In this document: piece by piece, positions 1 through 49,932 of the stretch
How positions within the stretch are numbered: the first letter of the stretch is position 1
Layout: every line of letters begins with the position of its first letter
Assembly: GCA_018698795.1 (NCBI GenBank)
Contig: JABIPG010000175.1
Coordinates: 1 to 49,932, forward strand
Direction of reading: 5' to 3'
From: Rhodospirillaceae bacterium
GTDB lineage: Bacteria > Pseudomonadota > Alphaproteobacteria > Rhodospirillales > Casp-alpha2
DNA length: 49,932 bases
The notes under the pieces: model-generated
Databases searched by the model: none
Told to the model about the DNA's origin: nothing
The model's input: the letters and a program-made list of their open reading frames with translations, nothing else
Made by a program: the position numbers and the translations under genes

Positions 1-2584
1 CCCGCAAGATACCCGATCCGTTTTCGCTCACGTTCCACGATAGCGTGATCTCCGGGAAGGTGCCGGCGTATTTGATGGCGTTGGTCAACAGATTGTCGAG
101 GATTTGCGATATCGCCGTCCCATCGGCGAGTAAAGTGGGCGCATCCGGGGCAACCTCGACCTTGATGGCAGCGAGGTTTTCATCCGCAGCGCCGGGTAGG
201 CAACGGTGGCGGGAAGATGCCATGGCATCTGAAACGTTGAGGAATTCTTCCGATAGCTCGTATTCGCCGCTTTCGATGCGCGACAGGTCGAGGACATCGT
301 CGACCATCTCTACCAATTGCTTGCCGCTATCGTGGATCAATTGGATGTATTCTTTGTAGTGAGCTTCGCCGACGGGCCCGAAGGTTTCATGCGTCATGAT
401 TTCGGAAAACCCGAGGATGGCGTTCAGCGGCGTGCGCAGGTCGTGGCTCATGTGTGCCAGAAATTCAGACTTCGCCCGGTTGGCCGATTCCGCGTCGATT
501 TTCGCCACCATCAACGCGGCTTCCATGCGCTTGCGTTCGGTGATGTCCACTGCGACCGTGCCAATCCCGTGGGTTTTGCCTTCCGGCGATTTGATCGGGA
601 ATTTGATCAGGATGCGATCGTACACATTTCCATCAGGTTGGGTGACCCGGATTTCGCTCTCATATGTTTTGCCAGTGGTTATGGCTTGTTTTTCGGCGGC
701 GGTAAGGTTGTCGACGACTTCACCGCCGAAACCAAGATCGGCGGTCGTCTTGCCAATGATGTCTTCGGCCTTGAACCCGTACCATTCCTCATAGGGTTTA
801 TTGAGCCAGATGAACTTTCCATCGGTGTCCTTGAGATTCATGCAAATGGGCGTGTTGTCGAAGATCGCCCGGAGTTGCGCCTCGCTTTCCTGGAGCGCCA
901 ACTCGATGCGCTTGCGTTCATCGATGTCGAATATCCACAGCATGGTACAATCGTTGCCGTCGAAGGTGATCGGCAACGAGCTGATCGACGCCCACATCGG
1001 CATGCCGTCCATGCGGCGTCTGAGGCACTCAAAGCTGACCAGGTTCTCACCGCGGCGAAATTTTGCTTCGAGTTCCTTCATTTGATCGAGGTCGGTCCAG
1101 GTGTCTCCGATGTTGCCGGCAAGCAGTTGCGCTTCGGATGAGGCACGGAACATCTCCACCAAAGCGCGATTGGCGAACACGCGCCGGCCCGGCATGGCGT
1201 TTGTGGTATCTGCGGGATGATTGACGATGGCGATGCCGACCGGTGTGTTGTCAAGGATATCGCGCAGCTTTTCTTCAGCGCCGCGCAGCGCTGCAAGCGC
1301 GATCCTTTCGTCGGTAGTATTGGTGGCGCTGCCTCGATAGCCGGTAAATTTTCCAGCACCATCGAATACCGGGACGCCGCTGACCCGCAAATGCAGTATT
1401 TGGTCTTGCTCAGTGATGATCGTGTATTCAAAATCTTTGAACGCTCGATGGGCGGCGAGGTCTGCGAGGTGGTCGGTCCATTCTTTGGTGCTCAATTGCG
1501 CTTCATCGGCAAGGTCTTCGCGCCGTTGACCAATCGGGTGATTGGCATTGACGCCTGTGATCACGCTGTAGCGCTCGGAGATAAAGGTGAAGCGAAGGTT
1601 GTCGTCCATCTCCCAAAACCAGTCGGAACTGACCGTTGCGATATCGCGAAAGCGGCGTTCGCTTTGTCGTAAGATTTGTTGGCGCAGCATGGCGAACCGC
1701 AACAGCCATCCAATCGCGAAGGAGAGCGCCAATCCGACCATAAGCACCATCTCATCGACAATAGAGGCATGCAGGCGCAAGGTTTGCCGCGTCGGCACAA
1801 GCGTCAAAGACCATGCGCGGTTTCCAACTTCAATCGCCACCGGTTTGGAGGTCGGACGAGGATCAAGCGTGTCGGCTTTTCCATCCCCAGGCCCATACAC
1901 GGGCCCATATACGGGCCCATATACGGGCACGTCGCCGTCTGTGATGATCACGGAAAAGCGGTGTTTCAGATCGTCAGAGAATGTGGCCTCGACAAGCGGA
2001 GCCGTGCGGAACACGATATTCAGGAAACCGCCCGGTCCCTTGTCTGAACGCAACGGAATATATGCGACGAACCCGCGTCCGCCTTGGGCGAGCTTAATGG
2101 GGGCCGTTACACGATATGATCGGGCGCGGTTGGCTTCCTCCAATGTTGCGATGGGTGCGGGTAGCGTGCTGAGATCGAGGCCGACCGCGGCCTCGTTTCC
2201 CTTCAACGGCGAGACCCAGCGGATGACGCGGTCGTTATCGACCCAGTTTATGGCCTGAACATCTGAAAACAATTCAAGCGGGGAGCGGGTTATCTCGCGA
2301 AAGCCCGATACCGATTTAATATTCAATTTGGCCAAATCGTGGCCGAGGTGCACGCCGATCGCCAAGCGGGTGGCAATATGAGTTTCAAGGCGGGCGGCAA
2401 CGTGCGTGGCCTGGCCGGCGATTTCTCCACCGAGCCGCAAAGCTTGATCTTCACGTATCAAATGCCAGGCGCCGGCAAACAGCACGGCAACCATCAGTGC
2501 CGCAGCAAGCGGCAACGATCTTGAATACCCGGACAGCCTTATTTCAGGCTCATGTATTATGGGGGCGCGTGGTATCTTAGTCAT
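1..2584 (-). CDS. CHASE/PAS membrane sensor histidine kinase (C-terminus beyond the window)
   Basis: The reading frame is open from an ATG at 2584 to the window edge, giving 861 residues without a stop. A transmembrane segment lies near residues 24-40. It is followed by a periplasmic CHASE-like domain (roughly 45-245, with INWVDNDRVIRWVSP and the downstream GNEAAVGLDL) and a second membrane segment near 275-295. Three PAS-type segments follow, each introduced or closed by 'DERK/ITERKRME'-like linkers. The HisKA box SEFLAHMSHDLRTPLNA carries phospho-acceptor His714, and the start of the ATPase domain shows N-box ILDNLLTNAIKYA. By family knowledge it autophosphorylates on the His in response to an extracytoplasmic ligand. 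The end of the ATPase domain, and any receiver domain, lie outside the window. A 12-bp tandem repeat at 1890-1925 sits inside the sensor domain. The gene is divergent from trpF. Confidence in the kinase call is high; the ligand is unknown. Confidence 0.93.
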   Translation of the reverse strand, partial: MTKIPRAPIIHEPEIRLSGYSRSLPLAAALMVAVLFAGAWHLIREDQALRLGGEIAGQATHVAARLETHIATRLAIGVHLGHDLAKLNIKSVSGFREITRSPLELFSDVQAINWVDNDRVIRWVSPLKGNEAAVGLDLSTLPAPIATLEEANRARSYRVTAPIKLAQGGRGFVAYIPLRSDKGPGGFLNIVFRTAPLVEATFSDDLKHRFSVIITDGDVPVYGPVYGPVYGPGDGKADTLDPRPTSKPVAIEVGNRAWSLTLVPTRQTLRLHASIVDEMVLMVGLALSFAIGWLLRFAMLRQQILRQSERRFRDIATVSSDWFWEMDDNLRFTFISERYSVITGVNANHPIGQRREDLADEAQLSTKEWTDHLADLAAHRAFKDFEYTIITEQDQILHLRVSGVPVFDGAGKFTGYRGSATNTTDERIALAALRGAEEKLRDILDNTPVGIAIVNHPADTTNAMPGRRVFANRALVEMFRASSEAQLLAGNIGDTWTDLDQMKELEAKFRRGENLVSFECLRRRMDGMPMWASISSLPITFDGNDCTMLWIFDIDERKRIELALQESEAQLRAIFDNTPICMNLKDTDGKFIWLNKPYEEWYGFKAEDIIGKTTADLGFGGEVVDNLTAAEKQAITTGKTYESEIRVTQPDGNVYDRILIKFPIKSPEGKTHGIGTVAVDITERKRMEAALMVAKIDAESANRAKSEFLAHMSHDLRTPLNAILGFSEIMTHETFGPVGEAHYKEYIQLIHDSGKQLVEMVDDVLDLSRIESGEYELSEEFLNVSDAMASSRHRCLPGAADENLAAIKVEVAPDAPTLLADGTAISQILDNLLTNAIKYAGTFPEITLSWNVSENGSGILR
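1890..1925. repeat. Three in-frame copies of a 12-bp unit
   Basis: The unit ggcccatatacg occurs three times in a row, the first copy differing by one base. On the minus strand it encodes a VYGP repeat near residues 220-232 of the CHASE-domain kinase. Because the unit is a multiple of three, copy-number slippage would keep the frame. Confidence 0.85.
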
Positions 2585-2610
2585 TTGCAGCAAGTTTGTA
2601 GTGCAGCCCG

Positions 2611-2671
2611 CGCAGCGTCAACCACCAGTTGTGTCACGATGTGAATTGAGCGCCAATGGCTTGACGCTGCG
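2611..2671. promoter_or_regulatory. Divergent inverted repeat, possible twin promoters or operator
   Basis: CGCAGCGTCAA (2611-2621) is mirrored exactly by TTGACGCTGCG (2661-2671), with 39 bp between. It lies in the 151-bp gap between the histidine kinase (minus) and trpF (plus). Each arm read outward begins with TTGACG, a good -35 hexamer. For trpF a CATATG or GCATAT at 2684-2690 is a possible -10 at 17-18 bp. On the minus side only a weak TACAAA follows at about 15 bp. The repeat is seen directly; its role as promoter or operator is inferred. Confidence 0.45.
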
Positions 2672-2735
2672 GTCATTAAATCGGCATATGTGCGCAGAAA
2701 TCGCCAGCTAATTCCTGTGCCTCGGTGTTCGAACC

Positions 2736-3383
2736 ATGCCTGTTGAAGTAAAAATCTGCGGACTGACCCGCGAAGCCGATGTCGATGCAGCCATCCAGGC
2801 TGGCGCCGACATGGTGGGGTTTGTGTTTTTCCCGCCGTCGCCGCGATCGGTCGATATTGCGCGGGCAGCCGAACTGGCGGCTCGGGTGCCCGCGGGCGTG
2901 CTCAAAGTCGCGCTCAGCGTTGATGCCGACGACGCGTTGTTGGCTGAAATCACGGAGACCGTCGGTGCTGACATGATGCAGTTGCACGGCCACGAAACCC
3001 CGGAACGCGCGCAAGCTATCCGGGCCATGTTTGGGTTGCCAGTCATGAAAGCCATGGCGATTGCCGCTAGGGAAGACGTGGTGCGCGCGCGAGCTTACGA
3101 GCCAGCCGTCGATCGGCTGATGTTCGATGCCAAGCCGCCCGCCGACGCGACGCGACCGGGCGGCAATGCGCTGGCGTTCGATTGGCAATTGATCGCCGGC
3201 GAAACCTGGTCAAAGCCTTGGGTTCTTGCGGGCGGTTTGACGCCTGAAAACGTTACCGAAGCGGTGCGGGTCAGCGGTGCCGTGAGCGTCGATGTGTCAA
3301 CCGGCGTGGAAGATGCGCCGGGGATCAAGAATGCCGATAAAATCCAGCGCTTTATCACCGCCGCGCGCGCCGAAACAGGCTGA
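2736..3383 (+). CDS. trpF: Phosphoribosylanthranilate isomerase
   Basis: The 215-residue product matches the usual length of TrpF, the (beta/alpha)8-barrel enzyme that converts N-(5-phosphoribosyl)anthranilate to CdRP in tryptophan synthesis. The N-terminal EVKICGLTR motif carries the catalytic Cys. GFVFFPPSPRSV follows near residue 30, and the phosphate-binding end reads VLAGGLTPENV and VDVSTGVED. The ATG at 2736 puts KICGLT at its normal distance from the start; no strong Shine-Dalgarno sequence is visible. It is the first gene of a plus-strand run with trpB and trpA, separated from trpB by a 150-bp leader containing a duplicated hairpin. Confidence 0.96.
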   Translation: MPVEVKICGLTREADVDAAIQAGADMVGFVFFPPSPRSVDIARAAELAARVPAGVLKVALSVDADDALLAEITETVGADMMQLHGHETPERAQAIRAMFGLPVMKAMAIAAREDVVRARAYEPAVDRLMFDAKPPADATRPGGNALAFDWQLIAGETWSKPWVLAGGLTPENVTEAVRVSGAVSVDVSTGVEDAPGIKNADKIQRFITAARAETG

Positions 3384-3450
3384 AAAGGCTTGCATTTCCG
3401 CGCCTCTTAGCGATTTATAGCCGTTCGAATTTAAAGGTGTTATTCCAAGG

Positions 3451-3528
3451 GGCGTGGACGGCGGTTCGCCGGACAGGGAAAGCAAAACCGACAAGAGGCG
3501 TGGACGGCGGGACGCCGGACAGGGAAAG
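3451..3528 (+). repeat. Duplicated 32-nt hairpin element in the trpB leader
   Basis: Two copies of a 32-nt element (3451-3482 and 3497-3528) lie 46 bp apart just before trpB and match at 30 of 32 positions. The two differences fall together in the 3-nt loop of a CGGCG/CGCCG hairpin (loop GTT in copy 1, GGA in copy 2), so the stem is unchanged. Each copy ends with GGACAGGGAAAG, and the second supplies the ribosome-binding site of trpB, AGGGAAAG followed by ATAAA and the ATG. A role in translation or RNA stability is inferred. Confidence 0.8.
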
Positions 3529-3533
3529 ATAAA

Positions 3534-4754
3534 ATGACCAAACGGAACTCCTACCGGACCGGCGTCGATGAGGACGGACACTTCGGTATCTATGGCGGGC
3601 GCTACGTCGCTGAAACCTTGATGCCGCTGATCTTGGCTGTGGAACAAGCCTATGCCGACGCCCACGCCGATGACGATTTCTGGGCTGAATTTCATCATTT
3701 GATGAAGCATTACGTGGGCCGACCGAGCCCGCTCTATTTTGCCCAGCGCCTGACCGAAGAGCTTGGCGGCGCCAAGGTCTATTTCAAGCGCGACGAGCTC
3801 AACCATACCGGCGCGCACAAGATCAACAACACCATCGGCCAAATCTTGCTGGCCAAGCGTATGGGCAAGACCCGCATCATTGCTGAGACCGGCGCCGGCC
3901 AGCACGGCGTCGCGACGGCTACGGTGTGCGCACTGTTCGGCCTGCCGTGCATCGTCTACATGGGTGCCACCGACGTGGAGCGCCAAGCGCCGAACGTGTT
4001 CCGCATGAAGTTGCTTGGCGCCGAAGTCAGGCCCGTAACATCGGGCACCGGCACCCTCAAAGACGCCATGAACGAGGCGCTGCGCGACTGGGTCTCGAAT
4101 GTGGAAGATACATTTTACATCATCGGTACCGTTGCGGGGCCGCATCCGTACCCGACCATGGTGCGCGATTTCCAGTGCGTCATCGGTGACGAAGTACGCG
4201 AACAGATGCACGAGGCCGAAGGCCGCCTACCGGATGTTTTGGTGGCGTGCCTGGGTGGCGGATCAAACGCCATGGGGCTGTTCCATCCATTTCTGGACGA
4301 CGAAAGCGTGCGCATTATCGGCGTTGAGGCCGCCGGCCATGGCGTCGAGACCGGCGAGCACTGCGCGTCTCTGACCGGTGGCCGCCCGGGTGTCCTGCAC
4401 GGCAATCGCACCTACCTGTTGCAGACCGAGGAGGGCCAAATTCTCGACGGCCATTCGATTTCCGCCGGCCTGGATTATCCGGGCATCGGCCCTGAACACG
4501 CGTGGCTCAAGGATACGGGCCGGGTCGAATATGTCTCGGTCACCGATGACGAAGCCTTGGAGGCGTTTCAGCTTTGTACCCGCATGGAAGGCATTATTCC
4601 GGCGTTGGAGCCGAGTCACGCTTTGGCGCATGTGGCTAAAGTCGCCGGAGACATGGACAAGGATACTTTGCTGGTGATGAACATGTGCGGCCGTGGGGAC
4701 AAAGATATCTTCACGGTGGCCAAACACTTGGGCGTGGAGATGAACGAAGAATGA
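3534..4754 (+). CDS. trpB: Tryptophan synthase beta chain
   Basis: This 406-residue protein is a full-length TrpB, the PLP enzyme that condenses indole with L-serine to give tryptophan. The PLP lysine is Lys96 in [12 protein letters not shown]. The phosphate-binding loop GGGSNAMG lies near residue 240, and the C-terminal end has [10 protein letters not shown]. The start at 3534 follows the AGGGAAAG of the second leader repeat. Its stop overlaps the trpA start in an ATGA, so the two subunits of the alpha2-beta2 complex are probably translationally coupled. Confidence 0.98.
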
Positions 4755-5563
4755 GTACCCGCATCGAGCGCCGCTTCCAGGCACTGAAAGATGAAGGCCG
4801 CGCTGGTCTAGTGACTTTCTTGACCGCCGGTGACCCGGATATTGAAACGGCGACGGAAATTTTGCTGGGCCTGCCCGGCGCAGGGGCCGATGTGATCGAG
4901 ATCGGTGTGCCGTTCTCGGACCCCATGGCTGACGGGCCGGCGATTCAGGCCGCTTCGCTGCGCGCCATCAAGGGCGGCATGACGCTGGCCAAGGTGTTGG
5001 ACGCAGTCCGTACGTTCCGCGTCCAGGACGACGACACGCCGATTGTGCTCATGGGCTATTACAATCCGATTTACATCTACGGTGTTGAGCGGTTCTTGAA
5101 GGATGCCAAGGAGGCCGGCGTTGATGGCTTTATTGTTGTCGACTTGCCGCCGGAAGAGGAGGGCGAGCTTTGTTTGCCCTGTTTGGATGCCGGGCTCAAC
5201 TTCATTTACCTGACGGCGCCGACCACCGATGATGCGCGGCTGCCGCGTGTCGTCGAGCACGCGTCGGGGTTCATTTATTTTGTTTCCGTCACCGGTGTCA
5301 CCGGCACCAAATCCGCCGCCACGTCAGATGTGGCGGCGCATGTGGCGCGCATCAAGCGTCATGCCGATTTGCCTGTGGCCGTCGGTTTCGGCATCCGCAC
5401 GCCCGAACAAGCCGCCGAGATCGCGCGCGTCGCCGACGCAGCCGTGGTCGGATCGGCGCTGGTGGATATCGTCGCCGCCAATGCCGACAATGGCGAAGCC
5501 CCGGACAAGGTGCTTGCGCTGGTTTCCGATCTGGCCAAAGGTGTGCGTCAGGCGCGGGTCTGA
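4751..5563 (+). CDS. trpA: Tryptophan synthase alpha chain
   Basis: The ATG at 4751 overlaps the trpB stop (ATGA) and gives a 270-residue TrpA. Upstream in-frame codons exist from 4685, but they lie inside trpB and are not needed. TrpA cleaves indole-3-glycerol phosphate to indole, which passes to TrpB. The catalytic Glu and Asp are in [18 protein letters not shown] (about residues 50 and 61). The phosphate-binding parts VSVTGVTG and GFGIRTPEQ are present. AccD follows after a 16-bp gap with a CAGGGGGA ribosome-binding site, the common alphaproteobacterial order. Confidence 0.98.
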
Positions 5564-5579
5564 CAGGGGGAATGCAAGC

Positions 5580-6695
5580 ATGAATTGGCTGAAAAATTTC
5601 GTCCGTCCGAAACTGCGCGAGCTTGTGGGCGGCCAGAAAGAAGTCCCCGAGAACCTCTGGCACAAATGTTCCAGCTGCGGCCAGATGATCTTCCACCGCG
5701 ATCTGGAAAAGAACTTGCACGTTTGCCAGCATTGCGGCCATCACATGCGTCTGGGCGCCGATGCGCGGCTTGAACTGCTGTTCGATCAAGATGGCTTTGA
5801 GACCATCAAGTTGCCGGAAGTCGCCGCCGACCCGCTGAAATTCAAAGACCTGAAACGCTATTCCGATCGCATCAAAGAGGCGCGATCCAAGACCGGCGTG
5901 AACGATGCGCTGAAGGTCGCCTTCGGGACCATGGGCGGCAACAATGTCGTTGTCGCGGTGTTCGATTTCGCCTTCATGGGTGGCTCCATGGGATTGGCCG
6001 TGGGCGAGGGGTTGTTGACCGCGGCTCGCCAGGCCGTCAGCCGGCATGCGCCGTTGGTGGTGATCCCGTCATCCGGTGGCGCGCGCATGCAGGAGGGTAT
6101 TCATTCCCTGATGCAGATGGCCCGCACCACCATCGCCGTGGACGAGGTCAAGCAGGCTGGATTGCCGTATATCGTGGTGTTGACCGATCCGACCACCGGC
6201 GGCGTTACCGCCTCGTTCGCCATGTTGGGCGATATCGCCATCGCCGAGCCGGGCTCGGTGATTGGGTTTGCTGGCCAGAGGGTGATCGAACAGACCATCC
6301 GCGAAACCCTGCCCGAAGGTTTCCAGCGCGCTGAATACCTGTTGGAACACGGCATGGTCGACATGGTGGTTGAGCGCACGGCGCTGCGCGACACGCTGAT
6401 TCGCGTTATCGATTTGCTGATGAACAAAAGCGTCGATGAGGATACCATGCCCACACCCGGTTCGGCCGTGGCCGATGCGCCCGAGCCGGTCGTGGTTGAT
6501 GCGCCGGGGCCGGCTTTGGTCGATGCGCTCGCGTCAACGGAAGGCGAGGTGGAGTTGCCGCCACCGCCCGATATTGCCGCACCCAAGATCGACCCCGAAG
6601 CCGGTTCGGAAGCCGATGAAGTCAGCGCCGAAGCCCTACCTGACGCGCCACCCGATGTGCCGTTGGTTATCGACCACGAGCCTGACCCTAAATAA
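5580..6695 (+). CDS. accD: Acetyl-CoA carboxylase carboxyltransferase subunit beta
   Basis: The ATG at 5580, after CAGGGGGA, gives 371 residues. This start places the zinc ribbon WHKCSSCGQM and CQHCGHH near residues 25-55, as in other AccD proteins. The carboxyltransferase core includes SSGGARMQEG, TTGGVTASFAMLGD and GFAGQRVIEQT. With AccA it moves carboxyl from biotin to acetyl-CoA, making malonyl-CoA. The enzyme core ends near residue 282. About 88 further residues are rich in Pro, Ala, Asp and Glu and resemble a disordered acidic tail. folC follows after 2 bp. Confidence 0.96.
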   Translation: MNWLKNFVRPKLRELVGGQKEVPENLWHKCSSCGQMIFHRDLEKNLHVCQHCGHHMRLGADARLELLFDQDGFETIKLPEVAADPLKFKDLKRYSDRIKEARSKTGVNDALKVAFGTMGGNNVVVAVFDFAFMGGSMGLAVGEGLLTAARQAVSRHAPLVVIPSSGGARMQEGIHSLMQMARTTIAVDEVKQAGLPYIVVLTDPTTGGVTASFAMLGDIAIAEPGSVIGFAGQRVIEQTIRETLPEGFQRAEYLLEHGMVDMVVERTALRDTLIRVIDLLMNKSVDEDTMPTPGSAVADAPEPVVVDAPGPALVDALASTEGEVELPPPPDIAAPKIDPEAGSEADEVSAEALPDAPPDVPLVIDHEPDPK

Positions 6696-6697
6696 TC

Positions 6698-7975
6698 GTG
6701 AGCATCCCAGACAGTGACGTTGTTCTGGCGCGGTTGATGGACCTGCACCCGAAGCTCATTGACTTGTCACTGGGCCGGATCGAGACTTTGTTGGCGCGGC
6801 TTGGCAATCCTGAAAAGCATTTGCCTCCCGTGGTGCACGTTGCCGGCACCAACGGCAAAGGCTCCACCATCGCCATGATGCGCGCTGCGCTGGAAGCCGC
6901 GGGGCGACGGGTGCACGTTTATACGTCGCCGCATTTGGTGCGCTTCCATGAGCGGATCCGCGTCACCGGTGAACTGATCGCCGAAGATGAGCTGACCGCC
7001 TTGCTGGAGGAATGCGAGGAGGCCAACCGTGGTGAGCCCATCACCTTTTTTGAAATCACCACGGTGGCGGCATTTCTCGCGTTTTCGCGCACGCCGGCGG
7101 ATATTGTGTTGCTGGAGACGGGACTCGGTGGGCGGCTCGACGCCACCAACCTGATTGAAAAGCCGCGCCTCACCATCATCACGCCGGTGAGCCTGGACCA
7201 TCAGCAATTCCTGGGCGAGACGCTGGGTGCCATTGCCGCTGAAAAAGCGGGCATCTTGAAGCGCGGCGTGCCATGCGTGATGGCGCGGCAAGCCCCGCAA
7301 GCGCGCGCCGTCATATTGGAGACGGCGCGAACCGTGAAGTCGCCGGTGATCGAACAGGGACCGGATTGGAAGATTGCAAGCCGTGGCGGCAATTTGATTT
7401 TCGACGATGCGCTCGGACGGCGCTTGTTTCCATCGCCGGCACTTGCGGGGCCGCATCAGGTGGAGAATGCCGGACTGGCTATTGCGGCGCTCGGTCGGTT
7501 GGGCGAGTTGTCGCCGAGACCGAAGTTTGTCGCCCAAGGATTGTGTGACGTGGCTTGGCCTGGCCGTTTGCAGCGTCTGACGCGCGGACCGTTGGTGCAA
7601 GCCTTGCCCGAAGACTGGGAGCTATGGCTCGACGGCGGCCACAACCCGGCAGCCGGCGCCAACTTGGCCGCATTTGCGGGATCTGAGTGGAAAGACTGCC
7701 CGCTGCATTTGGTCTCGGGCATGATGAACAGCAAGGAAGCCGGCGGGTTTTTGGCCCCATTGGCGGGCGTCGCCGAAACCACGGCATGTATCGCCATCCC
7801 CAATGAAGCCAACAGTTTCAGCGCAAAAGCCTTGGCGGCGATGATTGATGCCCGGCCGATGCCGTCCGCCGCTGATGCCATCAACGCCATTGTCCGGGAA
7901 AATACGGCTCCCGCCCGCATTCTGATTTGCGGATCGCTGTATCTAGCCGGTACCATCCTCGCCGACAACGCATAG
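6698..7975 (+). CDS. folC: Folylpolyglutamate synthase / dihydrofolate synthase
   Basis: This 425-residue Mur-ligase-type enzyme adds glutamate to dihydropteroate and folates using ATP. The ATP loop is VAGTNGKGST near residue 50. LLETGLGGRLDATN and SLDHQQFLGETLGAIAAEKAGI are typical FolC blocks. The start is most likely the GTG at 6698, two bases after the accD stop, because LMDLHPKLIDLSLGRIETLL is the usual N-terminal region. An ATG at 6737 would cut into that region. No clear ribosome-binding site is seen, which fits coupling to accD. Confidence 0.95.
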   Translation: MSIPDSDVVLARLMDLHPKLIDLSLGRIETLLARLGNPEKHLPPVVHVAGTNGKGSTIAMMRAALEAAGRRVHVYTSPHLVRFHERIRVTGELIAEDELTALLEECEEANRGEPITFFEITTVAAFLAFSRTPADIVLLETGLGGRLDATNLIEKPRLTIITPVSLDHQQFLGETLGAIAAEKAGILKRGVPCVMARQAPQARAVILETARTVKSPVIEQGPDWKIASRGGNLIFDDALGRRLFPSPALAGPHQVENAGLAIAALGRLGELSPRPKFVAQGLCDVAWPGRLQRLTRGPLVQALPEDWELWLDGGHNPAAGANLAAFAGSEWKDCPLHLVSGMMNSKEAGGFLAPLAGVAETTACIAIPNEANSFSAKALAAMIDARPMPSAADAINAIVRENTAPARILICGSLYLAGTILADNA

Positions 7976-7986
7976 GGAGCACGCCA

Positions 7987-9012
7987 ATGCCCACGACTCG
8001 ACAGGTTCTACTGAAAAGCCGGCCCCATGGCCCAGCCGGGCTCGACAATTTCGATATGCGCGAGGCTGAACTGCCGGCACTGGCCGATGACGATGTGGCG
8101 GTGCGCGCCATATACATGTCCCTCGATCCCTACATGCGCGGCCGCCTGGATGCGGAAAAATCCTACGCTGCCAATTTTGAGGTCGGCGCTCCGATGATCG
8201 CGCGCTGTGTTGGTGAAGTGACCGAATCATTAAACCCGAAATTTCAGGCCGGTGAAGTGGTCGTCGGTATGATGGACTGGGCCGACCACAGTGTCGTTGC
8301 CGGTGGCAAGGGGATCGCCAAAGTCGATGCCGACTTGGCGCCATTGCCCTATTTTTTGGGGCTATTGGGGATGCCGGGCTTGACCGCATGGGTTGGCATG
8401 CGCGAGATCGGTCAACCTAAGGAAGGCGAGACACTGTTTGTTTCGGCTGCGTCCGGCGCAGTCGGCCAGTTGGCCGGGCAGATGGGAAAGATCGCCGGGT
8501 GCAAGGTGATGGGATGCGCCGGCACCGACGCCAAGCTCGCCTACGTAACGGAAGAACTGGGCTTCGACGCCGTCTTCAATCACCGGACCGATACAGACTA
8601 CCTGGCTGCCATGCAGCGTATCTGTCCAGACGGCATCGATGTCAATTTTGAAAACGTCGGCGGCGCCATGCTGGAGGCGGCACTGGAGCATGCTAACAAC
8701 TACGCGCGGTTCATCCAGTGCGGCGCCATCAGCCAGTACAATTTGGTGGGCGATCAGCGTTACGGCGTCAAGAACCTAGAGCACTTGCACCGAAAACGCG
8801 TCCGCATGCAGGGCTTCATCGTCACCGACCACTGGCACCTCATGCGTGAGTTCCAGGTCGAGGTGGCGGGCTGGCTGAAGGCGGGGCAAATCAAATACAA
8901 GATCGACATCACTGAAGGGTTGGAAAACGCCACCCAGGCATTCCTAGGGTTGTTAGAAGGCGAAAACTTCGGCAAGAAAGTGATCAAAATCGGCCCAGAG
9001 ACGGTTTCGTAG
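7987..9012 (+). CDS. NADP-dependent MDR oxidoreductase (LTB4DH/CurA-like)
   Basis: The product has 341 residues and belongs to the zinc-free medium-chain dehydrogenase/reductase group that reduces alpha,beta-unsaturated ketones with NADPH. The N-terminal RAIYMSLDPYMRGRL and the cofactor loop SAASGAVGQLAGQMGKIAGCKV are characteristic. NVGGAMLEAAL and GFIVTDHW follow toward the C-terminus. No structural zinc cysteine cluster is seen. The ATG at 7987 follows GGGAGCACGCC, 11 bp after folC stops, so it may be the last gene of the trp-accD-folC transcript. The substrate cannot be assigned. Confidence 0.88.
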   Translation: MPTTRQVLLKSRPHGPAGLDNFDMREAELPALADDDVAVRAIYMSLDPYMRGRLDAEKSYAANFEVGAPMIARCVGEVTESLNPKFQAGEVVVGMMDWADHSVVAGGKGIAKVDADLAPLPYFLGLLGMPGLTAWVGMREIGQPKEGETLFVSAASGAVGQLAGQMGKIAGCKVMGCAGTDAKLAYVTEELGFDAVFNHRTDTDYLAAMQRICPDGIDVNFENVGGAMLEAALEHANNYARFIQCGAISQYNLVGDQRYGVKNLEHLHRKRVRMQGFIVTDHWHLMREFQVEVAGWLKAGQIKYKIDITEGLENATQAFLGLLEGENFGKKVIKIGPETVS

Positions 9013-9070
9013 GCGGCTTCGCAGACGGATTTAGGGGTAGTTTCAGGGCCAGCTTAAAAAAGACCCAACC

Positions 9071-9949
9071 TTATACGCCGATCATCTCAAACCCGGCGCG
9101 CATTGCGGGTGACGCCGGGTCGGCGAATTGCTCGCCCATATCGAAATGATTGAGGCCGGGCATGTCAAACTCCTGGCACGCATGGCCGAGGCGGCGCAGT
9201 TCAGCGGCGAAAACCGTGGAATGGCGGCGGAATTCGATCTGCTCTCCGCCGCCGTAGGCAATCACCATCGGCGGCATGGTGTCAGGGATTTGGCGCATGG
9301 CGCTAAGGCGCGTGACGGCGGCGTCATCGAGATGCAGATAAGCATTGCGCGCACTCAGACGCACTGGCTCCAGGTCATACATGCCGCTGATAGAGATTAC
9401 GCCCTTGATGGCGTCTGAGGGCAGGCCCCAGATTGCCGTCCAATCGGTGACGGCCAGCAGCCCGACGATGTGCGCGCCCGATGAATGTCCGGCGACGTAG
9501 AATTGATCCCCATCCGCGCCGAAAGAAGCGGCGTTTTGGAAGCACCACTGCACGGCGGCGCGGCATTGGCGCACCTGTTCATCCAGGCTGACGCCGGGGA
9601 CCAGTGAAAAATTGACCGACACAAACGTCACCCCGGCGTCGACGAACGCCGGTGCCTGAAAGCTGTTGTGGTCCTTGTGCCATCGGGTCCAGGCGCCACC
9701 GTGGAAGTAAACGACCAATGGCGCCCCCGGCGCAGCCGTTGGAAAAATGTCCAGCACTTCATCCGGAGACGGACCGTAAGTGACATCAAGCCGGCATTCC
9801 AGGCGTTCACGAACCTGGGCGCTTTTAGCCGCATGGCGCACCATGTATTCATCGGCATCAGGGACCAGCACGCGTTGGTCGTACTGCCGGTCGAGTGCCG
9901 CTTGGTCGTAATCGAGCCAGACTTTCTCAGAGCTTTCCAAGGGTGCCAT
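9071..9949 (-). CDS. Alpha/beta hydrolase, KynB/HSL-like esterase
   Basis: This 292-residue protein has the oxyanion motif VYFHGGAW near residue 84, the nucleophile elbow AGHSSGAH (Ser near 154) and a C-terminal His in GLNHFDM. These give a Ser-Asp/Glu-His triad of the hormone-sensitive-lipase and arylformamidase branch. The overall look is closest to bacterial kynurenine formamidase-like proteins, but no kynurenine pathway neighbour is present, so a general esterase is as likely. No signal peptide is seen. It is divergent from the cupin at 10086. Confidence 0.82.
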   Translation of the reverse strand: MAPLESSEKVWLDYDQAALDRQYDQRVLVPDADEYMVRHAAKSAQVRERLECRLDVTYGPSPDEVLDIFPTAAPGAPLVVYFHGGAWTRWHKDHNSFQAPAFVDAGVTFVSVNFSLVPGVSLDEQVRQCRAAVQWCFQNAASFGADGDQFYVAGHSSGAHIVGLLAVTDWTAIWGLPSDAIKGVISISGMYDLEPVRLSARNAYLHLDDAAVTRLSAMRQIPDTMPPMVIAYGGGEQIEFRRHSTVFAAELRRLGHACQEFDMPGLNHFDMGEQFADPASPAMRAGFEMIGV

Positions 9950-10085
9950 GGATATTCCTTTCGCCTCGCGAAATCATACGCATTTATCGGCTCGGGGCAA
10001 TGTGAGGAGACGCGGGCGCGGATTGCTCTGTACTCATCAGAGGGATATGCTTTCGGCCAATCGATTTGGGTGGGGAGAGAAAGCC

Positions 10086-10643
10086 ATGTTCGATCTTGAG
10101 CGTTTCATTGACGACTGCAAGAACGCCGTGAAAGAAACTGACAGCCATACGGCGGTGCGTGAAATCGTCGAAGGAGCCATCGCGGACCGGCCTGCCTTGA
10201 TGGCCACATTGGGCGAGCCTCAACGCGGCGGCGTCAACAAAGTTTATGTGGCTGACGATCTTACGATCCTCAATCTGGTATGGGCGCCGCGCATGACCTT
10301 GAAGCCACATAATCACAACATGTGGGCCGTCATCGGCCTTTATACGGGGCGCGAGGACAATGTGTTTTGGCGTAAAGTCAAAGACGCCGAAGGTGGGCTG
10401 GTGGAAGCCGCCGGCGCCAAGTCTCTCGGCGAAGGCGAGGTTGCGCCACTGGGCAAGGATGTCGTCCACTCCGTCACCAATCCGTTGAGCCGATGCACCG
10501 GCGCGCTGCATGTCTATGGCGGTAATTTCTTCGAAGAACCGCGCAGCGAGTGGAATCCGGAAAACCTCTTGGAAGAACCCTATAACGTGGAACGCAACAT
10601 GGCGCTGTTCGAGGAAGCCAACCGCTTTTTCGACGCCGCGTAA
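10086..10643 (+). CDS. Cysteine-dioxygenase-like cupin protein
   Basis: The ATG at 10086 after GGGGAGAGAAAGCC gives 185 residues; the frame is open further upstream without a better start. The core is a single cupin with metal ligands suggested by KPHNHNMWAVIGLYTGRE and by VVHSVTNP, plus a later LHVYGGNFF. This arrangement is that of predicted double-stranded beta-helix metal enzymes related to cysteine dioxygenase type I. The substrate is unknown. The DMT transporter starts 10 bp downstream and probably shares its transcript. Confidence 0.75.
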   Translation: MFDLERFIDDCKNAVKETDSHTAVREIVEGAIADRPALMATLGEPQRGGVNKVYVADDLTILNLVWAPRMTLKPHNHNMWAVIGLYTGREDNVFWRKVKDAEGGLVEAAGAKSLGEGEVAPLGKDVVHSVTNPLSRCTGALHVYGGNFFEEPRSEWNPENLLEEPYNVERNMALFEEANRFFDAA

Positions 10644-10652
10644 GGTACCTAA

Positions 10653-11537
10653 ATGTTGAAGCCGGCGGAAATGTCCGGCGCTACACGCGGCATTTTACTG
10701 ATGCTGCTGTCGACGCTGCTGGCGGCGAGCATGAACACCGTTGCGCGCCATATATCCGAGGGCGTGCATCCTTACATGATCGTGTTCTTCCGTTCTCTCT
10801 TCGGGCTGGTGTTCCTCTCTCCCTTTATTTTGCGTTCCGGCATCGGAGTGTTTCGAACCCGCCGCATCGGCGCGCACTTGGGCCGCGCCGGGTTCAATGT
10901 GATCAACATGATGTGCTTCTTTACCGCCGTCGGCATTACGCCGTTGGCCGAATTGGTGGCGCTCGGGTTTACGGCCCCGGTATTCGCGACGGTGCTAAGT
11001 GTGCTGATCTTGCGCGAGGTCGTCGGTATGCATCGATGGGCGGCCATCGGGGTTGGGTTTATCGGCGCCATGGTGATCGTCCGCCCGGGCTTCGGCACCA
11101 TCTCCGAGGGCCATATGTTGACCCTCGCCGCCGCGGTTACCTGGGGCGGCGTGATGTTGATGGTGAAATCACTGAGCCGCACCGAATCGAGCCTCACGAT
11201 CGTCGCCTATATGGCGGCGCTGATGACGCCGGTGTCGTTGATCCCGGCGCTGTTCGTGTGGCAATGGCCGTCCACCACCGAGCTTGCCTGGTTGGCGCTG
11301 ATGGGGGCTATCGGCTCGAGCGTGCACTTTATTTTGGCGCAAGCGGTGCGCCAGACCGAGCTTTCCACCATCCTGCCCTTCGACTTCACCAAGCTGGTGT
11401 GGATTTCGCTGATCGCCTATGTGCTGTTCGGCGAAGTGCCGACCTGGGCGACCTGGACCGGCGGCACCCTGATTTTTATCAGTGGCGTCTACATTGCCCA
11501 GCGCGAAGCCTTGGCCAGGCGGCGTGCAAAGCCGTGA
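10653..11537 (+). CDS. DMT/EamA-family permease
   Basis: The 294-residue protein is almost entirely hydrophobic, with about ten predicted membrane segments in two EamA repeats (roughly residues 10-145 and 155-285). The second half has the typical ending FTKLVWISLIAYVLFGEVPTWATWTGGTLIFISGVY. By family it exports or exchanges small metabolites; the substrate is unknown. The start at 10653 has an AAGG nearby, and an ATG at 10671 is a possible alternative. It follows the cupin gene directly. Confidence 0.86.
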   Translation: MLKPAEMSGATRGILLMLLSTLLAASMNTVARHISEGVHPYMIVFFRSLFGLVFLSPFILRSGIGVFRTRRIGAHLGRAGFNVINMMCFFTAVGITPLAELVALGFTAPVFATVLSVLILREVVGMHRWAAIGVGFIGAMVIVRPGFGTISEGHMLTLAAAVTWGGVMLMVKSLSRTESSLTIVAYMAALMTPVSLIPALFVWQWPSTTELAWLALMGAIGSSVHFILAQAVRQTELSTILPFDFTKLVWISLIAYVLFGEVPTWATWTGGTLIFISGVYIAQREALARRRAKP

Positions 11538-11617
11538 TGGCAGGTCATCTTTCGGCGACGCAAATTATTTAAGGTCGCCTCGACGTTCTGGCACCATCGG
11601 GTCGGTGCGGGGGATAG

Positions 11618-12034
11618 CTAGGGCGTTGGGACGGTGGTGTAGTCGGCGTCGCTGACGGCTTCCAGCCAGTCCGTTGCGGCGCCGGTATCGTCGGACTCGG
11701 ACAGCGCTAGGTGGCACATCATTTGGTCCGGCGCGGCACCATGCCAATGGCGCGTCTTGGGCGGGATCACGACAGTGTCGCCGGCGCCAATTTCCTGCAC
11801 GGCTTCGCCCTCTAACTGAAACCGCCCGACACCCGATACAACATAGAGAATTTGACCGACCGCGTGAGTGTGCCAGTTGGTTCGTCCGCCCGGCGTAAAG
11901 GTGACGCGCGTGACGCGCAAGCGCGATGGGTCCTCGGGTACAAACACTTGATCTTGCAACACTTGGCCGATGAATTTGTCCGCCGGTGCGATTTTGGTTT
12001 GGCCTTCATTGGCGCGCACGATTCTAGATTTCAT
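11618..12034 (-). CDS. Small cupin-domain protein
   Basis: This 138-residue single-domain cupin has motif 1 as NWHTHAVGQILYVVSGVGRFQLEG (about residues 53-76) and motif 2 as GDTVVIPPKTRHWHGAAP (about 85-102). Three or four His residues are placed to bind one metal ion. Similar proteins act as small dioxygenases, isomerases or quercetinase-like enzymes, and the sequence does not decide among them. A GGGAGGGTCCT stretch precedes the start on the minus strand. It lies between the convergent DMT gene and the CNBD gene. Confidence 0.82.
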   Translation of the reverse strand: MKSRIVRANEGQTKIAPADKFIGQVLQDQVFVPEDPSRLRVTRVTFTPGGRTNWHTHAVGQILYVVSGVGRFQLEGEAVQEIGAGDTVVIPPKTRHWHGAAPDQMMCHLALSESDDTGAATDWLEAVSDADYTTVPTP

Positions 12035-12116
12035 AGGACCCTCCCGGGAAAACGACGGTGCAAACTATCACACGTAGCAGCTAGGACTGAAAGCTGTGCT
12101 TGGTCAAAAAATGCCA

Positions 12117-12473
12117 TCAAGACGCTGCCATACGGCTGAGCTTTCGGGTGTTTGCCGCAAACATGTTCAAGAGGCCTCGGATGAACGGGTCCGTCCCTTC
12201 AAGCTTGTCTTTAAACACCCGGCGCGAAATGACGACAACGGTGCTGGGCTCGAGCGCGCGCGCCGAGACCATGCGCGGCATATCGTCGATCAACGCCACT
12301 TCGCCGAAAATCCCGTTGGCTTCAACCAGATCAAGCTCAACCTCCTGGCCGTCGCGTTGTTTTGACAACGCAACCAAACCTTCTTGGATGATATAGGCAA
12401 CGTCAGCCCGTTCGCCTTCGGTGAAAATGACGTCGCCTGCTCCGTAGGTTTTGCGGTCGAGTATTGCGGTCAT
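12117..12473 (-). CDS. Stand-alone cyclic nucleotide-binding domain protein
   Basis: The 118-residue product is only a Crp-type cyclic nucleotide-binding beta-barrel: YGAGDVIFTEGERADVAYIIQEGLVAL (about 10-36), FGEVALIDDMPRMVSARA (about 56-73), then a short helical end. The phosphate-binding cassette FGEVALIDDMPRMVSA has the usual Glu, but the Arg and Ser/Thr are shifted, so ligand binding is uncertain. There is no DNA-binding or output domain, so it may act through protein contact. Similar short CNBD proteins are common in alphaproteobacteria and have no fixed function. Confidence 0.8.
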   Translation of the reverse strand: MTAILDRKTYGAGDVIFTEGERADVAYIIQEGLVALSKQRDGQEVELDLVEANGIFGEVALIDDMPRMVSARALEPSTVVVISRRVFKDKLEGTDPFIRGLLNMFAANTRKLSRMAAS

Positions 12474-12765
12474 GGCTCATCTCTCACTATCGCTCTATCG
12501 GTGCATGGCATTCGCGGAAAGTCTGGCAACCGGTTCCTACGCCTGTAAGGCTTGGTCGGACGCCATCATACTCGCAATTTTCTGGTCTGCAGTGGAAGTC
12601 GTGGCCCAAGCAGTCAGTCTCAATGGTAAAACAACCCGAGGAATGACCGCAAGGCATGTCGTGGGAACTGCTGGTCGCTGTCTTCAAACGATATGAAACA
12701 AACAGTGATTTTGCGTGAGTTTTTTGGCCCTGAATTTCATGCCGAGTTTCACCGATCGAAGCGCG
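12474..12765. other. 292-bp gap with no supported gene
   Basis: This stretch between gloB and the CNBD gene (both minus) has no convincing coding frame. A minus-strand frame at 12487-12687, with a TTG start or an inner ATG, would make a Cys-rich 56-66 residue peptide. It has no ribosome-binding site and no recognisable motif. The region presumably carries the promoter of the CNBD gene, but I see no good hexamer pair and no strong hairpin. Confidence 0.5.
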
Positions 12766-13536
12766 CTAGAAGCTATCCTTGCGCGCCCGCGTTTCCGTGA
12801 AGACTTCGACCAGGCCCGCACCACTCAAGCCGACAGTCTCTTGCAGGTGTGCGCTCATCGGGCGCAGGAACGGGTTGGTGGCTTTTTCCTCGGCTAGCGT
12901 GGAGGGCACCGTGGGCACGCCGCCACGGCGTTTTTCGCGCACCTCTTCCATGCGCGCCAGCAAGTCGGCGTTTTCGGGCTCGACGCTTAAGGCGAATTCG
13001 CCGTTGGAAAGTGTGTATTCGTGCGCGCAGAAAATCTGCGTCGCGTCCGGCAGGTCCATGAACTTGGAAAGCGAATCCCACATTTGCGCCGGCGTGCCTT
13101 CGAACAATCGCCCGCAGCCCATGGCGAACAGCGTATCGCCACTGAACAACGCATCGGAACCCGCGAACCAGAAGGCGCAGTGGCCGCTGGTGTGGCCGGG
13201 GACGTCGAAAACTTTGGCTTCGGCATTGCCCAGCATGTAGGTGTCACCGTCGGCGACTTCGATGTCGATGCCGGGGATGCGGTCCTTGTCGGCTTTTGGG
13301 CCGACGATGGTACAGCCGGTCATATCCTTGATTTCCAGGTTGCCGCCGGTGTGGTCGGCATGATGGTGGGTGTTCAGGATATGGGTGATCTTCCAACCTT
13401 TGGCCGCGGCGGCGGCCATCACGGGCTCGACCACGGCGGGGTCAACCACCGCGGTGGCGCCGGTCTCAGCGTCGTGCGCGAGGTAAACGTAGTTGTCACT
13501 CAGGACAGCAACCTGATGGATCTCAAGCTTGCTCAT
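12766..13536 (-). CDS. gloB: Hydroxyacylglutathione hydrolase (glyoxalase II)
   Basis: This 256-residue metallo-beta-lactamase-fold enzyme hydrolyses S-D-lactoylglutathione to D-lactate and glutathione, the second step of methylglyoxal detoxification. The metal motif is ILNTHHHADHTGGN (about residues 53-66). Further ligands are in PGHTSGH, FSGDTLFAMGCGR and CAHEYT. The C-terminal HAGH-type domain is present (TVPSTLAEEKATNPFLR). GAGG precedes the ATG at 13536. It lies 30 bp after trxA and is probably co-transcribed with it. Confidence 0.96.
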   Translation of the reverse strand: MSKLEIHQVAVLSDNYVYLAHDAETGATAVVDPAVVEPVMAAAAAKGWKITHILNTHHHADHTGGNLEIKDMTGCTIVGPKADKDRIPGIDIEVADGDTYMLGNAEAKVFDVPGHTSGHCAFWFAGSDALFSGDTLFAMGCGRLFEGTPAQMWDSLSKFMDLPDATQIFCAHEYTLSNGEFALSVEPENADLLARMEEVREKRRGGVPTVPSTLAEEKATNPFLRPMSAHLQETVGLSGAGLVEVFTETRARKDSF

Positions 13537-13566
13537 GAGGGCCTCGCAAATCTTGGGGTTGGAACT

Positions 13567-13884
13567 TTAGATGTTTTCTTCGACCCAGCTTTTCAGCTGG
13601 CTGGCCGGAATGGCGCCGACCTTGGTGGCCGCCACTTCACCGCCCTTGAATAAGATCAGCGTCGGGATGCCGCGCACGCCATACTTCGATGGCGTCATCG
13701 GGTTATCATCGATGTTGACCTTGGCCACGGTGACCTTGTCGCCCATAGACTGGTCGAGTTCCTCCAGCGCCGGGGCAATCTGCTTGCAGGGACCGCACCA
13801 TTCGGCCCAGAAATCGACCAATACGGGGCCATCTGCATTGAGTACGTCAGTGTCGAAGGAGTCGTCGGAGACCTGTTTGGGCAT
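13567..13884 (-). CDS. trxA: Thioredoxin
   Basis: The 105-residue protein is a classical cytosolic thioredoxin, with the redox motif [14 protein letters not shown] (Cys30 and Cys33), the cis-Pro loop [12 protein letters not shown] near residue 75 and no signal peptide. It reduces protein disulfides using electrons from thioredoxin reductase. The order addB-addA-trxA is common in alphaproteobacteria. The gene starts 53 bp after addA ends. Confidence 0.97.
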
Positions 13885-13937
13885 GGGTTAAATCCTGTAT
13901 CGAAGGGTGTGTCGCTGGAAAATCCGTTGTACGAAAT

Positions 13938-16900
13938 TTAGGCACGAAGCGATGCATCGTCAAGGTAGCCATCCAACCTATCCGGGTCGAGTGGCATCAA
14001 TCTGGGGCCATCGGTCCATAACAACGCTGCTCGTATGGTTCGGTCCGGATAAATCGCACCCAGCAAAGCGCGGTAAACCGCCATTTGACGCAAATACACG
14101 CCGGGGACATCGGCCTCACTCAAGGGTGGCGGGCGATTGGTTTTATAGTCGATCACAATGACTTCATCATCGGTGACCAACAAGCGGTCGACCTGCCCCG
14201 ATACGACCACACCCTCGCCGCCGTCGCCCGCCGGGAGGGTGCCGACCATGGGCACTTCGGCGCGGCTGCCGGAGCCGAACAGCGGCGCAAATGCTGCGTC
14301 CTCCAAAATGCCCAATGTTTCCAGCGCGATGGCTTGAACTTCGCCGCCATCCAAGCCGTGCCCCGGCATCTCCAGATAGCGCCGGGCGGCATCGGCACGA
14401 GCCCTGGTGGGCAGGTCGGGCAGGGTTTGCAGCAACGCGTGGATCAGTTTGCCGCGCAGGAAACGATTGGTGTCGTCGGGCTGTAGCGGTGAGCGGACGG
14501 CGGGCTCTGTTTCGGGCTTGGATGGGCTCAGCGGCTGGGTCGGGGCAGGCTCGGGTGCCGGCGGGCGGGTCGCCCAATCGGGCAACGTGAGCGCACCACC
14601 GGCGAGTGCCAGGGTCATTTCGGCCTGTTTGGCCGGCACGGTCTGTGGCGATGTTAGACGCAGGATGTCCATCTCGCCGAACGCCAGGGTTTCGGTTGCG
14701 TCGAGGGATTTCAGGCCTTCCTCGGCCAGCCGGTACCAGCAGCCGTCATCCAACTCGCGCTCGCCCTTCCAGCCACAGATATAGAGCCGATCCTCGGCCC
14801 GGGTCATGGCGACATAGAGCAGCCGACGATATTCCTGCTCAGTGGCGATGCGCGATGCTTCGGCGATGCCAGCGGTGACGCTTTCCTCGAAATCCTTGAA
14901 TGCGGGCCACAGGACAAACCGGTCCCGGGGATCAGGCTCTTTGTCGCCCCAGCGGACCCGATCCGCCAATTGCCGTGCCGGCAACGAACAGGTATCGGCC
15001 AAAAATACGATTCGCGCTTGCAAGCCCTTCGCGCCGTGGGTGGTCATCACCCGCACTTCGCCGCCGCTTTGTTCCAGGTCGCGCTTAACCTCGGTCTCAC
15101 CATGCTCAACCCAATGCACGAAGCTTTCCAGTGACGGCACATGGTCGCGCTCGAAATCCAGCGTCAGAGCCATGAACTCATCGACCGGGTCGGCGGCTTC
15201 GGCGCCCAGGTGTGCGAGCAGGGACTCGCGCCCGCCATCAGCCAAAATCGCCGTGAAAAATTCATACGGTGGCATGGTATCGGCGCGCGATAGAAATTGC
15301 GCCAAGCGCGCATGGGCCTTGGTGAATGCTGGCTCATCCTTGCGCCGCACAAGCTCAGCCCACAACCGGGTGGTGCGATCGTGCGCCAGTTCGAACAAGA
15401 CGTCCTCGTTCATTTCAATGAACGGGCCCTTGAGCACGGTCGCAGTATTGAGATCGTCGTCGGGCAATAACGCAAACCGCGCCGCCGCGATCAGATCCAT
15501 CACCGCCAGATGGTCAGTCAAGATAATGCGGTCGCGACCGGCGACGGGGATGTCGTGGTCTTTAAGCGCGCGCACGACCTCCTCGGCGAAGACTCCGCGC
15601 GTGCGCACCAAAACCATCACGTCGCCGGGCTCGATGGGCCGGCCTTGCGATATCAATTCTTCGCCGCCGGCGATCCATCCGGCAATGGTATCGGCAATCT
15701 TGCCGGCAAGCCGCACGTCGGGGCTTTCTGCTGAAATCTGGTCGAGCGGCGCGTCCCAGGGGTCGTCGTCGCCAACGATCAGCGGGCGTTCCGTCGGCCA
15801 AAGCTCCACCAATCCCGCCTCGCCGTCGCGCGACCATTGATGGCGCACCGGGCGCTCGTCCCAGGTTAGGCCATCGGCGGCGATGTCGCGGGCGAAGACG
15901 GCATCGACGGCGCGCAAAATCGCCGGCGCGGACCGCCAAGACAACGCCATCTCGACCTTGTTCCAGGTTTGGGCGGCGGCGCGGGCGCGCTCGCCGGCGC
16001 GTGCACCCGTAACACCGAACTCAGCCGGGTCGGCGCCCTGGAACGAATAGATCGATTGTTTTTCATCACCCACAGCAAACAGCGTGCGGGGGCGCTCGAG
16101 CTCGCGTCCCGCACCGCTGAAGAAATCCCCGGCCAGCGCCTCAATAACCCGCCATTGCACCGGGCTGGTATCCTGCGCCTCATCCACCAGTACATGGTCG
16201 ATGCCGCCATCCAATTTAAAGTGCACCCACGAGATGCGCCCCGGCGTATCGAGCAGCGCTTGTGCTTTTTCGATCAAATCATCGTAGTCGACTTGGGCGC
16301 GCAGCCGTTTCAGGGCTTCGTAGGTTTCCAACAATGCAGCACCGACACTTAGCAATGCATGGGTGTTGTCGGCGATGGCGATGGCTTTCAGGCGTTGGAT
16401 CACGTCGAACACGCGCGTTTGCTCGGCAAGCATGGCGTCAAGCGCTTGCGGGTGCGCTTCGGCGGGCTTCTTCGTCATCAGGCCCTTCAGCGCGCGGGGC
16501 TCGTTCTTTTGCGTCAGGAACACCGACGCATAATCACTGATAAACTCAGCTGCCCGGTCGTTGGGATCATGGCTGAGCCAGTGGTTGATCTGGGCGGCGC
16601 GGTCCAGGTCGGTTTTGGTGCCTTCTTTCAACGCACTCACGGCATCGGCGAGGCCCGGGCCATCGAACGCCGCGTCGGCGCAGGCGGCAGCGATGGTCGA
16701 GGCGCGGGTGTCGTCATCTTCAAGGCCAAGCCGCCGCCGCCCGGCTTCGATCAACGGCCCCAGCCCCCCATGGGCGGCAATCATGGCATGAAGCTTGTGG
16801 CGACCGGCATCCAGTTCAGCCATCACATCGGCAAAGCCGGTTTCGTCGACCAATCCGGCCAGATGGTTGAGCGCCTCGTTCAGGGTGGAATCTTGCATGG

Positions 16901-17423
16901 TGGCGGCGCGGTTGAAGACGCGGTCGCGGGCGGCTTCGCGCAATTCAGCGGCACGCCGTTCATCGATCACGGTGAAGTGCGCAGGCAAGCCCGATTCCAG
17001 CGGAAACCGCCCCAGCAACGATTCGCAGAAAGAATGGATGGTTCGGATACGCAGCCCTTCTGGCGCGTCGATGGTTTCGGCAAACAGCCGCCGCGCGCGC
17101 CGTTCTTCGTCGTCGCTAGGCGCGCGGCCAAACAGGGCGTGCAGGCTGTCTCGCAAAGCATCGGCATCGGCTGCCGCCCAATGCCCCAAACGGTCGTTCA
17201 GGCGGTTGGCCATCTCGGCGGCGGCGGCCTTAGTGAAGGTCAGGCACAAAATCCGGTGCGCCGGTGTGCCGGCCAGCAACAGCCGTGAGATACGGTCGAC
17301 CAGTACCCGGGTTTTACCGGTACCGGCGTTGGCCGACACCCAGACTGATCCCGACGGGTCAGCTGCCGTAACCTGAGCGCCGATGCCTTGCACCAGCGTT
17401 TGTGACAACGAAACGGTGCTCAT
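13938..17423 (-). CDS. addA: Double-strand-break repair helicase-nuclease AddA
   Basis: Starting at the ATG at 17423, which overlaps the addB stop, the protein has 1161 residues. The helicase N-terminus carries Walker A SANAGTGKTRVLVDRI. Later blocks include LVDEAQDTSPVQW (Walker B), VGDEKQSIYSFQGAD, VMTTHGAKGLQARIVFLAD and YVAMTRAEDRLY, all typical of the UvrD superfamily. The C-terminus ends in a PD-(D/E)XK nuclease with GQVDRLL and VIVIDYKTNRPP. With AddB it forms the RecBCD-equivalent complex that resects broken ends for RecA loading. Confidence 0.97.
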   Translation of the reverse strand: MSTVSLSQTLVQGIGAQVTAADPSGSVWVSANAGTGKTRVLVDRISRLLLAGTPAHRILCLTFTKAAAAEMANRLNDRLGHWAAADADALRDSLHALFGRAPSDDEERRARRLFAETIDAPEGLRIRTIHSFCESLLGRFPLESGLPAHFTVIDERRAAELREAARDRVFNRAATMQDSTLNEALNHLAGLVDETGFADVMAELDAGRHKLHAMIAAHGGLGPLIEAGRRRLGLEDDDTRASTIAAACADAAFDGPGLADAVSALKEGTKTDLDRAAQINHWLSHDPNDRAAEFISDYASVFLTQKNEPRALKGLMTKKPAEAHPQALDAMLAEQTRVFDVIQRLKAIAIADNTHALLSVGAALLETYEALKRLRAQVDYDDLIEKAQALLDTPGRISWVHFKLDGGIDHVLVDEAQDTSPVQWRVIEALAGDFFSGAGRELERPRTLFAVGDEKQSIYSFQGADPAEFGVTGARAGERARAAAQTWNKVEMALSWRSAPAILRAVDAVFARDIAADGLTWDERPVRHQWSRDGEAGLVELWPTERPLIVGDDDPWDAPLDQISAESPDVRLAGKIADTIAGWIAGGEELISQGRPIEPGDVMVLVRTRGVFAEEVVRALKDHDIPVAGRDRIILTDHLAVMDLIAAARFALLPDDDLNTATVLKGPFIEMNEDVLFELAHDRTTRLWAELVRRKDEPAFTKAHARLAQFLSRADTMPPYEFFTAILADGGRESLLAHLGAEAADPVDEFMALTLDFERDHVPSLESFVHWVEHGETEVKRDLEQSGGEVRVMTTHGAKGLQARIVFLADTCSLPARQLADRVRWGDKEPDPRDRFVLWPAFKDFEESVTAGIAEASRIATEQEYRRLLYVAMTRAEDRLYICGWKGERELDDGCWYRLAEEGLKSLDATETLAFGEMDILRLTSPQTVPAKQAEMTLALAGGALTLPDWATRPPAPEPAPTQPLSPSKPETEPAVRSPLQPDDTNRFLRGKLIHALLQTLPDLPTRARADAARRYLEMPGHGLDGGEVQAIALETLGILEDAAFAPLFGSGSRAEVPMVGTLPAGDGGEGVVVSGQVDRLLVTDDEVIVIDYKTNRPPPLSEADVPGVYLRQMAVYRALLGAIYPDRTIRAALLWTDGPRLMPLDPDRLDGYLDDASLRA

Positions 17424-20400
17424 GTCCGCCGCCTGCCGCGCCATTCCTTGACGCGGGCCAAGTGGTCGTAATCGCCAAACCGGTTGAGAAACTGCGGGCG
17501 CGGTTGAGACAGATACGGTGTCGCCGGGTCTTCGAACTTTTGCACCAGTTTGGTGACGCCGACCAAGGTCTCGCTGATGACATCCGCCACATCGAGCTTC
17601 AACACGCGTTCCTCGCCCGGTTGTCGTCCGCCGGAAAGCCGCATGTAGACGAGCTGTGCCGCCGGCGCCGGATCGAGCCCTGGGAAATTCCCCGCTTCGG
17701 CCATGGCTGCTTCCAGCGGCAATTGCGGATTCCAGCCGGCCTCGACCTGTTTGGCGGTGGGCGGTGCGCCGGTTTTATAGTCAATGACGGCGTAACCCAC
17801 ATCGGCCCGGAAATCGATCCGGTCGGCGCGGGCGTTGATCGTGAAAGGCCCGCGAAATCCGGAAATTTCCAGTTTCGCGGTGGCTTCCGTCGACACCGTG
17901 CGAAAGCCTTGCTCTCGGCGCCGGCGTTCGTTGGCGACAAACCAGCTGGCGATGCGCTGGAACCGAGGCCACCAAAGGGCGCGGACGCCGGGCCGGGTCA
18001 GGAAGGATTCGAACACCTCGCGCCCGATCTCAAGCAAATGGCGTTCCGCGTCGGCGGGCAGATCGTCGGGGAACGCCTTGATGAAGCGGTCCATGGCTCG
18101 GTGCACGATGGTACCCCTATCGGCGGCGCCGGGGTCGGCCTGTAGCGGGTCGAGCGCGCGGAGTTTCAAAATCTGTCCGGCATAGATGGCGTAGGGGTCG
18201 CGGACCAAGGTTTCGATGCGCGTCACCGAGAGTTTATCCGGCCGCGCGTCGGCAGGCGGTGTCGGACGTGGCGGCAAGGCGGGGCGCGGCGCTTTGGGCC
18301 GGTCGAGCGCACTGACCCAATCGAGCCATGGTTCTTCAGGCCGCAAGGCTTGAGACAGTCCAAGCCGCTCGAACACGTTATCCATGCGCCGTAACCATCG
18401 ACTGGGGACGGTTGGCGTGCCGGTGACGCGCTCAGCCCGGGTCATGACGACTTGCGGTGCGCCCAGGGCCTGGACGAAGTCGTGCGCTGTCAGGCCGACG
18501 TGGCGCTCGGGCAAAGGCAGTCCGAAGGTTTCCAACATCGGGCGGCTCATCCACGGATTGGCCTGGGCCTCTGGCGGCCATGAGCCTTCGTTGAGGCTGC
18601 CCAGTATAACCAGATCTGTGCGCTGCAAGCGTGCTTCCAGCAGGCCCCAGATGAACAAGCGCGGATGGGTGCCGAAACGCGGTCGCACGACACGCCCCAT
18701 CATAGCGGCCTCGAACATTGCCGGGTATTCACGTGGCGACAGTTCAGGAAACGCCGACGCGGCTTGTTGCAGGTCGGCCATCAAGGCGGCTGCCGCTTCG
18801 CCGTCCTCGCCGCCCCAAAGTGTGTGCTCGCCGCTGTCGTCATCTCGTGCGCTCAGGGCCTCCGCCGTTTCCATGTGGCGGCGAAGCAAGTCCTCAAGGG
18901 ACGGCGCGTCTTGGTTGAAGGCGTCCAGCATTGGCGAGAGTTGTTCGTGCACGCGCTCGAATATTTCAAGGCTAGCGGGTTCGATTTTGGTGCCGGTTTC
19001 CGCCTCCGCCTCTGACAGCGCGGCGCGAAGGCCGTCAAAGCCGGGTGCCGGCCTGGGCCCGCGCAATGCGGCGATTTCGATGTCTCGTGCAAACCGCCGG
19101 CACGCACTTGGCGAGACCCCGGCAGTGGCCAGCGGGTGTTTCAACAATGATAGCAGCGCCACCGGCGTCAGCTCGGTGGCGACGGTTTCGGCAATCAGCC
19201 GCAAGAACGCGCCAGGCGGCGTCTGCGCCAAGGGGATGCCGGCTGAATCGTCGATGTGGATATTCCAACGCCGAAGTTCAGCAGCGACGCGCCGCGCCAG
19301 ATCGCGGTCGGGTGTCACCAGGGCGGCGGTGCGGCCCGGCAGATCGAGATTGCGCCGCATCATCAAGGCGATGACGGCGGCTTCCTCCGTTGGGCCCGGG
19401 CAATCGATGCGGCTGATGCCCTCCAGTGCGGTGGTGGCGTCGACAGCGCTCGGCAGCGGTTGGCCGCCCGCTTCAGCCGGAGCCAGGGCTGCGTTGATCA
19501 AGGCCGTGCGCGCCGGTTGGGTTGCATCGCCGCCTGTGTCCTTGCCAGTGCCTTTTCCAGTGCCTGGCCACTCAGTGACATCGCCGCGTTCAATGCCGAG
19601 ATGGCGAATCAACTGCGCCATGCCGTACTGCGGATGCGACGGGGCCAAATGGTTCCAAGTTTCGATTGATGCGCCGCGGTCGAGGCCCGGCAACACCACA
19701 GCTCCTTGCGGCAATCGCGCCACCGTGGCCAGCAAGTCGGCAGTGGCGGGGATGGAGCCGGTCGAACCCGCGGCGATCACCGGATTGCCGGGCGGCGCAT
19801 TCAGCCACAAGCGGTTGCGTGCCTCCAACAAGCGGTTGCGCCGATCGGCTGGGTCCAGCGCCCCTTCGGCCTGCAAAAGCCCCGGCCACAGTTCCGTCAC
19901 CAGCTTTAGGAAATCGAGGGTGATTTGCCAATGTTCAGCGAAGGCTTCGGGGACGAGGTCTTGGAGGGCGGCGAAATCTCGGCGCTCGGTATGAACTTGG
20001 TCAAGAAGACGCGCTAGCTCCTGGGCCAAAAACATCGCTTGTTCCGGGGTGGCGGCATTGTCGGGCCGCGCCATGACGAGGCGTGCCAGCAACATCTGGC
20101 GGCGCAAGCCGGGGATCGGCGGCGGCAGGTACAACTCCTCATCGCTCGACCCGAGCCCCGTTTCCCAGCCGCCGATCAAAAGGTCTTCGTCTTCCATGTC
20201 GCCCAAGGGCATCATGCGCGGCAATAGCATGGGTCGACCGCCGCTCAGGCGCAAAAAGGCTTCACGCAGCGATCGCCCGGCACGCCGGGTCGGCAACAAT
20301 ACGGTCATGGCCGCGAGCGCTTCGGGCTGGCCTTCGGCCTCCGCCATCAGCCCTTCTGCCAAGGCATCGACGAACGGCCAGCCGGCGGGAATGGTAAAAA

Positions 20401-20431
20401 CGGTTGGTGGTCTGGAGGAATCCAAAGTCAT
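17420..20431 (-). CDS. addB: Double-strand-break repair nuclease AddB
   Basis: The 1003-residue product matches alphaproteobacterial AddB: an inactivated helicase-like body and a C-terminal nuclease. The N-terminus VFTIPAGWPFVDALAEGL lacks a classical Walker A motif. The nuclease motif is ARADRIDFRADVGYAVIDYKTGAPP near residue 870, preceded by GTIVHRAMDRFI. It partners AddA, whose start codon overlaps this stop (ATGA). murU ends 7 bp before its ATG at 20431. Confidence 0.96.
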   Translation of the reverse strand: MTLDSSRPPTVFTIPAGWPFVDALAEGLMAEAEGQPEALAAMTVLLPTRRAGRSLREAFLRLSGGRPMLLPRMMPLGDMEDEDLLIGGWETGLGSSDEELYLPPPIPGLRRQMLLARLVMARPDNAATPEQAMFLAQELARLLDQVHTERRDFAALQDLVPEAFAEHWQITLDFLKLVTELWPGLLQAEGALDPADRRNRLLEARNRLWLNAPPGNPVIAAGSTGSIPATADLLATVARLPQGAVVLPGLDRGASIETWNHLAPSHPQYGMAQLIRHLGIERGDVTEWPGTGKGTGKDTGGDATQPARTALINAALAPAEAGGQPLPSAVDATTALEGISRIDCPGPTEEAAVIALMMRRNLDLPGRTAALVTPDRDLARRVAAELRRWNIHIDDSAGIPLAQTPPGAFLRLIAETVATELTPVALLSLLKHPLATAGVSPSACRRFARDIEIAALRGPRPAPGFDGLRAALSEAEAETGTKIEPASLEIFERVHEQLSPMLDAFNQDAPSLEDLLRRHMETAEALSARDDDSGEHTLWGGEDGEAAAALMADLQQAASAFPELSPREYPAMFEAAMMGRVVRPRFGTHPRLFIWGLLEARLQRTDLVILGSLNEGSWPPEAQANPWMSRPMLETFGLPLPERHVGLTAHDFVQALGAPQVVMTRAERVTGTPTVPSRWLRRMDNVFERLGLSQALRPEEPWLDWVSALDRPKAPRPALPPRPTPPADARPDKLSVTRIETLVRDPYAIYAGQILKLRALDPLQADPGAADRGTIVHRAMDRFIKAFPDDLPADAERHLLEIGREVFESFLTRPGVRALWWPRFQRIASWFVANERRRREQGFRTVSTEATAKLEISGFRGPFTINARADRIDFRADVGYAVIDYKTGAPPTAKQVEAGWNPQLPLEAAMAEAGNFPGLDPAPAAQLVYMRLSGGRQPGEERVLKLDVADVISETLVGVTKLVQKFEDPATPYLSQPRPQFLNRFGDYDHLARVKEWRGRRRT

Positions 20432-20438
20432 CGCCCGC

Positions 20439-21173
20439 TCAGCGATGTTTGACGCCGGGATAGCGGACCTTCAAAAAGGCCTCCGCTTCGGCTAGGCCGT
20501 CGGGGGTGCCGATATGGAACCACTCGCCATCATGGACGACGCCATAGAGCCGCTCGGCCTCCAACAACCGGTCGTAAATCACGTTCAGCGAAAACGCGCC
20601 GTCGGGGGTATCGACGAAAACCTTCGGATGTAAAATCTGAATGCCGGCGAACAGCCAGGGCGCCAATTCCATTTCCGATCTGCGGGTCAATTTCCCACAA
20701 GCTTCGCAATTGAAGTCGCCTTTGCCGGCATATCCATAGGCATCGACGGTGGAATGCAACAGCAACAAACCGTCCATCTGGTCTTCATTCCAAATGTCAG
20801 CCAAGCGTCCAAGCGCGTCGGTCGGCCCATTGAGCCAAAAGGCATCGGCGTTGACGACGATGAACGGCTCGTCGCCCAATAACGCCAAGGCCTTTTTGAC
20901 GCCGCCGGCGGTCTCCAATAAATCGTCTTCGCGTGAAAAGGTGATCTTCGGCGTCTTGCGGGTCGCCAGATGGCGCTCGATCTGCTCGGCTAGGTGATGA
21001 GTGTTGACCACGACCTCTTCAATGCCGGCGTCTTGCAGGCGATCAAGGGCGTGATCGAGCAGCGGGCGACCATTGACCGGGATCATCGGCTTTGGGGTCT
21101 TGTCGGTGATGGGGCGCATGCGCAGGCCCTTGCCAGCTGCCAGCACCATCGCTTTTTTGGGCATCGGCGCCAT
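20439..21173 (-). CDS. murU: N-acetylmuramate alpha-1-phosphate uridylyltransferase
   Basis: From the ATG at 21173 the protein has 244 residues. An AAGGA sits 6 bp upstream of this codon, so it is preferred over the ATG at 21179. The nucleotidyltransferase signature is MVLAAGKGLRMRPITDKTPKPMIPV, followed by VVNADAFW and GEWFHIGTPDGLAEAE. Coming straight after an amgK homologue, it is best read as MurU, which makes UDP-MurNAc from MurNAc-1-phosphate in the cell-wall recycling route that bypasses MurA. A general sugar-1-phosphate nucleotidyltransferase role is the alternative. Confidence 0.88.
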   Translation of the reverse strand: MAPMPKKAMVLAAGKGLRMRPITDKTPKPMIPVNGRPLLDHALDRLQDAGIEEVVVNTHHLAEQIERHLATRKTPKITFSREDDLLETAGGVKKALALLGDEPFIVVNADAFWLNGPTDALGRLADIWNEDQMDGLLLLHSTVDAYGYAGKGDFNCEACGKLTRRSEMELAPWLFAGIQILHPKVFVDTPDGAFSLNVIYDRLLEAERLYGVVHDGEWFHIGTPDGLAEAEAFLKVRYPGVKHR

Positions 21174-21186
21174 ATTCATTCCTTCA

Positions 21187-22218
21187 TCATCGGGGCGGGC
21201 TCAGGTCGGCTACTGGTGGCACGATGCGATCCACCGGCGGCATAAAACGATCCATCCACGTCGCTACCGGGGCCAGGGCCGGATGCGCCAGTGCGCGCTC
21301 CAGCAATCGCCACACCCGGGGAATATGCACCAGATAATCGGGTTTTGCATCCCGCCGGCAAAGCCGCGTGAAGATGCCGATCACTTTGGCATGGCGCCCT
21401 GCGGCCAAGATCGTGAAATCGCGCTTGAAATCGACTGCATTCACGTCCGGCAACGCATCGAGGTAACGGGCCATCATCGCTGCAACCAGATCATCGTCGA
21501 TATCGCGCCGGGCGTCTTCAAGTAGCGACATCACGTCGTAAGCCTGATGGCCGGCAAGGGCGTCCTGGAAATCCAACACACCGCAAGCCGCAACGCCGGC
21601 GCGCTCAGGCAGCGAGATCAGGTTATCGACATGGAAGTCTCGCAACACCAGCGTGGCGTCGACTTGCAGCACCGGAGCCAACACCTGCCGCCATGCATCC
21701 ACATAGGAAGCGCAGCAATCCGCTGATGTCTCGGCGCCCGTCACGGCGGGCATATACCAGTCGGTGAACAGCAGCGCTTCCGCCAGTAATGTCTCTTCGT
21801 CATAAGTCAATAAATCCGGCGGCATGGTCTCATCGGTGGGCCGGCGGTGCAGATCGACGAGAAAATCCACGGCCAAAGCATAGAGTTGCCACTCTGTGTC
21901 CGCTTCGCTCGTTCGAGCTAAGACACGGGTATAGGTGTCGTCGCCCAGGTCTTCCAACAAAAGCAGACCGGCGTCGATATCGCTGGCATAAATTACGGGC
22001 GCGGAGTAGCCGAGTTTCGTCAGCTTCTGAGCAATCTTGAGGAACGGCCGCACATCTTCCTTGGGGGGCGGTGCGTCCATCAACACGGCGCGGCGCGCAC
22101 CTTCGGTGATGCGGTCATAGCGCCGGAACGATGCGTCATCGGCGAGCGGGTGGCGATCTGCGTTGCCCCATCCGGCGCTGTCCAGGAACGCGTCAATTTG
22201 ATTGTGGCGTTCAGGCAT
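21187..22218 (-). CDS. amgK: Anomeric MurNAc/GlcNAc kinase
   Basis: The start is put at 22218, inside the end of tsaE, giving 343 residues; upstream codons lie within tsaE. It is an aminoglycoside-phosphotransferase-fold kinase. [11 protein letters not shown] and [17 protein letters not shown] near the N-terminus are strongly AmgK-like, and [11 protein letters not shown] and the catalytic [12 protein letters not shown] follow. AmgK phosphorylates the anomeric OH of MurNAc or GlcNAc, feeding MurU immediately downstream. Together they recycle peptidoglycan sugars. Confidence 0.9.
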
Positions 22219-22711
22219 GAATGGCGCCTTCGCTGATGCCTTCGCCCAGCTTCGCCTGCCAGTACCCATGGCCCAACAAGTGCGCACGCCGTGCGTTAGC
22301 GTTGGCCCCGGCACTCAGGGTGACGTCGAGCCTGTTGGCCGGCAACCAGCCGCCCAACCGTTCCGCCCATTCAATCAGGGAAATGCCGTCGGCGAAGGCT
22401 TCTTCAATGCCCAACTCCAACGCTTCGTCAGCATGGTTCAAACGATAGAGATCAAAATGATAGATGGTGAGCGTGTCGGCATCGTAGGTCTGCAACAGTG
22501 TGAAGGTCGGGCTCGGGACTTCTTCATCATCGCCGCAGTGCGCCCGGATGAAGGCGCGGGCGAACACCGTCTTGCCGGTGCCGAGATCACCGAGCAGGGC
22601 AATCACGTCGCCGGGCGCGGCGGCTCGGGCGATCCGAACCGCGAGCGCGCAGGTTGCAGACTCATCCGCCAAGTTGAAATCCAGGCCCGATTCCGGATCG
22701 TTGATCATCAT
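22211..22711 (-). CDS. tsaE: tRNA t6A biosynthesis ATPase TsaE
   Basis: From the ATG at 22711 (22708 is a close alternative) the protein is about 166 residues, normal for TsaE; the open frame further upstream looks non-coding. It has Walker [28 protein letters not shown], the HFDLYRL motif and the [13 protein letters not shown] region. TsaE is the ATPase needed with TsaB, TsaD and TsaC for N6-threonylcarbamoyladenosine at position 37 of ANN-decoding tRNAs. Its end overlaps the amgK start by 8 bp. It is divergent from the cytochrome gene. Confidence 0.95.
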
Positions 22712-22794
22712 CTTCACACTTGTACATACCGGTCTCGAAACGGACAAGAGTCCGAACTTGCGAGTTGGTGTGCAAAACGTCAAATTCCGACGCC

Positions 22795-23481
22795 ATGAAG
22801 ACGTTTTTCAAATATCTTTGTGTGGCGCTTGCTGTCGTGTTGAGCGCGCAAGCAACGGCACATGGTGCAACACCGTCGGGCAACGCCGCCACCGGAGCGC
22901 GCTTGGCCCAGCAATGCGCCGATTGCCATGGCACGGACGGTATCGCCCCCGACGACACCATGCCCAATCTTGCTGGTCAGAAAGCCAGTTACCTGATCAA
23001 ACAAATTACTGACATGCGTTCAACCGCCAACAAGCGTGCCGGGTTGACCTTGTCGCAAGACATTGACAAGGAAATCCGCTCCGACCGCTACAAATTTACC
23101 CGCGTTGGGCGATCCAACGAGATCATGGATTCGGTGGTGATTGATCTTCGTGATCGCGACATTGCCGATTTAGCCGCCCATTATTCGCGTCTGTCATGCG
23201 CCACGACCCGCGCCTTGACGGTGCCGAAATCGCCGACCCAGGCGGTTCGTTGCAAGGCCTGTCACGGCGCCAATGGGGTCAGTCGAAGCTCGGTCATTCC
23301 CAATCTGGCGGGGCAATCCGAAGGCTACCTGATGGGGCGGTTGCAGGCGTATCGCGAGATCGGTCGCGAGCTTTCTAAAAAAGAGCGCCGACGCAATATC
23401 ATGGCGACCCAGGCGCGGCTGCTGCGTGATGATGACATTACATCGCTGGCGCGCTATTTTTCGAGCCTCGCTTGTAACTAG
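22795..23481 (+). CDS. Di-haem cytochrome c4-like protein
   Basis: The ATG at 22795 gives 228 residues beginning with a signal peptide ([25 protein letters not shown]). Two haem-binding CXXCH motifs are present, CADCH (Cys41-His45) and CKACH (Cys153-His157), in two homologous halves each with a PNLAGQ segment. This is the layout of periplasmic cytochrome c4/c553, which passes electrons to terminal oxidases. The second half has IPNLAGQ where the first has MPNLAGQ. The start was chosen because upstream residues would precede and disrupt the signal peptide. Confidence 0.9.
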
Positions 23482-23489
23482 GAGCACTC

Positions 23490-24692
23490 ATGCCGTCTTC
23501 CAAAGGGACGACCTTCGATATCGACAAAATCCGCGCCGAAACACCGGGCTGCGGACATGTGTTGCATTTCAATAACGCTGGCGCCGGCTTGATGCCAAGC
23601 CCGGTGGTGGACACCGTTACGGCGCATTTGAAGCTTGAGGCCGAGATCGGCGGTTACGAAGCGGCCGATGCGACCAAAACGGCGTTCGAGAACACCTACT
23701 CGGCCTTGGCCAAATTTCTCAATTGCACCACCGGTGAAATCGCCCTGATGGAAAACGCCACCGTGGCGTGGCAAGCGGCGTTCTACGGCTTGGCGCAGAA
23801 CTTCAAGCCCGGCGACCGTATCCTCACCGCCGAGGCCGAATATGCGTCCAACTACATCGCGTACTTGCAGATGGCGGAGCGCACTGGCGTCACCATTGAG
23901 GCCGTGCCCAGCCTGGAAACCGGCGAGCTTGACGTTGACGCTCTGGAGAACATGATCGATGAGCGGGTCAAACTGATCGCCATCACCCATGTGCCGACCA
24001 ACGGCGGGCTGGTCAATCCGGCGGTCGAGATTGGCCGGGTGGCGCGCGCCGCAAACATTCCGTACCTGCTTGACGCTTGTCAGGCGGCAGGCCAGGTGCC
24101 GCTGGATGTGGAGGCGATCGGCTGCGACATGCTCTCGGCCACCGGGCGCAAATACCTGCGTGGGCCTCGCGGCACAGGTTTTCTGTATGTTCGGCAAGAT
24201 TTCCTGGATAACGTGCCGCCGCCCATGCTGGACCTGCATGGCGCTCAATGGACGGCGCGGGACGGCTACACCGCCCGGACCGATGCGCGCAAATTCGAGA
24301 ATTGGGAATATTATGTCGCCGGGCAAATCGGGCTCGGCGTCGCTGTCGATTATCTGTTGGCGCTGGGTCAAGACGTGACCTGCGCGCGCATCGGCGATTT
24401 GTCGACAATGCTGCGCCAGGGGCTCGCCGATATTCCGGACATCACCCTGCATGATATTGGACGCCAGAAGGGTGGTATCGTTTCGTTTTCCAATCCGGTC
24501 ATGGACCCGGGTGCCTTGAAGCTTAAGTTGCGCGAGAAGGGCATCAATTGCTCTACATCCAGTGTTTCCTCCACCCGTCTCGACATGGAAGGGCGGGGGC
24601 TTGAGATGGTTAACCGCGCATCCGTGCACTACTACAACACCGAGGACGAAGTGCAGCGATTTTGCGCCAGCGTGGCCGGGTTGATTGCCTGA
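23490..24692 (+). CDS. Class V aminotransferase-fold PLP enzyme
   Basis: The 400-residue protein begins 8 bp after the cytochrome stop, following ctAGGAGcactc. It has the class V / cysteine desulfurase fold: HFNNAGAGLMPSPVV at the N-terminus, the cofactor Asp in PYLLDACQAAGQ, and the Schiff-base Lys221 in SATGRKYLRGPRGTGFLYV. It lacks a clear SufS/IscS active-site Cys loop, so it is more like isopenicillin-N-epimerase or Cys-lyase-type members. The substrate is not assigned. It may be co-transcribed with the cytochrome. Confidence 0.84.
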   Translation: MPSSKGTTFDIDKIRAETPGCGHVLHFNNAGAGLMPSPVVDTVTAHLKLEAEIGGYEAADATKTAFENTYSALAKFLNCTTGEIALMENATVAWQAAFYGLAQNFKPGDRILTAEAEYASNYIAYLQMAERTGVTIEAVPSLETGELDVDALENMIDERVKLIAITHVPTNGGLVNPAVEIGRVARAANIPYLLDACQAAGQVPLDVEAIGCDMLSATGRKYLRGPRGTGFLYVRQDFLDNVPPPMLDLHGAQWTARDGYTARTDARKFENWEYYVAGQIGLGVAVDYLLALGQDVTCARIGDLSTMLRQGLADIPDITLHDIGRQKGGIVSFSNPVMDPGALKLKLREKGINCSTSSVSSTRLDMEGRGLEMVNRASVHYYNTEDEVQRFCASVAGLIA

Positions 24693-24695
24693 ATA

Positions 24696-24709
24696 GATAA
24701 AATTTTATC
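24696..24709. promoter_or_regulatory. 14-bp palindrome upstream of tadE, shared with the flp promoter region
   Basis: GATAAAATTTTATC is a perfect palindrome in the 92-bp gap between the PLP enzyme and the first tadE gene. The identical 14 bp forms the core of a longer palindrome at 31287-31312, upstream of flp. A possible -10 hexamer CATAAT lies at 24757-24762, with a weak TTCGTG 18 bp upstream of it. The shared site suggests a common DNA-binding protein; which one is unknown. Confidence 0.6.
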
Positions 24710-24784
24710 AAAAATTACAGGTATTTAATTCATTCGTGCTGACGCATTGGCGTTGCCATAATGGGGTATTCAGGAGACTGCCCC

Positions 24785-25360
24785 ATGACCTTCACACGCC
24801 TGTTCAAGCCATTTCTGAAAGACGAAAACGGCTCGCCCTCCGTGGAGTTTGCCTTTGCCGCCCTACCGTTGGTGATGATGGTGGTCGGGACCATGGAATT
24901 CGGCATGATCATGTTTACCTCGACGTTGATGGAGAGCGGCCTCAGGGATGCGGCGCGCTTCGGCATCACCGGCGAAGTGCCCGATGCGCAAAGCCGGCTG
25001 GAACGGATCATCGATATCATTGGTGAACGCACCCTAGGCCTTGTCGACATGGAAGAGGCCGAAATTCAGGTCCTGGTCTATGACAGTTTCGGTGATGTCG
25101 GGCGTGGCGAGGATTTCGTCGATGGTAATGCCAACGGCGCCTATGACGCGGGCGAAACCTACACGGACGAGAACGCCAACGGCCAATGGGACGCCGATGT
25201 GGGGGCGGCTGGTGCCGGGGGCTCGGGCGAGATTGTCGTCTATCGCATGAATTATGCCTGGCCGCTGCTGACGCCGCTGGTCGGGCACGTGATCGGCAAT
25301 GAGGGAGGTTTCGCGCTTCGCGCCGCCGTTGCTGTCCGCAATGAGCCTTGGGAAACCTAG
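24785..25360 (+). CDS. TadE-like pseudopilin with EF-hand-like loops
   Basis: The ATG at 24785, with CAGGAG upstream, gives 191 residues. The N-terminus NGSPSVEFAFAALPLVMMVVGTMEFGMIMF is the TadE signature: a prepilin-like Glu then a hydrophobic helix. It is expected to be processed by the CpaA peptidase and to act as a minor pilin. Residues 113-124 (DGNANGAYDAGE) fit a 12-residue EF-hand loop at positions 1, 3, 5, 6, 9 and 12, and 128-139 repeat the pattern without the final Glu. A second TadE-like gene follows after 17 bp. Confidence 0.88.
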   Translation: MTFTRLFKPFLKDENGSPSVEFAFAALPLVMMVVGTMEFGMIMFTSTLMESGLRDAARFGITGEVPDAQSRLERIIDIIGERTLGLVDMEEAEIQVLVYDSFGDVGRGEDFVDGNANGAYDAGETYTDENANGQWDADVGAAGAGGSGEIVVYRMNYAWPLLTPLVGHVIGNEGGFALRAAVAVRNEPWET

Positions 25361-25377
25361 AGGGGAAACGCGAACCG

Positions 25378-25929
25378 ATGTTGTCCGCCATTCGTCAATT
25401 CATCCGTAATCGCCGCGGCACGCTCGCCGTGGAGATGGCGATGGCGGTGCCGGTGATTTTTTCGCTGATGCTGGCCGGCGTGGAGGTCACCCGCTATGTG
25501 CTGCTGAATCAAAAGATCGAACGCACGTCGGCAACCATGGCCGATCTGGTGGCGCAATCCGATGTCTTGTCGGAAGCCAGCCTCATCAATCTCACCGGCG
25601 CGGCGGCACATGTGATGACGCCCTACGATATTGATGCCGCCGGGCGCATCGTGGTCTCGTCCTTGACCAATCCGTCGGGCTCCGAAGCTCGCGTTGCCTG
25701 GCAGCGCGGTTATGGCGCCGGTGCGGGCGCCAGCCATTTCGGCCTCGAAGGTGGCCCGGCGCAATTGCCCGACGGTTTCGTCGTTCGAGGTGGCGAGAAC
25801 GTCATTGCGGTTGAGGTGTTCTACGCCTACGAGCCCATGCTGGCCGCCAAGGTCATGGGTGCGAAAGAACTCTATAACTTCGCGCTGTTTCGCCCGCGCT
25901 TCGGCTCGCTGGCTTCGCTGTCGCCCTAG
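25378..25929 (+). CDS. Second TadE-like pseudopilin
   Basis: From the ATG at 25378 this is a 183-residue protein with the TadE/G N-terminal helix NRRGTLAVEMAMAVPVIFSLMLAGVEVTRYVLL, including the Glu after the cleavage region. The remainder (SATMADLVAQSDVLSEASLINL and IAVEVFYAYEPML) is typical of TadE/TadF-like minor pilins. Upstream in-frame codons to 25348 overlap the previous gene and lack the motif. The stop shares bases with the stop of the convergent Crp/Fnr gene (CTAG). Confidence 0.87.
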   Translation: MLSAIRQFIRNRRGTLAVEMAMAVPVIFSLMLAGVEVTRYVLLNQKIERTSATMADLVAQSDVLSEASLINLTGAAAHVMTPYDIDAAGRIVVSSLTNPSGSEARVAWQRGYGAGAGASHFGLEGGPAQLPDGFVVRGGENVIAVEVFYAYEPMLAAKVMGAKELYNFALFRPRFGSLASLSP

Positions 25930-26480
25930 AGCAAGTTGTTGCGACGTTTCGCCAGTTCCCGATACAGCGCTTCGGGGCTGACGCCGATCTGCTCGGCGAC
26001 GCCTTTCCATTGCCCTTTGTCCGGCAATTCGTTGTCGTGCCAGTCGAGCCAGCCGTCGAGGCGCTCAGTAACGGTTCTCCGCGCCAGGATTTCTCCGCGG
26101 TGACGTGCCGATTGTACCGCTCGGGCCAAGTGCGCTGCCCAGGCGTGAGAGGCGTCCGGGTTTTGGCGCAAGTGGGTCACGAATGCCGCCTGCGACAGAT
26201 CGAACACGTGTGATGGAGCGTCGGCAATGGCGTCGCAATGATAAGCCTCGGCGTAGACCGAGGCTTCGGCCAAGATCGAATTTTGGGTGGCGCGTTGCAC
26301 GACGATGGGCATGCCGTCCCGTTGGTGGCGGACAAGTTGGACTGAGCCGGACTCAACAATAAACACCCGCCTGACGGGGTCGCCTTGATGAAATAGATAA
26401 CCGCCGGACGGCAACGCGCGTCGATTGCCCGATAGCGCCAGCAGTGCTTCGATAAATGATGCATACATGATGACTATCAT
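25926..26480 (-). CDS. Crp/Fnr-family transcriptional regulator
   Basis: The 184-residue product (180 if ATG 26468 is used) has an N-terminal cNMP-type sensor barrel (LPSGGYLFHQGDPVRRVFIVESGSVQLVRH) and a C-terminal helix-turn-helix (WKGVAEQIGVSPEALYRELAKRRNNLL). No Fnr-type cysteine cluster is seen, so it does not look like an oxygen-sensing Fe-S Fnr; the ligand is unknown. No ribosome-binding site marks the start. A Crp/Fnr-shaped inverted repeat covers both candidate start codons, suggesting autoregulation. It is divergent from the Spy-like gene and convergent with the second tadE. Confidence 0.87.
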   Translation of the reverse strand: MIVIMYASFIEALLALSGNRRALPSGGYLFHQGDPVRRVFIVESGSVQLVRHQRDGMPIVVQRATQNSILAEASVYAEAYHCDAIADAPSHVFDLSQAAFVTHLRQNPDASHAWAAHLARAVQSARHRGEILARRTVTERLDGWLDWHDNELPDKGQWKGVAEQIGVSPEALYRELAKRRNNLL

Positions 26481-26483
26481 GTA
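26464..26483. promoter_or_regulatory. Candidate Crp/Fnr operator
   Basis: TACATGAT and ATCATGTA flank a 4-bp spacer (GACT), a perfect inverted repeat. The TGAT-N4-ATCA core has the half-site spacing of the Crp/Fnr family. It overlaps the start of the Crp/Fnr gene and lies 58 bp before the start of the divergent Spy-like gene, so it could control both. Binding is inferred. Confidence 0.65.
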
Positions 26484-26540
26484 GTGGAAATGACGGAGAT
26501 GGCAAATTCGGGCGATCGTCGACCGACAGGAGACATATGG

Positions 26541-27092
26541 ATGAAATACTCTCTCGCTTTGATCGTGGTGCTAAGTTTTCTCGTTGGCATCAAGGCTGAC
26601 CCCCAGGCTGCCGAAAATCACAAAACCCACTCGCATGCCCACAAGGCTTCCCAGCACGGCGCCTATGCGGGGCAGCAGGCGCGTGCAATCAAAAGCCTGT
26701 CGCCCGACGATATTGCCGAACTTGAGCGTGGCGGCGGATGGGGTTTGGCAAAGGCGGCGGAATTGAACGGCGTGCCCGGGCCGGCGCATTTGCTGGAACT
26801 AAAAGCCGAGATTGCGCTCTCCGATGCACAGATCGCCGCCGTGCAAAGCTTGTACGCGGGTATGAAAGCCGATGCCATCGAACAGGGGAAGCGGCTCATA
26901 GCGCTTGAGGGCGAATTGGAACAACACTTCCGCGACGGCACCATCACCGATGCGATATTGCAGTCGTCGCTGCAATCCATCGCGTCGGTGCGCCAACGGT
27001 TGCGGTATATCCATCTGTCGACGCACCTCAAGACACCGGCAATTCTTTCGAAACCCCAGATCACGCGTTACAACACCCTTCGCGGTTATTGA
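26541..27092 (+). CDS. Spy/CpxP-like periplasmic protein (metal-resistance type)
   Basis: The ATG at 26541 has AGGAG 8 bp upstream and gives 183 residues starting with a signal peptide (MKYSLALIVVLSFLVGIKADPQA). A His-rich stretch follows (HKTHSHAHKASQH). The body is alpha-helical: LLELKAEIALSDAQIAAVQSLYAGMKADAIEQGKRLIALEGELEQHFRDG, the pattern of periplasmic heavy-metal-sensing and Spy/CpxP chaperone-like proteins. It may bind metal or protect envelope proteins. The MBL-fold gene follows after 54 bp. Confidence 0.75.
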   Translation: MKYSLALIVVLSFLVGIKADPQAAENHKTHSHAHKASQHGAYAGQQARAIKSLSPDDIAELERGGGWGLAKAAELNGVPGPAHLLELKAEIALSDAQIAAVQSLYAGMKADAIEQGKRLIALEGELEQHFRDGTITDAILQSSLQSIASVRQRLRYIHLSTHLKTPAILSKPQITRYNTLRGY

Positions 27093-27146
27093 GGGTCCAT
27101 TCCACAACAAACCATGACCCAACAATTGTTAACGAGGAGGGTGACG

Positions 27147-28070
27147 ATGACGGCAGCGTTTCTTCGGTCCGGCCTGACGGCCGTCGCGGTTTTGATGATG
27201 GCCACAGCCGCCCACGCCCTGGATACGGTGAAGGTCGCGCAGGGCGTTTATGCGCTGGTCGGCGCGTTGGAGCAGCGCTCGCCGGAAAATCTCGGCAACA
27301 ATGCCACTTTCGGCGTCATCATCACCAAAGCCGGCGTGATTTTGGTCGACCCGGGCGGCAGCGCTAAAGGTGCGGCTGCCATCGACGCTGCCATCGCCAA
27401 GCTGACTGATAAGCCCGTCAAGGTCGTCATCAACACCGGCGGCCAGGACCACCGATGGTTCGGCAATCATTATTTCAAGGCCAAGGGTGCGAAGATCATC
27501 GCGTCGGCGGCAGCTGTGGAAGATCAAAAAGACCGCGCCGACATTCAATGGCAGGTGATCCAAACCTTGATCGGCGCCGATAACGCCAAGGGCACTGAAC
27601 TGGTCCACGCCGACACCCAATTCGACGAGACCCACACCTTCACTTTGGGTGGCGAGCGTGTCGAACTGGTGCATGCGGGCCAGGCACACACGCCGGGTGA
27701 TGCGTTTGTCTGGCTGCCGGCCAGGAAAATCCTTTTCGCCGGCGATATCGTCTATCTGGATCGCATGTTGGGCGTCAATGCGTCGTCGAATTCCAAGTCG
27801 TGGCTGGAGGTGTTTTCGGCACTGGAAGCGCGTAAGCCCGAGATTGTCGTGCCGGGACACGGTCGCCCCGCACCGTTGGCCAAAGCGCAGGCTGAGACAC
27901 GCGATTATTTGGCGCATCTGCGAAAGCACATCGGCGCCTTGGTGGAGACCGGCGGGTCGATGGTCGATGCCAAGGCGATCGATCAGTCGGCGTTCAAGCA
28001 TCTAGGTGTGTTCGAGCAGATCTCGCGGCGCAACGCACAGGCGGTGTTTGCTGAAATGGAGTTCGAATAG
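27147..28070 (+). CDS. Exported MBL-fold protein with an altered metal motif
   Basis: The ATG at 27147 is preceded by GAGGAGG and a 7-bp spacer, and gives 307 residues with a signal peptide (MTAAFLRSGLTAVAVLMMATAAHA). An upstream ATG at 27114 lacks such a site. The fold is metallo-beta-lactamase, but the HxHxDH motif reads TGGQDH in VVINTGGQDHRWFGN. The Asp and His of the second metal site remain, and so do AHTPGD, FAGDIVYLDRM and VPGHGRP. A one-metal or non-zinc enzyme is possible. The function is not known. Confidence 0.83.
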   Translation: MTAAFLRSGLTAVAVLMMATAAHALDTVKVAQGVYALVGALEQRSPENLGNNATFGVIITKAGVILVDPGGSAKGAAAIDAAIAKLTDKPVKVVINTGGQDHRWFGNHYFKAKGAKIIASAAAVEDQKDRADIQWQVIQTLIGADNAKGTELVHADTQFDETHTFTLGGERVELVHAGQAHTPGDAFVWLPARKILFAGDIVYLDRMLGVNASSNSKSWLEVFSALEARKPEIVVPGHGRPAPLAKAQAETRDYLAHLRKHIGALVETGGSMVDAKAIDQSAFKHLGVFEQISRRNAQAVFAEMEFE

Positions 28071-28139
28071 GGAAAAATCGGGATAAAATTGTTTTACGTC
28101 AATTGTGCGGGATCAATGCCGTGCTACTTTCATGCCGTT

Positions 28140-28151
28140 ATGATCGATCAT
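28140..28151. promoter_or_regulatory. 12-bp palindrome upstream of the usp gene
   Basis: ATGATCGATCAT is a perfect palindrome 34 bp before the universal stress protein gene. Its half-sites (ATGAT/ATCAT) match those of the operator at 26464-26483, but the spacing is 2 rather than 4 bp, so the same protein may not bind it. Confidence 0.3.
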
Positions 28152-28185
28152 CAGCCGAACAAGCAGGCATGAAAGGAGTGAGGTC

Positions 28186-28605
28186 ATGAAGAAGATTTTG
28201 GTAGCGATCGACATCGCCCGAACGGGCGGCAACGATCTCGTCATCCAGACGGCTAAGGATTTGGCCGGCGCCATGGGCAGCGAAGTGGCCATGCTGCACG
28301 TTATTGAACCAACGCCGAGCTACGTCCTTGCCGAAGTGCCGCAAGGCGTGCTGGCCAAGCGCCAAGAAGTGGCGGCGGAGGAACTCCGTAAAATTGCTGC
28401 AACCCACGACCTCACCGAGGCTGTGGTGCGCGAAGGTCCGCCGGCAACGGAAATTCTCGACTATGCTGAAAAGATCGGCGCCGAGTTGATTGTGTTGCAT
28501 TCTCACGACCCGGACCTTTCCGACTACTTCATCGGGTCTGTGGCGGTTCGCGTGGTGCGCCATGCGCATTGCTCGGTGCATGTCGTGCGCCAGGCGAGCG
28601 CGTGA
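28186..28605 (+). CDS. Universal stress protein (UspA family)
   Basis: The 139-residue protein starts MKKILVAIDIARTGG and ends YFIGSVAVRVVRHAHCSVHVVRQASA, a single Usp domain. The ATP-type glycine loop is partly altered (HSHDPDLSDYFIGSVAVRVV). A strong ribosome-binding site, GAAAGGAGTGAGGTC, precedes the ATG. Such proteins aid survival under energy or oxidative stress. The last seven codons and the stop lie in the first copy of a tandem 28-bp duplication. Confidence 0.92.
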   Translation: MKKILVAIDIARTGGNDLVIQTAKDLAGAMGSEVAMLHVIEPTPSYVLAEVPQGVLAKRQEVAAEELRKIAATHDLTEAVVREGPPATEILDYAEKIGAELIVLHSHDPDLSDYFIGSVAVRVVRHAHCSVHVVRQASA

Positions 28606-28668
28606 ATGTGTCGTGCGCCAGGCGAGCGCGTGAATGTATCGTGCGTGATGTGGCGAGCGCGTAGACAT
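28581..28668. repeat. 28-bp tandem duplication at the usp stop, with a decayed third copy
   Basis: Units 28581-28608 and 28609-28636 are identical over 28 bp. A third, degenerate copy runs from 28637 to about 28668. The first copy codes for the end of Usp and its stop; the others are downstream. It looks like a recent local duplication on top of an older one. Confidence 0.9.
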
Positions 28669-28710
28669 GCTATGCGCAAAGCGCGCGATGGTGGCCAAGG
28701 TGTCTGAGTG

Positions 28711-29127
28711 ATGGCTCATCAACGGTTTCGGCGTTACAACACCAAGGATATCTATGCCGGCCAGGCGCTCGATAACGACCTCGCCATGGCAGTGCGCGCC
28801 GGCAACCGCATCTGGCTGCGTGGCCAGACCGGACTTGATCTCGACGGTAACTTCATCGGCGTTGGCGATGCCGCGGCGCAGGCGGAAAATGCCATGCATT
28901 GCGTCCAGGTGTTGTTGGAAGAGGCCGGCTCGGAGCTCAGCCATATCGTCAAGACGACCATCTACCTCACCGACCAAGCCGACCGCGAGGCCGTTTACGG
29001 CGTGGTGGGGCGCTGGCTCAAGGGGGTGTTTCCGTGTCAGACCGGCCTCATCGTCGCTGGTTTGGCGAAGCCCGAAATGTTGATGGAAATCGACATCGAG
29101 GCGGTGATTCCAGACGACGAAGCTTGA
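28711..29127 (+). CDS. Rid-family (YjgF/YER057c/UK114) protein lacking the catalytic Arg
   Basis: The ATG at 28711 gives 138 residues; a GTG three bases earlier is possible. The Rid fold is clear (RAGNRIWLRGQTGLDLDG, AQAENAMHCVQVLLEEAGSELSHIVKTTIYLTD, GLAKPEMLMEIDIEAVIP). RidA enzymes deaminate reactive 2-aminoacrylate using an Arg after the FPxR block. Here that block reads FPCQTG, so Arg is replaced by Gln. This points to a Rid subfamily without imine deaminase activity. The neighbours are usp and a PAS_5 gene. Confidence 0.87.
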   Translation: MAHQRFRRYNTKDIYAGQALDNDLAMAVRAGNRIWLRGQTGLDLDGNFIGVGDAAAQAENAMHCVQVLLEEAGSELSHIVKTTIYLTDQADREAVYGVVGRWLKGVFPCQTGLIVAGLAKPEMLMEIDIEAVIPDDEA

Positions 29128-29158
29128 GCAGAGCGCATCCAGGCCATACCATTATGCC

Positions 29159-29674
29159 ATGGAAAAGATAGCCGCACGCTCGATCGGGTGGGAAGATTTG
29201 TCCGATGATTTGCGCTGCGCTCATGAGTATTGGAAATCCCTGACCGCCGAACGTATCGCGCCATCGTGGACCAGCTTTGATCTTTCTCAATGTCCGAGCC
29301 GATTGCTGCCGACCACGATCGTCCTTGATGTCATCAATGGTGGTGGCGGCTACCAATTTCGTTTCTTTGGTTCCGGCCTTGTGCAAGCGCATGGCCGTGA
29401 GATGACGGGGTATCTGGTGACGGAATTGCCGCACAAGGGACTGGGCGATTTTCTCCGGAAAAGATTTAATGCCGTGGCTGCATCAAAGACTTTCGATTTC
29501 GGCGAGGTCGGTTTCGAAGATCAGAACGGATTTCATGGTTTGCAACGTTCCGGCCGATGGCCACTCTCGGACGACGGCGAACGGGTGAGTGGAATCGTGT
29601 CGGTCATCGATATGGAAATCTCTCGACGAGAGATGGAAGAGGTTGTGGGCGGGCACGACAGCGCTTCTGATTGA
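29159..29674 (+). CDS. PAS_5-family protein
   Basis: The 171-residue product matches the PAS_5 pattern of alphaproteobacteria: YWKSLTAERIAPSWTSFDLSQCPSRLLPTTIVLDVI, then YQFRFFGSGLVQAHGREMTGYLV. No output domain is attached. Such single PAS proteins have unknown ligands and are often found near flagellar, chemotaxis or stress genes. It begins 31 bp after the Rid gene and ends 33 bp before the convergent tadG stop. Confidence 0.8.
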   Translation: MEKIAARSIGWEDLSDDLRCAHEYWKSLTAERIAPSWTSFDLSQCPSRLLPTTIVLDVINGGGGYQFRFFGSGLVQAHGREMTGYLVTELPHKGLGDFLRKRFNAVAASKTFDFGEVGFEDQNGFHGLQRSGRWPLSDDGERVSGIVSVIDMEISRREMEEVVGGHDSASD

Positions 29675-29707
29675 CCGAGCGGTGAAATTTGGTCCGCCAT
29701 CTTCGAG

Positions 29708-31174
29708 TTACTTCGCCAGCCTCAGTTCCGACAAATGGTTGGCGATTTCGCGGAACACCTGCTGCAAGGCGTCGCCGTTGGGGGCGTAATAATAGTATGG
29801 CGAGTTGGGTCCGCTGGCGACGTCTTTCAAAAGCTGTTGCAGCGCGCCGCCCGAATTGGCGAATTGAATAACGTAGATGATCACGCCGTCGGCTTTGATG
29901 TTATTGGCCAATGCCAACAATCGTGCATTCATTTCCGGGCCCGCGGGTGTGCCGCGACCGAATACGGTCTTGTAGCCGTCACCGACGCCGCCGGTGTTTT
30001 CGCCGTCGGTGAGCAACACGATGGCGCGTTGCAGGTCGTAATCGGGGTCGGCAACGGCTTCGGTAAAGGGAGCTTCGGGTTTCAGCGCGCGCCACGCCCA
30101 GCCCAAGCCCGCCGGAATGTTGGTGGTCCCGGTGGGGCTTTGCAGCTCGCTGATGGCGTCGAGCACGTCTTGTTTCACGTTATCTAACGGCGAGATGCCG
30201 TAGTACGGACAGCGCGTGCATTCGCTGCCACCCACGGTCATGGCGCATTTGCCCGAGCCCGGAAACGGATCGCCGGCAAACCCAATCGGTTCCCACGCCA
30301 TCCAATCCGCGTCGGGAACTTCGACCGGCCCCAACAGCGCATCGGCATCGGACGTGGGCAAGCCGTCGTGCAGATAGCGATTGAAGACACAGCCGCTCCA
30401 GGTTGGCTCGGGTGCCGACAACAGCGCCACCGGCGAGTTATTGGCGAACCAGACCTCGCTTTGCGCCGTACCCGTGACCGGGTTGATGAAGGCATCCACG
30501 GCCTGGCTGGTGGTCAGCGCGGAATCGTAGGATTCGCCCTGGCGCATGACTTTAACTTTGCCCGCCCAAGGCACCACGCCGATGTTCAAGAAATCTTTCT
30601 CGGTGTCACCGCCGAACAAGATGCTGACCAGCTCTGTCGCCGCCGAGCGCGCCGCCGAGATGCGTGAGCCGCCTGACCCCGACGACCAATTCATGGATCC
30701 CGACATATCGATGGAGAGGACGACATCAAGCGCCACCATCTTGCGCACCACTTCCGCCGATGCATCGACCGTCAGCTCATTGTGGCCGAGCAAGTGCATG
30801 AAGCTGGTCGGGATGGTGGCGCGCGCATAAAGATGAATGGTCTCGCTTTCTTCGTCGATGGTCTTGGTCGGGCCTTCCAGTGTGGAGCCCATGTAGCCGG
30901 TCGGAAAATTCGCCTGAAAGAACATGTCGATGTCGGCGTCGCGGGTGGCGGCGAAGAAGCTGCGTCCGCCCGCCAGTCCCGCCGCATCAAGTGCCGACGA
31001 CAGGCGAGATTTTACCAAGTAGGCGCGCGCCACGTCCGTGCCGACACCGACGAAACCGATCATCGGGATGGTGGCGAAAGCCAAAAACACCATCACCGCG
31101 CCACGCTCATCGAGCAACAATCGGCGTTTGATGGTGTTCAGTTGGGTCAGAAAATCGTCAATGACATGCCACAT
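29708..31174 (-). CDS. tadG: TadG-like pilus assembly protein with vWA domain
   Basis: This 488-residue protein begins with a TadE/G-type N-terminal helix (DERGAVMVFLAFATIPMIGFVGVGTDVARAYLV). A von Willebrand A domain follows, with the MIDAS motif DMSGSM at Asp156, ASP/Ser positions 156, 158 and 160, and LLTDGENTGG. It is anchored in the inner membrane, with the vWA part in the periplasm. By family it assists Tad pilus assembly or adhesion. It is transcribed divergently from flp across a 289-bp AT-rich control region. Confidence 0.9.
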   Translation of the reverse strand: MWHVIDDFLTQLNTIKRRLLLDERGAVMVFLAFATIPMIGFVGVGTDVARAYLVKSRLSSALDAAGLAGGRSFFAATRDADIDMFFQANFPTGYMGSTLEGPTKTIDEESETIHLYARATIPTSFMHLLGHNELTVDASAEVVRKMVALDVVLSIDMSGSMNWSSGSGGSRISAARSAATELVSILFGGDTEKDFLNIGVVPWAGKVKVMRQGESYDSALTTSQAVDAFINPVTGTAQSEVWFANNSPVALLSAPEPTWSGCVFNRYLHDGLPTSDADALLGPVEVPDADWMAWEPIGFAGDPFPGSGKCAMTVGGSECTRCPYYGISPLDNVKQDVLDAISELQSPTGTTNIPAGLGWAWRALKPEAPFTEAVADPDYDLQRAIVLLTDGENTGGVGDGYKTVFGRGTPAGPEMNARLLALANNIKADGVIIYVIQFANSGGALQQLLKDVASGPNSPYYYYAPNGDALQQVFREIANHLSELRLAK

Positions 31175-31286
31175 AAGCGGCTCCCGTGGGTTGATTTGCT
31201 GCTCTCCGGCGACTGCCCATTCTTTATAGTATTACTTGCGAGCGCAAATCTTTTAATCTTGCTTAAATAATTGAAAAACATAAATA

Positions 31287-31312
31287 AAATTAGATAAAAT
31301 TTTATCTAATTT
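31287..31312. promoter_or_regulatory. 26-bp perfect palindrome in the tadG-flp control region
   Basis: All 26 positions are symmetrical around 31299/31300. The central 14 bp, GATAAAATTTTATC, is identical to the site at 24696-24709. It lies between divergent tadG and flp, 40 bp upstream of a good -35 hexamer for flp. A dimeric regulator site is inferred. Confidence 0.75.
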
Positions 31313-31351
31313 GTTTTTACTTTGTTTGTTTATTGCAAATACTTAATTATT

Positions 31352-31380
31352 TTGACTTCAAAGGTAAATTGTTCGTTAAT
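31352..31380 (+). promoter_or_regulatory. Predicted promoter of the flp-tad operon
   Basis: TTGACT (31352-31357) and GTTAAT (31375-31380) are separated by 17 bp. A transcript starting near 31387 would have a leader of about 77 nt before flp, including the GAAGGAGG ribosome-binding site. The region 31200-31460 is strikingly AT-rich. Prediction only. Confidence 0.45.
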
Positions 31381-31463
31381 GATGCTGTTACGAAATTACG
31401 AATACTTTGTTCGGCGCACAATAAACCAAGTCAACAAAGTTCAACCAACCGAAGGAGGTTCAA

Positions 31464-31655
31464 ATGAACACCAATCTGATCAACAAATTCCTGCGCGACG
31501 ACTCTGGCGCCACGGCCATCGAATACGGCCTGATTGCCGCCCTCGTGTCTGTTGCGGCTATTGCAGCTCTGACCGCCATGGGCGGATCTCTGGATGCCAT
31601 GTTCTCGGCTGTTTCCACGGCGCTCAATGGTGCTGTCGGCGGCGGCGGCGGCTGA
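31464..31655 (+). CDS. flp: Flp-type prepilin (major Tad pilin)
   Basis: This 63-residue prepilin has a short leader ending FLRDDSG and then ATAIEYGLIAALVSVAAIAAL. Cleavage after the Gly would give a mature pilin of about 48 residues with Glu5 and Tyr6, the Flp signature. It ends in a Gly-rich tail (VGGGGG). GAAGGAGGTTCAA is a strong ribosome-binding site. It is expected to form the bundled Tad pilus fibre after processing by CpaA. A hairpin follows, which may limit transcription of the downstream genes. Confidence 0.97.
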   Translation: MNTNLINKFLRDDSGATAIEYGLIAALVSVAAIAALTAMGGSLDAMFSAVSTALNGAVGGGGG

Positions 31656-31668
31656 GCCTCCCTTACGA

Positions 31669-31693
31669 ATGGGCCGCCCGGATTGCCCGGGCG
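31669..31693 (+). terminator. Strong hairpin after flp, likely a leaky terminator
   Basis: GGCCGCCCGG (31669-31678) pairs with CCGGGCGGCC (31684-31693) over a 5-nt loop, then GCTTTCC follows. The U-tract is short, so partial termination or 3' end protection of flp mRNA is likely. That would fit the high pilin to machinery ratio expected for Tad. Confidence 0.65.
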
Positions 31694-31882
31694 GCCGCTT
31701 TCCTAGTCTCTTCCCGGCAATTCATCCACTCACCCACTCCCACACCCCTCGCCGGGGAGAGACTTGGAAAGCAAAAAAGGCAAGAAGCTCACCCAGAAAA
31801 TTCGCTCTGGGGGAAATTAGGAGACACAAGCGCCGCAAATACACTGATAACCCAACCATCATAAAGAACGGACCGATTCCCC
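31694..31882 (+). other. Leader between flp and cpaA, no gene seen
   Basis: About 190 bp with no supported coding frame. It contains purine-rich and C-rich stretches and an AT-rich part before the cpaA start. No clear promoter hexamers are recognised, so cpaA and the downstream genes may depend on read-through from flp. Confidence 0.4.
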
Positions 31883-32383
31883 ATGTTGGACCCCATAACC
31901 GACCCCATTTCCGTTCAAGCTCTTCTTAAGGTTATCCTCGTCGGCTTACTGATTTGGGCCGCCTGGCAAGACCTGACCCGCTTGAAAATACCCAATACCA
32001 TCAGCCTCGCCGTACTGGGCCTGTTTCCGCTCTACGCTTGGACAGTGCCGGGGGAGTTCCCGTGGTTGCTGGCGGGCCTCATCGCCGCCGTGTTGTTGGT
32101 GTTGGGCATCATTGCTTTTTCGCGCGGATTGATCGGCGGCGGCGACGTGAAGCTGCTTGCCGCGACGGCACTGTGGGCCGGACCGGCGCAGGTGTTGGAT
32201 TTTCTGTTTATCACGGCGATCGCCGGTGGCGTGTTGGGCTTGTTGGCCTTGGCGTCGGCGCGCATGGCCGGTATCGGCATCGGCGCTTTGGGTGACGGCA
32301 AGCTGCCCTATGGCGTCGCCATCGCCGTCGGCGGCATTGCCGCACTCACCATTTTGCCGGCATTCGCTCCGGAAATCTTCTGA
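31883..32383 (+). CDS. cpaA: Prepilin peptidase CpaA/TadV (A24A family)
   Basis: The 166-residue integral membrane protein has the two catalytic Asp residues of aspartic prepilin peptidases: Asp30 in WQDLTRLKIPN and Asp88 in GLIGGGDVKLL. About five membrane segments are present, and there is no methyltransferase domain, as in TadV. It cleaves Flp and probably TadE-type pseudopilins. The ribosome-binding site is poor (GAACGGACC). CpaB begins 12 bp downstream. Confidence 0.94.
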   Translation: MLDPITDPISVQALLKVILVGLLIWAAWQDLTRLKIPNTISLAVLGLFPLYAWTVPGEFPWLLAGLIAAVLLVLGIIAFSRGLIGGGDVKLLAATALWAGPAQVLDFLFITAIAGGVLGLLALASARMAGIGIGALGDGKLPYGVAIAVGGIAALTILPAFAPEIF

Positions 32384-32395
32384 GGAGTTCAGATC

Positions 32396-33301
32396 ATGTC
32401 CATTCGCAATATCGCGTTTCTGGCTGTTGCCATCGTCGTTGCCGGCGGAACGGCACTCTATGTCAAAACCTGGATCGGCGCCGAACGCGCCCGCGCTCAG
32501 GTGCTGACGCCAGGCGAAAAGCCGAAGGCGCTGGCTGTAACCATGGTGCTGGTGGCCAAGAAAACCATGGCGGCGGGCAGTTTCGTCAAGCCCGACCTGC
32601 TGGAATGGAAGCCCTGGCCCGAGGACGGCATCATTGAAGCATATCTGGTGCGCAAGCCGGGGATTGATAAGTCGGACGAAGATGGGGAAATCGCCGACCC
32701 GAAAGATGGGTTCGAGGGCGCCGTGGTACGCAACGAGTTGGCCGCCGGCCAGCCTGTCACCGATGACCGCGTCGTGCACCCGGGCGAGCGCGGTTTCCTG
32801 GCGGCCGTCCTGGAGCCCGGCTCACGCGCCGTATCCGTGCCGGTCAACGCCACGACCGGCATATCGGGTTTTATCTTCCCAGGCGACTGGGTCGATGTGT
32901 TGCTGACCATGCGCGTCAAAAACGACGAGGACGGCAAGGCCAAGACCCGTTACTTCTCTCAAACGCTGATGGCGGGTAGCCGTGTGCTGGCCATCGACCA
33001 GACCGTTGAGAACGTCGACGGTAAGGCCGCGCCGGCAAAGACCGCGACGTTGCAGGTCACGCCCAAGCAAGCCGAAGAGATCGCCATCGCGCTGACCATG
33101 GGCGACTTGTCCCTAAGCCTGCGCTCTTTGGCGCGTGACGACGAAAGCAAAACCGTCCGCATACCCGACCCCAACAGCTACACGCTGGATATGGATGTCT
33201 ACAACATGCTGGGCGACGTACGCCTGTTCGGCCACACCAAGGCGGCCGGTCGCCAGGTCCATGTGCTGCGCGGTGGCGAAGCCGAAACGGCGAAATTCTG
33301 A
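32396..33301 (+). CDS. cpaB: Tad pilus assembly protein CpaB/RcpC
   Basis: This 301-residue protein has one N-terminal membrane anchor (RNIAFLAVAIVVAGGTALYV), an SAF-type domain (MVLVAKKTMAAGSFVKPDLLEWKPWP) and the CpaB block (AVSVPVNATTGISGFIFPGDWVDVLLTM). It is a periplasmic Tad component thought to help stabilise the secretin. GAGGAGT precedes the ATG. The run continues into cpaC with 10 bp between. Confidence 0.94.
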   Translation: MSIRNIAFLAVAIVVAGGTALYVKTWIGAERARAQVLTPGEKPKALAVTMVLVAKKTMAAGSFVKPDLLEWKPWPEDGIIEAYLVRKPGIDKSDEDGEIADPKDGFEGAVVRNELAAGQPVTDDRVVHPGERGFLAAVLEPGSRAVSVPVNATTGISGFIFPGDWVDVLLTMRVKNDEDGKAKTRYFSQTLMAGSRVLAIDQTVENVDGKAAPAKTATLQVTPKQAEEIAIALTMGDLSLSLRSLARDDESKTVRIPDPNSYTLDMDVYNMLGDVRLFGHTKAAGRQVHVLRGGEAETAKF

Positions 33302-33311
33302 GGAGATGATG

Positions 33312-34724
33312 ATGTTAACCCGATCATTGATCGCCGTTTTGTTGCTGACCCCACTGGCAATACTGGCAAAACTGGCAACACCGGCAGCGCAAGCCGCCGC
33401 CATGGAGGTGGTCGCCTCCACCGGTACCGATGTCACCCTACCGGTGAAAAAGGGCCGTTTGCTGCGGCTCGCGCGTCCCGCCGGTACGGTGTTCGTGGCT
33501 GATCCGAAAATCGCCGACGTACAGGTGAAGTCGCCGCGCCTGGTCTATCTGTTTGCCAAAGCGCCGGGTGAGACGACGCTGTTCGCCGTTGATCGCCAAG
33601 AACGCGTCTTGGCTAGCGTACAGGTGCGCGTCACTCATCAACTCGATCAACTGCGCGAGACCGTACGCCGCATGCACCCGAAAGCCCGGGTGCGGGTCGA
33701 TACCATCGGCGAGCAGGTGATCTTGGAAGGCCGCGTGCGTGCCGCCACGACTGCCGAAAACATCCGCCGCATTGCCGAAACCTACGCCGGCACGCCCGAA
33801 AACGTCGTGAACCGCATTAGTGTCGAGGCGCCTGTGCAGGTGAACCTGCGGGTGCGTATCGCCGAAGTGTCGCGTGATGTCGACAAACAACTCGGGTTCA
33901 ATTGGAGCGTCCTGGGCTCGCTCGGCGGATTGTCACTGGGCCTGGCCACCACCAACCCGTTTGCCGCCAGCGTCACCCAGCACACGCTGAGCGCCGGGCG
34001 CTCCATCGGTGGCTGGGATCTCAATGCCGTTATCGATGCTTTGGAAGAAGAAGGCATGGTTTCGGTATTGGCAGAGCCCAACCTGACCGCCATGACCGGT
34101 GAAACGGCGAGCTTTCTGGCCGGTGGTGAGTTTCCGATTTTGGTGCCCGATTCTGACGGTCGGGTGACCATCGAATTCAAAAAATTCGGCGTATCGCTGG
34201 CGTTTACGCCCACCATCCTCGGCGAAAACCGCGTCAATCTGCACGTGCGGCCCGAGGTCAGCCAGCTTTCAAGCACCAACGCCGTGACGCTCAACGGTTT
34301 CGAAGTGCCGTCCCTGACCACGCGCCGCGCTGAGACAGTGGTGGAGTTGGGCTCGGGTCAAAGTTTCGCTGTCGCTGGCCTGATCCAGAACAACACCACC
34401 CACTCGGTTTCGAAGTTCCCCGGGTTGGGTGATGTGCCGGTGCTGGGCAGCCTGTTCAAATCCGACCGCTTCCAGCGCGACGAGAGTGAGCTGGTGATTA
34501 TCGTCACGCCCTACATCGTCAAGCCGGTGTCGGCGGCGCGGCTGATGGCGCCGACCGACGGCTTTGCGCCGCCCACCGACATGGAACGCTTTATCAAAGG
34601 CGGCACGAACCGCCAGCAACAACCGGCCCCCTTGCCGAAAACCATCGATGGCGAGGGCAAGACCGTGATCGGCCCACCGCAGAAACTCCAAGGCCGGGCC
34701 GCCGACCTCAACGACGCAAGCTGA
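33312..34724 (+). CDS. cpaC: Tad pilus secretin CpaC/RcpA
   Basis: Three ATG codons occur in a row (33306, 33309, 33312). The last has the best spacing from GAGGAG and gives 470 residues. A signal peptide (LTRSLIAVLLLTPLAILAKLATPAAQA) precedes the N-domain (VKKGRLLRLARPAGTVFVADPKIADVQV), a BON-type segment and the secretin core (GGEFPILVPDSDG, SSTNAVTLNGFEVPSLTTRRAETVVEL, PGLGDVPVLGSLFKS). It forms the outer-membrane pore for the Tad pilus. Confidence 0.95.
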   Translation: MLTRSLIAVLLLTPLAILAKLATPAAQAAAMEVVASTGTDVTLPVKKGRLLRLARPAGTVFVADPKIADVQVKSPRLVYLFAKAPGETTLFAVDRQERVLASVQVRVTHQLDQLRETVRRMHPKARVRVDTIGEQVILEGRVRAATTAENIRRIAETYAGTPENVVNRISVEAPVQVNLRVRIAEVSRDVDKQLGFNWSVLGSLGGLSLGLATTNPFAASVTQHTLSAGRSIGGWDLNAVIDALEEEGMVSVLAEPNLTAMTGETASFLAGGEFPILVPDSDGRVTIEFKKFGVSLAFTPTILGENRVNLHVRPEVSQLSSTNAVTLNGFEVPSLTTRRAETVVELGSGQSFAVAGLIQNNTTHSVSKFPGLGDVPVLGSLFKSDRFQRDESELVIIVTPYIVKPVSAARLMAPTDGFAPPTDMERFIKGGTNRQQQPAPLPKTIDGEGKTVIGPPQKLQGRAADLNDAS

Positions 34725-34737
34725 ACGGAGATATCCC

Positions 34738-35451
34738 ATGAACGCCCCCATACTCGGCCCCACCCGTCCGTTTCGTTCACTCAAAGCAGCCTTCGCCGTC
34801 ACCGCATTGATCGCCGTCAGCGGTTGCCAAACCCTGAGCCAGATGATGCCGGATTTGGATGGTCCCAAACCGCCAACGCCCAAGCGCCTGCAACTGCAAG
34901 CCGTGGACCATGCGCACGCCGTCAAGTTCCGGACCCATCGCGCCGATCTGCTGGCTACCGAGGCTGACAATCTCGTGCGCTTCCTGCGCGTGCGGTCGCG
35001 CGCCGCGCGCTACACCATATACGTGGTGCCCGACAGTGCGCCGACGCCTGAGTTGGCCGAGGCCCGCGCCGAAACCGTGGCCGGATATCTGGAGGGGCAT
35101 GGCTTCCATACCCGCATCTTGGCCCCATTGCCCGAACAAACCGGCGAAGTGCGGGTGGTCGTACGCAGTTACACGGTCACGTTGCCCGGTTGTCCCGACT
35201 GGACCTCCGAGCCCGGCAACACCGGTGACAACGTGGTGCATTCCAACTGGGGCTGCGCCAATGCCACCAATCTGGGCCAGATGGTCGCTGACCCGGCCGA
35301 CCTGGCGCACGGCCGCCAGCCCGGCCCCGCCGATGCGGAATTATTGAGCAAGCGCATCCAGGACTATCGCAAGGGCGAAACCAAGCCGCTTGACCCGGAA
35401 GACATCGGCACCATCGAAGCGCAGCAAAAATCCGGCGGAGACAGCCAATGA
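34738..35451 (+). CDS. cpaD: Tad pilus lipoprotein CpaD
   Basis: The 237-residue product has a signal peptide with a lipobox (LIAVSGC) and the CpaD body: VTLPGCPDWTSEPGNTGDNVVHSNWGCANATNLGQMVADPADLAHGRQPGPADAE. CpaD is an alphaproteobacterial Tad lipoprotein, probably the pilotin or partner for the secretin. Its stop overlaps the cpaE start (ATGA), so translation is coupled. Confidence 0.93.
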   Translation: MNAPILGPTRPFRSLKAAFAVTALIAVSGCQTLSQMMPDLDGPKPPTPKRLQLQAVDHAHAVKFRTHRADLLATEADNLVRFLRVRSRAARYTIYVVPDSAPTPELAEARAETVAGYLEGHGFHTRILAPLPEQTGEVRVVVRSYTVTLPGCPDWTSEPGNTGDNVVHSNWGCANATNLGQMVADPADLAHGRQPGPADAELLSKRIQDYRKGETKPLDPEDIGTIEAQQKSGGDSQ

Positions 35452-36668
35452 ACGCACAAGTGGCGCGCCTGACCGCCTCGTCCGACGCGGCGCCGCCGTT
35501 CATGGCTTTCGCCGCCGACGAGGCTACTCGCGCTGTCATGGCCGAGGCCGCCGAGGCGTTGGGCTATGGTGGAGCGGCGGTGGTTGCAGGCGATGTTGCG
35601 CTGGCCGCGACTTCCTTGGCCGAAATTCCGACGCCTGAAGTGCTGGTCATCGACCTCGACAGCGATGTGCCGCCGACGCTTGCGGTCGAGCACTTGGCGA
35701 CGGTTTGTGATCCGGGTGCGCATGTGGTGTTCGTTGGCTCCGTCAACGATGTCACGCTGTACCGTGACCTGAAGGCGGCGGGCGTTGCGGATTATCTGGT
35801 CAAGCCGCTCAGCGTTGAGGGATTGATTGAGGCACTGCACAAACCGGAGCCGGCGGAAATTCAGGTGCTTGACGACGCGGCCCAACCCGACGGCGCGCGG
35901 ATCGGCGTTGTCGGTGCGCGCGGCGGCGCGGGCGCCACCACCATTGCCACCAGCTTGGCCTGGATCTTATCGGAAGAACGCCGTCTGCGGACCGCGTTGG
36001 CGGACCTGGATGTCACGTACGGCACCATTGCGTTGAACCTGGACTTAGAGCCCAATCGCGGCCTTGCCGATGCCATGGAAAACCCGGCGCGGGTGGACGA
36101 CTTGTTCATTGAGCGCGCCACCCTGACGGTCTCCGAGCGTCTCGCCGTGCTGGCATCTGAAGCCGACCCGGCGGAAAGCCCTGTCGCCGTCGACGCCCAG
36201 GCTCGCCTTGCCGACCACCTGCATCAGACCTTCGCCGTCGTTGTTCTCGATTTGCCGCGCCACAGGCTGGCCAAGGGCGGCACTGTTGGTTCTTTGGATC
36301 GATTGGTGATCGTTACCGAACCAACGCTTGCGGGCCTGCGCGATGCCGTGCGTGTCAAAACATTGGCGCTGGCCGGCGGGTTGAGCGAGAACGCGGTTCA
36401 TGTGGTGGTCAATCGTGTTGGGTTGTTGGCAAAAGGCGAGCTGGACGCCAAGACCATGTCCGGCGGTGGGCAGTTGCGTATCAGCCACATGCTGCCGTTC
36501 GATGCCAAGGCTGCCAGTGCAGCCATGACCCAAGGCAAGCCGCTGTATGTTGTTGCCGCCAAAAGCAAAATCGGCAAGGCGCTTCGCGAGTTGAGCCAAG
36601 ACTTGGTGCCGGTCGACGACGATGCGCCGAAATCAGCCTTCGCGCGTTGGTTCAGGGGAGGCAAATGA
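35448..36668 (+). CDS. cpaE: Tad pilus localisation ATPase CpaE/TadZ
   Basis: This 406-residue protein joins an N-terminal receiver-like domain (about 1-130, without a clear phospho-Asp cluster) to a MinD/ParA-like ATPase domain. The P-loop is deviant, VGARGGAGATTIAT, with Ala where MinD has the second Lys, as in many CpaE proteins. CpaE/TadZ directs the pilus machine to its cell position. The start overlaps the cpaD stop. Confidence 0.94.
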   Translation: MNAQVARLTASSDAAPPFMAFAADEATRAVMAEAAEALGYGGAAVVAGDVALAATSLAEIPTPEVLVIDLDSDVPPTLAVEHLATVCDPGAHVVFVGSVNDVTLYRDLKAAGVADYLVKPLSVEGLIEALHKPEPAEIQVLDDAAQPDGARIGVVGARGGAGATTIATSLAWILSEERRLRTALADLDVTYGTIALNLDLEPNRGLADAMENPARVDDLFIERATLTVSERLAVLASEADPAESPVAVDAQARLADHLHQTFAVVVLDLPRHRLAKGGTVGSLDRLVIVTEPTLAGLRDAVRVKTLALAGGLSENAVHVVVNRVGLLAKGELDAKTMSGGGQLRISHMLPFDAKAASAAMTQGKPLYVVAAKSKIGKALRELSQDLVPVDDDAPKSAFARWFRGGK

Positions 36669-38299
36669 TGTTTGGCCGCAGGGGAGACCGTGAGGTTGTG
36701 TCGTTGGCCGCTTACCGCCAGCCGTCAACAGCGCAGGCGACCGGTGAACAAGGTCCCGCGACCGACCCAAACCTCTATCGCAATCACATCGTCGATGCCG
36801 CCGCCGAAGCATTGATCGAAACCAACCGCACGAAATTCACGTCGCAGGAGTTGCTCGACATGCCGCGCGGCGAGTTGGCCAGTTTGCTGGAGGACGAGCT
36901 CAAAACCCTCGACCTGCCTGAACCGCCGCCCTCGGAAGCGGAAACCCGCGACATCATCACCGCATCGCTCAATAGCCTGTTGATAGAGGCCAAGGAAAGC
37001 CTGGAAGCCGATCCGATCACCCCGGCGGCGGGCGCGGTCGAAGACAGAATGGAGATCGCCAAGGAAAGCGTGCATCCGATGCTCATGGATCGCATCGACG
37101 TGACCAAAGCGAGCGAAGTGCCGCGCGGTCAATTGGCGGCGGAGGTCAGCGACCTGGTGGGTGAAATTCTGGCCGAGGAGGCGATCCATCTGAACTTGAT
37201 CGAGCAACGCGATCTGGTGACCAGTCTGCTGAACGACATGCTCGGGCTCGGTCCGCTGGAATCGCTGTTGGCCGACGAAAGCGTCAACGACATCTTGGTC
37301 AATGGCGCCAAGCAGGTGTTCGTGGAACGCAAGGGCAAGCTCGAACTCACCGACATCAGTTTCCGCGACAATGCGCATGTGATGCAGATCGCCGGGCGAA
37401 TCGTCTCGGCCATCGGGCGGAGGATCGATGAATCGACACCCCTGGTGGACGCGCGTCTGGCCGATGGCTCGCGCGTCAATATTATCATTCCGCCGTTGGC
37501 CATCGACGGGCCGACGATCTCGATCCGCAAGTTTGCAAAACAAAAAATCACACTCGATGTCATGGAGCGCCAAGGCAACATGTCGCCGGCCATGGCGACG
37601 GTGTTGCGGATCGCTTCGCGCGCACGGCTGAATATTCTGATTTCGGGCGGCACCGGGTCGGGCAAGACGACGCTGCTGAATGCACTGTCGCGATTGATCG
37701 ATCATGGCGAGCGCATCGTCACCATTGAGGACGCCGCCGAGCTGCAACTGCAGCAGCCCCACGTGGTGCGCCTGGAGACTCGCCCGCCGAACCTGGAAGG
37801 CGACGGCGAGATCACGCAGCGCGAGTTGGTGAAAAACGCACTTCGCATGCGTCCCGACCGCGTCATCTTGGGCGAGATCCGCGCCGGCGAGGCGCTTGAT
37901 ATGTTGCAGGCCATGAATACCGGCCATGATGGGTCGCTGGGCACCATTCACGCCAACCGTCCGCGCGAAGCCCTGACCCGGCTTGAGAACATGGTTGCCA
38001 TGTCCGGCGTCAAGCTGCCGAACGAGGCGGTGCGCTCGCAGATCGCTGGCGCCGTTAACATGGTCGTGCAGGTCTCGCGCATGCGCGATGGCGTCAGGCG
38101 CATTACCGCCATCACCGAGGTTATCGGCATGGAAGGCGAGGTCGTCACCACGCAAGACCTGTTCAATTTCGAATTCACCGGCGAAGACGCCGACGGCAAT
38201 TTGGTGGGGACCTACAATTCGACCGGGCTTCGCCCGTATTTCACACCCCGCGCGCAGTATTTCGGGCTCGACCGCGCGCTTTTGGAAGCCATGGGATAG
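36668..38299 (+). CDS. cpaF: Tad pilus secretion ATPase CpaF/TadA
   Basis: The ATG at 36668, 6 bp after GGGAGG, gives 543 residues; ATG 36665 is an alternative. It is a GspE/VirB11-type ATPase: Walker [17 protein letters not shown] with Lys333, [57 protein letters not shown]. It powers pilus extension and retraction. About 150 residues precede the core, including a segment with repeats of 'RGELA/RGQLA' near 75 and 160. TadB follows after 11 bp. Confidence 0.96.
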
Positions 38300-38310
38300 G
38301 GGAGGGGCAA

Positions 38311-39297
38311 ATGGACGGCATGATTGATGGCATCTGGATCTTGTTCGGCAGTATGATCCTCACCCTGGCTTTGCTTTGGCTGGGTTTGGGGGGCGCGGAG
38401 TCAGGTGGGCGTCGCCGGTTGAAAGCGCGCGCCGAAGCCGCCGTGCGCCGCGGGCGCGGTGTCGATGTGCCGCAAGCGGAGAGTATTAAGCGTGCATCGG
38501 GCAGCATATCGCCGTTGCTCGATGGCTTAGTCAGGCGTTTCATGCCGGACCCCGACGCCATCAGCCGACGCCTGGAGCGCACCGGTCGTCCGATATCCAT
38601 CGGCGCTTATGGAGCCGTGCACGTAGCGATCGCGCTGGTTGCGCTGGTGTTCGTTCGCTGGGGGGCGGGCATGTCTTGGATTGTTGCCGGCATGGCGGCG
38701 GTTGGGATCGGCATGGCGGTGCCGCATATGATGGTGGGCTATTTGGGCCGCCGGCGCATCGGCAAATTCGAAGCGTTGTTCCCCGATGCCATCGACTTGA
38801 TGGTGCGCGGGTTGCGCTCAGGCTTGCCGGTAAGCGAAACCATTGCCGCCGTGGGCCGTGAAATGAGCGACCCCGTGGGCGCCGAGTTTCGCCGCGTCGC
38901 CGATGCGGTGCGGCTTGGCCGCGATCAAGAAGACGCGCTGTGGGATACGGCCCGGCGTCTCGATACGCCGGAGTTCAAGTTCTTCGTCATATCGTTGGCC
39001 ATACAAAAAGAAACCGGCGGCAATCTGTCGGAGACGCTGGCCAATTTATCTGAAATTCTCCGACGCCGCCGCCAGATGCGGCTTAAAGTCCGGGCCATGT
39101 CGTCTGAGGCGCGTGCCAGCGCCTACATTCTGGGCAGCCTGCCTTTCTTGATGTTCGGCGTTATTTTCCTGCTCAACCCCGGTTACGAGGAACAACTGTT
39201 CACCGACCCGCGCGGCAAAATCATGTTGCTGGCCGCCGGCGGGCTGATGACGACCGGCATTGCCGTCATGGCGAAAATGGTGAGGTTCGAGATATGA
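38311..39297 (+). CDS. tadB: Tad inner-membrane platform protein TadB
   Basis: The 328-residue protein has a GspF/T2SSF domain (FPDAIDLMVRGLRSGLPVSETIAAVGREMSDPVGAEF) and membrane segments near 8-28, 105-140, 270-290 and 300-322. Together with TadC it makes the inner-membrane platform for the pilus. AGGGGAGGGGCAA is the ribosome-binding site. Its stop overlaps the tadC start (ATGA). Confidence 0.95.
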   Translation: MDGMIDGIWILFGSMILTLALLWLGLGGAESGGRRRLKARAEAAVRRGRGVDVPQAESIKRASGSISPLLDGLVRRFMPDPDAISRRLERTGRPISIGAYGAVHVAIALVALVFVRWGAGMSWIVAGMAAVGIGMAVPHMMVGYLGRRRIGKFEALFPDAIDLMVRGLRSGLPVSETIAAVGREMSDPVGAEFRRVADAVRLGRDQEDALWDTARRLDTPEFKFFVISLAIQKETGGNLSETLANLSEILRRRRQMRLKVRAMSSEARASAYILGSLPFLMFGVIFLLNPGYEEQLFTDPRGKIMLLAAGGLMTTGIAVMAKMVRFEI

Positions 39298-40295
39298 GCA
39301 GCCTCGATAGCATGCTGGCATACCTGCCGTTCCGTGTCGAAAGCGGTGATTTCATGGCGGTGATGGTCGGCGCGGTGACGTTGTTTGTGCTTTACGCGGT
39401 TTGGTCGTCGTTCCTGGTGCGCGACCCGATGACGCGGCGCGTACGCCAATTGTTTGATCATCGCCGTAACTTGAAAACGTCGCTCTCGACGCCCGGCGGG
39501 CATGCCGCTCGCAAGGCGGTAAGTGCTGGGGGGGCTGCGGGGCTTGCGCGCCGGGTGGTGAAATTGCTCAATCTGGCGCGCAGCCGGCAGGCCGAGAAAA
39601 TCACGTTGGATCTGTCGCGCGCCGGGATGCGTGGCGCCGATGCGCTGAACGTCTATCTGTTCGCCAAGCTGGCGTTGCCGTTCGTGTTCGGCGGTGCGGC
39701 GGCGTTCGTGCTGTTTGCAACGCCGATACTGCCGGCGCCCGTCGGCGTCAAGGCGCTGATCGCCTGCGTCGTGGTGTTGGCCGGCGCCTATCTGCCGGAG
39801 GTGTTGATCGCCAACAAGGCGCAAAAGCGCCGCCAAGGCTTGCAGAAAGGACTGCCAGACTCACTCGATCTGTTGGTCATCTGCGCCGAAGCGGGGCTGG
39901 GCCTTGAGGCAGCGCTGATGCGGGTCGCGGGCGAGATGGCCAATGCGTCTCCTGAGGTGGCCGACGAGTTTGGCCTGGCGGCGGTGGAATTGGGGTTCTT
40001 ACCAGACCGCAAGATGGCGCTTACCAATCTGGATCGCCGTGCCGACTTGCCGGGCGTCCGCGCCGTCGTCAATACGCTGATGCAGACGGAAAAATACGGC
40101 ACGCCCCTGGCGCAGTCGCTGCGCGTGTTATCGGCGGAGTTTCGCAACGAACGGATGATGAAGGCGGAGGAAAAAGCTGCCAAGTTGCCGGCCACGCTGA
40201 CGGTGCCGCTAGTGGCATTTATTTTGCCGACGCTGTTTGTGGTGTTGTTGGGGCCGGCGGTGCTCAGGGCCATCGATGGCCTTGGAAGTTTGTAG
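39294..40295 (+). CDS. tadC: Tad inner-membrane platform protein TadC
   Basis: This 333-residue partner of TadB has the T2SSF domain (LPDSLDLLVICAEAGLGLEAALMRVAGEM) and matching membrane segments, ending VPLVAFILPTLFVVLLGPAVLRAI. It starts inside the last codons of tadB. It is the last gene of the operon in the window; no tadD-type TPR gene is seen nearby. A GC-rich structured region follows. Confidence 0.95.
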   Translation: MSSLDSMLAYLPFRVESGDFMAVMVGAVTLFVLYAVWSSFLVRDPMTRRVRQLFDHRRNLKTSLSTPGGHAARKAVSAGGAAGLARRVVKLLNLARSRQAEKITLDLSRAGMRGADALNVYLFAKLALPFVFGGAAAFVLFATPILPAPVGVKALIACVVVLAGAYLPEVLIANKAQKRRQGLQKGLPDSLDLLVICAEAGLGLEAALMRVAGEMANASPEVADEFGLAAVELGFLPDRKMALTNLDRRADLPGVRAVVNTLMQTEKYGTPLAQSLRVLSAEFRNERMMKAEEKAAKLPATLTVPLVAFILPTLFVVLLGPAVLRAIDGLGSL

Positions 40296-40354
40296 AATCG
40301 TTTGTTAAGGCGTTCGAGTTGCCAAGTCGGGCACAAACAGGTGCTCCGCGAGGA

Positions 40355-40428
40355 GGGCCCTCCGGATATGGGGTCGGGAGGGCCCACTGGTACCGGGAGG
40401 CGGCGATGCCGTCTCCCGGGCCAACTGG
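40355..40428 (+). other. Structured intergenic element after tadC: two hairpins and a direct repeat
   Basis: GGGCCCTCC (40355-40363) can pair with GGAGGGCCC (40377-40385). A second, 12-bp hairpin spans 40393-40419 with loop GAT and one G-T pair. A palindrome, GGAGGGCCCTCC, lies at 40352-40363, and an 11-bp direct repeat (40380-40390 and 40418-40428, 10 of 11 identical) flanks the second hairpin. No U-tract follows. It may end the tad transcript or be a structured RNA leading into the MarR gene. Confidence 0.6.
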
Positions 40429-40497
40429 CTTGCCGCTGCAAAATAATGGCCTTACTCTGCGCTTAATGGTTTTGCGGTTGAAAACGGGGATGCGGCT

Positions 40498-40953
40498 TTG
40501 ACGCGACACTACCTGGAACTGACACGGTTGATCGAGCGGTTGCACCGGCGCTATCTGGATGTGCTGCGCTCCGAGTTGAAGCGCGCCGGCGTGCGCGACC
40601 TGAACGGTGTACAGGCGTTGTTGCTGGCCAATATCGGTGACGAAGAGATCGCCATTCGTGACTTGGTGGAGCGCGGCTACTATCAAGGCTCCAACGTGTC
40701 TTACAACATTCGCAAGCTGACGGATTTGGGATATCTGGACCAAGAGCGCGCCGCGCACGATAAACGTTCGGTGCTGGTGCGGTTGACCGACAAGGGGCGT
40801 GACGTGGTTGTCTTGGTCGGCGAGTCCGAAGCCCGCAACGCTGAAGCCTTCACCAAAAAGCTGAGCAACGATGCCGGCCTCGAGCAAGCTTGCGAGAATT
40901 TGCAAAAATTGGAGCGCATGTGGGCGGACTATATCCGCTACGGGGAATTGTAA
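40498..40953 (+). CDS. MarR-family regulator, LdtR-like
   Basis: The only start that keeps the conserved N-terminus is TTG at 40498, giving 151 residues. There is no in-frame ATG upstream close enough. HYLELTRLIERLHRRYLDVLRSELKRAGVRDLNGVQALLLANIGDEEI, then the wing GYYQGSNVSYNIRKLTDLGYLDQERAAHDKRSVLVRLTDKG, closely resemble LdtR of Rhizobiales, a regulator linked to L,D-transpeptidase genes and osmotic stress. No ldt gene is visible here. It sits between the Tad operon and a large hybrid kinase. Confidence 0.85.
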   Translation: MTRHYLELTRLIERLHRRYLDVLRSELKRAGVRDLNGVQALLLANIGDEEIAIRDLVERGYYQGSNVSYNIRKLTDLGYLDQERAAHDKRSVLVRLTDKGRDVVVLVGESEARNAEAFTKKLSNDAGLEQACENLQKLERMWADYIRYGEL

Positions 40954-40995
40954 CCGTTTCTTGCGGAACGCATTGGTGGGGCTTAAAAATACGCC

Positions 40996-43900
40996 ATGAG
41001 CCCGATTGACCCGGCGGGGGAAACCGCACTTATCCAACAGACCTCGGCTTGGTACCGCACGATCCGCGCCCGGCTGTATACGGCGTTTATCGGACTGATC
41101 GTATTGGCCGCGATCACGACGGGTTTTGCCATATACGGTTTGGTCGAGAACTCCCGCGGCATGGCGAAGTTCGTACACGGTAATTTGCCGGCGGTGAACC
41201 AAGGTATCGACTTGGCAGCGACGACGCGCGACGTGACGCGTGGTTTCCGTGAAATTACCGCCGCCACCACCTTGGAGCAGCGCGACGAGGCGATGGACGA
41301 GATCCGCGAATCTTGGGACAGGTTGACCGAGGTGTTGGCGTTGTCGGAGGGAAAATCCGGTATTCTTTCCGCAACACGCAAGCAGATTGATGTGCGAGTC
41401 GCAACGCTGCGCGAGAAGCTTGGTGATCTGGAAAAGACGGTCGAGAACCGCATCATTGCGTTAAGCGGGCTGTCGGCTGTCAGCGCGCGGATAAACGAGG
41501 ACATGGCCGAATTGGATTGGTCGCTCCAGGCGCTGAAGGACGACGCGCTTGTAGACGTCAATATCGCGGTCGGCGAATTCATGTCCGGCTTGAACACCGA
41601 TATGCGCAGCGTCTCGGGGTTTGTCCACGAGGCCTTTCCTCTCGTCCAGTTTACGTTGGAATTGAGCAGCATGACGAACAGCTTGCGCGCCGTGCTGTTG
41701 GAGGTGCTGACTGCAACCGACAGCGATGAGATAGAAAAGCTGAGGAAAAAAGTCACTGCACTGCGTCAGCGGATCAAATCCAACTTGGGTCAAATCACCA
41801 ACAATGAAATCACCACGGAACTGGAGCCGCAATTTAAAGCCGTATTCGAATCGATCTCGGCCTCGGGCAATCTGTTCGAATGGCGCCACAAGGTTTTGGC
41901 GCTGACCAGTACGATGAATGCGCAGCATCAAGACGCCGTGGAATCATCGCAGGCATTCTTGCGCATCGCATCTGGGTTGTTGGATAAGCTGTTGGCCGAG
42001 TCGAACCGGGTGATTGACGGGGTTGAGCACAAATCGCGCCAGACGCTTTGGATGACGGCGGCGTTGATGGGGCTGAGTGTGCTGATCGTTGTGCTGATCG
42101 GCTGGCTGGTGGTGGAAAGGCGGATTACCCGCCCGTTGAGCCAGACCGCGCGCGCCATGCACAACATCGCGCTGGGTGAGGCGGATGTGGAGTTGCCGCC
42201 GGCGGCTCGCGACGAGATCGGTGACATGGTCGGCGCTTTGAGTGTGCTGCGCGATCATGTCGGCCGGGTGACGGCGGCCGAAGCCCAGGCGGCGGAGAAG
42301 GAAGCGCGAATGCGCTCCATCATCGAAAATACCGTTGACGGGATTATCCTCATTGATGGCGGAGGAATCGTGCAAACCTTTTCGCCGGCGGCCGAACGAA
42401 TTTTTGGATACGACGCGGCGGAGGTTCTCGGCCGGAACGTCAGTATGCTGATGCCCGAAAACGCGGCGACGGCGCACGATTCTTATCTGGCCAGATACCT
42501 TGAAGGCAATGGTGTCGGTGTCGTGGGTTCGATCAGCGAACTGGTGGGACGACGCAAGGACGGTAGTGAGTTCCCGCTGGAACTGGCCGTTGGTGAGGCG
42601 ATCATCGACAACGAACACCTATTTACCGGTATTATCCGAGACATCACCGAACGCAAGGAGGCCGAAGAGCGTTTCACGGCGTATATCGACAACGTTCCGG
42701 CGGGGGTCACGCTGAAAGGTATCGACGGGCGACTGATTTTGGTTAACAAGACCTTCGCCGATTGGTGTGCTTCCACGCCCGAGGAGTTGATCGGAACGAC
42801 GTCCGCCAACAACCCCGTTTGGCAATTGCAGGACGGCGCCGTCCGGACCGTGATCGATCAAGACCGCGAGGTCATGAGGTCCATGAAAACGGTCGTGCAC
42901 GAGCGCACTGTGGTGCTTGCCGATGGGAAAACGCACGATCTCGTGGTGGCGAAATTCCCGATTCTCGATGGCACCGGACGGCTCACGGCTATCGGCACCA
43001 TTCTCAACGACATTTCGAATTTGAAAGAGGCGGAAGCGGCGCTGGCCCAAGAAAAAGCTATCGTCGATAAAACGCTGGCGACCATGGACCAGGGCATCGT
43101 CATGGTTGACGCGGAACTCAACATCATCGCCCACAATAAACGCATGCACGAGCTGTACGACTTGCCGGACGACGCGGTTAAACGGTTTCCGAGCTATCCG
43201 GCCATGGTGCGGTGGAACATGCGCGAACACGGCATCGACGACGCCATCATCGAACGCGCGATGAAGCGTCTTAGTAGCGACAAGCAGGAAGTCTTTGAGC
43301 ATCATTTGAAAGCCGGCCCTGTTCTGGAAATCCGGCATATGCCGATGATTGGCGGCGGGTTTGTCCGCACGTTCACGGATATTTCGGCACGTAAGGCCGC
43401 CGAGCAGGAATTGGTGCGCCTGCGTTTGACAGCTGAGTCCGCCGACCAAGCCAAGTCCGAATTCCTCGCCAACATGAGCCACGAAATTCGCACGCCCATG
43501 AACGCCGTCATCGGTTTGAGCGGGCTGTGCCTGAAAACCGACATGACCGAAAAGCAGCGCGACTACATCTCCAAAGTCAATGGCTCGGCGCGGGCCCTAT
43601 TGGGGATCATCAACGACATCCTCGATTTCTCCAAGATTGAGGCCGGCAAGATGGATATCGAGCATATCCCCTTCAGCTTGGAAGAGGTCATGGACAATCT
43701 GGCCACGGTGGTCACCCAGAAGGCCAGCGAGAAGGGGCTGGAGGTGTTGTTTTGGGCCGAGCCCGACGTGCCCGATGCGTTGGTCGGCGACCCGCTGCGC
43801 GTCGGCCAGATATTGGTCAATCTTGCCAACAACGCGATCAAGTTTACCGAGAAGGGTGAGATCGTCGTCCGTATCGAGACGGTTGAGAAGAACGAAAACG

Positions 43901-45882
43901 ATGCTTTGCTGCAGCTTTCTGTCCGCGACACGGGTATCGGCCTGACCGAAGAGCAACAAGGGCGCCTGTTCCAGGCGTTCAGCCAAGCCGACATGTCGAC
44001 CAGCCGGAAATACGGCGGCACCGGCCTCGGTTTGACCATTTCCAAGAGCTTAGCTGAGGGCATGGGTGGGGAAATCTGGGTCGAGAGTGAAGCCGACGTC
44101 GGATCGACCTTCAGCTTCACCATCCGCTGCGGCTTACGCGAAGAATCAAAGAGGGACCTATCACAGGCCTTCGACCCAGCTGATATTCCGACGCTGATCG
44201 TCGATAACAATACGACCGCCCAGCAAATCCTGGTGAAGATCATGGGCAGCATCGGTTTTCCGGTCGAAGCAGTTGATTCGGGGCAGGCGGGCCTTGACGA
44301 ATTGGGCCGTGCCGCGAGCGCGGGGGCTCCGTACCGGCTGGTGCTGATGGACTGGAACATGCCGGAGATGGACGGCATCGAGACGGCGCGGAGAATCAAA
44401 GGTGACACCAACCTGGAGCCGTCACCGGCGATATTCTTGGTATCGGCGTTCAGCCGCGACGAGATGATTGTGCAGGCGGCAAAATTGGGTTTGGAAGGCG
44501 TGCTGTCCAAGCCGATCAATCCTTCCGTGCTGGTCGATACCCTGATGAACACCTTCGGAGACGGCCAGACCCCTGGTGGCGAAAAGCGCCTGGCGCCGGC
44601 GGACATGGACGAGCCGAAAGCCATTCGGCCTGGATTGCATCTGTTGCTGGTCGAGGACAATGAACTGAACCAGATGGTGGCGGTGGAGATATTGCAGAAC
44701 GCCGGGTTCAGTGTCGACGTGGCGGCGAACGGGAGAATTGGCGTGGACCACATCGCGGCGGCCGATGGCAAGTATGGCGCCGTATTGATGGATTTACAGA
44801 TGCCGGTGATGGACGGATACGAAGCGACCGCGACCATCCGCGCCAACCCCGCATTCGATGATCTACCGATCATCGCCATGACGGCGCATGCCTTGGTAGA
44901 GGAGCGCGAGCGGTGCCTGGAGGCGGGCATGGTTGACCATGTCAGCAAACCCGTGGATGCCCGGCAGTTGATCGATACCATTAACAAGTGGGTCGCGGAC
45001 GGTGGAGCGACGCCGCCGGAAGACGATGAAGACGATGGGTTGTTCGATTTGGAACTGGATCCCGAACCCACATCCGAATCCACACCTGAACCAGATTTCG
45101 AGCCTGAAGATGAGCTCGACGTACCGGCTCTCAACATTACCAAAGCCATCGAACGTCTGATGGTGCCGGACCCGTTCCTGCGGGGCATGCTCGACGAGTT
45201 TCGGGAAAAGTATGGAGATGTGGTCAGCCGACTGCAGCAACTTCTGGCGGACGGCGAACGCGACCAGGCTGAGCGCTTGGCGCATAGTTTGAAGGGCATC
45301 TCCGGGTCCGTCGCCGCCGACCCGGTATACGCCGGGGCTTCGGCATTGGAATCAGCGATCGTTCATGAGCGCGAAGCCGATATCGACAGCGGCATGGCTT
45401 TGTTGCAAGAGCGCATGGAGCTATTGCTGACGGACATCGAGGCCTATCTGGCCAGCGGGCCTGACGGGCCTGACGGATCTGACGGATCTGACACAGCTCG
45501 CGAAGAGATTGCCGAGGTGGATGAGCCGGGCAGTATTGAACCCGAGGGGCCAGCGCTCGATGTCGAGAAAGCCCTGGAACGCCTGATGGTGCCGGAAGAC
45601 TTCTTGAAGAAAATTCTCGGCGATTTCCGTGACAAGTACACGAGCGTTGTCGAAGACCTGCGAGGGCTGCTTGATGACGCCGCCATAGAGGACGCCGAGC
45701 GTATGGCGCACAGTTTGAAGGGCGTTTCGGGCACGCTTGGCGCCGAGCCGGTGCAGGACGTTGCCGCCGAGCTGGAAGAGTCAATCCGCGAAAACCGCGA
45801 CGACGATACCGCCGCCGGCCTTAAAGAATTAAGCCGACGGCTGACGCCGTTGTTACGCGATATCGATACCTATTTGGCCTAG
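40996..45882 (+). CDS. Large hybrid sensor histidine kinase: 2 receivers and 2 Hpt domains
   Basis: This 1628-residue protein has membrane segments near residues 26-48 and 352-372 flanking a helical periplasmic sensor of about 300 residues. HAMP (about 373-425) and three PAS-type domains (about 440-790) follow. The kinase core comes next (H-box with His829; N-box DPLRVGQILVNLANNAIKFT; G-box GTGLGLTISK). Then come two receiver domains (Asp1119 in LVLMDWNMPEMDG, Asp1266 in AVLMDLQMPVMDG) and two Hpt domains (His1430 and His1572 in AHSLKG). This is a full internal phosphorelay with duplicated final steps. The output partner is not in the window. Confidence 0.96.
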   Translation: MSPIDPAGETALIQQTSAWYRTIRARLYTAFIGLIVLAAITTGFAIYGLVENSRGMAKFVHGNLPAVNQGIDLAATTRDVTRGFREITAATTLEQRDEAMDEIRESWDRLTEVLALSEGKSGILSATRKQIDVRVATLREKLGDLEKTVENRIIALSGLSAVSARINEDMAELDWSLQALKDDALVDVNIAVGEFMSGLNTDMRSVSGFVHEAFPLVQFTLELSSMTNSLRAVLLEVLTATDSDEIEKLRKKVTALRQRIKSNLGQITNNEITTELEPQFKAVFESISASGNLFEWRHKVLALTSTMNAQHQDAVESSQAFLRIASGLLDKLLAESNRVIDGVEHKSRQTLWMTAALMGLSVLIVVLIGWLVVERRITRPLSQTARAMHNIALGEADVELPPAARDEIGDMVGALSVLRDHVGRVTAAEAQAAEKEARMRSIIENTVDGIILIDGGGIVQTFSPAAERIFGYDAAEVLGRNVSMLMPENAATAHDSYLARYLEGNGVGVVGSISELVGRRKDGSEFPLELAVGEAIIDNEHLFTGIIRDITERKEAEERFTAYIDNVPAGVTLKGIDGRLILVNKTFADWCASTPEELIGTTSANNPVWQLQDGAVRTVIDQDREVMRSMKTVVHERTVVLADGKTHDLVVAKFPILDGTGRLTAIGTILNDISNLKEAEAALAQEKAIVDKTLATMDQGIVMVDAELNIIAHNKRMHELYDLPDDAVKRFPSYPAMVRWNMREHGIDDAIIERAMKRLSSDKQEVFEHHLKAGPVLEIRHMPMIGGGFVRTFTDISARKAAEQELVRLRLTAESADQAKSEFLANMSHEIRTPMNAVIGLSGLCLKTDMTEKQRDYISKVNGSARALLGIINDILDFSKIEAGKMDIEHIPFSLEEVMDNLATVVTQKASEKGLEVLFWAEPDVPDALVGDPLRVGQILVNLANNAIKFTEKGEIVVRIETVEKNENDALLQLSVRDTGIGLTEEQQGRLFQAFSQADMSTSRKYGGTGLGLTISKSLAEGMGGEIWVESEADVGSTFSFTIRCGLREESKRDLSQAFDPADIPTLIVDNNTTAQQILVKIMGSIGFPVEAVDSGQAGLDELGRAASAGAPYRLVLMDWNMPEMDGIETARRIKGDTNLEPSPAIFLVSAFSRDEMIVQAAKLGLEGVLSKPINPSVLVDTLMNTFGDGQTPGGEKRLAPADMDEPKAIRPGLHLLLVEDNELNQMVAVEILQNAGFSVDVAANGRIGVDHIAAADGKYGAVLMDLQMPVMDGYEATATIRANPAFDDLPIIAMTAHALVEERERCLEAGMVDHVSKPVDARQLIDTINKWVADGGATPPEDDEDDGLFDLELDPEPTSESTPEPDFEPEDELDVPALNITKAIERLMVPDPFLRGMLDEFREKYGDVVSRLQQLLADGERDQAERLAHSLKGISGSVAADPVYAGASALESAIVHEREADIDSGMALLQERMELLLTDIEAYLASGPDGPDGSDGSDTAREEIAEVDEPGSIEPEGPALDVEKALERLMVPEDFLKKILGDFRDKYTSVVEDLRGLLDDAAIEDAERMAHSLKGVSGTLGAEPVQDVAAELEESIRENRDDDTAAGLKELSRRLTPLLRDIDTYLA

Positions 45883-45900
45883 GCCTGGTGTAGAAAAGCG

Positions 45901-46698
45901 CTACTTCGCGTACTTGCGGAAATCCGGTTTGCGTTTTTCCAGGAAGGCGTTGACGCCCTCTTTCGACTCATCGCTGTCATAGTACATGGCGACAGATTGC
46001 ATGCCCATGGACCCGATGCCGCGGATGTATTCTGTCGATGCATTGAACGAGCGCTTGGCGATGGCCAAGGCGGTGGGGCTTTTCTCCATGATCTCGGCGC
46101 ACCATTTGGCCACTTCGGCGTCCAACTCGTCGTGCGGCACGACCGCGTTGCAAAGCCCCATCTCCAGTGCCTGTTCGGCGGTATACCGCCGGCAGAGATA
46201 CCAGATTTCGCGGGCTTTCTTCTCGCCCACGGTTTGCGCCAAAAGAGCGGTGCCGAAGCCCGGATCGACGGAACCGACCTTCGGGCCGACCTGGCCGAAC
46301 TGCGCTTTATCGGACGCGATTGTGAGGTCGCAGAGCAGCGCCAACACATTGCCGCCGCCGATGGCAAAACCCTGCACGCGGGCGATGACGGGTTTTGGGA
46401 TGTCACGAATGACGGTTTGCAGGTCTTCAACCGGCAAGCCCAGCGTGCCGCGTTTGCCGTAGCCCGACCCGGTTTCTTCGTCGCCGTGCGCGGATTGGTC
46501 GCCGCCGGTGCAAAAGGCTTTGTCGCCTGCACCCGTCAACACCACGACGCCAATGTTTTTGTTCCAGCCCGCAACGTTGAAAGCATCGATCATTTCTTCA
46601 GCGGTCTCGCCGCGAAAGGCGTTGTATTTGTCTTCGCGGTTGATGGTGATGGTGGCGACGCCGTCTTTCTCTGTGTAGAGAATATCTTTGTAATCCAT
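45901..46698 (-). CDS. badI: 2-ketocyclohexanecarboxyl-CoA hydrolase
   Basis: From the ATG at 46698, with GAGGA upstream, the protein has 265 residues. It is a crotonase-fold enzyme very close to R. palustris BadI along its whole length: RVQGFAIGGGNVLALLCDLTIASDKAQFGQVGPKVGSVDPGFG and GEKKAREIWYLCRRY. BadI opens the ring of 2-ketocyclohexanecarboxyl-CoA by hydrolysis to pimeloyl-CoA. MenB-like naphthoate synthase is the main alternative, but no menaquinone genes are nearby. It lies directly after badH. Confidence 0.92.
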   Translation of the reverse strand: MDYKDILYTEKDGVATITINREDKYNAFRGETAEEMIDAFNVAGWNKNIGVVVLTGAGDKAFCTGGDQSAHGDEETGSGYGKRGTLGLPVEDLQTVIRDIPKPVIARVQGFAIGGGNVLALLCDLTIASDKAQFGQVGPKVGSVDPGFGTALLAQTVGEKKAREIWYLCRRYTAEQALEMGLCNAVVPHDELDAEVAKWCAEIMEKSPTALAIAKRSFNASTEYIRGIGSMGMQSVAMYYDSDESKEGVNAFLEKRKPDFRKYAK

Positions 46699-46706
46699 GG
46701 TAGTCC

Positions 46707-47474
46707 TCATCCGTTCATGGTTAGGCCGCCCGACACGCTGATCACCTGTCCGGTGATGTACGACGCGTCGTCGCTGGCGAGAAAGGCAATGGCGCCCTGC
46801 AAATCGTCGGGCTGGCCAAGCCGGCCCATGGGCACGGCGCGGCGGAAGGCTTCCGACAGTTTTTCCGGGTTGGAAGATTCGTTCAAGACATCTTCCAACA
46901 AAGCCGTTTGCGTCGGGCCCGGGCAGACCACGTTAAAAGTGATACCTTGGCGCGCGTGCTCACGCGCCAGGGTTTTGGATAGCCCGACAATGCCGGCTTT
47001 GCAGGCTGAATAAACCGATTCACCGCTCGAGCCTACCCGCGCCGCATCGGACGCTACGTTGACCACGCGCCCCGCCCCGCGTTCCGCCATGCCCGGCAAT
47101 ACCGCATGCTGGGTATGAATAGCGCCCATCAGGTTGATGGCGATGATTTTCTCCCAAAGGGCGGGATCGGTTTTCAAGAACGGCTTGAACACATCCCAGC
47201 CCGCGTTGTTGACCAACACGCCGATAGGGCCGAGCGCGCTTTCGGTCGCCGCCACGGCGGCCTGCACGGCGGCGTAATCGGCGATATCGCAAGCAAAGGC
47301 CTGCGCCGTGCCGCCAGCCTGCGCAATGGCGCTGGCGGTGGCTTCGGCGGAATCCATGTTGATGTCCCAAACTGCGACCTTCGCACCTTCTTCGCCGAAT
47401 CGTTTGCAAGTGGCGCCACCGATGCCGCCACCGCCGCCGGTGATAATGGCGACCTTATCGTCTAGACCTCGCAT
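46707..47474 (-). CDS. badH: 2-hydroxycyclohexanecarboxyl-CoA dehydrogenase
   Basis: The ATG at 47474 gives 255 residues. It is a short-chain dehydrogenase with the NAD loop ITGGGGGIGGATC, NNAGWDVFKPF, catalytic Ser-Tyr-Lys in ASDAARVGSSGESVYSACKAGIVGL, and the end GQVISVSGGLTMNG. The match to R. palustris BadH extends over the full length. It oxidises the 2-hydroxy intermediate to the 2-keto form, the substrate of BadI, whose gene begins 8 bp downstream. Confidence 0.92.
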   Translation of the reverse strand: MRGLDDKVAIITGGGGGIGGATCKRFGEEGAKVAVWDINMDSAEATASAIAQAGGTAQAFACDIADYAAVQAAVAATESALGPIGVLVNNAGWDVFKPFLKTDPALWEKIIAINLMGAIHTQHAVLPGMAERGAGRVVNVASDAARVGSSGESVYSACKAGIVGLSKTLAREHARQGITFNVVCPGPTQTALLEDVLNESSNPEKLSEAFRRAVPMGRLGQPDDLQGAIAFLASDDASYITGQVISVSGGLTMNG

Positions 47475-47510
47475 GTCATGGTTCTCCCGTCTCCGGTGTT
47501 GCGTTGGCAC

Positions 47511-47572
47511 ATCATCCTGGATTTAAAAAATATGTCAATATATTGCTTTATTTTTCATTGTCATCAACAGCA
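47511..47572 (-). promoter_or_regulatory. Possible promoter or operator before badH
   Basis: In the 98-bp gap after the acyl-CoA dehydrogenase gene, the minus strand has a consensus TTGACA (47538-47533) inside an AT-rich stretch. It overlaps a 10-bp palindrome, CAATATATTG (47536-47545). The -10 at the right spacing is poor (ATGATG or GATGAT). A MarR-like regulator site is possible but not shown. Confidence 0.3.
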
Positions 47573-48733
47573 TCACAAACTATCACGCCATTCGCGGATC
47601 ATGTTGCGCGCGATGACGATCTGCTGAATTTGCGTGGTGCCTTCGTAAATCCGATACAGCCGCGCGTCGCGGTACATGCGCTCGACACCATGGTCGGCGA
47701 CGTAGCCGGACCCGCCGAACACCTGCACGGCCCGGTCGACGGCGCGTCCACACATTTCAGATGCGAACATCTTGGCGCAGGCCGCCTCGGTCGAAACATT
47801 GTCGCCGGCGTCGCGCTTTTTCGCCGCGTCGAGCGTCATGCAACGTGCCGCGTAGATGTCGGTTTTGGTATCCGCCAGCATCGCCTGCACAAGCTGGAAA
47901 TCGGCGATCGGTTGGCCGAATTGTTTGCGCTCACAGGCGTAAGCCAGCGCCTCTTCCATGGCGCGCTGGGCGTGGCCGACGCACACCGCCGCCAAATGGA
48001 TCCGGCCTCGGTCCAACACTTTCATGGCGGTCTTGAACCCAACGCCTTCCTTGTGGCCGATCAGGTTTTCGGCGGGCACGCGGCAGTCGTCGAAGATGAC
48101 GTCACAAATATGCGCACCCTGCTGACCCATTTTCTTTTCCGGCTTGCCGAACGACAACCCCGGCGTGCCGCGCTCGACAATGAACGACGACACGCCGCCG
48201 GCGCCATCGATGTCGGGGTTGGTGCGCGCCATGACGGTCATGATGTCGGCGCTTGGCGCATTGGTGATGAAGCGCTTGGTGCCGTTGAAAACATACTCGT
48301 CGCCGTCGCGAATGGCGGTGGTTTTAAGGTGCGCTGCGTCGGACCCGGCGTCAGGCTCCGTCAATGCAAACGACGCCACACATTCGCCGACGGCAATTTT
48401 GGGCAGGTATTTCTGTTTCTGTTCATCCGTGCCATCCATCAAAATACCTTGCGAACCGATGCCGATGGAGGTGCCGAACACGGATCGGAACGCCGGTGAC
48501 GTGCGGCCCAGTTCCATGCAGATTTGCGCCTCTTCCTCCATGGTGACGCCGATGCCGCCGTACTCTTCGGGGATAGTCAGGCCGAACAAGCCCATCTCGG
48601 CCATCTCGCGTTTCACCTCGTCGGGGACAGCGTCGTCGTTGGCGACCTGATGCTCCAAGGGCATCAGCCGCTCAGTGACGAAACGCCGGATGGCATCAAG
48701 CAGTTGGTTGAAGGTTTCCGGGTCCATGGCCAT
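47573..48733 (-). CDS. aliB: Acyl-CoA dehydrogenase, probably cyclohexanecarboxyl-CoA dehydrogenase
   Basis: The 386-residue flavoprotein has FAD/substrate blocks FALTEPDAGSDAAHLKTTA and FNGTKRFITNA, and the catalytic Glu in YRIYEGTTQIQQIVIARNM, as in short-chain acyl-CoA dehydrogenases. AGGGAG lies 6 bp before the ATG at 48733. Together with badH and badI it fits AliB, which makes cyclohex-1-enecarboxyl-CoA. The substrate is inferred from context; the hydratase step (badK) is not in the window. Confidence 0.8.
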   Translation of the reverse strand: MAMDPETFNQLLDAIRRFVTERLMPLEHQVANDDAVPDEVKREMAEMGLFGLTIPEEYGGIGVTMEEEAQICMELGRTSPAFRSVFGTSIGIGSQGILMDGTDEQKQKYLPKIAVGECVASFALTEPDAGSDAAHLKTTAIRDGDEYVFNGTKRFITNAPSADIMTVMARTNPDIDGAGGVSSFIVERGTPGLSFGKPEKKMGQQGAHICDVIFDDCRVPAENLIGHKEGVGFKTAMKVLDRGRIHLAAVCVGHAQRAMEEALAYACERKQFGQPIADFQLVQAMLADTKTDIYAARCMTLDAAKKRDAGDNVSTEAACAKMFASEMCGRAVDRAVQVFGGSGYVADHGVERMYRDARLYRIYEGTTQIQQIVIARNMIREWRDSL

Positions 48734-48916
48734 GTTCGACTCCCTATGATCAATTCAATTTCCTATCCCCATACCTCGCCAAGACTGCGCCGCGCCATGA
48801 CCAACGTCAACGCCGCCTGCTCCAAATCTGGCGCCAATTCCGCGTGCTGAAACGCCCACGGGGTTGTTGGGGGCTTAACCCTTTTCTTGTGTGCCAGTGC
48901 TCCATAAGATTGACAG

Positions 48917-49932
48917 ATGCGTGATTTTGAAGAGCAGCATGCAGAAATATGCGTGCGTGTTGACGGTTTTGTTGACAGCTATATGACGGGCCTGGACGGG
49001 TGGTCCGAGATGAGTGATTTTCCGCCCGCTGTCTGGCAAGGGCTGAGGGAAAGCGGCCTGTTGGGCTTGTCATTACCCGAGGAATTCGGCGGTATCGGCG
49101 GCGGTTACCGTGCGCTCGGGGTCGCTGCCCGGCGACTAAATGAGCGCGGCGGCGTCATGGGCGTGACGTTGACATGGCTGTGTCATTGCATGAACGCACG
49201 CTTGCATATGGTGCGGTTGGGAACAGCCGGCCAACGCGCCCGGTGGCTGCCCAAGCTGGCATCCGGCGAAACGACGCTCACGCTCGCCATTTCAGAGCCC
49301 GGTGTCGGCGCACACCCAAAACACCTGAAGACGACAGCCAGGCTGGATGGCGGTGATTACGTTTTGAACGGCGAGAAAGCCTATCTCACCAATGGGCCGC
49401 TGGCGGGTCTGTTTGTTGTTCTGGCGATCACCGATGAGGATGATGGCCGCAAACAGTTTTCCGCCATCTTGGTTGAGCGCGATATGCCGGGGTTCAAACG
49501 AACACCGGGAATTGAGATCGATTTCCTCAAACCGTCTCCGCATTGCGGCATTGCGCTCACCGATTGCCGGGTGCCCGCCGGAAACCTGCTGGGTGATATC
49601 GGCAACGCCATGGCGGAGATTTCCATTCCCATGCGGACCATCGAAGACGCACTTGGCACGTCGGCCAAGGCCGGCGCGATGGCCGCACAATTGCGCATGC
49701 TGGGTCAGCCGCCGACGGACGCCGCCATGGCTGATTTCGGCGTACTGTTGGCCAAGACCGAGGCCCTTGGTTTGTTGGCTGACGGGCTCGCTGCGACCCT
49801 AGATGAGAATAGGGATGAAGGCGGCCAAGACCCCGCGCGCCTGAGCGCTCAGACCGCCGGTTTCCGCGAGTTGGCTAAACATCTGAATGTCGATATAGCG
49901 GCCTATATGGGTACGCATGACGTGACCGTTCC
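48917..49932 (+). CDS. Divergent acyl-CoA dehydrogenase family protein (3' end beyond the window)
   Basis: The frame is open from the ATG at 48917 to the edge, covering 338 residues. The N-terminal and middle domains of an acyl-CoA dehydrogenase are recognised (LPEEFGGIGGGYRALG, YVLNGEKAYLTNGPLAG, FSAILVERDMPGFKRTPGIEIDFLKPSPHCGIALTDCRVP). The usual TEPDAGSD block is altered to AISEPGVGAHPKHLKTTA. Residues 200 onward look weaker, and the catalytic Glu region has not been reached. It is divergent from aliB with a 183-bp gap and may serve the same or a downstream step. Confidence 0.8.
   Translation, partial: MRDFEEQHAEICVRVDGFVDSYMTGLDGWSEMSDFPPAVWQGLRESGLLGLSLPEEFGGIGGGYRALGVAARRLNERGGVMGVTLTWLCHCMNARLHMVRLGTAGQRARWLPKLASGETTLTLAISEPGVGAHPKHLKTTARLDGGDYVLNGEKAYLTNGPLAGLFVVLAITDEDDGRKQFSAILVERDMPGFKRTPGIEIDFLKPSPHCGIALTDCRVPAGNLLGDIGNAMAEISIPMRTIEDALGTSAKAGAMAAQLRMLGQPPTDAAMADFGVLLAKTEALGLLADGLAATLDENRDEGGQDPARLSAQTAGFRELAKHLNVDIAAYMGTHDVTV

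Follow-up and report, generated by a model that had tools for sequence, protein, structure and literature searches.

A palindrome shared by separated Tad pilus promoters is a candidate regulator site at helically phased distances in Rhodospirillales

Results

The separated Tad pilus genes of this Rhodospirillaceae bacterium share one palindrome in their control regions, and we consider it likely (roughly 80%) that this palindrome is the operator of a dimeric factor serving the scattered Tad promoters by action on one face of the helix. The window, i.e., the whole stretch of 49,932 nucleotides that was analysed, is the entire contig C187 of a 283-contig assembly (3.57 Mb, 60% GC, 83.9% complete, 5.2% contaminated). 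Genes were called with a crude ORF heuristic, and wrong-frame ORFs are among the calls; the identities proposed from the letters alone (two TadE, TadG, Flp and a prepilin peptidase) all scored above Pfam cut-offs (PF07811 twice, PF13400, PF04964 and PF01478). On the plus strand lie tadE1 (24761-25360, PF07811 39.5 bits, more likely starting at the in-frame ATG at 24785 than at 24761), tadE2 (25348-25929, PF07811 26.7 bits) and flp, the major pilin gene and first gene of the tad operon (31464-31655, PF04964 66.1 bits), and on the minus strand tadG, encoding Tad plus VWA domains (29708-31174, PF13400 and PF00092).

The palindrome in the window

The exact 14-mer GATAAAATTTTATC is found at 24696-24709 and 31293-31306, as originally noted, and direct reading confirmed that the second copy is embedded in a perfect 26-bp palindrome (31287-31312) that stops short of 28 bp. 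No further copy within two mismatches is present in the window (expected 0.05 from shuffles), and none of 100 shuffles of the window reached two such copies. The earlier chance estimate of about 2 in 10,000 is arithmetically correct for equal base composition; at the actual 60% GC, the expectation for the exact 14-mer is 1.8e-5 per window. A degenerate third copy had also been proposed ahead of usp (28084-28096), within GGATAAAATTGTTTTACG, and we rejected it as an instance of the motif, as only one half is kept (mismatches judged by hand). Extended to 18 bp (see below), the upstream copy TAGATAAAATTTTATCAA (24694-24711) precedes the tadE pair directly past an aminotransferase stop codon, and tadE of the same-genus genome G026 is likewise preceded by a motif copy. 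The other, TAGATAAAATTTTATCTA (31291-31308), lies in the divergent tadG/flp control region, where in genera g1 and g12 a single site could serve both promoters.

Distribution and an 18-bp consensus

If this is a Tad regulator site, the 14-mer should be infrequent elsewhere and retained at the Tad genes of relatives, and both proved to be so. Three exact matches occur in the source assembly, and each is in a Tad control region: the two in the window and one ahead of a further flp gene on contig C230. Of seven additional exact matches in the 48-genome family, six again lie at tadE, tadG or flp. The original reading of one palindrome common to the separated Tad genes as a candidate Tad regulator site is supported. 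In a comparison that took in 30 of 50 Flp matches, all 13 flp loci of genera g1, g12 and g14 have the site within two mismatches, vs only 1 of 17 in other genera. Tad promoters of other families also carry it, i.e., G079, G081, G082, G083 (f10), G087 (f13) and G121 (f22), as do those of the Sneathiella group (L262, which is Sneathiella glossodoripedis, and L264-L266). L231 duplicates G082, the site coordinates matching once the contig is reversed. Across the order, the exact 14-mer occurs in 36 of 317 genomes (1 of 317 for the reversed-pattern control) and the 18-mer with two mismatches in 77 (23 for the reversed control), though many genomes are akin and such counts are not independent.

Not all copies are at Tad genes. 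Among 22 further order-level exact copies whose context was read (those in, e.g., G255, G257, G278, G303 and G306 were left out of this reading), three are beside Flp or TadE and eight within called genes, and one exact copy in G011 is in an unrelated place. The site of G054 precedes a FecR-domain gene 1.5 kb from flp and was not counted as a Tad promoter. Two further neighbours were discarded as named genes, the g12 site-bearing gene L099:18324-18917 as MlaA/VacJ and the site-adjacent gene of G005 as LptC, the tested proteins having no Pfam match.

The improved motif spans 18 bp, T-N2-ATAAAATTTTAT-N2-A. Over 16 genomes, the outer T/A was kept at 36 of 36 half-positions at Tad promoters and at 4 of 20 in non-Tad copies (p 1e-10; 32 of 33 twelve-mers, leaving out G005:C141), and the T/A at +/-9 is firmer than the G/C at +/-7. 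Exceptions beyond these 16 genomes are G082, G121 and L255. The 12-mers upstream of uvrC in G000 and G026 were taken as non-sites because the outer T/A is missing from all four half-positions. One clade (L247, L248, L250) has a variant site in which two promoters of one locus share the same altered half, TTC[AG]AA; the second site-bearing promoter of L247 heads a Tad-domain gene and two TadE genes.

Spacing in whole helical turns

A promoter is predicted for flp at 31352-31380 (plus strand; TTGACT, 17 bp, GTTAAT), its -35 starting 52 bp from the palindrome centre. On the opposite side, hand reading suggests a possible tadG -35, TTGCGC (31242-31247, minus strand), also at 52 bp; a blind scan preferred another hexamer at 43 in the source genome and TTGCCT at 52 in G026. 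For the tadE pair, the scan points to TTCGTG, 18 bp, CATAAT (24733-24762, plus strand), with the -35 start 30 bp from the centre and a score at shuffle level in the source genome and above shuffles in G026.

When flp loci are compared, the distance from palindrome centre to TTGAC approximates whole helical turns: 43 bp (L255), 52 (g1), 53 (g12), 64 (g14 and G079), 75 (G081/G083 by the nearer core, and G087), 97 (G082), 98 (L239), and 96 and 107 in the variant clade. Ten lineages, without the 107, gave a Rayleigh R of 0.83 at 10.5 bp (p 0.001) and 0.94 at 11 bp, and none of 20,000 uniform draws reached this R with the period free between 10.3 and 11. The measurement covered 45 loci; the peptide pattern picked up no flp in three g2 loci or in L247, and L247 was measured separately. 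For G081/G083 the nearer one-mismatch core was used, the exact upper core being 152 bp from that TTGAC (G083 has another TTGAC 11 bp from the exact upper core). The test did not use the overlapping cores with two mismatches that lie 10 bp upstream in G000, G026 and G028, or the distant core, also with two mismatches, in L253. To this helical spacing, a new result of our analysis, there are exceptions. The TadG-side promoter of the variant clade has TTGAC at 71-73 and departs from the series by 2-4 bp, and no TTGAC was found between site and flp at seven site-bearing loci (L262, L264-L266, G121, L252, L260), of which L252 and L260 carry variant sites. In the blind scan, 34 of 51 best promoters fall within 1 bp of an 11-bp series (27% expected); 15 beat 85% of shuffles, 12 of them fitting the series. 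Among the 17 of the 51 that miss it are G082/L231 and L255, in which TTGAC was not top-ranked. These 51 include four duplicate regions (G042, G043), G082/L231 twice, and close relatives.

With these exceptions, the site is placed as expected of class I activation, upstream of the -35 at whole helical turns, which suggests a dimeric activator on one face of the DNA. The site itself, how rare it is, its 18-bp consensus, its retention at Tad promoters and the phased distances are observed; protein binding, activation in preference to repression and the promoter starts are inferred. We propose that one dimeric transcription factor binds the palindrome and co-ordinates the promoters of the tadE pair, tadG and the flp operon, and that the same operator would be used in this lineage and many other Rhodospirillales. 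It would sit upstream of a sigma-70-type promoter whose -35, TTGAC, is conserved, and the gap between the two varies among lineages by whole turns; since the distance changes in this way, the activator most likely touches RNA polymerase from one helix face, in the class I manner.

Discussion

Candidate regulators

Two proteins of the window had been named as possible regulators. The Crp/Fnr protein did not withstand the co-occurrence comparison, its orthologue being absent or distant where the site is present: nothing matched in G028 and G034, and in G043 and G045 the matches share just 31% and 25% identity, while all four carry an exact site at flp. The LdtR-like protein (40498-40953, plus strand) is the one we favour, on account of its conserved place as the closing gene of the tad operon, and this falls short of proof; we put it forward tentatively, at somewhat less than even odds, as the binder. 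It is a MarR-family protein by PF12802 (46.7 bits, cut-off 27) and PF13463 (61.3 bits, cut-off 22.2), and its 153.9 bits against NCBIfam NF047395 (LdtR) lie below the equivalog cut-off of 250, as do those of two relatives (163.6 and 162.4). In G000 and in six g12 and three g14 genomes the gene closes the tad operon, on the contig that carries flp; it also closes the operon in other families (G054, G083, G099), and is retained at the tad operon in f1, f2, f10 and f21. Palindrome and LdtR-like gene co-occur over 317 genomes (59/18/126/114; Fisher p 2e-4, uncorrected for kinship; p 0.66 for the reversed-pattern control), using order-level presence lists copied by hand, and 21 of 58 sites are within 25 kb of an LdtR-like gene among the matches listed (hand-copied coordinates).

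Linkage of this gene to the operon is not predictive of the flp site, which was counted by hand at 8 of 13 linked and 7 of 10 unlinked named loci (L263, whose contig ends near tadC, was left out). The recognition helix has Gln in site-bearing genomes and Leu in g2 and the second copy of g14 (alignment A3, i.e., A2 minus the only 23% identical L217), and Gln was dropped as a marker of the site, as L234 and L253 also have it without a clear flp site. As to autoregulation through the motif, no 18-bp motif was found in the 300 bp upstream of LdtR-like genes, but the window gene may be co-transcribed with the tad operon.

Alternative explanations

The same operator and mechanism could instead belong to another dimeric regulator encoded elsewhere, e.g., a different protein of MarR fold, perhaps one related to RtrC, with the LdtR-like protein a passenger, and we give this a little under an even chance. 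It would account for G079 (98% complete), which has the site at flp and in which no LdtR-like gene was found (nor was one found in the less complete site-bearing G082 and G087 or the variant-site G320), for the LdtR-like promoters that lack the site, and for the Sneathiella group, where the site is present and the LdtR-like gene lies outside the Tad locus. However, in the tad loci that were read we saw no regulator but the LdtR-like one whose place is conserved, and both the retention of the LdtR-like gene in four families and its co-occurrence with the palindrome speak for the LdtR-like protein. Less probable, by a good way, is an operator for a repressor that acts by looping or blocking: MarR proteins mostly repress (in the portion available of PMC3999280) and LdtR does either, depending on position (in that of PMC5481520), but the site here lies upstream of the -35 and does not cover the promoter, LdtR-activated genes tend to have farther-upstream sites (same portion of PMC5481520), and activation by CRP is known to be helically phased (in the part available of PMC10882989).

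That the palindrome works by DNA shape alone, as a bent A4T4 phased with the promoter and bound by no specific protein, we regard as very unlikely. The core AAAATTTT, the phased spacing and the AT-rich control regions would suit it, but AAAATTTT occurs 63 times in the source assembly, where four cores extend to ATAAAATTTTAT and three to the full motif, all three at Tad genes. The discriminating bases are those flanking the A-tract, and the variant clade (TTC[AG]AATTTT) breaks the tract, yet both of its promoters change together. Chance, or plain shared ancestry of two AT-rich stretches, is already disfavoured, to the point of being negligible: the closest genomes are akin, some exact copies are in unrelated places, and the reversed control of the two-mismatch 18-mer is far from empty, but that of the exact 14-mer nearly is, the site is common to two unrelated promoters in one genome, and the Tad promoters of other families share it.

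Comparison with known systems

The window protein's best NCBIfam hit is LdtR, a MarR-family activator of Liberibacter and Sinorhizobium that, in the portions available of the two reports, uses AT-rich inverted-repeat sites, the ldtP site lying upstream of the -35 (PMC3999280, PMC5481520). The published Liberibacter sites are, however, other sequences than the 18-bp motif, and LdtR activates its own gene, whereas no motif was found upstream of the LdtR-like genes here; words beginning with flp or pil are absent from the main text of PMC5481520. CRP at class I promoters of E. coli also works from upstream of the -35 at whole helical turns (PMC10882989, in part), and the Tad site resembles it in both respects. 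The series here differs in spanning natural promoters of one gene across lineages, in the window's own Crp/Fnr-like protein not being a conserved partner, and in phase: by inferred starts, the Tad sites would centre near -66.5, -77.5, -88.5, -99.5, -110.5 and farther out, offset by roughly half a turn from the -61.5/-71.5 series of CRP. RtrC of Caulobacter, with a MarR-like predicted fold, has a pseudo-palindromic site and governs a surface adhesin; it activates where its site lies upstream and is largely restricted to Caulobacterales and Rhodospirillales (all by the portion available of PMC9648850); it differs in acting via hfiA, the likeness being judged by this published description.

It is possible, if rather doubtful, that the LdtR-like protein, having become linked to the tad operon, is an activator dedicated to surface attachment in Rhodospirillales and their Sneathiella relatives, with the 18-bp operator and a regulon including RTX genes. 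Such a protein might, with similar reserve, use one operator to switch on Tad pili together with, in some genera, small envelope genes and secreted proteins of the RTX type. We would just as hesitantly envisage, for this activator, a flp operator that shifted along orthologous promoters in whole turns only, lying from about 4 to 10 turns upstream of the -35, and a half-site that underwent concerted change in one clade.

To our knowledge, the switching of Tad pili has been worked out mainly in a handful of model bacteria, and our analysis supplies for it a precise candidate operator, a named regulator candidate and a quantitative prediction, as the helix-face model predicts that 11-bp steps are tolerated and 5-bp steps are not. 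The natural phasing across families suggests that evolution repeatedly moved the same predicted activator site at the same promoter by full turns. Literature searches, which did not extend to subscription papers, found a Mycoplasma hominis PCR paper as the sole match to the 14-mer, 18-mer or 20-mer, and topic searches found no paper whose title or abstract treats a Tad regulator that uses this site. In Caulobacter, also of the Alphaproteobacteria, CtrA controls pilA, a Flp-type pilin gene, and its recognition sequence, TTAA-N7-TTAA, differs from the 18-bp palindrome described here.

A conserved palindrome at scattered Tad promoters

The window contains two exact copies of the 14-mer GATAAAATTTTATC, one at 24696-24709 and one at 31293-31306; around the latter a perfect palindrome of 26 bp is centred (31287-31312). 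There are no other copies at up to two mismatches (dinucleotide-shuffle expectation, 0.05 matches). The original prediction, that both Tad control regions share one sequence, was borne out in this respect, as were its gene labels around the sites, i.e., two TadE proteins, TadG, Flp and prepilin peptidase, all of which pass Pfam cut-offs. The expected rarity was also recovered: the organism's own assembly (3.57 Mb, 83.9% complete, 5.2% contaminated) holds three exact copies, each in a Tad control region, the third on contig C230, where a further Tad locus has it between its control elements for tadG and flp. Eight additional places match at two mismatches; by crude gene calls six of them overlap called ORFs, and none is apparently in a Tad control region. 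The C230 stretch (locus record L110, 1-4376; tadG-flp-tadV-cpaB-cpaC) agrees with the window in both its palindrome and its 52-bp spacing, and may be either a second Tad locus of the organism or a stray contig from a relative.

For motif definition, the 12-mer ATAAAATTTTAT was collected in 16 genomes irrespective of its flanks, which were then compared (32 of 33 copies used). T at -9 and A at +9 were kept in 36/36 cases at 18 Tad sites versus 4/20 at ten other copies (p = 1e-10), and the family motif is therefore T-N2-ATAAAATTTTAT-N2-A. The G/C of the proposed 14-mer is kept in 24/36 cases at Tad sites. Outer T/A are absent from the uvrC copies and intact (8/8) in four copies near genes without Pfam matches in genomes G028, G033, G034 and G005, which may be true targets; outside the family, one outer base is missing in G082, G121 and locus L255. 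As the own assembly contains 63 occurrences of AAAATTTT by itself, the A-tract is not the distinctive feature.

Conservation across the family, the order and beyond

Among the 48 family genomes scanned, seven relatives carry one exact 14-mer each, six at Tad promoters: before tadE in G026, in the tadG/flp region in G028 and G034, and in a common flp/tadE region in G042, G043 and G045. The seventh, G011, lacks a Flp match and has its copy away from Tad promoters. Thirty flp loci were examined; in genera g1, g12 and g14 all 13 have the site at 0-2 mismatches, and of the 17 in other genera one has a two-mismatch match, one a three-mismatch match and the remainder at least four. No Flp match was found in the third g1 genome, G025. 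G042 and G043 have a further site copy at a separate Tad-domain gene, in a region divergent from RTX-repeat and ABC transporter genes. This arrangement, seen in g14 with the palindrome between the divergent Tad-domain gene and the RTX-repeat gene (PF00353), followed by the ABC transporter gene (L095, 14441-14458; L096, ~8655), suggests that RTX protein export may share the switch.

Across the 317 genomes of the order the exact 14-mer is present in 36 versus one for the reversed control. Of 22 new loci read, Flp or TadE adjoins the site in three (G082, G083, G121) and eight have the copy inside a called gene; longer sequence around the sites brought in the Tad-linked G079, G081 and G087. Sites at both tadE and tadG/flp occur in G083 and G081 (family f10) and in G087 (f13; one copy at tadE, two exact copies in the tadG/flp region), whereas G079 (f10) has one at flp. 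The 18-mer at two mismatches matches 77 genomes versus 23 for its control, and lone weak matches consequently carry little meaning. A CpaC alignment run against named genomes returned 45 loci, 26 of which bear the title Rhodospirillales, Rhodospirillaceae or Magnetospira. Among them, tadG/flp regions with the site were found in Sneathiella glossodoripedis (L262), Alphaproteobacteria bacterium 46_93_T64 (L266) and two MAGs (L264, L265), and none in the region read from Sneathiella chinensis (L268). We conclude that the site is genuine, conserved and rare; the original interpretation is kept, with the improved motif replacing the 14-mer.

Further motif copies lie elsewhere. In three g12 genomes one with intact outer T/A is found a few kb from the LdtR-like (MarR-family) gene (L099, 18227-18244; L102, 6030-6047; L103, 4210-4227), in G028 and G034 upstream of a small protein gene (no Pfam match in G034, where this was tested). 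In G005 (g2) two copies lie at 7-11 kb from the LdtR-like gene (L209, 6834 and 10147), the one adjacent gene tested gives no Pfam match, and flp has no clear motif. An exact 18-bp motif in G079 (L218, 5432-5449) precedes a large gene whose product has FecR and cadherin-like domains, and the G054 site (L210, 7384) is likewise upstream of a FecR-domain gene.

Helical phasing and a putative operator

Usually one TTGAC lies between site and flp gene; it is absent in the Sneathiella group, G121, L252 and L260. Measured from palindrome centre to its first T, the spacing is 52 (three g1 loci), 53 (eight g12 genomes), 64 (three g14 genomes and G079), 75 (G087, and G081/G083 from the nearer core), 97 (G082), 98 (L239, two-mismatch core) and 43 (L255), and, in a variant clade with a changed half-site, 96 in four loci and 107 in a fifth. 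Modulo 11, remainders are 8-10 throughout. For ten lineages without the 107, Rayleigh R is 0.83 at 10.5 bp (p = 0.001) and 0.94 at 11 bp, and none of 20,000 uniform draws matched the observed phasing. Promoters were also picked blind, by taking the best-scoring sigma-70-like candidate downstream of every site without requiring TTGAC; 34/51 agreed to within 1 bp with the series 31+11k, itself derived from the flp spacings, versus 27% expected; these promoters are mostly weak, 15/51 beating 85% of shuffles, and 12 of these 15 fit. With flp and two duplicates excluded, 13/24 tadE/tadG promoters fit (hand count; binomial p = 0.005, kinship ignored). The TadG-side promoter of the variant clade (spacing 71-73) is an exception.

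We regard the palindrome as a putative operator (probability roughly 0.8): a dimer would bind it and, once bound, would activate transcription from one helix face. With the -35 set at TTGAC, or at a weaker match for tadE, palindrome centres would fall at about -66.5 (tadE), -88.5 (flp, g1/g12), -99.5 and -110.5. CRP class I sites, according to PMC10882989, function at -61.5, -71.5, -81.5 and -91.5. The principle, the same helical geometry, is common, but our predicted centres lie about half a turn off that series, and so the principle alone is shared. The putative operator and regulon would be new members of a kind already known; the unusual feature is the evolutionary record of site shifts by whole helical turns.

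In variant loci L247, L248 and L250 the flp site and the site of a second gene share an altered half, TTC[AG]AA replacing ATAAAA, the gene-proximal half ATTTTAT being unchanged. The second gene of L247 codes for a Tad-domain protein, with two TadE genes after it; by eye, its counterparts in L248 and L250 look like it. Such concerted change at two promoters would be expected from drift in the specificity of one protein.

Candidate regulators

Two proteins in the window had been proposed as regulators. The Crp/Fnr-like one beside tadE2 was rejected, as its conservation does not follow the site. The LdtR-like protein (40498-40953) is conserved with it, standing at the tad-operon end 9-11 kb past flp in the ten g1/g12/g14 genomes having both on one contig (separate contigs in G026, G028 and G033), and also in G054, G083 and G099 of other families. 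Motif and gene co-occur across the 317 genomes (59/18/126/114; Fisher p = 2e-4, control p = 0.66, kinship ignored). However, the gene was not found in site-bearing G079 (98% complete), G082, G087 and G320, no motif was found upstream of LdtR-like genes, and the known Liberibacter LdtR sites (PMC5481520, PMC3999280) have unlike sequences. In the named loci the presence of a flp site is not predicted by operon linkage (8/13 linked, 7/10 unlinked; hand count), and L234 and L253 have an identical recognition helix yet miss a clear site at flp. Because of these contrary results we rate the LdtR-like protein as a possible binder, at somewhat less than even odds.

Several neighbouring genes may be mentioned. 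The short Crp/Fnr-like protein (25926-26480), in tail-to-tail overlap with the tadE2 end, has a 79% identical homologue in G026 and likely orthologues (48-54%) scattered in the family. The tadG neighbour at 29159-29674, without a Pfam match, has weak similarity to MopJ, a regulator of cell cycle and motility (34.9 bits against a cut-off of 200). In g14 (L140, L141, L143) a second LdtR-like gene lies away from Tad, by eye near fumarylacetoacetase-like and hydroxypyruvate-isomerase-like genes, a setting resembling that of the g2 LdtR-like gene. In the window, the gene after the LdtR-like one (40996-45882) encodes a protein of 1628 aa similar to hybrid histidine kinases; in G026, too, the LdtR-like gene has a similar start behind it.
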